From contig JAIXOO010000115.1 in NCBI GenBank assembly GCA_027486765.1, forward strand, positions 1 to 64,000: a DNA stretch of 64,000 nucleotides, read 5' to 3'. Shown in pieces: positions 1-64,000 of this stretch. How positions within the stretch are numbered: the first letter of the stretch is position 1; the number at the start of each line of letters is the position of its first letter. This stretch comes from Saprospiraceae bacterium (GTDB taxonomy: Bacteria > Bacteroidota > Bacteroidia > Chitinophagales > Saprospiraceae). Position numbers and translations under genes: made by a program. The notes beneath the pieces were generated by a model. The model was not told where the DNA came from. It worked only from the letters and a program-made list of their open reading frames with translations, and did not search any database.

Positions 1-594
1 CCCGAGGGCCGCAGCATGTCTCTGGACTTTTCACAGCTGTACATTTCGGACGTGCAGTTGGTCAAATCTGACGGCTCCGTGTATGCGATCAAGAACAAAA
101 GTTTCCTGAAGAACCTTAAAGTGCACACCTACGAGATTGGTCAAGTTCCCATAGGCACGTACAAGTCGATCCGCTTTAAAGTGGGCCTGCCTCCTAATAC
201 CAATGCCCTGAGTCCTACAACCCCAAGCGATTCCTCAATCCTCAATCAGCCCACCATGTGGTGGGGGAATACCGCCCAACCCGGCGGATACGTCTTTTTG
301 AACGTTCAGGGGAAAATCGACACTTCGCTCAATATGGATAAAACTCCCGTGCCTTTTGTATATAAAATCGGCACCAATACCCACTATGTACAAGTCCAAC
401 TGGGTGAAAAAGAATTTACCATCGAAGAAGACGCTTACGTTTACGGGCACCTCATCGTCGATTACAGTAAGCTCTTCACTGGAATCACCCTGAATCAAGC
501 TGCGTCGCTGAGCGTTAAAACCGCTGCCGAAAACAACGCTGCTCTGGGGCAGAAAATCGCCAAGAACATCCCGGCCATGTTTGCTTATGAATAA
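1..594 (+). CDS. MbnP-like family protein, C-terminal part (5' end outside window)
   Basis: Frame is open to the left window edge (PEGRS-MSLDFSQLYISDVQLVKSDGS...); LYISDVQLVKSDG and PIGTYKSIRFKVGLPP resemble MbnP-type beta-sandwich proteins. Confidence 0.6.
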   Translation, partial: PEGRSMSLDFSQLYISDVQLVKSDGSVYAIKNKSFLKNLKVHTYEIGQVPIGTYKSIRFKVGLPPNTNALSPTTPSDSSILNQPTMWWGNTAQPGGYVFLNVQGKIDTSLNMDKTPVPFVYKIGTNTHYVQVQLGEKEFTIEEDAYVYGHLIVDYSKLFTGITLNQAASLSVKTAAENNAALGQKIAKNIPAMFAYE

Positions 595-642
595 GCCCTG
601 CATTCAGCAACGATTATCTTTAACACCCAACAACATTCATTT

Positions 643-2793
643 ATGAAACACAACTACCATTTTTCCATCAATATACTCGCCGTACTGACCCTCTTATTTC
701 TTTCCAGCCAGCCGCTCTTGGCTCATTTTGGCTCCAGAGGCCCTTTTGGAGGTTCAGTTAGTGTAGCCATTAGCAACGATTCCACCGTATACATCGGCAC
801 CTTTAACGGTGGCGTTTACGAGAGTACCAACTCCAGGTTGACGGCATGGAGGGCTTTACCCGTAGGATTGAGAAGTGGCAAAATAACCGCCCTTGCCCAC
901 TCCGGGACAAACTTATTCGCCGGAACCCAAGACGATGGCGTCTATATTTACAGTGGTGTGGTCGGTACCGACAAGCACTGGGTGAGAATTAGCAATGGTT
1001 TGACCAATCTAAAAGTTACCTCTCTTGTAGCGCTAGACGCCAATACCTTGATCGCGGGTACCGAAAGTGGTGGTGTGTACAAAACCACCGACAAGGGTGC
1101 CAACTGGAAATTCCTCAACAGTGCCTGGCTAAACGGCACCACGATCACCGGTTTATTGAAACTCGGCAACCGCATCATCGCTTCTTCTCGCGAAGGTGGC
1201 GTATTTGTGACCAAAGACGGCAACGGATGGGACAGTTTCAGCGATGGAAAAACCCTCGATGTAGGTGGCACCAACTCTATTTCCTACAATGCCAAAACCA
1301 ATGAACTGGCGGTGATCAATATGGACGGCCTGTTTATTTTGTCCAATGCTAGTGCGGTGACGGGCAACATCAACTACCGTACCATCCAACCCGGCTTACC
1401 TTCCGGAACGACCATGCGCTCCATCGCAAACAATGGCGACAATTGGTTTTTGACTACCAACAAAGGGGTTTATACTTCCACGACAGGCGCCACTTGGACC
1501 GCAGCCAATAGTGGGCTGCCGACCAGCGATGTTACCGTAGTGCTGGGCTTCAGGACCACCGTATTGCTGGGCACCCGCAAAGAAGGCATTTACACTACTC
1601 CCGCCAGCGCCCTCAACTGGGTGAGCCGCAATACCAATTTCAACAACCTTGAAACTTATGCCCTGGAATCCAGTGGCGAGCGGATTGTGGTGGCCGCCAC
1701 GGAAAATGGTGTATTCGTTAGTCGGGATTTGGCGGCTTCTTATGTTAGCGCCAACAAGGGCTTGTCCGATAGCCTCAACGTGACGTACCTTAAGTTTTAC
1801 GGCAGCAGTCTTTATGCCTCCACCCAAAATAGCGGCGTATTTGTCAGTGCCGATACCGGAAAAACCTGGACGGCTTTGAATACAGGATTGCTCAACTTGA
1901 ATGTTAAAAAGATTTACGCATCAAATAACAATGTCTACATCCTGGACGACAGCTATGGCGTGTTTCAACTGGACGGTTCCACCTGGAGTTCTATCCAAGC
2001 AGGGTTGCCCAGCAATACGCTGCTCAGCTCGATGGCCTTTTACGGCACCAAAATCCTCCTGGGCACCCTGGGCCAAGGGGTATTCATCCGCGAAGCAGCT
2101 TCAGGGACCTGGACGGCAGCCAATACTGGACTTGGTAATCTGCGGGTCACTTCAGTGGCGACCAACGGCAATAAGTTATTTGCCGGAACCGACGGAGCGG
2201 GTGTATTTGTAGCCAATCTTGATGCGGCAAACTGGTCTCCAACTGCTGCTACTTCCATATCACATACCACTTTGATGGGCCTGGACGGCAGCAAAATTCA
2301 GGACATGGCCTATTACAATGGTTATATTTTTGCCAGCTATAAAGGTGGCTTGCTGGCCACTTCTGACAATGGCCAAACCTGGATCGCTGGAGGGAATCAG
2401 TTCAATTTGCCGAGTTACACGAGCGTGCACCGGATTTCTTTTGTCACCACCCGGGTATTCGTTTCCACTGAATTCAACTCCTTGTATTCCAATGCGCTTT
2501 CTGAGCTTCCAGCCCTTGTTACTGGTGTAAACGACCTCAATCCGGCTTTAAACGCAGCCATTCGGATTGTGCCTAACCCCAGTGATGGTCGATTTGCCAT
2601 TCAGTTGGACAATGCGGACACCAAAGTGGAAAGGATCACGATGTTTGACAACATGGGGCGAAGAATTCAGGATTTGGGCAGTACCAATGACTTCCAAAAC
2701 CTGCGTACAAATGTGAATTTGCCAAGCGGGATTTATTTTGTACACATTCGTACGAAGGAAGGACTTGCGGTAAAAAGGATGGTGATTAGGTAA
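643..2793 (+). CDS. Secreted beta-propeller (sortilin/BNR-like repeats) protein with T9SS type A sorting domain
   Basis: Signal peptide; repeated GVYxSTDxGxTWxAxNxGL / GTxGxGVF units; C-terminus IRIVPNPSDGRFAIQL...NLPSGIYFVHIRTKEGLAVKRMVIR typical of the Por/T9SS CTD. Confidence 0.85.
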   Translation: MKHNYHFSINILAVLTLLFLSSQPLLAHFGSRGPFGGSVSVAISNDSTVYIGTFNGGVYESTNSRLTAWRALPVGLRSGKITALAHSGTNLFAGTQDDGVYIYSGVVGTDKHWVRISNGLTNLKVTSLVALDANTLIAGTESGGVYKTTDKGANWKFLNSAWLNGTTITGLLKLGNRIIASSREGGVFVTKDGNGWDSFSDGKTLDVGGTNSISYNAKTNELAVINMDGLFILSNASAVTGNINYRTIQPGLPSGTTMRSIANNGDNWFLTTNKGVYTSTTGATWTAANSGLPTSDVTVVLGFRTTVLLGTRKEGIYTTPASALNWVSRNTNFNNLETYALESSGERIVVAATENGVFVSRDLAASYVSANKGLSDSLNVTYLKFYGSSLYASTQNSGVFVSADTGKTWTALNTGLLNLNVKKIYASNNNVYILDDSYGVFQLDGSTWSSIQAGLPSNTLLSSMAFYGTKILLGTLGQGVFIREAASGTWTAANTGLGNLRVTSVATNGNKLFAGTDGAGVFVANLDAANWSPTAATSISHTTLMGLDGSKIQDMAYYNGYIFASYKGGLLATSDNGQTWIAGGNQFNLPSYTSVHRISFVTTRVFVSTEFNSLYSNALSELPALVTGVNDLNPALNAAIRIVPNPSDGRFAIQLDNADTKVERITMFDNMGRRIQDLGSTNDFQNLRTNVNLPSGIYFVHIRTKEGLAVKRMVIR

Positions 2794-2836
2794 TGCCTGT
2801 TGAAGTATGCCTCTTGTATGCAACGGGCACAAATTT

Positions 2837-2956
2837 TCTAAGGTGACCCCTAAGGTGCCTAAGGTGTCTAAGGTGGTGAAAAGAAAAAAAGCCCTGCGGA
2901 GCAGGGTATGATTTCACCACCTTAGACACCTTAGGCACCTTAGGGGTCACCTTAGA
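2837..2956. repeat. Long perfect inverted repeat (44-bp arms) with nested inner stem; family B hairpin, copy 1
   Basis: Left arm 2837-2880 TCTAAGGTGACCCCTAAGGTGCCTAAGGTGTCTAAGGTGGTGAA is the exact reverse complement of 2913-2956; inner CCCTGC-GGA-GCAGGG. Confidence 0.95.
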
Positions 2957-3033
2957 AATGAGGGCACACACCCAACCATATTTTACTTATAAGTATCTGA
3001 TTTTCAATATTTTTATTCAAAAACCTACCCTTT

Positions 3034-3696
3034 TCAATCCTTCTTCCCATACAAACTACAAATCGGGCACTCCTCCCGCTTGTGCCCCCTTGCCGGACAA
3101 TATTGCCGACCAAAAAAGATAATTTGCAGGTGCAGTTTATTCCATTTGTCGCGAGGAAAAAGTGCTTTTAAATCCTTTTCGGTTTGCTCCACGTTTTTGC
3201 CGCTGCTCAATCCCCACCGTTCAGCCAGGCGGTGAATATGGGTATCCACGGGAAAGGCAGGCACACCAAAAGCCTGACTCATCACCACCGATGCGGTTTT
3301 GTGCCCTACCCCTGGTAAGGCTTCCAATGCTTCAAAGGATTGAGGCACTTCGCCGCCATGTTCTCTCAACAAAATGCCCGACAAGTCCCAAATCGCCTGG
3401 GCTTTGCGCGGCGCCAGGCCACAGGGGCGGATGATGTCTTGGATCGCCGCCACGGCTTGTTGTTGCATGGCCGCCGGATTGTCTGCCAGCGCAAAAAGGT
3501 GCGGCGTAACCTTATTGACCCGTTCATCAGTACACTGCGCAGAAAGCAATACCGACACCAGCAAAGTATAGGCGTCACTATGCGTCAGAGGTATCGGTGT
3601 TTCGGGGTATAGGTCCTCCAGAATTTGCAGGATTGCCGCTGCTTTTTGGCGACGACCCGGAGTCCGTTTGGGTTTATTGGTATTCGAAGTGTCCAT
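3034..3696 (-). CDS. nth: Endonuclease III (HhH-GPD DNA glycosylase/AP lyase)
   Basis: LLSAQCTDERVNKVTPHLF, LPGVGHKTASVVMSQAFGVPAFPVDTHIHRLAERWGL; start placed at internal Met (MDTSNTNKPKRT) just overlapping the upstream gene. Confidence 0.9.
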   Translation of the reverse strand: MDTSNTNKPKRTPGRRQKAAAILQILEDLYPETPIPLTHSDAYTLLVSVLLSAQCTDERVNKVTPHLFALADNPAAMQQQAVAAIQDIIRPCGLAPRKAQAIWDLSGILLREHGGEVPQSFEALEALPGVGHKTASVVMSQAFGVPAFPVDTHIHRLAERWGLSSGKNVEQTEKDLKALFPRDKWNKLHLQIIFFGRQYCPARGHKREECPICSLYGKKD

Positions 3697-4846
3697 AAGG
3701 GCTGAAGATGCTGACCTGATTGAATGGGTTTTCTTCAACGTGCCCAACCACTTTGGCCTCAATGTTGAAAGACTGCGCCAGTTCGATCACCTGCTGGGCA
3801 TAAGCTGCGGGCAGGTACACCTCCAAACGTTGCCCCATGTTGAACACCTGGTACATTTCTTTCCAGGTAGCTCCCGATTCGGATTGAATCAGTTGGAATA
3901 GTGGCGGAGTCGGCAGCAAGTCATTTTTGACGACTTTTTTGTTGTCCAAAAACTTCAACACCTTGGTTTGTCCACCACCCGTGCAGTGAATCATCCCGTG
4001 AATGTGGGGGCGCAATTGCTCCAGCAGGGGCTTGATAAAGGGCAAAAAAGTACGGGTAGGTGACAATATCAGCTTGCCAATCGGGATTTCCTGGCCATTG
4101 ATGTTGATGGTTTCGGTGAGTTTACGTTTGCCGGAATACACCAAAGTTTCGGGAGTAGAGGGATCGAAAGTTTCGGGGTATTTCGCTGCATAGTCATGAT
4201 CAAGTACATCGTGCCGAGCCGAAGTCAGGCCATTGCTGCCCATGCCACCGTTGTATTCGGTTTCATAAGTCGTCTGGCCAGCTGAGGACAGACCCACCAC
4301 CACATCACCCGCCTGAATATTGTTGCTGATCACCTCTGCACGAGGCATCCGGGCAAAAGCGGTATAGCCTACGTCGATGGTGCGTACAATGTCGCCAACA
4401 TCGGCGGTTTCGCCTCCGGTCAAAAAAACGTTGATACCCAGGGCTGTCAGTTGATCGACCAACTCGGTAGTGGCGTTGATGAGGGTGCTGATGACTTCGC
4501 CAGTGATGAGTTTTTTGTTGCGGCCAATGGTAGAGGAAAGCAGAATATTGTCGATACAACCTACACAGCCCATGTCATCGAGGTTCATCACGATGGCATC
4601 CTGGGCAATCCCTTTCCACACACTCAGGTCGCCGGTTTCTTTCCAGTACAGGTACGCCAGGCTGGTTTTGGTACCGGCGGTATCGGCGTGCATCAGATTG
4701 CAATAATCGGGATCCATGCCCGCTACATCGGGAATGATTTTACAAAAAGCATTGGGATACAATCCCTTATCCAGATTTTTGATCGCCGCGTGTACTTCGT
4801 CTTTACTCGCCGAAACGCCCCGTTGATCATAGCGGTATTGGTCCAT
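3674..4846 (-). CDS. purM: Phosphoribosylformylglycinamidine cyclo-ligase (AIR synthase), Bacteroidota-type
   Basis: DQRGVSASKDEVHAAI, HADTAGTKTSLAYLYWKETGDLSVWKGIAQDAIVMNLDDMGCVG, FLTGGETADVGDIVRT, HCTGGGQTKVLKF. Confidence 0.85.
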   Translation of the reverse strand: MDQYRYDQRGVSASKDEVHAAIKNLDKGLYPNAFCKIIPDVAGMDPDYCNLMHADTAGTKTSLAYLYWKETGDLSVWKGIAQDAIVMNLDDMGCVGCIDNILLSSTIGRNKKLITGEVISTLINATTELVDQLTALGINVFLTGGETADVGDIVRTIDVGYTAFARMPRAEVISNNIQAGDVVVGLSSAGQTTYETEYNGGMGSNGLTSARHDVLDHDYAAKYPETFDPSTPETLVYSGKRKLTETININGQEIPIGKLILSPTRTFLPFIKPLLEQLRPHIHGMIHCTGGGQTKVLKFLDNKKVVKNDLLPTPPLFQLIQSESGATWKEMYQVFNMGQRLEVYLPAAYAQQVIELAQSFNIEAKVVGHVEENPFNQVSIFSPYGHFEYQ

Positions 4847-4981
4847 TTTTTAATTTGTAGTTGACAAAATGTGCCGCAAATATACAAGACTTGCAGCCAC
4901 GACACTGTGCTGTGCACAAAAAAGAATCTGTTAGGGTGTGTAAAAATTACAACATTCCTTTTATCCTTCCGTTCTGTATCC

Positions 4982-4989
4982 TATATTTG
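4982..4989 (+). promoter_or_regulatory. Candidate Bacteroidota -7 element TATATTTG
   Basis: Matches TAnnTTTG, intergenic, about 100 nt upstream of the M23 peptidase start; no clear -33 TTTG. Confidence 0.3.
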
Positions 4990-5085
4990 CACAAAGGCAT
5001 TATTCGTAACATTAGGCAGTGCTCACATATCCCCCCTATTCGCACGGTAATCGATAGCGAGCATGAGACCTATAAACTGCAAACA

Positions 5086-6405
5086 GTGTTGAACACAAAA
5101 ATTCCTTTTAAACTGCGTGAGCAACTCACGCGGCTCAACTGGACGTGGATCATAATCGGTACACTGGGCTTGGGATTGATTTTAACGCTAGCCGTTTCAC
5201 CCAGCACTTCCCGCCACCTCAAGGCTTCTTTATTGGGCAAAGACCGCAATGCACCCATTGGTGCTTTCCCCGTAGTGGTTCCAACCATCAAATATGGTTT
5301 TGCACTCGATACTTTCCAGGTATTTGAGTCGGAGTTTCACCGCAGCGAAAACTTGGGGGACATTTTGGTGAGCCACAACATGGAATATGCCGATATTGAC
5401 AACTTGGTGCGCAACAGCCGCGATGTATTTGATGTTCGCGACCTTACCGCCGGTAAACCTTACCTGATTTTATCCAAAGATTCTACTCAAGGGCCTGATT
5501 ACATGATCTACGAGCCCAATTTGTACAAATACTACGTTTTTCACCTTAAGGATTCTTTGTTTATCGAAAAAATCGAAAGACCCATCACCACGGCCATCCG
5601 CTCTTCGGGGGTAATTGTGGAGTCTTCGCTGTGGGAGTCGATGGAGCGCAGCGGTGCAGATCCTGCCCTGATCAAATCGCTGGAAGAGGCCCTGAAATGG
5701 AGCGTGGATTTCCACCACCTCAATCGGGGCGAAGAATTCAAAGCGGTTTACGACCAGCACTATGTGGAAGGCCAAGCCGTTGATCCAGGTCGGGTACACG
5801 CGGCCTTGTACAAAACCAACAACAAGGAAAACTTTGCTTTCTACTACGAAAGCGCCCAATACACTGGGTATTACGATCAGGATGGTCGCCCGATGAAAAA
5901 GGGCTTCCTGCGTGCTCCAGTCAAATATGTGCGCATTTCTTCGGGTTTCAACATGCGTCGTTTGCACCCGATTTTGGGCACAGTTCGTCCCCACTTCGGT
6001 ACCGATTATGCAGCACCATATGGCACGCCGATCATTGCAGTGGGTGATGGTACGGTGCTGGAAGCTACCCGCCGCGGTGGCAATGGCAACTTTGTCAAAA
6101 TCAAACACACGGGTCAGGTACAAACGCAATACTTGCACATGCAGGCTTTTGCACGAGGCATCCGCCCAGGTGCACGGGTTTCACAAGGTCAAGTAATTGG
6201 TTATGTGGGTTCAACGGGTTTGGCAACTGGCCCTCACGTTTGTTTCCGCTTCTGGATGAATGGCCGTCAGGTCAACCACAATGGCTTGAAACTGCCACCA
6301 CCGGAGCCACTGCCCAAGGTTGAAATGGAGAAGTTCGCGCCGATTCGCGACAAGTATATGGAGATGTTAAAGGAGATTAAAGTGGAAGGGGCGGTAGCGC
6401 CGTGA
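5086..6405 (+). CDS. M23 family metallopeptidase (murein endopeptidase-like)
   Basis: C-terminal RISSGFNMRRLHPILGTVRPHFGTDYAAPYGTPIIAVGDGTVLEATRRGGNGNFVKIKHTGQVQTQYLHM...GYVGSTGLATGPHVCFRFW; likely GTG/TTG start near 5086 with a TM segment following. Confidence 0.85.
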   Translation: MLNTKIPFKLREQLTRLNWTWIIIGTLGLGLILTLAVSPSTSRHLKASLLGKDRNAPIGAFPVVVPTIKYGFALDTFQVFESEFHRSENLGDILVSHNMEYADIDNLVRNSRDVFDVRDLTAGKPYLILSKDSTQGPDYMIYEPNLYKYYVFHLKDSLFIEKIERPITTAIRSSGVIVESSLWESMERSGADPALIKSLEEALKWSVDFHHLNRGEEFKAVYDQHYVEGQAVDPGRVHAALYKTNNKENFAFYYESAQYTGYYDQDGRPMKKGFLRAPVKYVRISSGFNMRRLHPILGTVRPHFGTDYAAPYGTPIIAVGDGTVLEATRRGGNGNFVKIKHTGQVQTQYLHMQAFARGIRPGARVSQGQVIGYVGSTGLATGPHVCFRFWMNGRQVNHNGLKLPPPEPLPKVEMEKFAPIRDKYMEMLKEIKVEGAVAP

Positions 6406-6418
6406 TAGATTTTAATTT

Positions 6419-6468
6419 CCATAAAAAAGGGTCAAATTTTGAATTCAAAATTTGACCCTTTTTTATGG
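6419..6468. terminator. Perfect 50-bp palindrome, bidirectional terminator between convergent genes
   Basis: CCATAAAAAAGGGTCAAATTTTGAATTCAAAATTTGACCCTTTTTTATGG: A-run/stem/T-run centred on GAATTC. Confidence 0.85.
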
Positions 6469-6480
6469 AAGGAATTCACC

Positions 6481-7008
6481 TCACACCTTCTTCGGCAATT
6501 TCTTCCGATCCTCAGGCAGCCGTTTGAACTCCTTGCTGCCGTTCACCTCCATGTTAAAATCATTCAAGTCGGTGTACTTCAAGCGGCCTTCCAAATTGAG
6601 CAGCAGGAAATTCTTGTCACCCTTGACGATCATGACCAAATCCGTGATCAGGTCATTGCTTTCCTTGATCATGAAGCGCACGTGGGAATCCTCCCCTTTG
6701 AAATACGCCAGGTCTTCAAATTTGTCGTTCCGTAGCTGTTCCATCAGGTGGTTCACGTCGTTGGCTTCTACGGGGTTTCCTTCGTCAAAATTGAGCAGAT
6801 GTAAGCTGGAAATGCTGCGCATGATGCGCATGGCTTCATCATCGTCGCTTTCTTTGGCGGCAAGTTTGAGGAACAAACCACCGATGTTGAGGCGGGTAGC
6901 TTGTTCGTATTTGCCGAACTTGCGCATGAAATCTTGTACCACCTGGTTTTGAGCAGGCAAGGCGAAGCCCAGGCCCAGCAGTGCCAGGCTAAAAAAGATC
7001 TTCTTCAT
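6481..7008 (-). CDS. DUF4252 domain-containing protein
   Basis: Signal peptide; FMRKFGKYEQATRLNIGGLFLKL...MRSISSLHLLNFDEG...VRFMIKESNDLITDLVMIVKGDKNFLLLNLEGRL; paralogous to the next two ORFs. Confidence 0.75.
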   Translation of the reverse strand: MKKIFFSLALLGLGFALPAQNQVVQDFMRKFGKYEQATRLNIGGLFLKLAAKESDDDEAMRIMRSISSLHLLNFDEGNPVEANDVNHLMEQLRNDKFEDLAYFKGEDSHVRFMIKESNDLITDLVMIVKGDKNFLLLNLEGRLKYTDLNDFNMEVNGSKEFKRLPEDRKKLPKKV

Positions 7009-7069
7009 GGTGTTGATGAGTTTTGAGCGGGTGTAAAAATGTGCTACTAAAGGGCAGCCCTTTAGTTAA

Positions 7070-7615
7070 TTAGGCTTGAGGTAATTTTTTGGCTTTGGCT
7101 TTTTCTTTCCAACCCAATTCCTTCAAGTAATGATCCAACACTTCATTGATGTCCTTCATGCGCAGGCGGGTTTTGGCGCTCAGAAAGATGGTCTCGCCAT
7201 CATCACTGCCTACTACCAGTAGTTCTTTGAGCCGACCATTGGAGCCTTCCCGGATCATGATATTGAGGTCGGTGTCTTCGTTGCGTACATAGATCAGATC
7301 ATCATAATCGCTTTTGGCCTTGAGTCCGCTGACGAAGTTCGACAAATCCTCCTTGGTGATGCTGTTGCTGTTTTCACTTTGCATCAGGCGAAATTTGCCC
7401 AATTTGCGGGCGAGGCGGAGCCAGGTGCGGGTTTCTTCGTCCTTAATGCTATTGTACACGAGTCCCGTGCCAATCCAGACCAACCAACCCGGTAATTTGA
7501 AGTTGGTAACCGCTTCCTGCTTTTTGAATTTCTGGTAAAATTCGCCCACTGAGCTTTGAGCAGATAAGCTACCACTCAGGATTACCATGGTCAGGAGGAG
7601 GATCGCCGTTCTCAT
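7070..7615 (-). CDS. DUF4252 domain-containing protein
   Basis: Signal peptide; same layout as neighbour (ARKLGKFRLMQSENSNS...LNIMIREGSNGRLKELLVVGSDDGETIFLSAKTRLRM). Confidence 0.7.
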   Translation of the reverse strand: MRTAILLLTMVILSGSLSAQSSVGEFYQKFKKQEAVTNFKLPGWLVWIGTGLVYNSIKDEETRTWLRLARKLGKFRLMQSENSNSITKEDLSNFVSGLKAKSDYDDLIYVRNEDTDLNIMIREGSNGRLKELLVVGSDDGETIFLSAKTRLRMKDINEVLDHYLKELGWKEKAKAKKLPQA

Positions 7616-8136
7616 TTCTTTTCGATTTCTTTGGCCAGACGGGTGATTTTGTTCAAGTCCAGGTTGCCCATGAAACTCAGGAGCACAAATTCGTCCTTGC
7701 CACCAGACAAGAGCAGGAGTTCCTGAATGACGTTGTTGCTTTCCTTGATCAAAAATTCCACATTGTCGCCATCTTTGTCGCGCACCGTCAACAATACCTC
7801 GTACTCTTTGGTGTTGATTTTGGCTTTGGCTTCCTTGTAAAAAAACTCTGGCGTTTCGTCGGTGGTCAGGATGCGCAGCCCTTGGAGGTCTTTGGCCATT
7901 TCCAACACCGCTTTGGCTTCGGCGTCGTCCTCCATGTCCAGGATTTTGGAATCGATGCGACCAATCATCTGGAATAGTTTGGGGCTGATGTACACCACAT
8001 CAAAACGTTTGTCCTCCACATAACTGGAGAAATACTTATCGATGGCACTGGCAGTTGTGCTCGTAGCACCTTGGGCCAGAGCATTTACGGCGGCCATTGC
8101 AAGGATGGCCAGGGTGAAAAAATGCTTGATTTTCAT
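7612..8136 (-). CDS. DUF4252 domain-containing protein
   Basis: Third tandem paralog: LQGLRILTTDETPE...VEFLIKESNNVIQELLLLSGGKDEFVLLSFMGNLDL; stop overlaps next start. Confidence 0.7.
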   Translation of the reverse strand: MKIKHFFTLAILAMAAVNALAQGATSTTASAIDKYFSSYVEDKRFDVVYISPKLFQMIGRIDSKILDMEDDAEAKAVLEMAKDLQGLRILTTDETPEFFYKEAKAKINTKEYEVLLTVRDKDGDNVEFLIKESNNVIQELLLLSGGKDEFVLLSFMGNLDLNKITRLAKEIEKK

Positions 8137-8165
8137 ATTGTTTGGTTTAAAAAGATGTCAGCTTG

Positions 8166-8274
8166 GTTGAGAAGTTGAGGAGTTGAGGAGTTGAGGCTAC
8201 CGCAGTGGCTTGGACGAGATCTAGTCTAAGTCGCTGCGGTAGCCTCAACTTCTCAACTCCTCAACTTCTCAACT
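8166..8274. repeat. Family A hairpin element, copy 1 (core 8195-8244)
   Basis: Left GGTTGAGAAGTTGAGGAGTTGAGGAGTTGAGGCTACCGCAG pairs with right CTGCGGTAGCCTCAACTTCTCAACTCCTCAACTTCTCAACT, one mismatch. Confidence 0.9.
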
Positions 8275-8795
8275 CATTTCATCAGTTTCCCCATTTCCCC
8301 CATTTTGTCAATACTCTGGGTGGCAATGGCGGTGCCCTCATTGAATTCGGTGGCTACCTTACGAAAGGCATTACGGGTAACTTTATAAGCCTCTTCCACC
8401 GTTTTGGGTTCGTATTTGGACCAGTCGATGACCTTTACCTCTGCCTCCGCAACAACGGGTTGTTCGACTGGATTGGAACGAACCAGCCACCACAACCCCG
8501 TAGCGACCAGCGCAAACACTGCGGCAATGCGCAAAACCCAGGCTATCGAAAGTGTACGAATCACTGGTTTTGGCTTGCTGGATGCTTCGATTGCGGCCAT
8601 CACTTTGGCATCAAAATCATCGCCCAGACTTAATTCAGCGTCTTCTTCCAGCAGTTGAAACCATTCGCGGTAAGTCAAATGCTCTTCAGAAATGGGTTCC
8701 GTTTGTAACAATTGCCGCAGTTGGGCCTCTTCTTGCAGGCTACTTTCGCCAGCGAAGTACTTGTCTAAAAGGGATTGAATTTGCTGCTGTTTCAT
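8274..8795 (-). CDS. Putative anti-sigma factor (single TM)
   Basis: Adjacent to ECF sigma gene; N-terminal QIQSLLDKYFAGESSLQEEAQLRQLL typical of Bacteroidota anti-sigma proteins; one TM helix. Confidence 0.65.
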   Translation of the reverse strand: MKQQQIQSLLDKYFAGESSLQEEAQLRQLLQTEPISEEHLTYREWFQLLEEDAELSLGDDFDAKVMAAIEASSKPKPVIRTLSIAWVLRIAAVFALVATGLWWLVRSNPVEQPVVAEAEVKVIDWSKYEPKTVEEAYKVTRNAFRKVATEFNEGTAIATQSIDKMGEMGKLMK

Positions 8796-8800
8796 GACAT

Positions 8801-9337
8801 TTAAACTTGTGGGGTTTTATTACTCAAAATACTTTTCATGGTTTGCCGCGCCCGGAACAGGTTAATTTTCACCTGAGCCAGTGGAAAGTCCAATGCCTCA
8901 GCCACTTCCTGGTAACTCAGGCCTTCTACGTCGCGCAATTGCATGACGAGGCGTTGGTTTTCGGGCAGGCGTTCCATGAGTTTTTGCAACTTGTTCATGG
9001 TATCAGCCGATTCGGTGCGTGCATCGGGCAAGGGAGTGGAATCGGCCCAGTCCAGGCCATCTTTCCATTCCTTGTGCCCATTTTTGCTGCCGCGTAAGCG
9101 ATCAATGCACTGATTTTTGGTCAAGCGGATCACCCAGGCTTCAATGTTTTGCACCTCCGCCAATCGATCCTGCTGCTGCCAGAGTTTGATCAGAGCTTCC
9201 TGTACCAAATCCTCCGCCTCTTCCCGCTTGTTCAACAAGCGCAAAGCCAGGCGGAACATTTTGTCCTTGTATGGCAGGATGGTGTTTTTAAAATCAGTCG
9301 GGTTCATAGATTCCAGGTAGTGGGGCAAAATGAACAC
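8801..9337 (-). CDS. ECF-type RNA polymerase sigma-70 factor
   Basis: YKDKMFRLALRLLNKREEAEDLVQEALIKLWQQ...RLPENQRLVMQLRDVEGLSYQEVAEALDFPLAQVKINLFRARQTMK. Confidence 0.9.
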   Translation of the reverse strand: MFILPHYLESMNPTDFKNTILPYKDKMFRLALRLLNKREEAEDLVQEALIKLWQQQDRLAEVQNIEAWVIRLTKNQCIDRLRGSKNGHKEWKDGLDWADSTPLPDARTESADTMNKLQKLMERLPENQRLVMQLRDVEGLSYQEVAEALDFPLAQVKINLFRARQTMKSILSNKTPQV

Positions 9338-9544
9338 TTAATTTTTTATTGCTCCCAAGGCGTAAACAAATGGAAGACGATGGAGGATAAATAAAGTTAC
9401 AGAAAGCTAAATTTTTTTGAAAAAAACTTTGGAAGCCCTGTTTTATCGCTGTTTTTCAAAAATCAATTTGCAAGTGCAGCGTTTTTCATTGAAATTGCAT
9501 CGTATTTGTGAGTGTTTACTTTTAAGTTTCGAAATGTGTAGCGG

Positions 9545-11170
9545 ATGAGTATTTTAAGCAAATTGCCCAGGTTAAAAAGGATCGACGAGTTGGTGATTAC
9601 CAGCTTTATTCCTCCATTTTTAGTGGCTTTTTCGGTGTCTTTGTTTGTGTTGTTGATGCAGATGTTGTGGATTTACATCGACGATCTCGCCGGGAAAGGT
9701 TTGGGCTTCTTTACCGTCATTGAATTATTGTCGTATCGGGCGGTGAGCTTTTTCACGATGGCCTTGCCACTGGGCATTCTGCTTTCTTCAGTGATGATGA
9801 TGGGGAATTTCGCAGAGCATTACGAGCTGTCCAGTATGAAATCTGCAGGCTTGTCCCTGGTGCGCATCATGTACCCATTGCTGGTTTTTGCCCTTTTTGC
9901 GGTAGCTTTTTCCTGGTATTGTTCTGATTATTTGATCCCTGCAGCCAACCTCAAGTTTGGCTCGCGGATGTGGGATATCCAACAAACCAAACCGGCCTTG
10001 CGCCTGGATGTGGGTGTTTTTAACGACGACTTCCAAGGCTTCACCATTCACATTGGCCAAAAAATGGGGGATGGTCGTACCATCAAAGATGTGATCATTT
10101 ACGACCATACCGAGTCAAACTCCGGGAAATACACCGTCATTACCGCCAAAGATGGGGAAATGTTCAGCGCTGAAGGTGGCAACATCTTTGTCATGCGGCT
10201 GCGCAACGGCACCCAATGTATTGAATCCCGGGGCTACCAGGCGAGTAGCCAAAGTAAATACCCCTTCATCCGTACGGGTTTCAAACAATTCACCAAAGTT
10301 TTTGACCTGAGTGAATTTTCGATGAGCCGAACCAACGAGGAATTGTTCAAACAAAGCCGTCAGACCATGGACTCCCGTGCGCTCAAGGCAGCGGCTGACT
10401 CAATGGCCCTCGATATCCACAAGCGCACCGTCGTAGCCGGAAACTATGTGGCCAATTACGTGTCCATCTTTAAGATAGACAGTACTTACCTACGGGAAGA
10501 ACTCAAAAGAGCCAACACCCGGGCGAATGATCAGGCCAGCAATTCGGGATCTGGGCCTACTCCGCTCAATGTTTCAACACCAATCGAATCCACTTTCGAT
10601 TCTACACACAGCATCAGTATCGGGGTTGCCCGCTCCACCATTTTGAAAAGGGCCAAACCAATTGGGGTGGTGACCAAATTTGCCGACACCTTTGGTGATG
10701 CAGAGAAAGCGACCTTGCGGGGCCGTGCCGAATCGGCGGCAAGAGGTGTACAAAACCAGACCTTTAGCACTGCAGCCTCCTTGGATGCGACCAAAGAAAA
10801 TCGGGTCAAGTTCATTTACGATTGGCAAATGAAATACAGCATTGCCGCAGTCTGTTTCATTTTTATGTTCATCGGTGCACCGATGGGTGCCATTGTGCGC
10901 AAGGGTGGATTTGGGTATCCCCTCCTCGTCGCGATCGTGTTTTTTATGCTTTTTGTGATCCTGACCATCTTTTGCCGCAAAATTGCGGAAACCTTTGTCG
11001 TTTCTGCCTATTTAGCGGCCTGGATCCCTTGCATTATTTTGATGCCGCTAGGCATGTGGCTGACCTACAAAGCCATGAATGATCAGCCTTTAAACTTGTT
11101 TGAAGGTATGCGTTATTTTTTCCAAAACCTTTTGAAACGATTCAGAAATGCCAAAGCTATTCAAGGATAA
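9545..11170 (+). CDS. LptF/LptG family (YjgP/YjgQ) permease
   Basis: N-terminal TM domain DELVITSFIPPFLVAFSVSLFVLLMQMLWIYIDDLAGKGL, soluble domain, C-terminal TMs GAPMGAIVRKGGFGYPLLVAIVFFMLF. Confidence 0.85.
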   Translation: MSILSKLPRLKRIDELVITSFIPPFLVAFSVSLFVLLMQMLWIYIDDLAGKGLGFFTVIELLSYRAVSFFTMALPLGILLSSVMMMGNFAEHYELSSMKSAGLSLVRIMYPLLVFALFAVAFSWYCSDYLIPAANLKFGSRMWDIQQTKPALRLDVGVFNDDFQGFTIHIGQKMGDGRTIKDVIIYDHTESNSGKYTVITAKDGEMFSAEGGNIFVMRLRNGTQCIESRGYQASSQSKYPFIRTGFKQFTKVFDLSEFSMSRTNEELFKQSRQTMDSRALKAAADSMALDIHKRTVVAGNYVANYVSIFKIDSTYLREELKRANTRANDQASNSGSGPTPLNVSTPIESTFDSTHSISIGVARSTILKRAKPIGVVTKFADTFGDAEKATLRGRAESAARGVQNQTFSTAASLDATKENRVKFIYDWQMKYSIAAVCFIFMFIGAPMGAIVRKGGFGYPLLVAIVFFMLFVILTIFCRKIAETFVVSAYLAAWIPCIILMPLGMWLTYKAMNDQPLNLFEGMRYFFQNLLKRFRNAKAIQG

Positions 11171-11780
11171 TCCTTGGTTTTTTACGGCCTTTGCCCTGTT
11201 TTTGATCGGTGGAATACCCTTGTTACTTTATGGCAAAGGGGCATTGTTGATGCAATTGAATGACCAGCGCACCCCCTGGGCAGACTTCTTTTTTCGATGG
11301 TTCACCAAGGTGGGTGAAGGGTACGGTTATCTGGCGGTTTTCCTCATTTTACTGGTGTACAAACGCCGGGCAGCCTGGGGGATTCCCCTTGTTGGTATTG
11401 CCGTTTCGCTGTTGGCCTGGGTAGGCAAAACCTGGTTCCAGCACCCCCGACCTTATCGTTATTTTAGTCAAAGTGGACTGCTGTCTCAGCTTGATTTGGT
11501 GCCCGGTGTAGAAGTCAGCAAAGGTCTAACCAGCTTCCCATCGGGGCACACCATGGCGGCATTTGCACTTTTTTCTTTTTTGGCTTTTTGTTTTCCCCGC
11601 AAACCCTGGTTGAGCATCACCTGTTTTTGTGCCGCTTTACTGGTGGGCGTTTCAAGAATGTACCTCGTTCAGCATTTTTTTGAAGATGTATACTTAGGGG
11701 CCATCTTGGGTGTTGGGCTCGGGATCTTGGCTTATTACGTCCTGAATCGAATTGAACAAAAAATGTTAGCAAGAGCATAA
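11148..11780 (+). CDS. PAP2 family phosphatase
   Basis: KTWFQHPRPYR...SFPSGHTMAAFALFSFLA...GVSRMYLVQHFFEDVYLGAILG: canonical PAP2 motifs. Confidence 0.9.
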   Translation: MPKLFKDNPWFFTAFALFLIGGIPLLLYGKGALLMQLNDQRTPWADFFFRWFTKVGEGYGYLAVFLILLVYKRRAAWGIPLVGIAVSLLAWVGKTWFQHPRPYRYFSQSGLLSQLDLVPGVEVSKGLTSFPSGHTMAAFALFSFLAFCFPRKPWLSITCFCAALLVGVSRMYLVQHFFEDVYLGAILGVGLGILAYYVLNRIEQKMLARA

Positions 11781-11841
11781 AAGCTTGTTTAAACTTGTTT
11801 ATCTTCCCTTTTCATTTTTCATTTCCTAAACCAAAGCCTGT

Positions 11842-12426
11842 TTGCAGACTACGCCGAACAACGACCATGAATTTTTTGACTTATTGTCCACAGATGCTGA
11901 AAAAGCGTTTGAATGGTTGTTCCGTAGGTACTTTGCTGAGTTGTGCCAGGTGGTTTATCGCGTAGCACACGATGAACATTTGGCTCAGGATCTGGTGCAA
12001 GAAGTGTTGTATGAATTGTGGCGTAAACGGGACAAGCTGACTATTTCCACCTCATTGCGAGCCTACCTCAAGCGCGCAGTACTCAATCGCACCCTCAACC
12101 ATTTGCGAGACAACCGCAAGTGGACTTCTGAAGAACGTATGCCCGAGATCGCCATTGAAGAAAGTGACGCTGAAGACCTGCTGCATAGTGAAGAATTGCA
12201 AGAACTGGTCGATGCCGCCATTGACGAGCTGCCAGAAAAATGCCGGATGGTGTTTGTACTCAGTCGATATGAAGAATTATCGTACCGGGACATCGCCACT
12301 GAGCTGGGCATTGCTGAAAAAACGGTAGAGAATCAGGTATCCAAAGCCCTCAAATACCTTCGTCAACGCCTACTCCCCCATTTAAAAAGTGGATTGAGTT
12401 TGTTGTTTTTGTGGTTGGTGGGCTAG
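11842..12426 (+). CDS. ECF sigma factor (FecI/SusC-linked type)
   Basis: EWLFRRYFAELCQVVYRVAHDEHLAQDLVQEVLYELWRKRDKL...LPEKCRMVFVLSRYEELSYRDIATELGIAEKTVENQVSKALKYLRQ. Confidence 0.9.
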   Translation: MQTTPNNDHEFFDLLSTDAEKAFEWLFRRYFAELCQVVYRVAHDEHLAQDLVQEVLYELWRKRDKLTISTSLRAYLKRAVLNRTLNHLRDNRKWTSEERMPEIAIEESDAEDLLHSEELQELVDAAIDELPEKCRMVFVLSRYEELSYRDIATELGIAEKTVENQVSKALKYLRQRLLPHLKSGLSLLFLWLVG

Positions 12427-12557
12427 AATCTAGTTGCGTTTGTCTGCTATACGGCATAATTGTTAGGAGAAACGCTGTGTGGATATAGGGGTATGTAAGT
12501 TTCTTTGTGTCTAAGGAAAACCGAAACAGTACTAGACCCTACACAATATTCAGGCCA

Positions 12558-13565
12558 ATGGAGAAGAAGATTAAATTTTTAGTTCAACAGTGGAAAAATG
12601 GAGATGTAGATCCAGAACCCAAGCACACAGACGCTGGTTCGGATGCTTCTACACTGGATAAAGAATTGGAAACCATTTGGCAAAAAGCGGGGAATTATAA
12701 ATCAAAATCTTTTGAGCCAGACGTAGAAGCCAATTGGAAAAAGTTTCAATCCAAAATTCAGGAGCCGCCCAGTCAAGAAAGTACAAAAGTTCGTCGATTG
12801 GTTCCCCGGGCTTGGTTGATTGCTGCCTCGATTGCTGCACTTTTGGCTACAGCCTGGTGGTTGTTCAACCCTAATTCTACCCCCAACGAATCCGAATCTC
12901 TAGCGACCAATAAACGGCAAACCAAAAAAATCGAATTGCCCGATCACTCGGTAGTGTGGTTGAGCAACAACAGTGAACTGAGTTTTGACCCTAACTTAAA
13001 GAATAGCAAAGTACGCAATGTAAAACTGCGTGGTGAAGCTTACTTTGAGGTGCAGGCCAATCCTCAAAAGCCGTTTCGCATCGAGACGCCGCATGGTATG
13101 ATCGAAGTATTGGGTACCAGTTTCAATGTACGCGCTTTGAAAACCGAAGCCCAAACGGAAGTACAGGTGATGTCGGGGCGGGTTGCTTTGATAGGCAAGG
13201 GTGATAACAAGCAAAGAATTGAGGTTGCTGCAAATTATGTAGGGTATATTCCCACGAACCAAAAGCAGCCGAGCAAAGTACCAAGCAACAACAATCAGGT
13301 TTTTTCCTCTACGAAAGTGTGGAGAACCCGTAAAATAGAACTCGTAGGCCGAACTTTGGGCGAAGCACAAGAAATCATGCGCCGCTATTCTGATTATCGT
13401 TTGGAATTCTCTGATCCTCAGCTTGCCAATTGTATTTTCACCTGGACCTTCGAGTTAGACAAACCTGAATCCAGTCTGAAATTATTGGCAAAAACTGGAG
13501 ATTTTCGCTTCGATATACCAAGTTCTACTGTTTTCCGTTTGGAAGGAAAGGCTTGTCCTCAATAA
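12558..13565 (+). CDS. FecR family anti-sigma regulator
   Basis: TM segment then KKIELPDHSVVWLSNNSELSFDPNL...VKLRGEAYFEVQANPQKPFRIETPHGMIEVLGTSFNVRA. Confidence 0.9.
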   Translation: MEKKIKFLVQQWKNGDVDPEPKHTDAGSDASTLDKELETIWQKAGNYKSKSFEPDVEANWKKFQSKIQEPPSQESTKVRRLVPRAWLIAASIAALLATAWWLFNPNSTPNESESLATNKRQTKKIELPDHSVVWLSNNSELSFDPNLKNSKVRNVKLRGEAYFEVQANPQKPFRIETPHGMIEVLGTSFNVRALKTEAQTEVQVMSGRVALIGKGDNKQRIEVAANYVGYIPTNQKQPSKVPSNNNQVFSSTKVWRTRKIELVGRTLGEAQEIMRRYSDYRLEFSDPQLANCIFTWTFELDKPESSLKLLAKTGDFRFDIPSSTVFRLEGKACPQ

Positions 13566-13648
13566 GTTTAGACTGGGCTAAAATCAGCTTATCATAAACG
13601 CAGAGCGATTATTCCCATTCGCCTAATCGCTTTGTCGAAATCAGCAGT

Positions 13649-16327
13649 ATGAAGGGAAAACTTCTACCCAAGCTGATGATGTTTTGTTTTTTATTGGTTT
13701 CTTCACTGCATGCGCAAGAAGCCCTTGATCGCATCGTGTCCATTACTTTCGAAGACCAGTCTCCCGCCAAGGCCTTGCAACAATTGCGCAAATCTTGTGA
13801 CCTTAACATTGTTTTTTCTGATAGCCAATTGCCCAAACGCAACAACTTTCCACTTGTTTTTAAACGGCAGCGCATTCGAAACATCCTCGATGCCATTTTA
13901 GCCAATACTGGATTTGCCTACCAATCCGATCCAGCAGGCATCGTCATTACCCGAGTCATGCTGACTCCTAAAATCCGCTCACGGTATACCATTCAAGGGA
14001 TCGTAGCCATTGGGGGAAGTGCCGAAACGTTGATCGGTACAAATATTTTCGCCCTCAACCACGAGGAGGGTACCCATTCCAATGAACAAGGTATTTTTAG
14101 CCTGACACTTCCCCAAGGGCGGACCCGCATCAGTATTTCTTTTGTCGGATTTCATTCAGATACGTTAAGCATCAACTTGCAGAGAGATACCTTCTTACGC
14201 ATTGTCTTACAACGGGAAAGCCAACAAATCGAAGGGGTAGTTATCCCCGCAGCGATGCAAAGTGAAGGCATGAGCATTGGGAAATACAGCTTTGATCTGG
14301 ATCAGTTGCAACGTATGCCTAAAATTGGTGGCGAGACCGACCTCATCCGTGCTGTACAAATGCTTCCAGGAGTTCAAAGTGGGCCCGATGGTGTAGGAGG
14401 CATATTTATTCGTGGTGGAGAGTCGGGACACAACTTGGTAATCATCGACGACGTGCCCATTTACAATTTCAACCATGCCGCAGGGGTTTTGTCGGTTTTT
14501 AATACCAGCATTGTCAAATCAGCGGAGTTGCTTAAAGGTGCATTTCCGGCGCGTTATGCCGGGCGGCTTTCGTCGGTGTTGGACGTACGTATGCGTGATG
14601 GGAACAAAGAATTCTGGACTGCAAGTGGGGAATTAGGTCTGGTATCTGGACGTTTGTCCCTCGAAGGGCCGATTGTCAAAAACAAAAGTTCTTTATTGCT
14701 GGCGGGCCGCGCTTCTTTGCTGAATTGGATGCTCAAACCCTATTCTCAACATTACAAATCTCGCAAGGGAGAAAAAGGTCAAAGCAACTATAATTTTTAT
14801 GATTTTAATGCCAAGTTTAATATAGAACTTTCAGAAAAAGATCGCCTTTTTTTCAGTTTCTACCGTGGCCAAGATCATTTTGGCAATACTGGAGACTCTC
14901 AGGACACCCTTTCTTTATTGGTAGATGATCGGTTTAAAGTTTACCGTTTTCGAAAAGTTTACCGGGAGAAATTGTACTGGACCAATACCGGGAGTTCCTT
15001 GCGTTGGAGCCATATTTTAGGAAAAAAACTTTTTTCCAATACCACTTTTACCTTCAGTCAGCTCAATGTCAACATTACTACAGCGTCAAGCGATACCGTG
15101 AATATCCTCTCTGGTGCTCCCCCACAAACCCACTTTGACGCCGATTATGGTCGCTACCTATCCAGCATCCGCGATTTTGGAGCTCGCAGTGATTTTCACT
15201 GGGACATCGCCCCCAGAAACAAGGTGCGTTTTGGCGTGCGGGTGCAACACAATCATTTTGTACCTGGCATTCAGGAGTATGACGACGATTTTCAGGAATA
15301 CATTTCACCAGATGGTAAAATCAGCCGTAAAGTGTATACCACTGGCTGGGCATTTTACCTGGAAAATGAAAGGCGGATGTTGTCCCGGCGTTTGTACCTC
15401 AATTATGGTTTCAACTGGTCGGGCTGGAATGTGGATCAGCGGAATTATTCCATTTTGGAGCCCCGCTTGGCGCTCTCCTATCTCCTGAGTGATTCCACTT
15501 ATCTTGAAGCGTCGGTCAGTAGAATGAGTCAGTTCTTGCACCTTTTGTCTGGGACCAACCTTGGGTTACCTACCGACTTGTGGGTTCCTTCCACTGGCGA
15601 GATCGGGCCAGAATTGGCTTGGCAGTACACCCTGGGTCTTCGAAAAAACCTACACTACGGCTGGAATATCGCCCTGGAAGGCTACTATAAGGAAATGAAA
15701 AACCTGGTCAACTATTCTGAAGGGGCTGATTTTTTGGATGATTGGGAACAAAACATCACCATTGGATCTGGCCGCGCTTTTGGCCTGGACCTGATGCTGC
15801 GCAAAAACAATAGAATTCTTGACGCATACATTGCCTACTCATTGGGCCGCACTGATCGGGTTTTCCCAAAAATCAATCTTGGCGAGCGTTACCCCTTTAA
15901 ATACGATCATCGACATGATTTGAAAATTTGGAGTGATTTTCATTTCTCATCTAAAATTGACCTTTCTGCTTCCTGGACCTTCAGCTCTGGGCTGGCCACC
16001 AATGTACCTCTTGATGCTTTTACGCTTGAAATCCCCGGCGTATCTCCGCCTGTTACCGTGATTGACTATGGCCCCAAAAACAGCCAACGATTGCCAGCAT
16101 ACCATCGATTTGACATTGGCCTGAATTTTCATTTTTTATCCTCCAAGGGACCTCAACACCACATACAAGTAGGTGCCTACAATGTCTACAGTCGCCGCAA
16201 TCCATTGTACTATCAACTTCGTACTGTATTTATAGTGGAGAATGGCCAGTTGAAAAAAGATTCTAAACTAGTTGGGGTTCATCTCCTACCTTTTTTACCT
16301 TCAATCAACTATTCTGTAAAATTTTAG
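13649..16327 (+). CDS. TonB-dependent receptor with STN and carboxypeptidase-like regulatory domain
   Basis: N-terminal STN-like region, CarbopepD_reg-like YTIQGIVAIGGSAETLIGTNIFALNHEEG, plug GETDLIRAVQMLPGVQSGPDGVGGIFIRGGESGHNLVIIDDVPIYNFNH. Confidence 0.9.
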   Translation: MKGKLLPKLMMFCFLLVSSLHAQEALDRIVSITFEDQSPAKALQQLRKSCDLNIVFSDSQLPKRNNFPLVFKRQRIRNILDAILANTGFAYQSDPAGIVITRVMLTPKIRSRYTIQGIVAIGGSAETLIGTNIFALNHEEGTHSNEQGIFSLTLPQGRTRISISFVGFHSDTLSINLQRDTFLRIVLQRESQQIEGVVIPAAMQSEGMSIGKYSFDLDQLQRMPKIGGETDLIRAVQMLPGVQSGPDGVGGIFIRGGESGHNLVIIDDVPIYNFNHAAGVLSVFNTSIVKSAELLKGAFPARYAGRLSSVLDVRMRDGNKEFWTASGELGLVSGRLSLEGPIVKNKSSLLLAGRASLLNWMLKPYSQHYKSRKGEKGQSNYNFYDFNAKFNIELSEKDRLFFSFYRGQDHFGNTGDSQDTLSLLVDDRFKVYRFRKVYREKLYWTNTGSSLRWSHILGKKLFSNTTFTFSQLNVNITTASSDTVNILSGAPPQTHFDADYGRYLSSIRDFGARSDFHWDIAPRNKVRFGVRVQHNHFVPGIQEYDDDFQEYISPDGKISRKVYTTGWAFYLENERRMLSRRLYLNYGFNWSGWNVDQRNYSILEPRLALSYLLSDSTYLEASVSRMSQFLHLLSGTNLGLPTDLWVPSTGEIGPELAWQYTLGLRKNLHYGWNIALEGYYKEMKNLVNYSEGADFLDDWEQNITIGSGRAFGLDLMLRKNNRILDAYIAYSLGRTDRVFPKINLGERYPFKYDHRHDLKIWSDFHFSSKIDLSASWTFSSGLATNVPLDAFTLEIPGVSPPVTVIDYGPKNSQRLPAYHRFDIGLNFHFLSSKGPQHHIQVGAYNVYSRRNPLYYQLRTVFIVENGQLKKDSKLVGVHLLPFLPSINYSVKF

Positions 16328-16350
16328 TTAAATTTGTCTAGTTTTTTACA

Positions 16351-16374
16351 AAAAGGCCAACCACTTGGCCTTTT
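16351..16374. terminator. Intergenic hairpin AAAAGGCCAA-CCAC-TTGGCCTTTT (terminator/attenuator)
   Basis: Perfect 10-bp stem with flanking A/T run just 3' of the TonB receptor gene. Confidence 0.6.
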
Positions 16375-16408
16375 CAACCGTCATTTCAGCATACATCAAT
16401 GACATAGT

Positions 16409-17332
16409 GTGAAAAAACAGCTACAAAGCATATTATCTTTAGGTCTTTTACTGCTCACCTTCGCGTGTGAGAAGCCCCAATTACAACTAGGAAATTACGC
16501 ACCTAGCCTGGTTGTAATTTCTAATTTCACAACGTTAGATGGAATCCGAGTGCAGGTTTCTAAAAGTCGATCCCCTTTGGATAACGGCCCTACCGAGTAC
16601 ATCACCAATGCCACTGTAGAAATCTGGGAATCAGACCAGTTGTTGGAAAGGCTTAATTTAAGTGATGTTCGGGAGGTGAAAACTCCTTTTTATACCAGTG
16701 AAGTGATCAAACCTCGGGTCGGGGTTGAATATACCGTAAAAGTTTCCGCCAAAGGTTTCAGATCGGTTACTGCAACAAGCAGGATACCGGAAAGCGTCAA
16801 TCTGGATAGTGTAAAAATTGAAAAACTGGTCGCGGCAGTCGACGACCCTGGATTTGTCAATTATAAGTTTGATTTGTCCATTTATTTCACTGATCCGCGC
16901 CTGGAGCGCAATTTTTACCACGTCAATGTTTTTCAAAAAAATGTAGCAGTCCAAAAAGATGGCGTGGAGCAGATTGAACAAATCAAAAAATTGTCTTTTA
17001 GTACCGACATCAATACCAATTACATTGTCGCCAATTATGACGGAGGATTTTTAATTGAAGACAAACCCATCAATGGCACCGCCATCCACATTCCAATTCC
17101 GATTAGCATTCGTATGCCAGCACACGTACAAAACCTCGACGAAATGATCGTTGAACTGCGTTCTGTGTCGGAAGAGTACTACCTGTTCCACTCTACAGTG
17201 AGTCGCCAACAGAACAATAGTGACCAACCTTTTTCTGATCCAGTGGTTTTGTACAACAATATCCGCAATGGCCAAGGCGTCTTTGCAGGCTACAGTCAGG
17301 CTGAAAAAATAGTCAGCCTTAAACCTCAATAA
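16409..17332 (+). CDS. DUF4249 domain-containing lipoprotein
   Basis: GTG start; lipobox LLTFACEKP; NATVEIWESDQLLERL, VKVSAKGFRSVTATSRIPESV; follows TonB receptor as usual for DUF4249 partners. Confidence 0.75.
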   Translation: MKKQLQSILSLGLLLLTFACEKPQLQLGNYAPSLVVISNFTTLDGIRVQVSKSRSPLDNGPTEYITNATVEIWESDQLLERLNLSDVREVKTPFYTSEVIKPRVGVEYTVKVSAKGFRSVTATSRIPESVNLDSVKIEKLVAAVDDPGFVNYKFDLSIYFTDPRLERNFYHVNVFQKNVAVQKDGVEQIEQIKKLSFSTDINTNYIVANYDGGFLIEDKPINGTAIHIPIPISIRMPAHVQNLDEMIVELRSVSEEYYLFHSTVSRQQNNSDQPFSDPVVLYNNIRNGQGVFAGYSQAEKIVSLKPQ

Positions 17333-17531
17333 GTAGTGGGGAGAAAATATGTGTACATTTTTTACCATTCCTTAGATTTTATCTAGTTTTTGTCATCATT
17401 CGGCGACTTTCCTTTCTTTTTTTTTATTTTTTCCTCAAAAAAAATGCATTGGCGTGGGGGTAAGCCAATTCTTATGTGTCAAGGTTGTGTTGATTCAAAA
17501 TAATCTACACTTCTGAAAAAATTCTTGACTC

Positions 17532-18254
17532 ATGACCATATACGCAAGTAACACCCGCAAAAAGAATTTGGGCAATAGTTTAGAAGCCAAAATGGCTTTC
17601 ATTGAGCGCTACCCCCTGTTTTCTTGTCTTAGCCTCGAGGAAAAAATGCAATTGGCCAATCAGATGGAACATCGCGAAAAAACCCGTTATGGCTTCGTGT
17701 ATGAGACAGGAGAAAGTTCTGAGGTACTGTACTTGCTTGCCGAAGGTGCCATCAAAATTGGTGCTACCTCCCACGATGGCAAGGAAGTGATCAAAGCCTT
17801 GATTCACCCTTTGGCGATGTTTGGCGAACTGGGCCTGGTCGGCGAAGTGCGCCGTCAGGAATTTGCCCAAGCCATGAAAGAAGAAGTAGTTTTGTTTGCC
17901 GTCAAGGTAGAGGACTTCCGCCGGCTGATGCGTCAAAACTTCGAATTGTGTAATCGGGTGATGCTTTACCTGGGCAGTCGCTTGAGCTTGGCAGAACAAA
18001 AAATGGAGTCTCTGATTTTCAAGGATGCTCGCACCCGGATTGTGGATTTTATCAAAGATTCCGTCTCCGATCGTGGCCAACGTGTAGGTTATGAAATGCT
18101 CCTGCGGCATTCCCTTACTCACCAGGATATCGCCAATATCACTTGTACTTCCCGCCAAACCGTAACCTTGGTCTTAAATGAGTTGCGCAAATCCGATTTG
18201 ATCTACTTCAATAGAGGTAAGATTTTGGTGCGGGACTTGGCGAGACTGATGTGA
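17532..18254 (+). CDS. Crp/Fnr family transcriptional regulator
   Basis: cNMP-binding fold (LYLLAEGAIKIGATSHDGKEVIKALIHPLAMFGELGLVGE) and C-terminal HTH (LTHQDIANITCTSRQTVTLVLNELRKSDLI). Confidence 0.9.
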   Translation: MTIYASNTRKKNLGNSLEAKMAFIERYPLFSCLSLEEKMQLANQMEHREKTRYGFVYETGESSEVLYLLAEGAIKIGATSHDGKEVIKALIHPLAMFGELGLVGEVRRQEFAQAMKEEVVLFAVKVEDFRRLMRQNFELCNRVMLYLGSRLSLAEQKMESLIFKDARTRIVDFIKDSVSDRGQRVGYEMLLRHSLTHQDIANITCTSRQTVTLVLNELRKSDLIYFNRGKILVRDLARLM

Positions 18255-18361
18255 AAATGAAAAACTAAAAATGAAAAATGAAAAGTAGGCTACCGCTGGG
18301 GCTTGTACAACGTTGTGTGTCGAAGTCGCTGCAGCAGCCTATTTTTCATTTTTCATTTTTC
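18252..18361. repeat. Family A hairpin element, copy 2 (core 18288-18339)
   Basis: Arms of ATGAAAAA words (TGAAAATGAAAAACTAAAAATGAAAAATGAAAAGTAGGCTACCGC / GCAGCAGCCTATTTTTCATTTTTCATTTTTCC); begins at the regulator stop codon. Confidence 0.85.
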
Positions 18362-18366
18362 CCTCC

Positions 18367-19512
18367 TCACTTCCCCCTTAGTATTTCCCTCGAAATTACC
18401 AGTTTTTGAATCTCGCTGGTTCCTTCGCCGATGGTGCACAATTTGGCATCGCGGTAGAACTTCTCCACTGGAAAATCTTTGATGTAGCCATAACCACCGT
18501 GAATTTGAACGGCATCGGTTGATACTTCTACGGCAGTTTCTGAGGCAAAATATTTGGCCATCGCCGAGAGTTTGGTTACATTCTTTCCTTGGTCCTTTAA
18601 TTCACCAGACTGGCGCACCAAAAGTTCGGAAGCTTCTATTTTGGTCGCCATATCCGCCAATTTAAAGCTGATGGCTTGAAAATTGGCGATGGCTTGTCCG
18701 AATTGCTGGCGCTCCTTAGCGTACTTCAAAGAAGCCAGATATGCCCCTTTAGCGATACCCAAAGAAAGGGCAGCGATAGATATGCGCCCACCATCCAAAA
18801 TTTTCATGGATTGGATGAACCCCTCCCCTTCTTCGCCAAGCATCTGGCTCTTGTGCACCCGGCAATTGTCAAAAATCATTTCAGCTGTTTCGGAAGCCCG
18901 CATGCCTAATTTGTTTTCTTTTTTGCCAGCAAAAAAGCCAGGAGTGCCCCTTTCGACTACAAAAGCCGTCATCCCGTGGCTGTCCAGTAATTCCCCGGTA
19001 CGCACAATCACTACTGCAACATTGCCCGATGCGCCGTGAGTGATGAAGTTTTTAGCGCCGTTGATGACATAATAATCCCCATCGCGCTCAGCAACACATT
19101 TCATCCGGCCAGCATCGCTACCGGTATTGGGTTCGGTAAGTCCCCAGGCTCCGATCCATTCTCCAGAGGCCAATTTGGGTAGGTACCGATGTTTTTGTTC
19201 CTCGTCACCAAAAGACAAAATATGGTTGGTACACAGCGAGTTGTGTGCCGCTACGGATAGGCCGATTGATCCACATACCTGGGCAATCTCTTCAATGACC
19301 GTGATGTACTCCTGGTATCCCAGTCCCGCTCCACCATACTGCTCGGGTACCAAGACGCCCAAAAAGCCATAATTGCCCATCTGGTGGAACAAATCCACCG
19401 GAAAATGAGAAACTTCATCCCATTCCATGACGTGGGGGCGGATGTAGGTTTCAGCAAAATCACGGGCACTTTCCTTGATTAATTGCAAGTTTTCCAAGGT
19501 TTCGACATTCAT
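18367..19512 (-). CDS. Acyl-CoA dehydrogenase
   Basis: [100 protein letters not shown]. Confidence 0.95.
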
Positions 19513-19667
19513 AAAACTATATTTTGCACCTACTACAAAGTTTAATCACCGTATGATGACAACCAGGTAGCGATAGTTGTTTCCAAAAGCTCATTTATAA
19601 TAAAACAGCTTTTGAATTGTTCAGTTTAGAGGAAAAAAAATCTTGCAGTAGGGAAGTAAACCTGATC

Positions 19668-20843
19668 TCATGGTTTTTCCTGGCCATTGGCACTCCCACG
19701 GGAAGGTTGGCCTTTTTGTTCGGAAAAGCCCAGCGCTCTACGCATTTTTTGATGGATACTGGTATTTTCAAAAATTCCGGCAAATTGCTTCGACATTGGA
19801 CCATACGCAAACACTGGAATCATGCTCGCGGTATGATTGATGGTTGTAAATGCCGTTTCAATTTTATTCAATTTTGAACCTGGGTTCAGCGCCATGCCTC
19901 CACACTCGTGGTCGGCGGTCACGATCACCAAGGTGTTGCCTCGAGTGCGGGCAAAATTTAAGGCTTCTCCCACCGCACGGTCAAAATCCAGCGCTTCTTT
20001 GATGGCTAATTTTCCATCGTTGGCATGGCAGGCCCAATCGATTTGTGAACCCTCAATCATGATGAAAAAACCTTTGTCTTTGCCCCGTTTTTCCAAAAAC
20101 TCTAACCCACGTCGAGTAGCATAAGGCAAATAATCCCGACCTGCGCCAACATTCAGGGGATGTTTGTCCGCAGTGAGGTAGACCAGGTTCTCGGAAGGGT
20201 CCCAGCGCATTTCGTGCATGTCTTCCAAGGAATAGTCCGTGACCTTGTAGCCTTTTTGAGTAAGCTCTACATACAAATTGCGATTGTCTATTTCACGGCG
20301 GTCAAAATACTTTTTTCCGCCCCCAATCAGCAGATCCACTGGTGTTTTGAGCATGTCCACCGCAATCTCTTCGTATTGCTCCCGGGATACCACGTGGGCG
20401 ATAAAAGCGGCTGGGGTAGCATGCACGATCGTCGAAGTAGCAATCAAGCCCGTAGCCATACCATTTTCTTCGGCTTCTTCCAGGATGGTTTTTACCCCCA
20501 ACGTATCTTTGTCTACACCAATGGCGCCATTAAAGGTTTTGATGCCACAGGCAAAGGCTGTGGCTCCAGCTGCGGAATCCGTTACCAGATCATCGTAGGA
20601 ATAGGATTTGTGAAAACCCAGGACAGGCATCTGTTCCAGATTGAGCTTGGCATTGTTGCTGAACATCGCTGCACTGATCTGTGACAAGCCCATCCCATCA
20701 CCAATCAATAAAATAACATTTTTGGGTTTGTCGGGCAGGGCACTTTCAACGGGTGCAGTGCTTCCACAAGTCCAAAACAGGAAACTCAGGCTACACAGTA
20801 GCAACATTTTACCCGATATTTGTTGTAGCAATCTTCTCAACAT
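19668..20843 (-). CDS. Alkaline phosphatase
   Basis: NVILLIGDGMGLSQISAAMF, DSAAGATAFACGIKT, FFIMIEGSQIDWACHANDG, VIVTADHECGGMAL. Confidence 0.95.
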   Translation of the reverse strand: MLRRLLQQISGKMLLLCSLSFLFWTCGSTAPVESALPDKPKNVILLIGDGMGLSQISAAMFSNNAKLNLEQMPVLGFHKSYSYDDLVTDSAAGATAFACGIKTFNGAIGVDKDTLGVKTILEEAEENGMATGLIATSTIVHATPAAFIAHVVSREQYEEIAVDMLKTPVDLLIGGGKKYFDRREIDNRNLYVELTQKGYKVTDYSLEDMHEMRWDPSENLVYLTADKHPLNVGAGRDYLPYATRRGLEFLEKRGKDKGFFIMIEGSQIDWACHANDGKLAIKEALDFDRAVGEALNFARTRGNTLVIVTADHECGGMALNPGSKLNKIETAFTTINHTASMIPVFAYGPMSKQFAGIFENTSIHQKMRRALGFSEQKGQPSRGSANGQEKP

Positions 20844-21044
20844 CGCATCTCCAGATTAGATTTGGGGAAAATAAACAATTGTATTGAATTGAACGGCTTT
20901 TAAAAACGCTAAATTGGAGAGCAAAGATAAAAATTTGCAAGCATTGCCACTCAAGTTCAACTTTTATCTTAACATTTCCTTTAGTAACCTTACGCTCAAT
21001 TAACCTGTCTTAACTGATAATTTACGCACAAGTTTAAGGACACC

Positions 21045-22073
21045 ATGAGAAATCAGATCGAAAAAACCTGGGTTTTTGTTTTGTCAATCGGCATATACCT
21101 GTTGATGTCAAGCACTTTAAGTGCTCAGAATCCTTCCATTTTTGAAACATTGGGGAAAATTCCAAACCAGGAAGTAACCATGGTATTGGATTTTGGAGCA
21201 CTAGATGAACTGCGCAAGAAGGATCAATCTTTCCCGGCAAGCATAAAATATAAAAATGCTAGCGGAGACTCCATCTCCTGGAATGTAAAATTGAGTGTAA
21301 GGGGCCGTTACCGCCGACTGTTTTGTGATTTCCCACCCATCAAGGTAGTTTTTCCCAAAAAAGACTTGCAGGCCAAAGGTTTCGCCAGCTTCAACGATCT
21401 GAAATGGGTAACCCACTGCTTTGAAGACCACGAATCGGATGAGCACCTCCTGCGCGAGTACCTGGCTTATGGCTTGTACCAGCAAATTTCGCCCTACAGT
21501 TACCGTACCCAGCTGCTGAAAGTAACTTACATCAATACCTACAAGCCCAATCAAAAGATAGTCCGTTTTGCTTTTATCGTAGAAGACGACGCCGAAATTT
21601 CACAACGCCTGGGGCTTAAAGAATGTAAAGATTGTTTTGTCGCCCACCGGGACTCTCTCGACTTGAAAAGTGAAAACAGCGTCGCCGTTTTTCAATACCT
21701 GATTGGAAACACCGACTGGAGCATAATGAAGGGGCAAAAAAATGTCAAGTATTTTAAACCAGCTAATGGCGGAAAAATGGTCGTCGTCCCACACGATTTT
21801 GACTTCAGTGGCTTCGTAGATGCGGGTTATGCCGTGCCCGCCACGGGTACCAACATTCAAACGGTCAAAGAGCGGGCCTTTTTAGGGTTTAAAGCGGATA
21901 AAGCCATTTGGGAGGAGACGCTAAACTTGTACAAGGGCAAACAAAGTGCCTTCATCCAATCCATTGAAGCCTTTCCGTACTTGAAAGAGCATTCCAAAAA
22001 AGAGAGCATTCGGTACATCAACTCCTTCTTCTCGCGGGACGCAAGCAAATTGCTTGCTTCACAAACCAACTAA
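21045..22073 (+). CDS. Secreted protein, distant CotH kinase-like candidate
   Basis: Signal peptide; VFQYLIGNTDWSIMKGQKNVKYFKPANGGKMVVVPHDFDFSGFVDAGYA resembles the CotH core (N-D-W...N...DFDxSG). Confidence 0.5.
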   Translation: MRNQIEKTWVFVLSIGIYLLMSSTLSAQNPSIFETLGKIPNQEVTMVLDFGALDELRKKDQSFPASIKYKNASGDSISWNVKLSVRGRYRRLFCDFPPIKVVFPKKDLQAKGFASFNDLKWVTHCFEDHESDEHLLREYLAYGLYQQISPYSYRTQLLKVTYINTYKPNQKIVRFAFIVEDDAEISQRLGLKECKDCFVAHRDSLDLKSENSVAVFQYLIGNTDWSIMKGQKNVKYFKPANGGKMVVVPHDFDFSGFVDAGYAVPATGTNIQTVKERAFLGFKADKAIWEETLNLYKGKQSAFIQSIEAFPYLKEHSKKESIRYINSFFSRDASKLLASQTN

Positions 22074-23333
22074 AACCAAATACAATACCCCGGCACCAAT
22101 GACCATGCCAAAGCCCTTCAATGCGGCAATGCGCAACGCGAGAACACCTCTGATCAAGCTAACACTCAGCTTGAAAACCGAATTAGAAAAAATAGCGACA
22201 AGGATCAGGCGCTGGGCCACCGTATTTTGCGTTGAATTTGTTGCAGCCCATTTGGCCGTACTCAAGGTGATGGCATCAATATCCGCAATCCCCGTAATGG
22301 CTGCGCTGACGTACACCATCGAAGCACTCAACCATTCGCGGGTGTAATACATCAACAAGGTTGTCGCAATGTACAAACCCGCGAAAAATAAGGCATTTTT
22401 CATGTCCAGCGGATTCCCGGCGTCCAGCGCTCCGGTTTGGACCTGCTCATCCCTGCGCCAACTGATAATGGCAGGAACAACACTCGCCAGCAACATCATG
22501 GACAAAGGTAGTATCAACAATTTAGCCACCGGAAAGGCAAAAATGGTAGTCAAAATAAATACCCGCACCAGCATAACCGAAGAGGCGAGCACTATCCCGG
22601 CACCATACACTGGCCCATACTCCGGCCTTTCCCGGCTCCGTGAAGCAAAGACCCAGGCAATCATTGTGGAAGAAAACAAGCCTCCGATTAATGCTGACAG
22701 TAAAATCCCTTTATTCGGGCTGCCAAATTTCAGCAAGAGGTAGCCCCCAAAATTAAAAGTCAGTACAACTATAACAATCAAACCCAAATCCCGCACATTG
22801 ATGGAATTGTCCGGGCCAAAAGTTTGGTTCGGCAACATGGGTAAAATCAGAAGCGCCAGAATGATGAATTTGATAAAAGCAAACAGTTCTTCGTTGGTCA
22901 ACTTTTTGACGATGTCGTGTAATTGCTCTTTCAGAGATAAGATGGTCGTAATGACCACCACCGCTGCCAATGCCTCCTGGATGTGGCCATAGGCGATCAA
23001 AACACCCAAAAAGAAGGTCAACAACATGCCCAATTCCGAAGTCAAACCTAATTTTTGGTTTTGTGTCTGAATGAAATAAGCGATCCCAATTAAACCCATA
23101 AAACCCAAGGTAGCGGCCAGCAACAGATAAATATGGGTGTGCTGGGCGAGTTCCCCAACGATGAACCCGGTCAGGGCAATCAGGGTGAACGTGCGGAGTC
23201 CACCCAAATGGGCCGCCTCGCCGTGGGTATTAAATTCGCGTTCCAGCCCAATGATTGAACCCACTCCACTGGCCGTCAAAAGGCCAATGACAAAGGTTCC
23301 AAAGGGGGTGTTGAAAAAGTCTGAAATGTTCAA
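22059..23333 (-). CDS. MgtC/SapB family membrane protein with DUF4010-like C-terminal half
   Basis: SGVGSIIGLEREFNTHGEAAHLGGLRTFTLIALTGFI (MgtC-like) followed by multi-TM DUF4010-like region. Confidence 0.85.
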   Translation of the reverse strand: MNISDFFNTPFGTFVIGLLTASGVGSIIGLEREFNTHGEAAHLGGLRTFTLIALTGFIVGELAQHTHIYLLLAATLGFMGLIGIAYFIQTQNQKLGLTSELGMLLTFFLGVLIAYGHIQEALAAVVVITTILSLKEQLHDIVKKLTNEELFAFIKFIILALLILPMLPNQTFGPDNSINVRDLGLIVIVVLTFNFGGYLLLKFGSPNKGILLSALIGGLFSSTMIAWVFASRSRERPEYGPVYGAGIVLASSVMLVRVFILTTIFAFPVAKLLILPLSMMLLASVVPAIISWRRDEQVQTGALDAGNPLDMKNALFFAGLYIATTLLMYYTREWLSASMVYVSAAITGIADIDAITLSTAKWAATNSTQNTVAQRLILVAIFSNSVFKLSVSLIRGVLALRIAALKGFGMVIGAGVLYLVLVGL

Positions 23334-23496
23334 TTGCCAACGGTTTTTCCATTAAATATGCAAAACTTTGGCCTAACCTACTAATTTTTTTAACTTGCCA
23401 TTATAAAATGCAAGAAATGGAGCGTTTAAAAATTTTGAAAGATTTCATGAACAAGTTCCCTGCTCTGTTTTGTTGCAACGTCTGACAAATTGCTTT

Positions 23497-24051
23497 ATGG
23501 AACAAAAAATCACAATTCCCGATTCCCAACTCATTCTAATGGTCAAGAACGGTGACCGTGCCGTCATTCCCTTGCTCTACCAACGTTATTCTTCTGCACT
23601 TTATGGATTAATCGTAAAGACAATAGGAAACCAAGAGGACGCCTCGGAGATCCTCCAGGACGTATTCATTAAAATATGGCAAAGGGGAAACCAGTATCAA
23701 GAAGACAAGGGTTCTCTACTCGGCTGGATGATGCGCATTGCTAAAAATGCTGCTTTAGACCACACCCGATCACGCGTCGTGTCGCAACGATCAAAAACCG
23801 ATCAGATGGATAACTTCGTATCTGATGTTAAAGGCCCCAGATCTGAAGCGCAGATTCCCGATGTGGGTTTGCGCAAAGTGCTTGACAAAATGGATGACCG
23901 TCATCGTCAAATGATTGACTTGTTGTACTACCAAAATTATACGCAATCCGAAGTTGAAGAACTGCTGGGGATACCCCTGGGCACCGTAAAAACGCGTGCC
24001 CGTGCAGCCATCGGCGAGTTGCGTAAGATTTTGCGCAATGAAAAGTTGTAA
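23497..24051 (+). CDS. ECF sigma factor (SigK-like)
   Basis: ALYGLIVKTIGNQEDASEILQDVFIKIWQRGNQY...RQMIDLLYYQNYTQSEVEELLGIPLGTVKTRARAAIGELRKIL. Confidence 0.9.
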   Translation: MEQKITIPDSQLILMVKNGDRAVIPLLYQRYSSALYGLIVKTIGNQEDASEILQDVFIKIWQRGNQYQEDKGSLLGWMMRIAKNAALDHTRSRVVSQRSKTDQMDNFVSDVKGPRSEAQIPDVGLRKVLDKMDDRHRQMIDLLYYQNYTQSEVEELLGIPLGTVKTRARAAIGELRKILRNEKL

Positions 24052-24177
24052 TGCGAGAATTTGTGAACCAAAGAGCATAGACAAACCCTGACCTATTGAT
24101 TTTACCGCTCAAGTGCGGATTGTTTTAAACAGGTTTGTTGTCTCTTAATGAATAAATAACCATTAATCCTCTAACAA

Positions 24178-24963
24178 GTGGAAAAATTCAATATTCAAGA
24201 ATATTTGGATAGCGGCGTCATAGAAATGTATGTTTTGGATCAATTGAATGACGCAGAAAGGGAGGCAGTTGAAAAGCTGGCTACCCAATATCCAGAAATT
24301 CGGGAAGAAATCGCAGAGGTGGAAGAGGCCATGGGAACTTACCATTCCCTGGAAGGTCTAACGCCACCTGCTCATATTTTGTCCAATATCATGGCCGCTA
24401 CTGCACCTGACACGGTTGCTGCTGTAGAAAGCAAGGTAACTCCATCGCCTAAACGTACTTTGCCGCTCTTTTGGCCAATGGCTGCGGCAATAGCAGGTTT
24501 AGCACTGTCGATCTGGATGTATATTGGCAAACAATCAGTTCTACAAGAACTGGCTACAGTTCAAAAAACAGCTGAGGATTTGCGTTCCAACGAGCAAGTG
24601 ATCAACAACAGACTACAAGTTACCGAACAGGAACTCAACGCGTTAAAAGATGTTTGTTGCGCCCAGAAGGTAATTGTCAAAAGTGGTGAACAGCCAATCG
24701 CATCCATATATTGGAACAAAAGTGGCCAATTGGCGCATTTGAAGTTGGAAAACCTGGCTGATCCAGGCGACAAACAGTACCAGCTATGGGCCATCGTGGA
24801 TGCAAAACCCGTGAGTATAGGTGTAGTTGATTGGGAAGCGCTCCAAAAAGGCTTGGTGAGTTTTGAATTCAAAAACAAACCTCAAGCTTTTGCCATTTCA
24901 CTGGAACGTTTTGGTGGTTCAGCTGTACCTACAGATGTAAAAGGGGCAGGGACTGTGATATAA
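24178..24963 (+). CDS. Anti-sigma factor (RskA/anti-sigma-K-like)
   Basis: GTG start; EYLDSGVIEMYVLDQLNDAEREAVEKLATQYPEIREEI; one TM; C-terminal GDKQYQLWAIVDAKPVSIGVVDW...FAISLERFGGSAVPTD typical of RskA domain. Confidence 0.85.
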   Translation: MEKFNIQEYLDSGVIEMYVLDQLNDAEREAVEKLATQYPEIREEIAEVEEAMGTYHSLEGLTPPAHILSNIMAATAPDTVAAVESKVTPSPKRTLPLFWPMAAAIAGLALSIWMYIGKQSVLQELATVQKTAEDLRSNEQVINNRLQVTEQELNALKDVCCAQKVIVKSGEQPIASIYWNKSGQLAHLKLENLADPGDKQYQLWAIVDAKPVSIGVVDWEALQKGLVSFEFKNKPQAFAISLERFGGSAVPTDVKGAGTVI

Positions 24964-25050
24964 TCACTAATTTGTCGGTCCTATTGCCTGCTAATTTTCT
25001 ATATCGCCCCAAATTTTGCTAGTTTTACCTCTTCAAAAAACCGTCTGGTG

Positions 25051-27081
25051 ATGAGGAATAGATTAGCAAAATTTGGATTGATGATCCTGAGTCTCCTGTC
25101 CATTGCCGCAATGGACCAACCCACTGAAAATTTCAATGATTACCCCGTTTATGAGGGTACCGATCTAGGGCTTACTTATACCGCCAAGGTTTCCACTTTC
25201 AAAGTATGGTCACCTCCTGCTACTCAACTTACGCTCCGCTTTTATGCACAAAGCCTGGGTGGGAAAGCTTCCAAAACCGTAAAAATGAAAAAAGGCCCCC
25301 AAGGTACCTGGGTGGCTACGGTCAAAGGCGATTTACAAGGGCGTTATTATACTTTTCAGGCACAAATTAATGGCAAATGGTACGATGAGGTCCCTGACCC
25401 TTATGCTTACGCCGTAGGCACCAACGGCAAAAGAGCGCAAGTCATTGACCTAAAAACGACCAATCCTTCGGGCTGGAATTACGATACTCGTCCCAGCCTC
25501 AAAAATCCTACCGACATCATTTTGTATGAGTTGCACCTGCGGGATTTATCCACCCATTCCTCTTCAGGCATCAGCAACAAAGGCAAATACCTGGGACTGA
25601 CCGAGGAGAAAACCCGCAACCCCGAGGGCCAGTTCACCGGCCTGGAGCACCTCAAAGAACTGGGCATCACCCACGTTCATTTGTTGCCCGTATTTGACTA
25701 CTTATCGGTCGACGAGTCAAAACTCAACGAGCCCCAATTCAACTGGGGTTACGACCCTCAAAACTACAATGTGCCCGAAGGCAGTTACAGTACCAATCCA
25801 GCCGATGGTGCGGTGCGCATCCGCGAATTCAAACAAATGGTAAGTGCCCTGCACAGCGCGGGTATTCGTATGGTGATGGACGTCGTCTACAACCACACTG
25901 GCGCTACCGGACCCTCCAACTTCAATCAATTGGTGCCCGGCTACTACTACCGCCAGAATGACAAAGGTGGTTTTTCGGATGCTTCCGCTTGCGGTAATGA
26001 AACCGCTTCAGAACGTCCGATGGTGCGCAAATTCATCATCGAGTCCGTTCTGCATTGGGTCAAAGAATACCATGTGGATGGCTTTCGCTTTGACCTCATG
26101 GGCATTCACGACATTGAAACCATGAACCAGATCAGCAAAGCGGTACATGCCATTGATCCAACGATTTACCTTTATGGCGAGGGTTGGACGGCTGGGGCCT
26201 CGCCCCTACCCGATGATCAAAAAGCCACCAAAGCCAATGTACTCAAATTGGACAAAGTGGCGGCATTTAGCGACGACATGCGCGATGCCATTCGGGGGCA
26301 CGTATTTACCCATACTGAAAAGGGTTTTGTCAGCGGCAAAACTGGTTTGAAAGAGAGTGTAAAATTTGGCGTAGTCGCTTCCACCTGGCACCCCGAAGTA
26401 GATTACTCCAAAGTCAACTATTCCAAAGCCGCCTGGGCAAATAGCCCCGACCAAACCATCACTTACGCCTCCTGCCACGACAACCACACCCTCTGGGATC
26501 GCCTGGCCATCAACAACCCCATGCTTTTGGACGAGGAGCGCATCAAAATGTACCGTTTGGCCCTATCGATGGTGCTGACCGCTCAGGGGGTATCCTTCTT
26601 GCACGCAGGTACCGAAATGGTGGTCACCAAAAAAGGTGAGGAAAACTCCTACAACAAACCAGACGAAGTCAATCAACTGGATTGGACGCGCAAATACCAA
26701 TACAAGGAGATTTTTGACTATACCAAAAACCTGATTGCCTTGCGCAAAAGCCATCCCGCCTTCCGCATGACCTCGGCAGCCATGATTCGGGAACACTTGA
26801 AATTTATCCCCACTGACGACGATAACCTGACCGGTTTTCTGATTTCCAACCACGCCAATGACGACCCCTGGCATACCATTGCGGTGATTTACAATGGCTC
26901 TGATAAGGTACATGCAGCCACTTTACCTTTTTCAGAATGGAAAGTAGTGGGCAACGGCATAGCCATCAATGTCAAAAATCCACCCGTAATTCGCAACTCT
27001 GGTGTGTTGGTCCCAGCTTATTCAGCGTTAATCCTTTATTCCGCAACTGCTCCCGGACAAAGTGGAGGGATGGAGAAATAA
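25051..27081 (+). CDS. pulA: Type I pullulanase (GH13)
   Basis: CBM48-like N-terminus; FNWGYDPQNYNVPEGSYSTNP; VMDVVYNHTGATGPSNF; GFRFDLMGIHD; IYLYGEGWTAG; ITYASCHDNHTLWDRL. Confidence 0.9.
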   Translation: MRNRLAKFGLMILSLLSIAAMDQPTENFNDYPVYEGTDLGLTYTAKVSTFKVWSPPATQLTLRFYAQSLGGKASKTVKMKKGPQGTWVATVKGDLQGRYYTFQAQINGKWYDEVPDPYAYAVGTNGKRAQVIDLKTTNPSGWNYDTRPSLKNPTDIILYELHLRDLSTHSSSGISNKGKYLGLTEEKTRNPEGQFTGLEHLKELGITHVHLLPVFDYLSVDESKLNEPQFNWGYDPQNYNVPEGSYSTNPADGAVRIREFKQMVSALHSAGIRMVMDVVYNHTGATGPSNFNQLVPGYYYRQNDKGGFSDASACGNETASERPMVRKFIIESVLHWVKEYHVDGFRFDLMGIHDIETMNQISKAVHAIDPTIYLYGEGWTAGASPLPDDQKATKANVLKLDKVAAFSDDMRDAIRGHVFTHTEKGFVSGKTGLKESVKFGVVASTWHPEVDYSKVNYSKAAWANSPDQTITYASCHDNHTLWDRLAINNPMLLDEERIKMYRLALSMVLTAQGVSFLHAGTEMVVTKKGEENSYNKPDEVNQLDWTRKYQYKEIFDYTKNLIALRKSHPAFRMTSAAMIREHLKFIPTDDDNLTGFLISNHANDDPWHTIAVIYNGSDKVHAATLPFSEWKVVGNGIAINVKNPPVIRNSGVLVPAYSALILYSATAPGQSGGMEK

Positions 27082-27125
27082 GTTTAACTTCGCGCGGATT
27101 TATTGTCCATGTTAAATTGATCAAA

Positions 27126-27698
27126 GTGAAAAATCAAAGCATTTTACTATTGAGCTTGTTGCTCTTGCTGGGCTTTGTAGCCTGCAAAAATGATGGGAAG
27201 AACGATGGGGAGACCAAAGTATTGGGCCCCAATGACGTGTTTGAAGTGGACGCCCCGCCCATCACTGGCCCTGAATCCATTGCCGAGGTCGAAAAGCTGG
27301 TCAAAAGTATTGATGCGGTTCAGGACAGTATGAATGTGGCTGGCCCCAATTTCGTTTTTAATGGCAAAGAAAAGACCGAGGTATTCGTGCATTCCTATGA
27401 AGGGATGCCACTAATGATTTATTGCAAAACGCCCAAACTGGAAAGCTGGTACTACCTCAAAGACCGCCGTCCGGTATATTTGAAGGAACTTGCTTTGACC
27501 GAAAGTGGTTTTGTACAAAATCGCTTTTATTACGGCCCCAAAGACCTGATCGGTGCAGAAAGCCGTGAGGGTGCTTCTCCGGATGATACCAATAAAGGTG
27601 CAGCGAAAAAATACCGTGGAGCGAAAGACGATTTCCGCTTGTCAGGTGAAGCGGCGACTGCTAAGGTTTTGGAATATCTTTATGGTAAGATGAAATAA
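27126..27698 (+). CDS. Hypothetical lipoprotein
   Basis: GTG start; VKNQSILLLSLLLLLGFVACKND lipobox; the longer ORF start at 26937 overlaps pulA and is not used. Confidence 0.6.
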   Translation: MKNQSILLLSLLLLLGFVACKNDGKNDGETKVLGPNDVFEVDAPPITGPESIAEVEKLVKSIDAVQDSMNVAGPNFVFNGKEKTEVFVHSYEGMPLMIYCKTPKLESWYYLKDRRPVYLKELALTESGFVQNRFYYGPKDLIGAESREGASPDDTNKGAAKKYRGAKDDFRLSGEAATAKVLEYLYGKMK

Positions 27699-27701
27699 TT
27701 A

Positions 27702-27821
27702 GGTTGAGAGGGTTTAGGAAGGTTGAGAAGGTTTAGGCTACCGCGAGCGATTTTGACAAAGACCTTGTCCAGGTCGCTTGCGGTAGCCTCAACCTCCCTC
27801 AACCTTCTCAACCTTCTCAAC
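27702..27821. repeat. Family A hairpin element, copy 3 (core 27736-27788)
   Basis: GGTTGAGAGGGTTTAGGAAGGTTGAGAAGGTTTAGGCTACCGC...GCGGTAGCCTCAACCTCCCTCAACCTTCTCAACCTTCTCAAC. Confidence 0.9.
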
Positions 27822-27829
27822 TTTTTTCC

Positions 27830-27837
27830 TATTTTTG
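27830..27837 (+). promoter_or_regulatory. Candidate -7 element TATTTTTG upstream of argS
   Basis: TAnnTTTG match about 29 nt before the argS ATG; the -33 region would lie in the right arm of the hairpin element. Confidence 0.3.
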
Positions 27838-27865
27838 CCACTCAATCTACAACATACCCGGACAA

Positions 27866-29710
27866 ATGAACATTGTCAACATCATTCAGCAAGGCGTCGT
27901 TCAAGGCGCTGCGCAATTGTACAATCTGGAAATCAAGGGCGAAGACTTCCCCCTGAGCACGACCCGTAAAGAGTTTGAAGGAGATTATACACTGGTTGTT
28001 TTTCCTTTTACCAAACACATCAAAAAAAGCCCCGAGGCCATCGGCCAGGAATTGGGCGCTTTTTTGGTGGAGCAGGTGCAGTACATCAAAGATTTTAACG
28101 TCATCAAAGGGTTTCTGAACCTGGTAGTTGACGATCAGTACTGGCTGGAGTTTTTGCAAGACATTTACCAAAATCCACAATACGGCACTCAGCCAGCTAA
28201 TGGGCGTAAGGTAATGGTGGAATATTGTTCCCCCAATACCAATAAACCCCTGCACCTGGGGCATATCCGCAATATTCTGTTGGGCTGGTCGGTGAGCAAA
28301 ATTTATGAAGCCGCGGGCTACGACGTCGTGCGGGTACAAATCATCAACGACCGGGGCATCGCCATTTGTAAAAGTATGCTGGCCTGGAAAAAATTCGGAG
28401 AGGGCGCAACTCCCGAATCGACCAACACCAAGAGCGACCACTTCGTAGGCGACTTCTATGTGTTGTTTGAAAAGAAATTCCAGGAAGAATACAAGGCCTG
28501 GCAAAAAAGTGAGGAAGCCTTGGCCATTTATACCGAAAAGAAAAAAGGTGAACAAATCCCCGAAGAGTTCTTCAAAACCTACAAAGACCAATACTTCAAC
28601 CTGTACAGCAGCCTGGGCAAAGCAGCCCGCGAAATGTTGCTCGCCTGGGAAGCTCACGACCCGGACACCATCGAGCTGTGGAAGCTGATGAATGGCTGGG
28701 TTTATGCGGGTTTTGATTCGACATTTGACAAACTGGGCGTCACTTTTGACAAACTCTACTACGAATCCAATACCTATTTGCTCGGCCGTGAAACCGTCGA
28801 TCAGGGTTTGAACTCCGGGGTCTTTTTCCGCCTCGAAGATGGCTCGGTATGGATCGATTTGGAAGACGCCAAATTGGACAAAAAACTGGTGCTGCGCAAA
28901 GACGGCACCTCGGTATACATCACCCAGGATATTGGTACCGCCCAAATGCGGTACCAGGATTTTGGAGCGGAGAAAATGATTTACGTGGTTGCTGACGAAC
29001 AAAACTACCACTTTCAGGTGCTTTTTGAAATCATGAAACGTCTAGGTGAACCTTATGCAGCTGGTTTGTACCATTTGTCTTACGGCATGGTGGATTTGCC
29101 CAGCGGCAAAATGAAATCGCGGGAGGGTACCGTAGTGGATGCCGACGACCTGATTGCGGAAGTCGTTCAGGAAGCCTGGCTCAATAGCAAGGAACGGGGC
29201 TCTTTGGCCGATATGACGCCCGAAGCTCAGCAGGAAGTCATTCGTAAAATTGGTTTGGCCGCTTTGAAGTTTTTCATCGTTAAAGTACACCCCAAAAAAC
29301 GCATGATTTTTGACCCTAAAGAGTCGGTTGACTTGCAAGGGCAAACGGGGCCATATGTACAAAACGCCTTCGTACGTTGTAGTTCCATGCTCAACAAGGC
29401 CGGAAACCCTGACCTGAGCGCTGCCCGCGAGTACACTACCCTGGAAACTGCTGAAAAGGACATCATTGCCCAACTCTACCAGTTCCCGGAAGTCATCAAG
29501 CAGGCCGCCGAAACTTACGACCCCTCTATGGTGGCGATGTACAGCTATGAACTGGCCAAGGCTTTCCACCGCTTCTGGCATGATTACCGCATCCTGCAAG
29601 CAGAATCGGAAGCAGCCAAAGCGTTCCGGATTCAGTTGTCGATCGCGGTGCGGAATGCATTGCGGACGGGATTGGACTTGCTGGGTATTGAAACGCCAGA
29701 GCGGATGTAA
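27866..29710 (+). CDS. argS: Arginine--tRNA ligase
   Basis: VEYCSPNTNKPLHLGHIRNILLG; LRKDGTSVYITQDIGTAQMRYQDF; KMKSREGTVVDADDLI; C-terminal anticodon-binding domain. Confidence 0.95.
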   Translation: MNIVNIIQQGVVQGAAQLYNLEIKGEDFPLSTTRKEFEGDYTLVVFPFTKHIKKSPEAIGQELGAFLVEQVQYIKDFNVIKGFLNLVVDDQYWLEFLQDIYQNPQYGTQPANGRKVMVEYCSPNTNKPLHLGHIRNILLGWSVSKIYEAAGYDVVRVQIINDRGIAICKSMLAWKKFGEGATPESTNTKSDHFVGDFYVLFEKKFQEEYKAWQKSEEALAIYTEKKKGEQIPEEFFKTYKDQYFNLYSSLGKAAREMLLAWEAHDPDTIELWKLMNGWVYAGFDSTFDKLGVTFDKLYYESNTYLLGRETVDQGLNSGVFFRLEDGSVWIDLEDAKLDKKLVLRKDGTSVYITQDIGTAQMRYQDFGAEKMIYVVADEQNYHFQVLFEIMKRLGEPYAAGLYHLSYGMVDLPSGKMKSREGTVVDADDLIAEVVQEAWLNSKERGSLADMTPEAQQEVIRKIGLAALKFFIVKVHPKKRMIFDPKESVDLQGQTGPYVQNAFVRCSSMLNKAGNPDLSAAREYTTLETAEKDIIAQLYQFPEVIKQAAETYDPSMVAMYSYELAKAFHRFWHDYRILQAESEAAKAFRIQLSIAVRNALRTGLDLLGIETPERM

Positions 29711-29720
29711 CTTTATTAAT

Positions 29721-29820
29721 AGTTCCAGGGTTCCAAAGTTCCAGTGTTCCAGAGTTAGCTCCGAACCTTGGAACCCTGGAACCTTGGAACCCTCAAACTT
29801 GGAACCCTCAAACTTGAGCA
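29721..29820. repeat. Imperfect inverted repeat built of GGTTCCA(A/G) words
   Basis: AGTTCCAGGGTTCCAAAGTTCCAGTGTTCCAG ... AACCTTGGAACCCTGGAACCTTGGAACCCTCAAACTTGGAACCC. Confidence 0.75.
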
Positions 29821-29822
29821 AG

Positions 29823-31487
29823 ATGCTTGAAAAAGAAGAACGTTCACTGAATTTTATCGAGCAAATCATTGAAGAAGACATTGCCAATGGCAAACACGCT
29901 GGCCGGATTCACACCCGTTTCCCGCCGGAGCCCAATGGCTACCTCCATATCGGCCACGCAAAGGCCATCACGGTTAATTATGGCATTGCCCAACGTTTTC
30001 AGGGCAAATTCAACCTGCGTTTTGACGATACCAACCCCGTTACCGAAGATGTAGAGTATGTCGACAGCATTCGTGCCGACGTACGCTGGTTGGGTGCCGA
30101 GTGGGACAACGAGTGTTTTGCCTCCGACTATTTCCCCCAACTCTACGCTTATGCCGTTGAGCTGATCAAAAAAGGCCTGGCCTACGTTGACGATTCCACC
30201 AAGGAAGAAATCGAGGCGCTGAAAGGCAATCCCGCCGTGCCAGCGCAGGCAAGCCCTTATCGCAGTCGGTCCATTGAAGAAAACCTGGACTTGTTTGAAC
30301 GCATGAAAAACGGGGAATTCCCCGATGGTGCCCGCGTACTGCGCACCATGGGCGACCTGAGTTCGCCTAACATGCACATGCGCGACCCCATCATGTACCG
30401 CATCAAACACGCCCATCACCACCGCACTGGCGATCAGTGGTGCATCTACCCTATGTACGATTTTGCCCACGGGCAAAGTGACTCGATCGAAGGCATTACA
30501 CATTCCTTGTGTTCGTTGGAATTCATCCACCACCGCCCATTGTACGAGTGGTACATCGAAAAGCTGGGCATTTTCCCCAGCCGTCAGATTGAGTTTGCCC
30601 GCATGAATGTGGCATACCTGATCACCAGCAAGCGCAAGTTGCTAAAGTTGGTTACTGAAGGTCATGTAACCGGCTGGGACGATCCGCGCATGCCTACCAT
30701 TTCGGGGATGCGTCGCCGGGGTTATCCAGCGCAAGGGATTATCAATTTCTGCGAACGCGCCGGAGTTGCCAAACGCGACAATACCATTGAATATGGTTTG
30801 CTGGAATTCTCCGTACGTGAAATCCTGAACCAAACCGCTACCCGCGCCATGGCGGTGCTAGACCCCCTCAAAGTGGTCATCACCAATTACCCCGAAGGGC
30901 AAATGGAGCAGATGGAATTGGAGAACAATCCTGAGGATCCAAATGCGGGCACCCGTACCATTCCTTTTTCCCGCGAGATTTACATCGAGCAGGAAGACTT
31001 TATGGAAGATGCGCCTAAGAAATTTTTCCGCTTGGCCCCCGGTGGAATGGTGCGTTTGAAAGGGGCATACATCATCCAATGTGATGCCGTACAAAAAGAC
31101 CCGGCTACAGGTCAGATTACGGAGCTGCATTGTACCTACTTCCCGGATAGCCGCTCAGGCTCTGATACTTCCGGCCTCAAGGCCAAAGGGGTATTGCACT
31201 GGGTATCGATTGCCCAAGCCGTAGATGGCGAAGTGCGCATGTACGATAAATTGTTTACCGATCCAGAACCTACCAACCACGAAGACCGCGATTACCTGGA
31301 GTTTGTCAATCCTGACTCCCTCAAAGTGATTCCTAATGCTAAGTTGGAACCCAGTCTGGCCCAGGCCAACGCTGGCGACAGCTTCCAATTCTTGCGCATG
31401 GGGTATTTCTGCGCGGATCAGGATAGCACTCCAGAACGCCCTATATTCAATCTTACAGTGGGTTTGAAGGACAGTTACAAGCCTTAA
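29823..31487 (+). CDS. glnS: Glutamine--tRNA ligase
   Basis: IHTRFPPEPNGYLHIGHAKAITVNYGIAQRFQGKFNLRFDDTNP; HRTGDQWCIYPMYDFAHGQSDSIEGITHSLCSLEF; start ATG 29823 (MLEKEERSLNF). Confidence 0.95.
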   Translation: MLEKEERSLNFIEQIIEEDIANGKHAGRIHTRFPPEPNGYLHIGHAKAITVNYGIAQRFQGKFNLRFDDTNPVTEDVEYVDSIRADVRWLGAEWDNECFASDYFPQLYAYAVELIKKGLAYVDDSTKEEIEALKGNPAVPAQASPYRSRSIEENLDLFERMKNGEFPDGARVLRTMGDLSSPNMHMRDPIMYRIKHAHHHRTGDQWCIYPMYDFAHGQSDSIEGITHSLCSLEFIHHRPLYEWYIEKLGIFPSRQIEFARMNVAYLITSKRKLLKLVTEGHVTGWDDPRMPTISGMRRRGYPAQGIINFCERAGVAKRDNTIEYGLLEFSVREILNQTATRAMAVLDPLKVVITNYPEGQMEQMELENNPEDPNAGTRTIPFSREIYIEQEDFMEDAPKKFFRLAPGGMVRLKGAYIIQCDAVQKDPATGQITELHCTYFPDSRSGSDTSGLKAKGVLHWVSIAQAVDGEVRMYDKLFTDPEPTNHEDRDYLEFVNPDSLKVIPNAKLEPSLAQANAGDSFQFLRMGYFCADQDSTPERPIFNLTVGLKDSYKP

Positions 31488-31647
31488 GAGCTTGTTTAAG
31501 TTTTTTGTTCGGAAGCGAAAACGAGGCCATTTTTGCCTTAATGAGGCACGAAAAGCGGAGTTTAGCAGCGCTAAATGAGCATTTTCGGAACGAAATTAAG
31601 GCAAAAATGGACCGTTTGCAGCCCGAACAAAAAACTTAAACAAGCTC
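31488..31647. repeat. 160-bp fully nested imperfect palindrome (MITE-like)
   Basis: Outer arms GAGCTTGTTTAAGTTTTTTGTTCGG...GGCCATTTTTGCCTTAAT / ATTAAGGCAAAAATGGACC...CCGAACAAAAAACTTAAACAAGCTC; inner CGAAAAGC...TTTAGC-AGC-GCTAAA...GCATTTTCG. Confidence 0.9.
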
Positions 31648-31732
31648 CCACAATTAAATTTGTGTGGAACCAAAACTATCCTTAAACTTGTTTTACAATC
31701 GGTATTTTTTTTAAACAAAAACCCAATAAAAA

Positions 31733-32443
31733 ATGAATGAATATCCTTTTGTAAGTGATCAAAGGCAAGCATCGATCGAAGCTGAACAGGCGCGTTTCAT
31801 CACTAAAGTATACGGCTGGATGTCGATCGGGCTGGCACTAACTGGTGCAGTAGCCTATTTAGTATCGAGTTCACCCGCCATGCTCCAATTGATCTTTGGC
31901 AACAAGCTGATTTTTTGGGGCTTAATCATTGGTGAATTATTGATGGTGGGTTACCTCGCCGCCGCGGTTACGCGCATGTCCGCAGCCACGGCTACGCTGG
32001 TGTACATGCTGTATGCAGTGCTCAATGGGGTGACCTTGTCGGGTATTTTTATCATGTATACGGGCGCTTCTATCGTGGGCACCTTTCTGATTACGGGAGG
32101 AACTTTTGCAGCAATGAGCGCTTACGGCTATTTCACCAAACAAGACTTGACCAGAGCGGGTAATCTGCTCTATATGGCCTTGATTGGGCTGTTGATCGCC
32201 ACAGTAGTGAACATCTTTTTCCGCCACCCGATCATGTACTGGATCATCACTTATGCTGGTATCCTGATCTTTGTAGGTTTGACGGCTTACGATACCCAGA
32301 AGATCAAAGAAATGAACATCATCGGGAATGAGGGTACGGAAGAGGACCATAAGGAAGCGATTATGGGCGCGTTGACGCTGTATTTGGACTTTATTAATTT
32401 GTTTTTGTATTTGTTGAGGTTGTTTGGACGGTCGAATGATTGA
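31733..32443 (+). CDS. Bax inhibitor-1/YccA family membrane protein
   Basis: FITKVYGWMSIGLALTGAVAYLV; GLTAYDTQKIKEM; ALTLYLDFINLFLYLLRLFG. Confidence 0.95.
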   Translation: MNEYPFVSDQRQASIEAEQARFITKVYGWMSIGLALTGAVAYLVSSSPAMLQLIFGNKLIFWGLIIGELLMVGYLAAAVTRMSAATATLVYMLYAVLNGVTLSGIFIMYTGASIVGTFLITGGTFAAMSAYGYFTKQDLTRAGNLLYMALIGLLIATVVNIFFRHPIMYWIITYAGILIFVGLTAYDTQKIKEMNIIGNEGTEEDHKEAIMGALTLYLDFINLFLYLLRLFGRSND

Positions 32444-32462
32444 TAAGTCATTTTCGGAAATA

Positions 32463-32511
32463 AAAACAATGGAGGGTAAAGTGAAATGCACACTTTACCC
32501 TCCATTGTTTT
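32463..32511. terminator. Hairpin terminator with 21-bp perfect stem
   Basis: AAAACAATGGAGGGTAAAGTG-aaatgca-CACTTTACCCTCCATTGTTTT. Confidence 0.8.
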
Positions 32512-32683
32512 ATGAAGACCTTCAAGGTTGAACGTAAGTGTTTTGTAGTGAAAAGATTATAGTATTTTTATTTGTAAGTGTAGGATAATATTTTAACATT
32601 TGTGAAGTTTCCATTTAGATCGGGTAGACAAAGGTGTTATTTTCAAAATTTCATTTTTTGGACAATACTCCATTCTATCTTCA

Positions 32684-33793
32684 TTGTGGGAAAAATTAAT
32701 CTGCCTAGTTAATATTAAACACTTGAAAACCTCGTTAATCCTTGCCTTTTTATTTTTATCTTTTGCTTCTTCAGCCGCTTCATCTGAAGAGATGATTACG
32801 GATATTTTTGTCAATGGGGAGCCTATTAAGCTTGAAAAAAATAAGCTCAACTTGGTTGATAAAGACGATCTTTTGCTTTTCCTCAAGCCACTACCCGAAG
32901 GACATTATTATCAACATTCCTTCAACAATTGCAGAGTAGTACGCCAAATTGACCGAACCCATTTCCATTTCTATGCCTTCAAAAAAGTACACATAGACTC
33001 CTTGGTAATCAGGGTATTGCCCAAACACAAAGCTTATCCCGACCGAGTCATTCAAATTTCGGTTCGCAGCGCAGTCTTTGAATCCTGGCGTTTTGTGCCT
33101 TTGTTTGTCAGTTATTTGTTGCTGCTTTTGGGAATTGCATTGGCTGGGGTAATTGTTTTCAGCAATAGGAATCGAAAAAAGGTATTTAACCTGCGTAGCG
33201 ATTGGACGAACCAATTGCACAATGACATTGGTGGCGATTTAAGTAGTGTGGCACTTCGGCTCGAAATTTTGAGAAAAAAAATGGCGGATGTAGACCAAAA
33301 AACATTTGCTAACCTGAGTAAAATTTTCAGTATCCTCAGCGATGTCCAAACAAAACTGCGCTTTGTTTTTAATTTAGTTGATCCCAAGCAAGACTCACTA
33401 CAAGTAATGTTCATGGGAATACATGATTACGCCCATGATAATTGTGCCCTTCAGCATATTCAATTTTTCTACACCAATAACATCAATGGTAGTGAAGGAA
33501 TAAAAATTGACATTGGCCGCATCAATAAAATTTATTTAGTGCTCAAGGAAGCTTTGAACAATGTTTTTAAAAGCTCCAGAGCAAGTACCCTTTCTTTGAA
33601 TATCCAGCGGAATAAAGAAGGAATCTGGATTAAGGTTGAAGATGATGGCATCGGTTTTGATCCCAACAAAATTCACAACGGTAATGGGATAAAAAACCTC
33701 CAGCAATATGCCAAAGAAGGACTAATGGAATTGAATATTGATTCTGGCCAAGGCAAAGGCACCCGCATTACCGCTTTAATCCACTTATTGTAA
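32684..33793 (+). CDS. Sensor histidine kinase (HisKA_3/NarL-partner type); start uncertain
   Basis: Signal/TM, DHp LHNDIGGDLSSVALRLEILRKKM, ATPase EALNNVF...VEDDGIGFDPNKIHNGNGIKNL...GQGKGTRI. Confidence 0.8.
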   Translation: MWEKLICLVNIKHLKTSLILAFLFLSFASSAASSEEMITDIFVNGEPIKLEKNKLNLVDKDDLLLFLKPLPEGHYYQHSFNNCRVVRQIDRTHFHFYAFKKVHIDSLVIRVLPKHKAYPDRVIQISVRSAVFESWRFVPLFVSYLLLLLGIALAGVIVFSNRNRKKVFNLRSDWTNQLHNDIGGDLSSVALRLEILRKKMADVDQKTFANLSKIFSILSDVQTKLRFVFNLVDPKQDSLQVMFMGIHDYAHDNCALQHIQFFYTNNINGSEGIKIDIGRINKIYLVLKEALNNVFKSSRASTLSLNIQRNKEGIWIKVEDDGIGFDPNKIHNGNGIKNLQQYAKEGLMELNIDSGQGKGTRITALIHLL

Positions 33794-33867
33794 AGGATAA
33801 AAACACCAATTCTGGTGGTAAAAAACCAGGACCGTAATAGATACATTTGAAGAAAAAATCAGGGTTT

Positions 33868-34506
33868 ATGGTGCGCATTATTTTGTTTGAGGACAATTCA
33901 AATTATCGAGAAGCATTTGAATTGTTTTTTGAGGATTCTGACAAGGTGTATTTGGTAAAATCATTTGGAGAAGCAACCAAAGCAACTACTCACATCAAAG
34001 CAATCCAACCCGATGTGGTACTAATGGATATTGAAATGCCAGGCGTTTCCGGTTTGGATGCTTTGAAGGAGATCAATAAGTATTGTCCCAATACCAAAGT
34101 GATGATCCAAACGCAGTTTGAAGACAATCATCGGCTTTTTGTAGCCTTGTGCCGAGGAGCCTGGGGCTATGCGCTAAAAAGTGATCCGCTCGATAAACTG
34201 GAAGCCGCCATTTTGGATGTACATCTGGGTGGAGGCTATTTTTCTCCAGCGATTGCTGGAAAGGTTACCCGTTTGTTCCAGGACAAGGAATTTAATGCCA
34301 ATCCTGATTTTTGTAACCTGACTGATCGAGAGCTGGAAGTGCTCCAACATCTGGTCTGTGGAAAAAAGTACCAGGCCATTGCCTCCGCCATGTTCATCAG
34401 TTATGAAGGGGTGCATTCTCATATAAAAAAAATTTATGAGAAGTTGCATGTAAACTCCAAATCGGAGGCGATTGTGAAGGCGATTGAAAATAAGTTGATT
34501 AACTAA
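33868..34506 (+). CDS. LuxR-family response regulator
   Basis: Receiver: VVLMDIEMPGVSGLDAL; HTH: LTDRELEVLQHLVCGKKYQAIASAMFISYEGVHSHIKKIYEKLHVNSKSEAI. Confidence 0.9.
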   Translation: MVRIILFEDNSNYREAFELFFEDSDKVYLVKSFGEATKATTHIKAIQPDVVLMDIEMPGVSGLDALKEINKYCPNTKVMIQTQFEDNHRLFVALCRGAWGYALKSDPLDKLEAAILDVHLGGGYFSPAIAGKVTRLFQDKEFNANPDFCNLTDRELEVLQHLVCGKKYQAIASAMFISYEGVHSHIKKIYEKLHVNSKSEAIVKAIENKLIN

Positions 34507-34520
34507 TAAAAAATATAAAA

Positions 34521-35849
34521 ATGGGCATTCGATTTTTCTTGTCAATCCTATTTACAATAGTGATTAGCACTATTTCTTGGGGGCAGCATTATGTGGATGT
34601 TCTGCTACGTCCCCAACTACAAACTAAATGGTGCTGGGCTGCTTGTATAGAGATGATCCACAAATTTCATGACAATACCAGTACCATTACTCAATGTGAC
34701 ATTGCATGCAAGCATGAGTATTTTAAGCAGGTGGGTCCTCTTTTCGGCTCTCCTCTTCCCCCATATGTTAACTGTTGTACTGATTGTACAGTTCCTGGAA
34801 CCATTTTGAGCGGTGTTTTGTCTACTTGCAACCAAACGATCTTATTTTCAAAAAGAGTGGCAAAACCCAGGATAAATTATTTTGGTATACTCAATTCCTT
34901 CTATGGATATAGTTCCATTGAAGACATAGAAATCAATAAATTAACCTGGCCCAGAATTACAGAAGAAATCCAACAATGCCGGCCATTTGTTCTTTATTTG
35001 AACAAGTCTACTCTGGCCCATCTTGTAGTAGCAGAAGGAACTTATGTAACAAGTGGAGCTAATGGCACTCAACATGTGTTGGTGAATGATTCTCAATCAA
35101 GCTCCGAATATTTAATTCCATTTACTGCCATGACGGATCCTTTGATCCAGCTTAATAGTGTATTTCAAATAGCCAGAGGTATCTTTCCCAAGGATGCTGA
35201 GGAATGCAAAACTTGCGATAAGTTAAAACCCATAGATGAACATCCCCTTATTAAGGATTTGCTCAAAAACGCCAATCTGGATTTGTATTTCGGATTGACA
35301 AAAACAATTTTCACACAAGTTCAATACAATGCCTTGTTAGAAAAATCAAGTGGGCCTTTAAAATATTACTATGAAAATACCTTCTCCTATGAAAACCTTA
35401 AAGGAGACGAAGCCCTACGCTGTAAGGTATTGGTAGCCAAAGAAGCCAAGCCTCAAATTGCGACCACGTTCCAAAAAGTAGGTTCGGATTATTTAGTCAA
35501 AGAAATCGCGTTGCAGGCGTCAACACCCTTTGCTTCCGCCATAAAATTGTTCAATGCTGCGAACAAGTCCTTCCCCTTTTCCAATACCGAATTTGAAATC
35601 ATCCAATTTGTTCCCGACGGCTATCAATTTTACAAAGTCCGTATGGATGGGGTTAGTTATCTGTCTCCAGCAAACATATACCCAGACATCCCCTTTAAAC
35701 AATATTATATGTACAAAGAGTCTGACGTTCGTAAAGAACTAGCAAAAATGGATGCTGAAGTCAAAGATGTCATCAAAAAACAAGAGAAAACGCTGAGCAA
35801 AGAATTGAAGCGACTTAACTCTTCTAGTTTGCAAAAAACAAACGAGTAG
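34521..35849 (+). CDS. Secreted papain-like cysteine protease family protein
   Basis: Signal peptide, then LQTKWCWAACIEMIHKF (Cys) and GTQHVLVNDSQ (His/Asn). Confidence 0.75.
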   Translation: MGIRFFLSILFTIVISTISWGQHYVDVLLRPQLQTKWCWAACIEMIHKFHDNTSTITQCDIACKHEYFKQVGPLFGSPLPPYVNCCTDCTVPGTILSGVLSTCNQTILFSKRVAKPRINYFGILNSFYGYSSIEDIEINKLTWPRITEEIQQCRPFVLYLNKSTLAHLVVAEGTYVTSGANGTQHVLVNDSQSSSEYLIPFTAMTDPLIQLNSVFQIARGIFPKDAEECKTCDKLKPIDEHPLIKDLLKNANLDLYFGLTKTIFTQVQYNALLEKSSGPLKYYYENTFSYENLKGDEALRCKVLVAKEAKPQIATTFQKVGSDYLVKEIALQASTPFASAIKLFNAANKSFPFSNTEFEIIQFVPDGYQFYKVRMDGVSYLSPANIYPDIPFKQYYMYKESDVRKELAKMDAEVKDVIKKQEKTLSKELKRLNSSSLQKTNE

Positions 35850-35889
35850 TCGGATTAAATAATTTATTAAAACTTAAAATCTGGTAATC

Positions 35890-36423
35890 ATGGCAACAAT
35901 TTTTAGAGGCGGTGTTCCCATTCAAACGGAAGATGGCATGATCCAAGCGGAGCAATACGCAATTAGTTACTGGGGAAACCTCAATTTGGAAAAAATCTTT
36001 CCAATCGCTTTTTGGAAAGCAAAACAGATGATATCAGCGTCCAATTCAAAAAAAATTGCGCTCAGGATCAGTGATATCAACGATCCGCTGAATGTTGATG
36101 GAAGCTGGATGGTTTTTGATGAAGCCCAATCTGACTTATTAGCTGATCCCAATGAAGAGAACATCAGCTATTTTTTGTTGGAGGATAGCCTATTTGATGG
36201 GCCCGTACTGGTGCCTAATGGAAACGATGGATTTGATCGAGTGGAAGGGATAAGTAAAGTAAACAACACCCCTTACAACAACATTATCCGAGGCCGGATT
36301 GGAAAAGACGCGCTTACCAATAAAACTTATGCTTTTTTCCAGGCTGCCGGTTGTGACATCCTTGGCCCAGGCGGCGGTGGCGAAGGTGCCAGCACCGGCT
36401 TTAAAATTCCCTCCCCCGGTTAA
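35890..36423 (+). CDS. Hypothetical protein with Gly/Pro-rich C-terminus
   Basis: ORF with good intergenic placement downstream of the protease; no signal peptide; tail CDILGPGGGGEGASTGFKIPSPG. Confidence 0.6.
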   Translation: MATIFRGGVPIQTEDGMIQAEQYAISYWGNLNLEKIFPIAFWKAKQMISASNSKKIALRISDINDPLNVDGSWMVFDEAQSDLLADPNEENISYFLLEDSLFDGPVLVPNGNDGFDRVEGISKVNNTPYNNIIRGRIGKDALTNKTYAFFQAAGCDILGPGGGGEGASTGFKIPSPG

Positions 36424-36434
36424 CCCATTATCAC

Positions 36435-36464
36435 ATAGGGCTATCTCTCAGCAGGTAGCCCTAT
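36435..36464. terminator. Hairpin ATAGGGCTA...TAGCCCTAT, putative terminator
   Basis: Perfect 9-bp stem just downstream of the 36423 stop codon. Confidence 0.5.
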
Positions 36465-36500
36465 CTCAATTTATTTCAGCACCTATAAAACCCAATTCCC

Positions 36501-37211
36501 ATGTCCGAATTACTCATTTCCCGAATAACCGTAGCATTCAGCCTGATTCCCATTGCCATGGCTATTTACCGCTGGAATCATTTGAACAAGGCGTTAATGC
36601 TTTTTTTCATGTACAAAGTTTTATCCTTGTTGCTCAATTTAGGAGAGCAGTTTTTCATTTGGTATGCAACCAAATATTATCCCTCCGTTGAACCTTACCT
36701 CACCTATTTTGGTATTCAAGACACCAGTTTTATTGGTATATTGTATCACGTCATTGCTTTTATATATCTGGGAAGGTTTTACAAAACATTAGTAGGCAAT
36801 ACTGCTGGAAGAATCATCTTGTGGGTTGCATATCTTCTGCTAAGTACTTCGGTAATTAATTATTGCTTCATTGAAGGCTATCGGGTATATGGAAAATTTA
36901 ACCCTGGAGCTTCGGCCATTTTTATTTTTGGTACAGCTGTGTATTACCTTTACCAGATGTTCCGCTCGAATCTCAGCTTACCGGTTCGCCGAAATCCCTA
37001 TTTTTGGTTAAGCTTGGGCGTAATCGTTCCCAATTTACTTGGCGTTTTCTTTTTCCTGATTGGAGATGCAGTTCATCAGGAGGATTACAGTCTTTTTACT
37101 GCTTTGTCCTCTTTCAAAAATGGTTTCCTTATCATTGGCCAAATCCTTATGGGAATCGGTTTCTGGCATGCTCCTTTTGCAAAATTTGTAACCTTGCCTG
37201 AGCAAAAATAA
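36501..37211 (+). CDS. Multi-pass (about 7 TM) membrane protein
   Basis: Seven hydrophobic segments by inspection; no clear family recognised. Confidence 0.6.
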   Translation: MSELLISRITVAFSLIPIAMAIYRWNHLNKALMLFFMYKVLSLLLNLGEQFFIWYATKYYPSVEPYLTYFGIQDTSFIGILYHVIAFIYLGRFYKTLVGNTAGRIILWVAYLLLSTSVINYCFIEGYRVYGKFNPGASAIFIFGTAVYYLYQMFRSNLSLPVRRNPYFWLSLGVIVPNLLGVFFFLIGDAVHQEDYSLFTALSSFKNGFLIIGQILMGIGFWHAPFAKFVTLPEQK

Positions 37212-37426
37212 TGGATAAACCACCAGAACTGGTGTTGATTTTGGACGGTCCCTCCCCTTATCTTTGTACTATCTTCAACAACAGAACACCAACCTTGAGG
37301 AAACAAAGTGAGTTGGTCCCACTGGCCGGTAAAACTAAACCTATTTTTTCCCAGTGCAGCATCCGGAACATGGACCACTCCTCCTCCTCTTCTTCTTAAA
37401 AAAGGATTTTCCTACTCGGGGCATTT

Positions 37427-37434
37427 TTTTATCT
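37427..37434 (+). promoter_or_regulatory. Candidate -7 element TATCTTTG upstream of pyrR
   Basis: TAnnTTTG match 12 nt before pyrR ATG; sits in the loop of GGGGCA...TGCCCC. Confidence 0.3.
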
Positions 37435-37445
37435 TTGCCCCACCT

Positions 37446-38003
37446 ATGGAAAAGCAACGCATCATCATCGGACCTGAAAGGTTTTCGCTGACCATTGATC
37501 GGCTCTGCCACCAATTGGTTGAAGAGTTTGATGATTTTACCAATACCTGCATCATCGGCATCCAGCCACGTGGCGTGGCGCTTTCGGAGCGCATTTACCG
37601 CCACCTCATCGACCAGCTCAACATTCCCCACATCGATTACGGCAAACTGGACATCACCTTTTACCGCGACGATTTCCGCCGCCCTGGGGCTTCCATGCAC
37701 GCCAGTGTCACCGAAATTGATTTTTTGGTGGAGAAAAAAAAGGTCATCCTCGTTGATGATGTCTTGTACACCGGGCGTACGGTGCAGGCGGCCTTGACTG
37801 CCTTGAACCATTATGGTCGCCCGGATAAAGTGGAATTGTTGACCTTGGTAGATCGGCGTTTCAACCGCGAATTGCCCATTCGTTCCACTTTTACAGGCAT
37901 CAAAGTCGATTCGGTGGATCAGGCTTACGTCAAAGTGGAATGGGCCAATACCCACGGGGAAGATCGGGTTCTTTTATTTTCAGACAAAAAAGCGGCACAA
38001 TAA
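37446..38003 (+). CDS. pyrR: Bifunctional pyr operon regulator/uracil phosphoribosyltransferase
   Basis: IGIQPRGVALSERI; YGKLDITFYRDDFRR; VILVDDVLYTGRTVQAALTAL; LVDRRFNRELPIR. Confidence 0.9.
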   Translation: MEKQRIIIGPERFSLTIDRLCHQLVEEFDDFTNTCIIGIQPRGVALSERIYRHLIDQLNIPHIDYGKLDITFYRDDFRRPGASMHASVTEIDFLVEKKKVILVDDVLYTGRTVQAALTALNHYGRPDKVELLTLVDRRFNRELPIRSTFTGIKVDSVDQAYVKVEWANTHGEDRVLLFSDKKAAQ

Positions 38004-38012
38004 TACGGGACG

Positions 38013-38942
38013 ATGGCTAACCAACAACTAAGCAGCAAACACCTCCTGGGCATCAAAGACCTCAGTACCGAGGACATTCGGCTGATTTTTCACACCGCCA
38101 CCAATTTTAAAGAAGTCATCAATCGCCCCATCAAAAAAGTGCCTTCTCTGCGCGACATCACCATCGCCAACCTCTTTTTTGAAGATTCAACGCGCACCAG
38201 GGTTTCGTTTGAGTTGGCCGAAAAACGGCTCTCAGCAGATACCGTCAATTTCTCGGCTTCTTCTTCTTCGGTCAAAAAAGGGGAAACCCTGCTCGATACG
38301 GTGAACAACATCCTGTCCATGAAAGTGGACATGGTGGTGATGCGCCACCCCGCTCCCGGTGCCTGCCAATTTTTGGCGCAACACATTGATGCCAATATCA
38401 TCAATGCAGGTGATGGCACCCATGAGCACCCGACCCAGGCGCTACTCGATGCCTTCTCGATGCAAGAGCAATTGGGCGACCTCGAAGGCAAAAACGTGGC
38501 CATTTTCGGCGACATCCTGCACTCGCGGGTGGCCTTGAGCAATATTTTTTGCCTACAGAAACTGGGGGCCAAAGTCCGGGTTTGTGGCCCTCCTACCCTC
38601 ATGCCCAAGTTCATCCACAAACTGGGCGTAGGCGTCAGCTACAACGTGCGCGAAACCCTGCAATGGTGTGACGTGGCCAACGTGCTCCGCATTCAGTTGG
38701 AGCGCCAAAACATCAAGTATTTCCCTACCCTGCGCGAGTATTCCCAGTATTTCGGGATCAATCGCCAGTTGCTGGATTCCCTGGATAAAAAGATTGTGAT
38801 CATGCACCCCGGGCCGATCAATCGCGGGGTGGAAATCACGAGCGATGTGGCGGATTCAGAGCATTCGATCATTTTGCAGCAGGTGGAGAATGGGGTCGCG
38901 GTGCGGATGGCGGTGTTGTTTTTGTTGGCGGCGAAAGGGTGA
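38013..38942 (+). CDS. pyrB: Aspartate carbamoyltransferase catalytic subunit
   Basis: FFEDSTRTRVSFELAEKRL; VDMVVMRHPAPGACQFLA; GDGTHEHPTQALLDAFSM; VIMHPGPINRGVEITSDVAD. Confidence 0.95.
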   Translation: MANQQLSSKHLLGIKDLSTEDIRLIFHTATNFKEVINRPIKKVPSLRDITIANLFFEDSTRTRVSFELAEKRLSADTVNFSASSSSVKKGETLLDTVNNILSMKVDMVVMRHPAPGACQFLAQHIDANIINAGDGTHEHPTQALLDAFSMQEQLGDLEGKNVAIFGDILHSRVALSNIFCLQKLGAKVRVCGPPTLMPKFIHKLGVGVSYNVRETLQWCDVANVLRIQLERQNIKYFPTLREYSQYFGINRQLLDSLDKKIVIMHPGPINRGVEITSDVADSEHSIILQQVENGVAVRMAVLFLLAAKG

Positions 38943-39020
38943 GGGAGGATACTAAGTGACTCATTTCCAAAGCGACATTTTTATTATCACAAAGGAATGA
39001 TTGCCAAAGCGACACTATTG

Positions 39021-39162
39021 GCACAAAGGACACAATGGAATGCACAGAGGACACAGAGTTAGACGTTGACAAGGGTTATTCATGAGAAATATGTCGCTAG
39101 AAAGAAACCTCTGTCAACGTCTAACTTTGTGTTCTTTGTGCCCTTCTTTGTGTCCTTTGTGC
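39021..39162. repeat. Large inverted repeat of GCACAAAG/GACACAAAG words
   Basis: GCACAAAGGACACAATGGAATGCACAGAGGACACAGAGTTAGACGTTGACA vs reverse complement of TGTCAACGTCTAACTTTGTGTTCTTTGTGCCCTTCTTTGTGTCCTTTGTGC. Confidence 0.9.
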
Positions 39163-39208
39163 TACAAAATGCCGCTTTTGCTACTACCAAACACATTGTG
39201 TTCCTCAC

Positions 39209-39580
39209 TCACAAAATCACCCGTCGCACCCCATCCCGAAACAGCAAAGTGTTGAAATTCATTAAAAGGCCCAGTTTACAATCTGCCAACCGCAAATAAG
39301 TCAACAGTTGCGCCAAATGCACATCGGTCAGGGACTCAACGGCCTTCAATTCAATGATCAATTTTTCCTCGACCACTAAATCAGCCCGATAACCTACCTC
39401 AAGTTTAACCTCGTTGTAAATCAAGGGAATCGCCTTTTGCTTCTCCACCTTGAGGTCCAATTGCTTCAACTCATAAACCAAACATTCCAGATACGCGCTC
39501 TCCAACAACCCAGGCCCCAAAGCTTTGTGTACTTTCAAACCACACCCAATGGCCAATGTGGCCAGTTCATTCTCTGACAT
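39209..39580 (-). CDS. GxxExxY family protein
   Basis: GLKVHKALGPGLLESAYLECLVYEL...VGYRADLVVEEKLIIELKAVESLTDVHLAQLLTYLRLADCKLGLLMNFN. Confidence 0.9.
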   Translation of the reverse strand: MSENELATLAIGCGLKVHKALGPGLLESAYLECLVYELKQLDLKVEKQKAIPLIYNEVKLEVGYRADLVVEEKLIIELKAVESLTDVHLAQLLTYLRLADCKLGLLMNFNTLLFRDGVRRVIL

Positions 39581-39679
39581 AAAAAAAGTTTAAAAAGTGA
39601 ACAAACAGAAAGGATGTGTAAACAATTAAGGCAACCCGAAAATACATATCTTTACGCTAATTCAAAAACATCAGCTCGC

Positions 39680-41143
39680 ATGTTAGCCATTCAAAAAAGA
39701 TTAGCACCCTCCTTCTACGCCCTACTCAGTTTGCCCTCCACGGCCATGGGTTTTGCCTTGTCGGTCCAAATTTCCGCCTTGAGCTGGATCCTGAGCACCA
39801 AGTACGGCCTGGCCATTCACGACATTGGCCTGGTTTGGGCTGCCGGACCCATAGCCGGTATTTTTGGGCAGGTCATTGTGGGCCTGATCAGCGACAATGT
39901 CTGGTTTTGGGGTGGCCGCCGCAGACCTTTTATCCTGATCGGTGGTGCATTGGCCGCCTTAATGTTGTTGGCTCTGCCCAATATCGGCGTCATCTCTGAG
40001 TCCATGGGCACCGACGCCTTGCTCGGAGTAGCCATCACCGTGGCACTCACCCTTGATTTGGCCATCAACATCAGCTTCAACCCTACCCGCTCCATCATTG
40101 CCGATGTCACTCCAGCGGGTGATGCCCGCACCAAGGGTTACACCTGGATGCAGACCGTTTCGGGTACCTTTGGCGTTGCGGCTTATGCAATTGGGGCAAT
40201 TTGGGGCAATTACACCCTGATCTATTTTGGTGCCATTCTGGTGCTGCTCATTTCCGTGATCCCTCCTTTTTTCATCGAAGAACCTCGAACCTTACAAGCG
40301 GAAACCGACGCTACCGATGTACCCCAACAAAAGGCATCTTTATCGCAGATTGTAGTGGCCATTAGCCCCTTGTGGGGATACCTGTTGTATGCCATCATCG
40401 GCATCATCGCCCGGCTCCTGAACCAACCCGTCAGTTCCTTTTTACAAGGCATTTGTATTGGGGTGACTGTAGGCAGCATTTTGCTGATCTTTTTGTTGAA
40501 AAAACCGGTCTTTGGCTCCAAATACGCCCATTTGATCGACTTTCAAAAAATTCTCGCCGCCCATTCCTTTACTTGGCTGGGCATTCAAACCATGTTTGTG
40601 TACATGTTCGCCTACGTGCAGCAAAAAATCGTGGGTGTGAGCGATGATCAAATGGGGCAGGTCGTTTCCATATCCTTTTTGATCTTTAACGCCGTCGCAG
40701 CAGTGTTACCCGCCATTTTGTTGCAACCACTGACCAGCAAAATCGGACGGGTCAAAACCCATTTGATCTGCATTGCCATCATGGCGCTAGGGTACGCTGG
40801 GATATTTTTATTTGGGCATTCGGTGTCCAGCATTTATGTGCTGATGGGGGTGATAGGGATAGGCTGGGCCGCCACCGTCAGTTTACCATTCGCCATTATG
40901 TCCCAAACCATCGATCAATCGCGGATGGGGATGTTTATGGGCTTGTTCAATTTATCCGTAGTTTTACCCCAGTTGGTCGCCAGCCTGGGTGTTGGTGAAG
41001 CCATTAGTGCAGCCGAAGACAAGGGCCTGATTTTTATCATTTGTGCCCTGAGTTTGGCAATATCTGCCGTTTTATGGCTGTTCATTAAAGAGAATCAAAC
41101 AAAGGTTGAAACAGAAACACTGGTATCTGGCGGAGGCCATTGA
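39680..41143 (+). CDS. MFS transporter, sucrose/SLC45-like
   Basis: 12-TM-like; WAAGPIAGIFGQVIVGLISDNVWFWGGRRRPFILIGG; ISFNPTRSIIADVTPAGDARTKGYTWMQ. Confidence 0.8.
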   Translation: MLAIQKRLAPSFYALLSLPSTAMGFALSVQISALSWILSTKYGLAIHDIGLVWAAGPIAGIFGQVIVGLISDNVWFWGGRRRPFILIGGALAALMLLALPNIGVISESMGTDALLGVAITVALTLDLAINISFNPTRSIIADVTPAGDARTKGYTWMQTVSGTFGVAAYAIGAIWGNYTLIYFGAILVLLISVIPPFFIEEPRTLQAETDATDVPQQKASLSQIVVAISPLWGYLLYAIIGIIARLLNQPVSSFLQGICIGVTVGSILLIFLLKKPVFGSKYAHLIDFQKILAAHSFTWLGIQTMFVYMFAYVQQKIVGVSDDQMGQVVSISFLIFNAVAAVLPAILLQPLTSKIGRVKTHLICIAIMALGYAGIFLFGHSVSSIYVLMGVIGIGWAATVSLPFAIMSQTIDQSRMGMFMGLFNLSVVLPQLVASLGVGEAISAAEDKGLIFIICALSLAISAVLWLFIKENQTKVETETLVSGGGH

Positions 41144-41173
41144 CATATTTACTTTTTTCAACAAACACATTCA

Positions 41174-43057
41174 ATGAAGTCTGTTAAAACACTACTACTT
41201 GCTATTTCCATGCTGAGTGTTGCGACGGGTTGGGCACAAAAATTCCCACTCACCCCTCTCCCACTCGAAGACATGAGTAAATTCAAAACTACGGGCAGCA
41301 ATTGGCAAATTGTGGGCGATGTGGTGATGGATCGCAATGGCGGCATGAAAGTTACACCCGGCAAAGGGATCCTGCTCAACAATGTATCCGACAAGGACCA
41401 CGACATTCTGGAACAGGCTGGCAAAAAACAGGACTGGGCCACCGTCGAAGGTTACAAGGTGCTTACCACCTGGGAACATGGCGACTTGGAACTGGAACTG
41501 GATTTTATGATGCCCAAAGGCTCCAACTCGGGCATCTACCTGCAAGGACGTTATGAGGTACAGTTGTTCGACAGCTGGGGCGTAAAATCGCCCAAGTACG
41601 GCGACCTCGGCGGCATTTACCGCAACTGGGAAAGCGCCCCTGGCAAAATCTACATGGGCAAAGCACCCCTGGCCAACGCGGCTAAAGCACCCGGCCTGTG
41701 GCAAAACATGAAAATTTCCTTCCAGGCACCCCGTTTTGATGCCCAAGGCAAAAAAACTGAAAATGCCCGCCTACACTACGTGATCATCAATGGCGTAACG
41801 GTACACCAAAATCTGGAAATTCCACTGCCAACCGGCGGCCCGATCGACCAAAAAGAAGTGCCCCTTGGCCCTATTTTCATCCAGGGCGACCACGGTGCAG
41901 TGGCATTCCGCAACATCAAGTACCGCTCCCTGGGGGCTAAAACGGCCAGTACCAGCGACATCAGCTACAAGTACTTCGAAGGCAAATTTAAAACAGCCGA
42001 GGAGTTGAATGCTCAAACACCTAAGTCTAGCGGAAAACTTCCCGCCGTTACAGTCGAAGTGCTGGACCTGGAGGATGTTTCTGGTGTACGCTTTGATGGC
42101 GTATTGAACGTTCCTGAAGATGGCTATTACCTGATGTCGCTCAATACAACCGGGGGGTACAAACTGCAAATCGACAACCAGAATGTAGCCTTCAACGAGC
42201 GCCCGGATAGTTGGTGGGATTCAAAACAGAGTAGTGTTCAACTCAAGGCTGGTGCGCACCCTTTTACCCTCTATTACTACAAAGACGCGGGCTATATGCC
42301 TCCCCGGTTGGGTTGGGTCATTGAGGGTTCGGCCATTCAACGTTCCACATTGACCACTTTTGGTTCTTATCCACCAGACCCCAACCCTACTTCCCCCATT
42401 CAGGTTGCAGTGGGCAGCAAAACCAAACTGCTCCGCGCTTTCCTGGATTTTGAACGCGATCGGGCCCGCCGCCTCACCCATACCATTGGTGTCGGTGATC
42501 CGGGGGGGCTGCATTACATCTACGACCTCAAAGCAGGCAACGTAGCCTGTGTTTGGCGGGGCGATTTTGTGGATGCTACCCCCATGTGGAATGACCGGGG
42601 TGATGGTAGTTTCCGCCCAATGGGAGTCACCCAGTACACCTTTATTGGCCAAAGCCTGGGCATCATCCAGGGCAGAAGTGACGCATTTCCCACCACCTAT
42701 CAGGAAGCCGACTTCAAAACCAAAGGTTACGCCATTGAGGAAGCCACTGGACGGCCTATTTTCCGCTACAGCTACAAAGGAATCGATGTAGAGGAGCGTT
42801 GTTACCCCAGCGTAGACCAAAACAGTCTGGTCCGGGAAATCGCGCTGAATGGGACGATTCCTGAAGGGGCACACCTCAAGTTGGCAGAAGGCAAAGACAT
42901 CATGGCCATGCCCGACGGGTCTTTTGCCATTGACGACCGCAAGTATTACATCGTCATAGGTGGTGACCTAAAAGCATCGGTTCGTGATTTTAATGGCAAA
43001 AAAGAATTGGTGTTGCCGGTGAAAGCTGGCATCGCGAAGTACTCGATTGTTTGGTAA
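41174..43057 (+). CDS. DUF1080/3-keto-disaccharide hydrolase-like protein with PA14-like domain
   Basis: WEHGDLELELDFMMPKGSNSGIYLQGRYEVQLFDSWGVKSPKYGDLGGIY...GPIFIQGDHGAVAFRNIKYR; PA14-like GYYLMSLNTTGGYKLQIDNQ. Confidence 0.75.
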   Translation: MKSVKTLLLAISMLSVATGWAQKFPLTPLPLEDMSKFKTTGSNWQIVGDVVMDRNGGMKVTPGKGILLNNVSDKDHDILEQAGKKQDWATVEGYKVLTTWEHGDLELELDFMMPKGSNSGIYLQGRYEVQLFDSWGVKSPKYGDLGGIYRNWESAPGKIYMGKAPLANAAKAPGLWQNMKISFQAPRFDAQGKKTENARLHYVIINGVTVHQNLEIPLPTGGPIDQKEVPLGPIFIQGDHGAVAFRNIKYRSLGAKTASTSDISYKYFEGKFKTAEELNAQTPKSSGKLPAVTVEVLDLEDVSGVRFDGVLNVPEDGYYLMSLNTTGGYKLQIDNQNVAFNERPDSWWDSKQSSVQLKAGAHPFTLYYYKDAGYMPPRLGWVIEGSAIQRSTLTTFGSYPPDPNPTSPIQVAVGSKTKLLRAFLDFERDRARRLTHTIGVGDPGGLHYIYDLKAGNVACVWRGDFVDATPMWNDRGDGSFRPMGVTQYTFIGQSLGIIQGRSDAFPTTYQEADFKTKGYAIEEATGRPIFRYSYKGIDVEERCYPSVDQNSLVREIALNGTIPEGAHLKLAEGKDIMAMPDGSFAIDDRKYYIVIGGDLKASVRDFNGKKELVLPVKAGIAKYSIVW

Positions 43058-43074
43058 GCTTTAAAAAAAACATT

Positions 43075-45054
43075 ATGAAATACATGCTTCGAACCGGACT
43101 CATTCTGGCCGGTCTGCTCATCATACAAGTATTTACCAGTTTTACCTGGAACGTCAATCCGCCGGCGAAAACACCCACGGAAGACGATTATTACAAAATC
43201 ATCACCCTGCCCACTCCCGAAGGGATGTTGCTGGAAGTGGGTGGGATAACGACCTTGCAAGACGGTCGCCTGGCCCTTTGTACCCGCCGTGGAGATGTCT
43301 ACCTAGTAGAAAATGCAGAAATGGCCAACGGTGCGGTGCCTCGTTACAAACTCTTTGCCTCTGGTTTGCACGAACCCTTGGGTTTGGCTTCTAAAGACAA
43401 TGCCCTCTACGCCGCTCAACGTGGTGAACTCACCAAACTGATGGACACCAACGGCGACGACGTAGCGGATGTGTACGAAACCGTTTACGCCTGGCCCGTT
43501 TCTGGCCACTACCACGAATATTCCTACGGGCCAAAATTTGCACCCGACGGCAGCATGTTTGTCACGGGCAACGTGGCTTTTGGTGACCAGGAATGGTGGC
43601 GGGGTGAAAGCCGGGTCTTTGGCCGTGGCTGGACCATGCGCATCACTCCCGACGGCAAAATGGAGCCCTGGGCTACCGGGATGCGTTCCCCTTGTGGTTT
43701 GGGCATGATCGATGGAGAATTGTTTTACGACGACAACCAGGGCGATTACATGGGTTCTGGTGGGATTTGGCACGTTAAAAAAGGTGCTTTCACCGGCCAC
43801 CCGGCTGGATTGGTGTGGACGGATAAAATTGCCAACTCGCCAGTAAAAATGACCGCCGATCAGTTCAATGCCGTGGTCGATCCTCGTAAAGTTAAAAATG
43901 GCACTGGAGGCTACAACAAACCTGAAAACATCGACAACGAAGCCAATCCAAACACCCTTTTTGCCATAAAAAGTAAATTACCGGAAGTAACCCTGCCCGC
44001 AGTTTGGCTGCCGCACGGGATTTTGGGCATTTCCAACTCCGAAATTGTACCCGATGAAACCAAAGGTGGATTTGGGCCTTTTACAGGTCAGGTTTTTGTA
44101 GGTGACCAGGGCCAAAGTCGCGTGATGCGGGTGGTCATGGAGAAGGTGAAGGGAGAATATCAAGGCGTAGCTTTTGATTTCCGCAGCGGTTTCCAATCGG
44201 GAATCTTGCGCATGACTTGGGGACACGATGGTTCTTTGTACGTGGGTGAAACCAACCGTGGTTGGGGTTCTGCTGGCACGTCCACTTCGGGCTTACAGCG
44301 CTTGGCCTGGACAGGTAAAGTGCCCATGGAAATGAAAACAGTGCGTGCAATGCCCGATGGATTTGAGATTGAATTTACTTTGCCCGTTGACAAGGCCAGC
44401 GCCGAAAACCTGGCTTCCTATGCTGGCAAAAACTTCATCTACAAGTACCATCCGGTGTACGGTAGCCCGCCCATCAGCGATGCCCCCCTCAACATCAAAG
44501 GGGCAAAAGTATCGGAAGATGGCTTGAAAGTGCGCCTGCTTATCGACAACATCAAGCAATACTATCTGCACGAAATCAAAGTGGATGGCGTTCGCTCACG
44601 CGATGGTTTGCCTGTTTTGCACCCAACGGCTTACTACACGCTCAACAACATTCCAGATGGTACAAAACTGAGCATGTCGGAAGTAAGTACCAAAAAAATG
44701 GAAGCTACCCCAGCAAAGGCGGCTGCAGAAGTGAAGGTAAAAGTGCCCAAAGCCAAAACGGGCAAGGAAACCGTAGACGCCAAAGCGCCTTCTTACGATA
44801 AGGTACAACCACTGCTAGCCAAATGGACCTGTTTGGGTTGCCACAACACCAACGCCCGTCAGGTTGGCCCTTCATTTACCGATATCGCCAAGCGCAAGTA
44901 CAGCAACGAGCGCATCGTACAATTGATTCACAAACCTGAGCCTAAAAACTGGCCCGAATACGCTACCGAAATGGCCGCTATGCCCCAGGTACCGAAGGCG
45001 GATGCTTTGAAAATGGCGGCGTGGATTAATTCTTTGCGCCAGGAAACACCTTAA
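43075..45054 (+). CDS. Sugar dehydrogenase-like beta-propeller fused to C-terminal cytochrome c
   Basis: EVGGITTLQDGRLALCTRRGDVYLVENAE...; C-terminal CLGCHNTNARQVGPSFTDIAKRKY...MAAMPQVPKADALKMAAWINSL. Confidence 0.8.
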   Translation: MKYMLRTGLILAGLLIIQVFTSFTWNVNPPAKTPTEDDYYKIITLPTPEGMLLEVGGITTLQDGRLALCTRRGDVYLVENAEMANGAVPRYKLFASGLHEPLGLASKDNALYAAQRGELTKLMDTNGDDVADVYETVYAWPVSGHYHEYSYGPKFAPDGSMFVTGNVAFGDQEWWRGESRVFGRGWTMRITPDGKMEPWATGMRSPCGLGMIDGELFYDDNQGDYMGSGGIWHVKKGAFTGHPAGLVWTDKIANSPVKMTADQFNAVVDPRKVKNGTGGYNKPENIDNEANPNTLFAIKSKLPEVTLPAVWLPHGILGISNSEIVPDETKGGFGPFTGQVFVGDQGQSRVMRVVMEKVKGEYQGVAFDFRSGFQSGILRMTWGHDGSLYVGETNRGWGSAGTSTSGLQRLAWTGKVPMEMKTVRAMPDGFEIEFTLPVDKASAENLASYAGKNFIYKYHPVYGSPPISDAPLNIKGAKVSEDGLKVRLLIDNIKQYYLHEIKVDGVRSRDGLPVLHPTAYYTLNNIPDGTKLSMSEVSTKKMEATPAKAAAEVKVKVPKAKTGKETVDAKAPSYDKVQPLLAKWTCLGCHNTNARQVGPSFTDIAKRKYSNERIVQLIHKPEPKNWPEYATEMAAMPQVPKADALKMAAWINSLRQETP

Positions 45055-45058
45055 ATTA

Positions 45059-45157
45059 GTGATAAGTTATAAATGATGAATGATGAATTGCTGCCGCAGA
45101 GACTTAGACAATGTCTCTGCGGCAGCAATTCATCATTCATCACTTTTCACTCATCAC
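45059..45157. repeat. Family A hairpin element, copy 4 (core 45089-45127)
   Basis: GTGATAAGTTATAAATGATGAATGATGAATTGCTGCCGCAGAGA...TCTCTGCGGCAGCAATTCATCATTCATCACTTTTCACTCATCAC. Confidence 0.9.
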
Positions 45158-46194
45158 TATTTCCCTCCCGTATACATCTTACAATCCACTTTAAATTCGA
45201 TAAAGCGTTGATTGTTTGTTTCCAAAATTTCAGCAATTTTTAAGCCTGAATCCACAATACCGCCCAGAAAGAAAGCTCTTCCACAGTAGTTATGTAAATC
45301 AACCATCGGTAGCTTCATGTCATTCACATAGTAGATTTGTGAAGCACCTGGCGCCAGGGTTTTGGTGTTGGAAATCCGACCACCAATCACCAGTTTATCT
45401 TCAGGGAATTGTCCCGCAGCAGCTAGAGGAGCAAAGGCCATTGGAGCGGCTGTGTTGGAAGAAGTAATGATGTCTACCATGTAGCCATTCACCGGGTCAC
45501 TGTCGGTGCCAATTGCTGGAGCAGTACCAATGTTTTTCACCTCAATTTTGAATTCAGAGAAAGCCAAACCAGGGCCACCAACCGGATTAGCCAAGGCCAT
45601 GTAGGTAATCACGAGATCAGGGCGACCGGCAGTTGTTGAACCACCGCAATCCAACTTGACCCGAACAAAACGGGTATTGTCATTTTCATTGGTTTCTGCT
45701 ACTTTTTTGCCAGGGTCAGCAATCGCACCGATGGCAACATAGCCCATTTGGCAAGGTTTAGCAATTACTTTAGGCATAGGGAAACTTTCCAGGTAGGTGT
45801 CTTCCTGACCAGGGGCCAAGGTTTTTGTGTTGCTGTAGCGACCACCGATCACCAGCATGTCTTCCTGGAATTCGTAGGGATTAGGAACTACCGCGAAGGC
45901 AATCGGTGCGCTAGCGTCGGTAGACAAAACCATGTCAACCATATAGCCTTTGGCGGGGTCATCCAGGGTGCCAATGGCTTTGGCAGAGCCGATGTTTTTT
46001 ACGGTTACTTTGCAATTGACTGTTTCACCTGGCAAGTACACTGGTTTTTCTGGGACAATATTGGTGATGACCAGATTGGGCGCCGCAATAGTTAAAGCAG
46101 ACGGATTGACCACTACCGGATTTTGAGCCGATGCCAAAATTGTGACCAAGGAGGCAACAAAAGTGAAAAGTGCATTGAAGCTTAACTTTTTCAT
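45157..46194 (-). CDS. Secreted protein with two CARDB-like domains
   Basis: Signal peptide MKKLSFNALFTFVASLVTILASAQ; tandem paralogous halves (PNLVITNIVPEKPVYLPGETVNCKVTVKNIGSAKAIG / PDLVITYMALANPVGG...KIEVKNIGTAPAIG). Confidence 0.65.
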   Translation of the reverse strand: MKKLSFNALFTFVASLVTILASAQNPVVVNPSALTIAAPNLVITNIVPEKPVYLPGETVNCKVTVKNIGSAKAIGTLDDPAKGYMVDMVLSTDASAPIAFAVVPNPYEFQEDMLVIGGRYSNTKTLAPGQEDTYLESFPMPKVIAKPCQMGYVAIGAIADPGKKVAETNENDNTRFVRVKLDCGGSTTAGRPDLVITYMALANPVGGPGLAFSEFKIEVKNIGTAPAIGTDSDPVNGYMVDIITSSNTAAPMAFAPLAAAGQFPEDKLVIGGRISNTKTLAPGASQIYYVNDMKLPMVDLHNYCGRAFFLGGIVDSGLKIAEILETNNQRFIEFKVDCKMYTGGK

Positions 46195-46330
46195 TGGGAT
46201 GTTTTTATTTAGGTTAAAGATGTTTTGATTAAAGACGTTACATCCCAATGTGTCGAATGCTATCAGCTCCGTTCCACTTTTTTGCTTTTTTTAATGCTAG
46301 TGCTCCAAAGTTGATCAATAAAATAAAAAA

Positions 46331-46357
46331 GGGCAGAAACCATTCAAGTTTCTACCC
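46331..46357 (-). terminator. Terminator of the haloperoxidase-like gene
   Basis: On the minus strand: GGGTAGAAAC-ttgaatg-GTTTCTGCCC followed by TTTTTTATTTT. Confidence 0.75.
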
Positions 46358-46383
46358 TCACTATTCAAGTATTACAGGAGCGC

Positions 46384-47922
46384 TTATTCCGCTCCGTCTT
46401 GTTTTGCTCTATTGAGGCTGTATTGCGCGACGTTTTTACCTTGGGTGATCCCCACCTCAGCATCAAATCGGTAGTGAATACCTCCCAAAATCCGGGACTC
46501 CGCAGCTTCATCTGCCCACGCTCTCGCTTTTTGAGCTTCGTTGGGAAAAACGTACGCTACAACTTCCGAGGCAGCAGCAGAAAACGTGCTGTGCCCGGAA
46601 GTGTAGGCAGGAAAGTTTGGAGTACCCAGTATAGTCTTGAACCCCGGAATCGCTTGGATTGGCCGGGGGTAATGGTAGTAATATTTCGTATCCCAACAGC
46701 TGACTCCTGCATCCATAACTGCCATATTCAAGTAGGCAAAAGTGCGGGCGGAGCGTAGTGGGTTAAATTTGTATTCGATCAACAAATCTTTGACGTAGCG
46801 ATTCCAGTGCCCTGGAGGGGTATAGGTGCCCAAACCATCTGACCACCAGTTGGCGATTTTGCGCTGTTCCGGGGTGATCTTTTTGGCGATGTCCTGTAAT
46901 TCTTTGGCCGCGGTATTGAATTCGGCGGAGCCAGGTGCTGGTGGCGGCCCGGGGCGAACCACTTCTACATTCGGTACATTCCACATTTTCACCTTGCCAA
47001 AAAGTGGCGCCAAACCAACCGGACGAACAGGGGATTCCATGTTGTCCCATTGCCAACCATATCGTTTGAACGCAGCAGTTTTAATGGAATCAGAAATGGG
47101 TTTGGGCGTTTGAGCTTTGCTCATGCCATCCGTCCGCGCTCTGGCCAAGGCCACTTTGGCTACTTCCACACCAATGGTTGAACCTGCATCGATGTCACTT
47201 TTTACGTTCACACCTGCCCAGGTCAAGCTGGACATGTGTTCGGTAGCTTTAGCAGCCAAGTACTCCTTTTCCAATGGGAACATCGCCGTCAGGATATCCC
47301 GCGATGCAGCTGCGACTACTGCCCCATCTGCAGGATAAGCAGGCAGAGAAGTTTTGGCGTATGCGGGAATGATGCTGTTGTCGACGTCCGATGGCGCTTT
47401 GCGATTGTAGGTATACTTGTAATGCCAGGCAGAGACCAAACCATCAAATTGTGCTACACTCAAATAGGCCAAGGCCCGGGAGGTGTAAGCTGGGTGCGCA
47501 AAAGGAAATTGCGGGTATTTGCTCGGATTGGCAGGATCCGGCAAAGTATAGGTACCATCTGCATTGGGTTGTGGAATGATGTTGTACTTGGCAGCCAATT
47601 CCAGCGCAATCTCGTTCCAGCGCAGGACTGGGTTGTTGGTCCAATATTCAATCGCTTTCTTTTGGTCGTTGGTCAAATTGGCCATCGCCGTTTTAAGGGC
47701 AGCCAATTCATTTTTATAGTCGTCGGAACTGACGTCCTTAGGAGTGGGAATGGAAATTTGGTTGCCCCCGCTTAGAAGGATTGGTTTCCAGGAACCGCCT
47801 TTTTCATCCAGGCTAGCGAAAGTGTAATCGGCATAATCGGCGCGGGTCAGCAATTCTTTTTCACAGGAAAAAGCATACACCAGGCCGAATGCGAAAATGA
47901 GACGTATCCATTTATTTTTCAT
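46384..47922 (-). CDS. Vanadium-dependent haloperoxidase/PAP2-like lipoprotein
   Basis: Lipobox VYAFSCEKE; KYYYHYPRPIQAI, FPAYTSGHSTFSAAASEVVAYVFP, EAAESRILGGIHYRFDAEVG. Confidence 0.85.
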   Translation of the reverse strand: MKNKWIRLIFAFGLVYAFSCEKELLTRADYADYTFASLDEKGGSWKPILLSGGNQISIPTPKDVSSDDYKNELAALKTAMANLTNDQKKAIEYWTNNPVLRWNEIALELAAKYNIIPQPNADGTYTLPDPANPSKYPQFPFAHPAYTSRALAYLSVAQFDGLVSAWHYKYTYNRKAPSDVDNSIIPAYAKTSLPAYPADGAVVAAASRDILTAMFPLEKEYLAAKATEHMSSLTWAGVNVKSDIDAGSTIGVEVAKVALARARTDGMSKAQTPKPISDSIKTAAFKRYGWQWDNMESPVRPVGLAPLFGKVKMWNVPNVEVVRPGPPPAPGSAEFNTAAKELQDIAKKITPEQRKIANWWSDGLGTYTPPGHWNRYVKDLLIEYKFNPLRSARTFAYLNMAVMDAGVSCWDTKYYYHYPRPIQAIPGFKTILGTPNFPAYTSGHSTFSAAASEVVAYVFPNEAQKARAWADEAAESRILGGIHYRFDAEVGITQGKNVAQYSLNRAKQDGAE

Positions 47923-47937
47923 GGCGAATTGGCGATT

Positions 47938-48864
47938 TTAGAGTTTAAACTGATAGGTTACCCCGGCACCCACGCTTTGGAATTTACCCATGTTGCGGCC
48001 ATCAATAACTTTGGAATAGTAAGCCAGGATTCCCAAACCCTGGATCGCTTTGATGCCTTTGAAATAATACTGGCCAAAGAAACCCACCTGGTCAAACGAC
48101 ATTTTATTGGTTGGCTGTGGCGCATTGTAAATCCGAATGTCATCTCCACTCAGGCAATGTACCGCCATGTAATTGGCTTCCAGTTTCAAGGAGTTGTTAA
48201 AAAGCCAAACCCCTACGGCACCGTGGTAATTCAAGGCATTGGGCACATCCATCCACTCTGAATAGTAGCTACCATTGTTGTAGTAATAGTCGCGTTCTAC
48301 CTTGCTTTGACCACGCCAAAGGTGCGCAAATGCGCCACGGGCGTAGATGCCATTGTCGAAGCGGTACTGCAAGATGCCACGCAGGGTTACCTCTCTGGTT
48401 TTGAGGCCAATGCTAAAGGGCATGTAATCCGACAAATAATTGGATACCGGGAAAGAAAAACCAGCTGTAGTCAAAAAGGACACCTTGCCCGGACCTACCT
48501 GGCGGTTAAACAATTCCGCTTTAACCGCAATGCCCAAGTCCTGCAAACCTTTGGCACCAACCAGTTGCCCACCCGTTGCATCCGTAGCAATATAGGGTAC
48601 CCCCGCAAGTAGATTGATTTTGTCAGTAATGCCATAAGCAAACATCGGCATGATGATCTCCCTGGAAAAAGTGCCAATATTGGCGTTTTCGCGCAAGCGG
48701 GTACCTTCCCAGTATTGATTCCAGGAGCCAGTTTCATAAGAGGCTGCCAAACAGATTTCCCGCTTTTTCATCATCAGGTCATCGGAAGGCGTTTGGGCAA
48801 ATACAGCGCCCAATTGGCTGAGTAATACAGCCAACACCAGTATGTATTGGAAGTGATTTTTCAT
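47938..48864 (-). CDS. Outer-membrane beta-barrel (transporter-like) protein
   Basis: Signal peptide; alternating amphipathic strands, terminal VGAGVTYQFKL. Confidence 0.6.
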   Translation of the reverse strand: MKNHFQYILVLAVLLSQLGAVFAQTPSDDLMMKKREICLAASYETGSWNQYWEGTRLRENANIGTFSREIIMPMFAYGITDKINLLAGVPYIATDATGGQLVGAKGLQDLGIAVKAELFNRQVGPGKVSFLTTAGFSFPVSNYLSDYMPFSIGLKTREVTLRGILQYRFDNGIYARGAFAHLWRGQSKVERDYYYNNGSYYSEWMDVPNALNYHGAVGVWLFNNSLKLEANYMAVHCLSGDDIRIYNAPQPTNKMSFDQVGFFGQYYFKGIKAIQGLGILAYYSKVIDGRNMGKFQSVGAGVTYQFKL

Positions 48865-48945
48865 CGAAAAAAATTAAACCAATGAGGATTAGCCATGGCG
48901 CTACAAGAGCGCATGGTCATTACAAAAAATGGAAAGCATGAAAAA

Positions 48946-49491
48946 TCAAGCCAACTGCGGCGGCGGAGTAAGGATTGAAAGGTCAGACAAATCAGCTAAA
49001 TCTTTGAAAATAAGTGGTTGAGCAGTTTTTGTGCAATGATCAAAAAATGGGTTAATGTCCAGGATGAGGTGTTCTTCAAACCAAAAATCGGAGAAAAAGC
49101 GCTCCGTCAAAGTTTTAGGTGCTGAACGATCTTCCTGGTTCTGTGGCTGATCAACCTTGTATTCGTGGCGTAGGCCATGTGGAGATTTGGCGTCAACGGT
49201 ATAGTATTGGGTTTCACCGTCGCTTTCTTCTGAAAAGATGAAGGGAGCGCCATAGCCCATCCCCTGTACGACTTTGAGGTCTTTTTTGTCTTGAATTTTT
49301 ACGTTAGCGGTTACCCCAATTTCCGCTTTGAGCTTCTGGGCAATCGCGGTTTCTTTGGCATTCATCAGGTGCTCGATCCGGGCAGTGTAGACCACATTGA
49401 TGAACACACGACCTCCTATCCATTGCACCACGATGAGCAGGATAAGTAGCCAAGCGCCAATTGATCTTAGGGATTGCCTGAACTTGTTCAA
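48946..49491 (-). CDS. Hypothetical membrane-anchored protein
   Basis: N-terminal TM IGAWLLILLIVVQWIGGRVFI; no family recognised. Confidence 0.45.
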   Translation of the reverse strand: MNKFRQSLRSIGAWLLILLIVVQWIGGRVFINVVYTARIEHLMNAKETAIAQKLKAEIGVTANVKIQDKKDLKVVQGMGYGAPFIFSEESDGETQYYTVDAKSPHGLRHEYKVDQPQNQEDRSAPKTLTERFFSDFWFEEHLILDINPFFDHCTKTAQPLIFKDLADLSDLSILTPPPQLA

Positions 49492-49638
49492 TGCACCTTG
49501 TTTTGATGATTACAAGTAAGAACAGCATTTGCCATTCTGCCGCAAGAACGGAATTATCTAAAAAAAAGCAAAACAAAGGCCATATTTATTTTGGTATGGC
49601 TCAAAAAGGCGGGTAGATTTTAGAGAATCAACAATGTG

Positions 49639-49896
49639 TCAAAAGCCAAAAGCATCGACTAAACCCTTCATGACACAAAGGCTACCCAGGGTTGTCAACA
49701 CATACATCGGTACAATAAATGACCGGTCATCCGCTTGAAAAAGCAAAAACTGGATCATAAAACTCAGGCCCATGATCCCTACTCCGACGGCCATCCAGGT
49801 TAAGCCTCTTTGGAAAAGGCGGAGGTTTTTTTCTTTGATGGCGTCAGCGGTGGATTCGTTTGGCGCATTACCTTGATTGGAGGTGTTTGGTTCCAT
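49639..49896 (-). CDS. Small two-TM hypothetical protein
   Basis: Two hydrophobic segments in 85 aa. Confidence 0.45.
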   Translation of the reverse strand: MEPNTSNQGNAPNESTADAIKEKNLRLFQRGLTWMAVGVGIMGLSFMIQFLLFQADDRSFIVPMYVLTTLGSLCVMKGLVDAFGF

Positions 49897-50089
49897 TTTC
49901 TACACTTTAAGGTTATTTTGAAGATGGTAAGATAAAAAAAATTTAAATTGGAATTGAAGAATAAAATAGGAAGGATATTTAGTGACTGAGATAGTCGTCG
50001 TTATAATGATCTCGAAATAAAAATAAATTCAACAAAAAATATTTTAAAAATTAAAAGTAAAACATTAAATTGCACTCAAAATTAAATCC

Positions 50090-51085
50090 ATGCAAGTTTC
50101 CAAAGACGCCCTATGGAAAGGCATCATCGAAAGCCTCATTGATGATTTTCTTGCTTATTTTTTCCCAGACTTAGTGAAAATAGTAGATTTTGACCGCGGA
50201 ATTGAGTTTTTAGACACTGAGCTACAAAAACTCATCCCTAATAGCCCTGGGCACCGTCGGCATGCTGATAAGTTGATGAAGGTTTACCTCAAAAATGGCA
50301 AAGAGGTTTGGTTTTTAATCCATGTAGAAGTGCAAGGATACCAAGACCAGTATTTTGCCCGACGTATGTTTGAGTGTATCTACCGCATTCGAGACAGGTT
50401 TCAGCGAAAAGTGATCGGTTTAGCGATCTATACAGATTGGGATCGAACCTACCATTTTAAGGCATTCGAAGAAAAGTTTTTTGGAACCAAGTTAACTTAC
50501 GAATTCAACACCTATGTATTGCGGGATCACAGTCCAGCAGAATTGGCCAAAGACCCCAATCCATTTGCTGCGGTAATGGAAGCTGCCTGGCAACATTTGA
50601 ATCGCCCGGTAGATGATCAAAGTTTGCGTTTGCTAAAACTGGATATGATTCAGCGCTTAAAAACGCGTAATATTCCACGGGAAAAAATTAGTTTGATCAT
50701 CGATTTCATCCACTACTTCGTCCCCTTTACAAATTCAGAAATAAATGCTAATTTTGAACAGGATTTACTCACTCTTTCAAACACCGTTACTACGATGGGA
50801 CTCCGCGAAGCAATTTTAGAAGATGTTAAACAACAAGGGATTGAACAAGGGATTGAACAAGGAATCGAACAGGGAATTGAACAAGGAATTGAACAAGGAA
50901 AGCTCGAGGTTATCCTCAAACTTTGGTCAACCCATGAATTCTCCCTTGAAAAGATGGCCATGCTCGTAGACTTACCAGTAGAACGAGTACAAGAACTCAT
51001 TCTCACTCATTTACAATCAGAAGGCATGACGGAAGAAATGGCCCTAGCAAGCATCCAAACCTACCAGGAAAAATTCAGCAACTAA
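50090..51085 (+). CDS. Rpn family/PD-(D/E)XK nuclease transposase-like protein
   Basis: DALWKGIIESLIDDFLAYFFPDL...EVWFLIHVEVQGYQDQYFARRMFECIYRIRDRF; characteristic EVQ motif. Confidence 0.8.
   Translation: MQVSKDALWKGIIESLIDDFLAYFFPDLVKIVDFDRGIEFLDTELQKLIPNSPGHRRHADKLMKVYLKNGKEVWFLIHVEVQGYQDQYFARRMFECIYRIRDRFQRKVIGLAIYTDWDRTYHFKAFEEKFFGTKLTYEFNTYVLRDHSPAELAKDPNPFAAVMEAAWQHLNRPVDDQSLRLLKLDMIQRLKTRNIPREKISLIIDFIHYFVPFTNSEINANFEQDLLTLSNTVTTMGLREAILEDVKQQGIEQGIEQGIEQGIEQGIEQGKLEVILKLWSTHEFSLEKMAMLVDLPVERVQELILTHLQSEGMTEEMALASIQTYQEKFSN
50837..50899 (+). repeat. In-frame 12-bp tandem repeat encoding (GIEQ)5
   Basis: GGGATTGAACAA repeated five times with minor variants. Confidence 0.95.
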
Positions 51086-51272
51086 ACACACTTCCCTTTT
51101 TTCCCCAACGCAATTGGTCTATTTCTACCCTATTGATCCAATCAGAATAAAGCTATTCATCTTTCCATGAGCAAGTCTCCTTGCACAACCCATTCCCTTT
51201 TCCCATATTTACCCAATTGATGGGCTTGTTAAATTAACTCGTCCTAACCAAAAATCAGTTAAACTCGTACAC

Positions 51273-52904
51273 ATGAGGCTTATTGTTTTACTCATTCTTT
51301 GTGGATTTTGGGGTGGTTTATCCGCCCAAAAGACCTACTCTACTTACCAGCAACTGACTACCCGCATCAAGGATTTGGCAGGTAAAAATGCCAGCCTAGC
51401 CTCTGTCAGCTCAGCGGGCAAAAGTGCAGGGGGCAAAGACCTCTGGCTAATTACCCTTTCTCAAGGCAACCCAGGTAGCAAACCCGCACTGTTGCTCGTG
51501 GGAGGTCTCGATGGCAGCCACCCTGCTGGTAGCGAAACGCTGTTGTTGATGGCTGAAAAAATGCTGAACAATCCCAGCGATCAGGTCAAAGATTTGCTCA
51601 GCAAAAAGACCCTTTACATCATGGCCTGCGCCAATCCCGATGCCTGGGATCAGGGCAAAAGTAGATTTGAACGCTCCGGCAATGCCACTTCCAGTGACGA
51701 AGACCGCGATGGCCGCGTCAACGAAGACCCTTTCGAAGACCTCAATGCCGATGGCCTGATCACTCAATTGCGAGTAGAAGACCCCAGTGGCACCTTGATT
51801 CCCAGCAAGAGCGATCCGCGTATTTTGGTCAAGGCTGATCCAACCAAAAGTGAAGTAGGCAAATACCTCCTGCTCAGCGAAGGCACCGACAATGACAAAG
51901 ACAACAACTGGAATGAAGATGCCGAAGGTGGTGTCAACATCAATAAAAACTTCACCTTTAACTACCCTTATTTTGAAAAAGAATCCGGCGTTTACGCTGC
52001 TTCGGAAGCAGAAACCAAGGCCGTGCTGGAATTTTTATACCGCAACCTCAACATTTTTGGTGTAATCGTATTTGGGCCAGAAAACAACCTCTCGTCTGCC
52101 ATCAAATTCGATGCAGCCAAGGCCCGCAACCGCATCGTAACTGGTCCCTTGGAAAAGGACGCCGCGGTAGGTGAATACGTTTCCAAAATGTACAATACTT
52201 CCACGGGTTTAAAAAATGCACCCGCCATGCCTCTGGGCAAAGGAAGTTTAGTCCAAACCGCTTATTACCACGCTGGCCGTTTTGGCTTTGGTACCCCAGG
52301 CTGGTGGCCACAAATGCCGCCCCAAGATTCTTCACAAAAACAAAAAGCACCAGCTGCCGCTGCAACTTTAAGCGCAGACGAAATTTTCTTCAAATGGGCC
52401 GACGCCGAAAAAGTAGCTGTATTTGCCGATTGGAAGGAAATCAAACACCCTGATTTTCCCGGTAAAAAGGTGGAAGTTGGAGGCTTATTGCCCTATGCGC
52501 GTTGGAACCCACCCGTTTCATACCTCGACGACATTGCCCAAAAACACAATAAATTTTTATTGGATTTGGCCGCAGCCATGCCCAGCCTGGACATCGTCAA
52601 TACCAAAGTGGAGCCTCTTTCAGGAGGCGTAAACCGCATCACAGTGCAAGTGATCAACAAAGGATTTCTGCCCACTTTCGCCGACCTGGGCAATCGGGTT
52701 AAGTACGTGTCCAAGGTGCGCACCACCTTGAACCATACCGCCACTCAAACCCTGCTTTCTGGCAAAAAAATGAACCTACAAGCTTCGATGGGTGCGGGTG
52801 AATTTGTGGAATACACCTGGCTGGTAAATGGTACGGGCAAAATCTCCGTCACCGTCACCTGCCCTACCGCAGGCACCAAAACTGTAGAATTCACCCTTAA
52901 CTAA
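51273..52904 (+). CDS. M14 carboxypeptidase-family protein, probable non-catalytic paralog
   Basis: M14-like layout, but HxxE position reads DGSH (GLDGSHPAGSE) and later catalytic motifs are absent. Confidence 0.7.
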   Translation: MRLIVLLILCGFWGGLSAQKTYSTYQQLTTRIKDLAGKNASLASVSSAGKSAGGKDLWLITLSQGNPGSKPALLLVGGLDGSHPAGSETLLLMAEKMLNNPSDQVKDLLSKKTLYIMACANPDAWDQGKSRFERSGNATSSDEDRDGRVNEDPFEDLNADGLITQLRVEDPSGTLIPSKSDPRILVKADPTKSEVGKYLLLSEGTDNDKDNNWNEDAEGGVNINKNFTFNYPYFEKESGVYAASEAETKAVLEFLYRNLNIFGVIVFGPENNLSSAIKFDAAKARNRIVTGPLEKDAAVGEYVSKMYNTSTGLKNAPAMPLGKGSLVQTAYYHAGRFGFGTPGWWPQMPPQDSSQKQKAPAAAATLSADEIFFKWADAEKVAVFADWKEIKHPDFPGKKVEVGGLLPYARWNPPVSYLDDIAQKHNKFLLDLAAAMPSLDIVNTKVEPLSGGVNRITVQVINKGFLPTFADLGNRVKYVSKVRTTLNHTATQTLLSGKKMNLQASMGAGEFVEYTWLVNGTGKISVTVTCPTAGTKTVEFTLN

Positions 52905-52928
52905 TCATCCTCCTAGAAGTATCACACT

Positions 52929-54683
52929 ATGAATAAATTATTGCTTTTCTTCTGTTTATTGGGTGTTACTGCTTTTGCGCAAACCCAACCCAACATCAGC
53001 CCTGCCGACCTCAACGGTATGCGGGCGGTAGGTTCACCCGCCGATCCCAAGGTCAAAGAGGAATGGCGGAAATACCACGACTACGCCCAAATCTCCGATT
53101 TTTGCCAGCGCATGGTCAAGGCACATCCCGATTTGGTCAAATTGCAATCCATCGGCAAATCCTTCCAGGGCCGCGAGATGTGGTTGATGACCATCACCGA
53201 TTACAAATCCGGTATTCCTGATCGCAAGCCCGGCTTTTACATCGATGGCAACATCCACGGCAACGAGATTCAGGGTGGCGAAATCGCCATGTATACCGCC
53301 TGGTACCTGGCTGAGAATTTTTACACCATGCCTTTCATCCGCGAGTTGCTGCGCAATCGGGTGTTTTACATCATCCCTTCCATCAACCTGGATGGCCGTG
53401 AAAACTTCATCCACCAACCCAATACCGCCAGCAGTTCCCGCTCCGGCATGATGCCCTTCGATGACGACGACGATGGCATAATCGATGAAGACAAACTGGA
53501 CGACCTGGATGGCGATGGCAACATCGTAACCATGCGCCGCAAAAATCCGCTGGGCCGGTGGAAAGTGGACCCCAACTACCCTACCCGCATGGTACCTGCA
53601 CGCACCGACGAAGCGGGTGAATACGATTTATTGGGCTCCGAAGGCCTGGACAACGACGGCGATGGACAAGTCAACGAAGACAACTGGGGCGTCTACGATC
53701 CCAACCGCGATTGGGCCTGGAACTGGCAGCCTAACTACGTACAGGGTGGTGCGCTGTTTTATCCTGGCACCTTGCCGGAAACCCGCAACATCAAAAGTTT
53801 CGTCCTGGCTCATCCCAACATTGCTGGCGCGCAGAGCTACCACAACAATGGTGGCATGTTCCTGCGCGGCCCGGGAGCTGCCGAGGATGATCCTTTTTAC
53901 AGCCAAGGCGACATTGCGGTATACGACGTAATTGGTAAAATTGGAGAAAAAATTGTCCCAGGTTACAAGTACTTTATCATCCACAAAGACTTGTACACAG
54001 TGTATGGTGGCGAGATCGACTGGTTTGCGCTGACCCGGGGAGTGTTTACATTCAGCAACGAATTGATGACTTCCTTCAAGTTGTTCAACCAACAGCCTAA
54101 TGCGCAACAAAACCGCTTCCAAAACCAGGATTACGAAGAGTTTGACAAATACCTGTTGATGGGTGATGGTTATGTGCAGTGGAAACCTTTCAAACACCCG
54201 CAATTTGGTGACGTTGAAATTGGTGGGCCTAAAAAGAACTACCTGCGAAACCACCCGGGCTTCTTGCTAGAGGAAGATGCCCACCGCAACATGTCTTTCA
54301 CCCTCTTGCATGCCTACCAAATGCCGCAACTGGAGGTATTCAGTATCGTGAAAAAGCCCTTGGCCAACAACCTGACCGAAATCACCGCCACAGTGTACAA
54401 CAGCCGCATCATGCCCACCCACTCGGCGCATGACCTGAAGTACAAAATTGAACGTCCGGATTACATCAGTTTGAAAAATGCGACGGTGGTAGCGGGGATG
54501 ATCGTGGAAAACGAAGATTTCAACCAGACCAAGGAACAAAAATACACTCCACAAACGATCGAAGTGCCGAATATCCCGGGAATGGGATTTGTAAAGGTGC
54601 GTTGGATTGTGAGTGGAAAAGTGGATAAAGTAACGGTAGAGGTGGATAGCCGCAAGGGTGGCTTGATCTCCAAAACCGAATAA
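52929..54683 (+). CDS. M14 family zinc carboxypeptidase
   Basis: YIDGNIHGNEIQGGEIAMYTAWYL (HxxE), AGAQSYHNNGGMFLRG (His ligand), GVFTFSNELMTSF (catalytic Glu region). Confidence 0.85.
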   Translation: MNKLLLFFCLLGVTAFAQTQPNISPADLNGMRAVGSPADPKVKEEWRKYHDYAQISDFCQRMVKAHPDLVKLQSIGKSFQGREMWLMTITDYKSGIPDRKPGFYIDGNIHGNEIQGGEIAMYTAWYLAENFYTMPFIRELLRNRVFYIIPSINLDGRENFIHQPNTASSSRSGMMPFDDDDDGIIDEDKLDDLDGDGNIVTMRRKNPLGRWKVDPNYPTRMVPARTDEAGEYDLLGSEGLDNDGDGQVNEDNWGVYDPNRDWAWNWQPNYVQGGALFYPGTLPETRNIKSFVLAHPNIAGAQSYHNNGGMFLRGPGAAEDDPFYSQGDIAVYDVIGKIGEKIVPGYKYFIIHKDLYTVYGGEIDWFALTRGVFTFSNELMTSFKLFNQQPNAQQNRFQNQDYEEFDKYLLMGDGYVQWKPFKHPQFGDVEIGGPKKNYLRNHPGFLLEEDAHRNMSFTLLHAYQMPQLEVFSIVKKPLANNLTEITATVYNSRIMPTHSAHDLKYKIERPDYISLKNATVVAGMIVENEDFNQTKEQKYTPQTIEVPNIPGMGFVKVRWIVSGKVDKVTVEVDSRKGGLISKTE

Positions 54684-54800
54684 CTACCTGAGGTGTGTCT
54701 TCGGTGCCTAAGGTTTCTTAGGTGGTAAAATAATACCTGCTTCGCAGGCTTTTTTCTTTTCACCACATAAGAAACCTAAGGCACTGAAGAGGCACCTTAG
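54684..54800. repeat. Family B hairpin, copy 2 (opposite orientation to 2837-2956)
   Basis: CTACCTGAGGTGTG...GGTGCCTAAGGTTTCTTAGGTGGTAAAA / TTTTCACCACATAAGAAACCTAAGGCACTGAAGAGGCACCTTAG; inner CCTGC-TTC-GCAGG. Confidence 0.85.
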
Positions 54801-54806
54801 CAAGGA

Positions 54807-55127
54807 TTAGCAGAAGCACTTCGCTTTGGCCATGAAGCCGTCCAGCATGGTTTTTACCTCCGTCCAGGCCTTTTGATCGATGCAATAACAAACCCGCACA
54901 CCTTCCACCTCACCTTTGATCAGACCAACTTTTTTTAGTTCGTTCAGGTGTTGCGAAACCGTTGACTGCGATAGCGGGAGGGCGTGTACAATATCGCCAC
55001 ACACACAGCCCTGCACCTGCAACAAATAGTCCAGAATGGCAATCCGCGCCGGATGCCCTACAGCCCGAAACAAGTCGGCCAGGCGGTTTTGCTCAGCGGT
55101 AAAAAGATCAGCTTTGGTCGCGCCCAT
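54807..55127 (-). CDS. ArsR/SmtB family transcriptional regulator
   Basis: LADLFRAVGHPARIAILDYLL...LSQSTVSQHLNELKKVGLIKGEVEGVRVCYCID. Confidence 0.9.
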   Translation of the reverse strand: MGATKADLFTAEQNRLADLFRAVGHPARIAILDYLLQVQGCVCGDIVHALPLSQSTVSQHLNELKKVGLIKGEVEGVRVCYCIDQKAWTEVKTMLDGFMAKAKCFC

Positions 55128-55132
55128 ATGTT

Positions 55133-55462
55133 TTAGTTTTCTGACTCAGGTGCCAACTGAACGATAAGCCCTTCCAACTCATCGCTCAAATGCAATTGGC
55201 AACCCAAACGGGAATTGTCTTTCACAAAAAAGGCCTGATCCAGGATGTTTTCCTCGTCTTCACTCTGCTCATGCAGCTCGTGATCGCTCAGTACATATAC
55301 GTGACAGGTAGAGCACAATGCCATCCCGCCACAAGTTCCTTTCACTGGCAATTCGTAGGCTTTACACAACTCCATGAGGTTCATGTTCATGTCCGTTGGG
55401 CCTTCCAGTTCGTGTTTTACCCCTTCCCGATCGAAGAGGGTAATGTTGATCATGTTGTCCAT
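55133..55462 (-). CDS. 2Fe-2S ferredoxin (adrenodoxin-like)
   Basis: CGGMALCSTCHVYV ... SRLGCQLHLSDELEGLIVQLAPE. Confidence 0.85.
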   Translation of the reverse strand: MDNMINITLFDREGVKHELEGPTDMNMNLMELCKAYELPVKGTCGGMALCSTCHVYVLSDHELHEQSEDEENILDQAFFVKDNSRLGCQLHLSDELEGLIVQLAPESEN

Positions 55463-55517
55463 AGTAGCAATTCGTGCTGTTTGGGTTTTATCAAAAACAG
55501 TTTAAGTCTTAAAAAAG

Positions 55518-56009
55518 TTACACCGGTTTTTCAGGCTGAATCAATGCAACTTCATCGCCCAGGTTGATGGCCCCTCCCTTAATCACCCTGGCCGTAATCC
55601 CTCCGTGCCCACGCATGGCGTTGTAGCCACCCGGCCCCAGGTTTTCTTCCATCCTTTGACAAGGAAAACACTTGCCCGTCATCTCCAAAATGGCCTCACC
55701 GATACGGAATTGCTGGTCTTTTAAGGCCAACAAATTGATCCCAGACACCACAATGTTCCGCCGGGTCAATTGAGGGTCGATGGGTTCCCGCCCCAAAATA
55801 GCTCCTGCCGCCACCAAGTGCTCTGCCTGAATCAAGGTCACCTGGCGTTTGCCATTCTGACCTGAGTACCGATCACCAGTCAGCCCATTTTCGGTTTGGG
55901 CTTCTACGGATGCTACTGGCACGAGGGTCGCGCGAGAGGCAGGCCGCAGGCCAATCCATTCCACTTTGCCAATTTGGGGTAGGGAGTGAATGAGTTCCTG
56001 GATGATCAT
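55518..56009 (-). CDS. MOSC domain-containing protein
   Basis: GLTGDRYSGQNGKRQVTLIQAEHL...LTRRNIVVSGINLLALKDQQFRIGEAILEMTGKCFPCQRMEENLGPGGYNAMRGHGGITARVIKGG. Confidence 0.85.
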   Translation of the reverse strand: MIIQELIHSLPQIGKVEWIGLRPASRATLVPVASVEAQTENGLTGDRYSGQNGKRQVTLIQAEHLVAAGAILGREPIDPQLTRRNIVVSGINLLALKDQQFRIGEAILEMTGKCFPCQRMEENLGPGGYNAMRGHGGITARVIKGGAINLGDEVALIQPEKPV

Positions 56010-56084
56010 TGGGAAATGGGTTTGGGTGAAAAACGCTGCAAAATACAAAAGCTGGGGAATTTTGTAGTGGGAGAACTTGTGTGT

Positions 56085-59000
56085 ATGTTTGCAAACATAA
56101 AACACCCAATTATGTTCCTCCTCATTCTTTTATTGAATTGGCTAAATCCAGGTTCATTGGTTCCTTGTTCTAAGTCTTTAGCATCTTCACATTTAGATGC
56201 CCATTCTACAAATTCTGCCCTCATAGATACCTTAATTCCTGCCCAAAAATTTGGCAAATGGGGCTATACTGATCAGGCCGGGCAGTTCATTATTCCTCCA
56301 AAATATGATTGGGTTTATGCCTTCCAGGAAGGACTTGCAGCCGTTCAAAGAGGGCATTATTTTGGCTATATCAACAAAAGAGGTGCATACGTTATTGAGC
56401 CACAATTTAATTCCGTACATCCCTTTTATGAAGGCGTTGCACTGGTTAAAAAAGATGAAAAATGGGGGCTGATTGATACCAAAGGTCAGTTTGTTATTCC
56501 ACCAAAATTTGATAGAGCAGACCCTTTTTCTGATGGGCTTGCTTTGATTGAAATTAACTATAAGAGGGGGTACATCAACCCCAAAGGCCAGATCGCAATA
56601 GAGCCAAAGTTTGATGGAGTAAGTACTTATTCATTTGAAAATGGTTTAGCAACAGCTAGTCTGAATAATAGAGCAGGAATTATCGACAAAACTGGAGCAT
56701 TTGTCATCGCTCCTAAATTTCGTAGTGTGCTACCTTTTGTTGAAGGTTTATCAAGGGTAATTCTATACAATTCATGGGGATACATGAATAAAAGCTGGGA
56801 AATCGTCATCCCGATGCAATTCGATGATGCAGGTCCATTTCATCAAGGCTATGCCTGGGTGAAATCTAAAGAGAAATGGGGAGTAATTGATAAAACAGGA
56901 ACATTCCAGGTCTCGCCACAATTTGACTTCCTTTATACATTACCCAACCATGGAGTAGTTGTAAAAAAAGAAGGAAAATGGGGTCTGTGTACTGCCAATG
57001 GTCAATTACTACAAGAAGCCAAGTTAGACAGCATCGTTTATGAAGATTTTTATACCCAACAAACCAATGAAAAGCAGCTGCTGAGGTATTATTTGGCCAA
57101 TAAGACCGGTTTTCTTGCAACCAACGGCCAAATTCGAGTACCCGCTCAATTTGAAAGTGCGAAACCCTTTTATGAAAGCATGGCTGCCGTCAAAAAGGAT
57201 CAAAAATGGGGCTTCATTGATACACTAGGGGGTTTTAAAATTAAACCTGAATACGATACCGTTTTTTCTTTTCTTGGAGGTCTCGCATCGGTCAAAAAAG
57301 AGGGTAAATGGGGTTATATTGATCGATCTGGTGATCAGGTAATTACCCCTCAGTTTGATCAGGTCTATTCATTTCGTGACGGTTTAGCTTTGGTGCTAAA
57401 AAACAAGCTTTGGGGTTTGGCCAATGTAACAGGGCAGATCCTGATTCAACCAACTTTTGATGCGTTTAAGCATTTTAGAGATAGCGTCACTTTTGTGCAA
57501 AAAGAAAAACTATGGGGAATAGTGGATGTTTCTGGCAAAATATTGCTTCAGCCACAATTAGATGAAGCCCCCGAATTTGATGGAGAAGTTGCTTTTGTCA
57601 AACGCGACAATAAATGGGGTTTGATCAATAAAAAAGCGAAGTTTATCATTGAACCTGTTCTTGAGGGGGTATATCCTTTTTTTAAAAACATTGCCTATGT
57701 CAAAAAGGAGGGTAAATGGGGTATCATTAACCGCAAAGGAGAGTTTATCATTCAACCTCAATTTAAATTCTTCTCTTCTTCCAGGAAGAGCGATGGTAGC
57801 GTACTGGTAGCGCATCAGGATGGTAAATATGGGTTCCTGAATGAAGATGGTGTGATAACGATTGCTCCTCAATTCCAAGATGCCCATCACTTTTTCCAAG
57901 GGAGTGCATTAGTAAAAAAAGACAACAAATGGGGATTAATTGATAAGCAGGGCAAGTTTATCATTACGCCCCGATTTGATGCGGTTAAACAATTTGAAGA
58001 TGGCGTAGCCCAAGTACAACAAAACAACAAATGGGGTCTAATCAGCCCTCAAGGAGAGATATTGACTGCTCCACAATTTGATGATATTTATGTTTTTTAC
58101 CAACAAATAGCAGAAGCAAAAACAGGCAATCTCTCAGGTTATGTAACAACTTCTGGTAAAATTTTATTTAAGCCCCAATTTGAAAATGCGAGTCCATTTT
58201 ATTCTGACACCATTGCTTTGGTAAAAAAACAAGGGCTTTGGGGTTTTGTAAACTCATCAGGTAAATACTTTATTGAACCTCAATACGAAGAGGCCAAAGG
58301 GTTTTCGATGGGTTTAGGTGGCGAAGCAGCCGTGAAAAAAGATGGAAAATGGGGATTCATCAATCGATGGGGCACCTTCAGTGTCAAACCCCAATTTGAA
58401 GATACTGGAGGTTTCCCCTATAGTAGTTTGGCCAAAGCTCAAAAAGACGGAAAATGGGGTTTTATTGATAAGGATGGAAACTTTGTCATACAACCTCAAT
58501 ATGAAGATGCACTTCATTTCGGCTTTTGGGATGAAACCAATGTAAAAAAAGACGGAAAATGGGGCTTAATCAATATAAAGGGTGAATACATTGTTCAGCC
58601 CCAATTTGATCACCCTTTCGATTTTAGATATAAAGACACAACAGTATGTGTGTGTAGAAACGGCAAATGGGGACTAATCAATAAAAAAGGTAATTTTCTG
58701 GTTGAACCTCAATTTGATCAGAAATTTGAATTTTATGACGGCTTGGCTTGTGTAAAGAAAGGAGGGAAATGGGGGCTGATCGATCGGAAGGGGCATTTTA
58801 TATTTGAGCCACAATTTGATCATTCGCTTTTCTTTAATTACAGTATCGCTACTTTCCGCAAAAACAACAAATGGGGTATTTTAAACAATGAAGGAAAAAT
58901 AATTGTCCCAGCAACCCTTGATCAAGCTTGGGGAAAAACCGACAAAATCATTGAATGTTCTCTTGCGTCTAAAAAAGGCCTCTATCTAACCGAAGAAAAA

Positions 59001-59225
59001 TTATACTTCGCCTGCAACTATGAAGACATCAAACCCTGCAAAAACGGCTGGGCCATTGCCAAAAATGGAGGCAAATGGGGCTGGGTCGACGTTCAAGGCA
59101 AGGTCATGATTCCTTATCAATTCGATGCCGCCGAACCCTTCGACTTCGAAAACAAAGCCCTAGTCCAAAAAGGTACCGAGCGCTACTACATCAATCGAGA
59201 AGGGAAAAAGATAGATACGAAATAA
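56085..59225 (+). CDS. Very long WG repeat-containing protein (roughly 28 units)
   Basis: Repeating xKWGLIDKxGxFIIxPQFDxxxxFxxGLAxVKK; N-terminal hydrophobic segment MFLLILLLNWL; N-terminal Met choice uncertain (56085 or 56112). Confidence 0.85.
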   Translation: MFANIKHPIMFLLILLLNWLNPGSLVPCSKSLASSHLDAHSTNSALIDTLIPAQKFGKWGYTDQAGQFIIPPKYDWVYAFQEGLAAVQRGHYFGYINKRGAYVIEPQFNSVHPFYEGVALVKKDEKWGLIDTKGQFVIPPKFDRADPFSDGLALIEINYKRGYINPKGQIAIEPKFDGVSTYSFENGLATASLNNRAGIIDKTGAFVIAPKFRSVLPFVEGLSRVILYNSWGYMNKSWEIVIPMQFDDAGPFHQGYAWVKSKEKWGVIDKTGTFQVSPQFDFLYTLPNHGVVVKKEGKWGLCTANGQLLQEAKLDSIVYEDFYTQQTNEKQLLRYYLANKTGFLATNGQIRVPAQFESAKPFYESMAAVKKDQKWGFIDTLGGFKIKPEYDTVFSFLGGLASVKKEGKWGYIDRSGDQVITPQFDQVYSFRDGLALVLKNKLWGLANVTGQILIQPTFDAFKHFRDSVTFVQKEKLWGIVDVSGKILLQPQLDEAPEFDGEVAFVKRDNKWGLINKKAKFIIEPVLEGVYPFFKNIAYVKKEGKWGIINRKGEFIIQPQFKFFSSSRKSDGSVLVAHQDGKYGFLNEDGVITIAPQFQDAHHFFQGSALVKKDNKWGLIDKQGKFIITPRFDAVKQFEDGVAQVQQNNKWGLISPQGEILTAPQFDDIYVFYQQIAEAKTGNLSGYVTTSGKILFKPQFENASPFYSDTIALVKKQGLWGFVNSSGKYFIEPQYEEAKGFSMGLGGEAAVKKDGKWGFINRWGTFSVKPQFEDTGGFPYSSLAKAQKDGKWGFIDKDGNFVIQPQYEDALHFGFWDETNVKKDGKWGLINIKGEYIVQPQFDHPFDFRYKDTTVCVCRNGKWGLINKKGNFLVEPQFDQKFEFYDGLACVKKGGKWGLIDRKGHFIFEPQFDHSLFFNYSIATFRKNNKWGILNNEGKIIVPATLDQAWGKTDKIIECSLASKKGLYLTEEKLYFACNYEDIKPCKNGWAIAKNGGKWGWVDVQGKVMIPYQFDAAEPFDFENKALVQKGTERYYINREGKKIDTK

Positions 59226-59236
59226 GCCAAAACAAA

Positions 59237-59267
59237 AAAGCCGGACGACATTACATCATCCGGCTTT
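59237..59267. terminator. Bidirectional hairpin terminator
   Basis: AAAGCCGGA...TCCGGCTTT between the WG gene 3' end and the tRNA 3' end. Confidence 0.7.
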
Positions 59268-59273
59268 ACTTCG

Positions 59274-59346
<73 letters not shown>

Positions 59347-59634
59347 CTGTTTAGGACTGCAAATATAGAGCAGGCTTTTGGATTAAACAACCCTTTTTGC
59401 AAATAAAAACTATTTTTCCTGCGTCTACCTGCTATTTCTTGCTTCAAAAAGCTGAACAACAGAGTTTTGCTTTTTAAAAAAAACTTTCGCGCTTTAAGTC
59501 AACCGGAATAATTCCCTCGCTGTTGAATACTGGACTGGAAAACAGGTTTAATTTTGTGTTTAAGTTCAGACGGTCTCAACCTTCTAAACTTTCTCAACCT
59601 TCTCAACCAGATTAGTCCTTTCCAAACCAATAAC

Positions 59635-60813
59635 ATGAAAGAAGTATTCATCGTTTCGGCCGTTCGTACCCCTATAGGAAGTTTTGGCGGCGTACTGGCC
59701 GGTTTTAGCGCCACCCAATTGGGCAGCATGGCCATCAAAGGTGCGCTGGCCAAAGCTGGAGTCGCCCCGGATCAAGTCCAGGAAGTACTGATGGGCAACG
59801 TCTGCTCCGCCAATCTGGGCCAAGCTCCCGCCCGGCAAGCTTCCCGAGGTGCGGGCATCCCCGACACTGTCCCTTGTACCACCATCAATAAAGTGTGCGC
59901 GTCCGGCATGAAATCCATCATGTACGGCGCCCAATCGATCATGCTGGGTTACACCGACCTCGTCGTAGCGGGCGGCATGGAAAGCATGAGCAACATCCCC
60001 TACTACGTGCCTTCGGCGCGTTGGGGCAGCAAATACGGCAACATGGAACTCGTAGACGGGCTCGCCAAAGACGGCCTCACTGATGCCTACGACCACCAGG
60101 CCATGGGCACCTGCGGCGACGCCACCGCAGCGAAATTCAACATTTCCCGCGAAGCCCAGGATGAATTTGCCATTCGCTCCTACACCCTGGCCGCCGAAGC
60201 GACGCAACAGGGTTGGTTCAAAAACGAAATAGTGCCCGTGAGCATCCCCCAGCGCAAGGGCGATGCCATCGACCTCGTAGAAGACGAAGAATACAAAAAA
60301 GTAGATTTCAGCAAAATTCCTACCCTCCGCCCGGCCTTCAGCAAAACCGGAACCGTCACTGCGGCCAATGCCAGTACCTTGAATGATGGCGCGGCGGCAC
60401 TGATTTTGGCCAGCAAAGAAATGGTGGAAAAATTGGGCCTTACCCCCATTGCCAAAATCCTCGCTTTTGCCGACGCTGAGCAGGAGCCCCAGTGGTTCAC
60501 CACTACGCCTACCATTGCCGCACCATTGGCGATGAAACGGGCAGGCATCAGCGCCAGCGAGGTCGACTTTTTTGAGGTCAACGAAGCTTTTGCCGTGGTG
60601 CCAATGGCCTTCAATCAGGTTTTGGGTATTGATGAAGCCAAAGTCAATGTATTCGGTGGCGCTTGTGCTTTGGGCCACCCGCTGGGTGCTTCTGGCGCCC
60701 GTATCGTGACAACGCTGACCAATGTCTTGAACCAAAAAGAAGCCAAAATAGGTTTGGCGGCCATTTGTAATGGAGGTGGTGGTGCCTCGGCCATAGTGAT
60801 TCAACGAGAATGA
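59635..60813 (+). CDS. Acetyl-CoA C-acyltransferase (thiolase)
   Basis: VRTPIGSFGG; CTTINKVCASGMKSI; FEVNEAFAVVPMAF; GGACALGHPLGASGARIV; LAAICNGGGGASAIVI. Confidence 0.95.
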   Translation: MKEVFIVSAVRTPIGSFGGVLAGFSATQLGSMAIKGALAKAGVAPDQVQEVLMGNVCSANLGQAPARQASRGAGIPDTVPCTTINKVCASGMKSIMYGAQSIMLGYTDLVVAGGMESMSNIPYYVPSARWGSKYGNMELVDGLAKDGLTDAYDHQAMGTCGDATAAKFNISREAQDEFAIRSYTLAAEATQQGWFKNEIVPVSIPQRKGDAIDLVEDEEYKKVDFSKIPTLRPAFSKTGTVTAANASTLNDGAAALILASKEMVEKLGLTPIAKILAFADAEQEPQWFTTTPTIAAPLAMKRAGISASEVDFFEVNEAFAVVPMAFNQVLGIDEAKVNVFGGACALGHPLGASGARIVTTLTNVLNQKEAKIGLAAICNGGGGASAIVIQRE

Positions 60814-60923
60814 TGAATGATGAGAGATGAATGATGAGTTGCTACCGCAGCGCTTTTGACAATGACCTTGTCTAAGTCTCTGCGGTAGCAACTCATCATT
60901 CATCTCTCATCATTCATCTCTCA
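60811..60923. repeat. Family A hairpin element, copy 5 (core 60840-60890)
   Basis: TGATGAATGATGAGAGATGAATGATGAGTTGCTACCGCAG...CTGCGGTAGCAACTCATCATTCATCTCTCATCATTCATCTCTCA; starts at the thiolase stop codon. Confidence 0.9.
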
Positions 60924-60935
60924 TTTTTCACTCTC

Positions 60936-61532
60936 CTACCCTCTCCGTCTTTCCATCAAAATCATCATCATCAACCCCAGGATGACTCGTTCTTCTTCCC
61001 CTGGTTCGAAGTTGTTCAACTTTTCCAGTGAAAAGCGCCGACCAACCAGCGAAGGCTGTTTTTTCAAACGAATGACTTCGGTGCCATCAGGGCGAGTGAC
61101 GATGTAAGAAGGATTAAAAAGGTATCCGGTAAACAAGCCCAGGATGGGAATTTCGCTGAGCACCGCATCTCCTACTTTAACCCAGGCATTTTCTTCCTGA
61201 ATCAGCAAATCTTGATTCACTTTTTCATCAAAAATTTCATAGCGGGCTTTCCAGATTGAAGCCCAACCTTTGCGGCCGATCCGGCCAATTTCCTGGCCTA
61301 GGTGATTGGTAAAGGTATAAGTGGTGGAAAAATCAATCCACTTGTTGGCTTTGATGGTGAATAAAATATTGGATTTGAGGTCGTTGTCGTACACTACAAC
61401 TTCATCAATCAGTTTGAGCATTTTTTGTCGCACGTAACCGATGTCGTTGCCCATGGCGTCTTCAACCAAAAAATCATTGGAAAGAGTACCAATTTTGAAG
61501 GTGAATTGAACTGGGAATTGAATGTTTTTCAT
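60936..61532 (-). CDS. LURP-one-related/tubby-C-like (scramblase-like) protein
   Basis: FKIGTLSNDFLVEDAMGNDIGYVRQKMLKLIDEVVVYD...LFTIKANKWIDFSTTYTFTNHLGQEIGRIGRKGW. Confidence 0.65.
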   Translation of the reverse strand: MKNIQFPVQFTFKIGTLSNDFLVEDAMGNDIGYVRQKMLKLIDEVVVYDNDLKSNILFTIKANKWIDFSTTYTFTNHLGQEIGRIGRKGWASIWKARYEIFDEKVNQDLLIQEENAWVKVGDAVLSEIPILGLFTGYLFNPSYIVTRPDGTEVIRLKKQPSLVGRRFSLEKLNNFEPGEEERVILGLMMMILMERRRG

Positions 61533-61688
61533 AATTATAGGGTTTGGATTTGTGAATTTCGATTAAAGATAAAATTAAAATCAAAAGTGCTCAACCATCG
61601 GTATCCGTTTTGAGTTCCAGTGTTGCGCAAATGATCTTTATCATGGTAATAAGCACAATCGAACCATTATTTTTAAGTGGTGATTTGC

Positions 61689-61696
61689 TACCTTTG
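61689..61696 (+). promoter_or_regulatory. Candidate -7 element TACCTTTG upstream of gcvP
   Basis: TAnnTTTG match about 42 nt before the gcvP ATG. Confidence 0.35.
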
Positions 61697-61737
61697 CGCT
61701 TTCTTTTTCCTAACCAAACCAAGCAGGGTTTTGCAAC

Positions 61738-64000
61738 ATGAGCACAATGACATTTTTTGATCAGTTCATTGATCGACATATTGGCCCCAATGCCGCAGAA
61801 TTACAGGAAATGTTGACGGCAATTGGCGTTTCTTCTCTCGATCAACTCATCGATGAAACGGTACCCGCTGCCATTCGCCTCAAAGGCGACCTGGCCTTGC
61901 CCGACGCACTCTCTGAATTCGAGTATTTGCGTGAGTTAGAAAAAATCGCCGCTAAAAACCAGGTTTTCCGCTCTTACCTCGGTTTGGGGTATTACGGAAC
62001 CATTACGCCCTCGGTCATTTCGCGCAATATTTTCCAAAACCCGGGTTGGTACACCCAGTACACGCCCTACCAGGCGGAAATTGCCCAGGGTCGTTTGGAG
62101 GCATTGCTCAATTTCCAGACCATGGTCAGCGACATGACCGCTTTGCCCATCGCCAACGCTTCTTTATTGGATGAAGGGACTGCAGCGGCGGAGGCCATGG
62201 CTATGTTCCACAGTGTGGTGAGCAAAAAACGCAAAACAGCCAATACTTATCTGGTTTCCGATCAGGTTTATCCACAAACCATCGATTTGTTGATCACCCG
62301 GGCCAAGCCACTGGGGATTGAGGTGGTGATAAAAGCCGTTGCTGATTTTGCATTGGATGAAAACTGCTTCGGTATCTTGCTCCAATACCCTGCTGGAAAT
62401 GGATCTGTGGAAGATTACCGCGCCCTGACCGAAGAAGCGCATGCCAAAGACATCACCGTTACGGTTTGTTCCGACCTCTTGGCCCTGGCCCTTTTGACCC
62501 CTCCTGGTGAATGGGGTGCCGACGCAGTGGTAGGCAACTCCCAACGTTTTGGCGTACCCATGGGTTATGGTGGCCCGCATGCTGCCTTTTTTGCCACCAA
62601 AGACGAATACAAACGGTTGATCCCCGGTCGCATCATCGGGGTATCCGTTGATAGCCACGGCAAACGGGCCCTGCGCATGGCATTGCAAACCCGCGAGCAA
62701 CACATCCGCCGCGAAAAAGCGACTTCCAACATCTGTACAGCACAGGCATTGTTGGCCATCATGGCTGGAATGTATGCGGCTTATCACGGCCCAAAGGGCA
62801 TCAAAGCCATTGCCCAACGGGTGCATGGCAGCGCACAGATTTTGGCCAAAAACCTGCAAGGGCTTGGCTATACCCAAAAGAATACCCACTACTTCGATAC
62901 CTTGTTCATTGAAACCGATGCAGCCACTCAGCAAGCCATTCAAAAGGCTGCACTGGCTGCTGGCATCAATTTTTACTACCCAACTGGAGCCGTACAAATC
63001 ACGCTGGATGAGACAGTTCTGCCAGCTGACTTGAATGACATTGTTGCGGTTTTTGCCAAAGTTAAAAACGCCAATGCCACCGTGGATTTTAGCGGAACTC
63101 TTGCGCCACAAATCCCCGCGCCCCTCCAGCGCGATACCGAGTACCTGAGTCATCCGGTGTTCAATAGCTACCATACCGAGAGCAAAATGATGCGCTACAT
63201 CAAGCGCCTGGAAAACCGGGATTTGTCGCTGACCCATTCCATGATTCCACTGGGTTCCTGCACTATGAAGCTCAATGCGGCCAGCGAGTTGATGCCCGTA
63301 AGTTGGCCAGCTTTTGCCAATTTGCATCCCTTCATTCCTGCTGATCAGGCGAAGGGTTACCAGCAAATTTTTGACGAACTGGAAGCCTACCTTTGTGCTT
63401 GTACGGGGTTTGATGCCTGCTCCTTGCAGCCCAATTCTGGCGCACAAGGGGAATACGCCGGTTTGTTGACCATTCGCGCCTATCACGAAGCCAACGGCAA
63501 TACCCACCGCAATATGGCCCTGATTCCGTCTTCAGCCCATGGTACCAACCCGGCTAGCGCAGTTATGGCCGGCATGGAAGTGGTGGTGGTCAGCTGCGAC
63601 GAGCAAGGCAACATCGATGTGGACGACCTACGCGCCAAAGCCGAAAAACACAGCGCCAATCTTTCCTGCCTGATGGTGACTTACCCCTCGACTCACGGGG
63701 TGTTTGAAACCCGCATCAAGGAAATTTGTGCCATCATCCACCAACACGGTGGTAAAGTATACATGGATGGTGCCAACATGAACGCCCAGGTAGGCCTGAC
63801 CAGTCCTGCCGAAATTGGTGCGGATGTGTGTCACCTGAACCTGCACAAAACCTTCGCCATCCCACACGGCGGCGGTGGCCCGGGCATGGGACCAATTTGT
63901 GTCAACAACAGCTTGAAGCCATTTTTGCCTAAACACGCATTGGTCGCTACTGGTGGCGACCAGGGCATCCACGCGGTATCTGCTGCACCTTGGGGCAGTG
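61738..64000 (+). CDS. gcvP: Glycine dehydrogenase (decarboxylating), P protein; truncated by the window end
   Basis: Manual translation: [30 protein letters not shown]...[48 protein letters not shown]; open to the edge and absent from the ORF track. Confidence 0.95.

Follow-up and report, generated by a model that had tools for sequence, protein, structure and literature searches.

Long hairpins are repeated through the genome from which the stretch of 64,000 nucleotides studied here (the window) was taken. They belong to dispersed subfamilies, lie at gene ends, keep their arms paired despite changes of the words that compose them, and occupy sites where sister species may carry a hairpin of another family. 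With modest confidence, we favour the view that they are interspersed palindromes of the general REP, BOX or MITE kind, high-copy, non-coding and restricted to one genus, placed after stop codons and reshaped over time by slippage, by template switching and by the replacement of one family with another, with a role as RNA that we infer. The family analysed in most depth, termed A, is modular: outer arms made of words of 7–10 nt enclose an inner GCTACCGC core, itself closed by an exchangeable apex.

Five A elements, none assigned to a strand, are present in the window. All fold as hairpins, with energies from -52.6 to -103 kcal/mol, around a common core (GCTACCGC...GCGGTAGC), as the first-pass annotation had proposed; they are near-perfect with the exception of that at 18252, where pairing is clearly imperfect. 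At 60811–60923, arms of 51 nt (60812–60862 and 60868–60918), 92% complementary, face each other across an apex of 5 nt. The 5′ outer arm (TGATGAATGATGAGAGATGAATGATGAGTT, 60811–60840) begins with a TGA which, by sequence and ORFs, is the stop codon of ORF 59554–60813; it is followed by the core GCTACCGCAGCGCTTTTGACAATGACCTTGTCTAAGTCTCTGCGGTAGC (60841–60889, identified by match to the core pattern) and by a 3′ outer arm (60890–60923) that sequence and folding identify as an inverted copy of the first. The element at 45059–45157 has TGATGAA arms and a core (45090–45126) whose 3′ half is a perfect mirror of its 5′ half. TTGAGRAGG arms are found at 27702–27821 (core 27737–27787), and TGAAAAA arms, which contain the TGA stop of ORF 17532–18254, at 18252–18361 (core 18289–18338). 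Finally, the element with TTGAGGAG arms at 8166–8274 (core 8196–8243) begins at the stop codon of ORF 8274–8795, which lies on the minus strand. The ORF list places three of the five (18252, 45059 and 60811) at convergent junctions, again as had been claimed. Overall, 19 stems of at least 20 bp were counted in the window, against one in a triplet-shuffled copy. A further convergent junction holds a perfect 27-bp palindrome (6417–6470), the sister-species versions of which differ by mirrored changes.

The A core is found well beyond the window. Further copies were sought genome-wide with the pattern GCTACCGCN{20,60}GCGGTAGC, which matched at 135 places in this genome of 7.72 Mb (G000), while the reversed pattern used as a control matched at one. 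The same search found 117 matches in congener G001, 63 in G002, 85 in G003 and one in G004, whereas 35 further genera from the same family and order gave no match; a narrower pattern had no match in 394 other genomes across the phylum. Judged from these counts, the core appears restricted to one genus, probably Haliscomenobacter: G002, a single chromosome contig of 8,371,686 bases, is presumably Haliscomenobacter hydrossis, and the two closer relatives were assembled from metagenomes, under the labels Chitinophagales and Saprospiraceae. Among the other hairpins submitted to the phylum-wide pattern scan, TTGAGAAG was absent from all other genomes sampled and CACAAAGG occurred in six, with one match apiece. 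That the elements belong to no named repeat family holds in so far as literature searches limited to open-licence papers found no published description of them and the only Rfam family above gathering score in the window was a tRNA (59274–59346), with no hairpin matched; repeats of a generally REP- or BOX-like kind do exist, however.

The A elements are one among about a dozen hairpin families in G000. In 1.2 Mb of this genome there are 289 hairpins with stems of at least 28 bp, 50 of them with an A core, which extrapolates to some 1,800 for the whole genome. Draft contigs break inside hairpins, as the ends of C293 and C415 do in G003 at the orthologue of the 45059 site, so that hairpins are under-counted in draft genomes. 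The arms had been described as unrelated and unique to each locus, a claim that has to be abandoned: they are drawn from a small vocabulary (TTGAGRAGG, TGATGAA, TGAAAAA, GAGTTCCGAGTAC), common to many loci and partly tracking the core subtype, with four main types around the A core, namely TTGAGRAGG (A1, on most copies), TGAAAAATG, GAGTTCCGAGTACATGAG and TGATGAATGATGA. Much of the arm diversity is therefore subfamily diversity and, since arms are not locus-specific inventions, the original puzzle is weakened, though one core does carry different arms. The words accompanying the A core also differ between sister species, with AGATGAAAGATGAGAG in G003, and GTTCGAAGG and GTTGATGAAGG in G002.

Families of similar style without the A core comprise CTTAGGTG/CTAAGGTG (B), GTTCCAAAG (P), CACAAAGGA (C), GGATTTCGG and others, together with family T, where TGATGAATGATAAG words surround locus-specific loops. 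Several were recovered in the window by the hairpin scan, likewise without strand: two hairpins of family B, separate from A but of the same kind, with dispersed copies, at 2835–2958 (CTAAGGTG words) and 54688–54800 (CTTAGGTG words); one of family C at 39003–39181 (CACAAAGGA words with an inner module, TTAGACGTTGAC); and one of family P at 29721–29799 (GTTCCAAAG words), whose site in G002 holds a hairpin of GTTCGGGGG words. Apical modules are exchangeable, the GGTCACTGAGCGAAGTCGA apex being found in A1-armed, GTTCG-armed and other hairpins. We also considered nested growth of the arms, a new palindrome being inserted within an old one whose arms remain on the outside, but only 3 arms combined two word families, each of them from the A3 group, whereas 33 had a single family in both halves, and wholesale replacement of the arms fits better. 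Long palindromes with GTAGCGGCGGGTTTCAACCCG and stems of about 80 bp, are repeated through G002 (L138, L139, L143, L150, L155).

How are these hairpins placed with respect to genes? On a simple ORF-based map, with crude gene calls, 222 of 235 are intergenic, and a hairpin is present in 65 of 137 convergent gaps as against 26 of 133 divergent ones. Genome-wide, the median distance from a word-armed hairpin to the adjacent stop codon is 3 nt; 68% are within 10 nt and 34% overlap the stop, often because the arm itself provides the TGA or TAA. By contrast, the few hairpins of the MITE-like families D, E and M have a median distance of 45 nt. The first-pass annotation had placed all copies directly after stop codons: as a strong tendency this stands, but 6 of 44 intergenic A copies fall, on the same crude gene calls, in divergent gaps.

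Comparison of orthologous junctions demonstrates that hairpins are kept while their words change or another family takes the site, which bears out the main prediction of the first-pass annotation. At the 45059 site, related cores are surrounded by TGATGAA arms in G000, TGACGAA arms in G001 and GATGAGA/GATGAAA arms in G003; G002 has a AGCGAATAGC hairpin. The 18252 element is kept in G003, while G001 has TGATGAG arms and a different apex. At 60811, where G000 has its A element, a hairpin of family B is present in G001 and G003, its start falling at the identical point past the last codon; in G002 there is no hairpin. Three unrelated hairpins (A, GTAGAGACGCACGG and GGGTTGATG) occupy the 8166 site in three species; G003 has none, and this may be a deletion, since neighbouring bases common to the other species are also missing. 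At another locus (L272:7596), 51-nt cores are identical in G000 and G001 and a CACGAAGG-type hairpin is present in G003. G001 and G003, finally, both retain the 27702 element at the orthologous position.

A less biased comparison, excluding loci that were fetched because they carried the element, found a hairpin in 19 of 21 orthologues of word-armed sites and in 10 of 97 orthologues of junctions that are hairpin-free in G000. Nine of the 19 are clearly different hairpins, by our own judgement of the list. Fisher's test gives p = 8e-13, a value that overstates the evidence, as several relatives are counted per site and are not independent; the comparison covers few loci with crude gene calls, and many control junctions probably lie inside operons. 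At the few orthologous sites devoid of a word-armed hairpin, no clean target duplication was seen.

These figures bear most directly on the possibility that selection maintains a 3′-end hairpin at particular gene ends, where any family would serve and families would swap while the function stays. The contrast between 19/21 and 10/97 argues for it, as do the three unrelated hairpins at 8166 and the mostly empty state, in relatives, of the few MITE-like D, E and M sites. However, gene ends may simply tolerate hairpins rather than need them, the controls include many junctions that are probably internal to operons, and the subset of convergent junctions is too small to settle the matter. We regard selection of this kind as a serious but rather doubtful candidate.

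The way the arms change speaks to a second explanation, in which hairpin-primed or template-switch copying would be the main driver, rewriting both arms in place rather than drawing them from a dispersed family. In 21 same-family orthologous pairs, 22 base-pair changes are mirrored and still paired, against 2.6 expected were the two sides independent, and 11 of these 22 are transversions with no G-U path; in rRNA, 78.5% of two-step changes involve G-U or U-G pairs (PMC8794818). In 102 of 119 copies, the two arms agree in their innermost word (TTGAG or TTTAG). At 45059, different words stand around related cores, and the core is perfectly mirrored in G000 while G001 and G003 retain an asymmetric one; this mirrored core is as would be expected from one template switch, a process that can both create and maintain hairpins (PMC8794818). 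The same site shows what appears to be slippage: in G003 the 3′ arm is over-extended on that side by many TCTCATC units, and in G002 a tandem over-extension, also one-sided, is made of AGCGAATAGCTAAA units. Against copying as the main process, however, the same arms recur at many loci, one-sided changes (92) outnumber the mirrored ones, and a mismatch in the core, GATTTTGAC facing GACTTAGAC, persists in 67 of the 73 copies that could be classified, the other 6 being homogenised. Pervasive copying would have erased this mismatch; its retention indicates that cores mostly spread intact and that arm copying is occasional. The arm-copying process suggested by the first-pass annotation is thus partly supported, as a probable contributor, and we think it unlikely as the driver.

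A bolder formulation would make certain gene ends into sites of hairpin rewriting, where the palindrome is kept over 10–20% nucleotide divergence while its words, or its whole family, are replaced in place through coupled slippage and inter-arm copying from a genome-wide vocabulary, the hairpin being inherited and its sequence not. We put this forward as a speculative proposal only.

Several known systems can be used as a yardstick. Cyanobacterial STRR (short tandemly repeated repetitive sequences) are heptamers described as direct arrays; A elements likewise string words of about 7 nt in tandem between genes but set them, inverted, on both sides of a core. Pneumococcal BOX elements are modular, with a variable number of boxB units. 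Compared by description, A elements resemble BOX, RUP and SPRITE (PMC3049150) in being small, interspersed, strongly structured, limited to close relatives, and likely to affect co-transcribed genes, with little or no known agent of transposition; in contrast with these, their repeated words sit in the arms, inverted around the core, and several families alternate at a site. They share with hairpins maintained by template switching (PMC8794818; for arm homogenization, PMC8604942) mirrored multi-base changes, stems that stay paired, and perfect stems arising de novo from a single event. The excess of mirrored changes (22 against 2.6) goes with that model, the persistence of the stem mismatch does not, and the published stems lie in conserved RNA genes or in inverted repeats of coding sequence, whereas A elements are dispersed repeats with periodic arms.

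MITEs, too, are short, palindromic, non-coding and dispersed, but no terminal repeat or target duplication signature accompanied the A family in the comparisons made, and the MITE-like families D, E and M of G000 behave differently from it, with orthologous sites that are mostly empty. In the window, a 160-nt MITE-like palindrome (GAGCTTGTTTAAG...) lies at 31488–31647; its many copies in congeners are up to 95% identical. Both G001 and G003 have an empty site there, while in G002 a GTTCGAGG hairpin occupies it. A 101-nt family (AAAAATAAGTG...CACTTATTTTT), represented at L216:5576, L229:5844 and similar loci, shows ordinary MITE behaviour, the sites of relatives being empty.

In distribution, A elements recall the REP palindromes with GTAG and CGTC tags, which are high-copy and extragenic, form several families per genome and for the most part follow genes, in gaps where the neighbouring ORFs are convergent or unidirectional (PMC3733652). 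A elements are likewise high-copy, extragenic and mostly downstream of genes, and Y1_Tnp genes are present in all five congeners, so that mobilization of a GTAG-type REP or REPIN by a RAYT (Y1 tyrosine transposase) deserves consideration. Yet the stems are much longer, about 50 bp of low-complexity tandem words instead of 20–40 bp; GTAG is paired inside GCGGTAGC on both sides of the stem, not exposed as an unpaired tag; and the arms vary by subfamily and species around a common core. No A core was found beside Y1_Tnp genes at the ten loci sampled from 38 matches, which had other palindromes or none, and G004 combines nine Y1 matches with a single core match. With its tag inside the stem and the sampled transposase loci lacking the repeats, the A element is not a GTAG REP, and we consider RAYT mobilization improbable. 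At L278, L282 and L284, Y1 transposase genes lie near a different palindrome (GGCGATGTTCCACGTGGAACATCGCC or GAGATATCGCCCCTTCAGGGC), perhaps those genes' own REP family.

Equally hard to sustain is the idea that these are ordinary intrinsic terminators, the stems of which drift as paired bases mutate in two compensating steps, a pattern described in Bacillus cereus (PMC5381666). Their location after stop codons and at convergent junctions fits, as do some compensatory changes and the TTTTTT that follows the 27702 hairpin. That tract is an exception, however: after word-armed hairpins the frequency of T (0.25–0.42, for a background of 0.29) shows no enrichment, which leaves ordinary intrinsic termination unsupported. 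Moreover, half of the mirrored changes could not have gone through a G-U intermediate, unrelated hairpins occupy the same site in different species, and a core and arm families common to many loci give these sequences the status of repeat families, which excludes the word "ordinary". That inverted chimeras or mis-joined repeats produced the hairpins during assembly is scarcely credible: contigs do break at some of them, as at the split 45059 junction of G003, but the same structures occur throughout the single 8.37 Mb chromosome contig of G002 and at orthologous sites of independent assemblies.

With interspersed, remodelled repeats as the favoured interpretation, a course of events can be proposed. 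Slippage would alter one arm, occasional template switching of DNA would copy one arm onto the other, and variant copies would spread through the genome alongside this remodelling. Transcribed, the elements would fold at the 3′ ends of RNAs, on both strands between convergent genes. Position and persistence suggest that the RNA hairpin might form transcript ends or protect mRNAs, with near indifference to its sequence.

Here, then, the persistence of a hairpin and the persistence of its sequence come apart, in a natural and countable case with an estimated more than 1,000 copies per genome and with several sister species. A note of caution follows for repeats, where covariation, the usual evidence of RNA function, can come from copying. 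The system could make the evolution of stems testable, setting two-step compensation against template switching and family replacement. It could likewise make it testable whether bacteria need, at particular gene ends, a 3′-end hairpin of any sequence.
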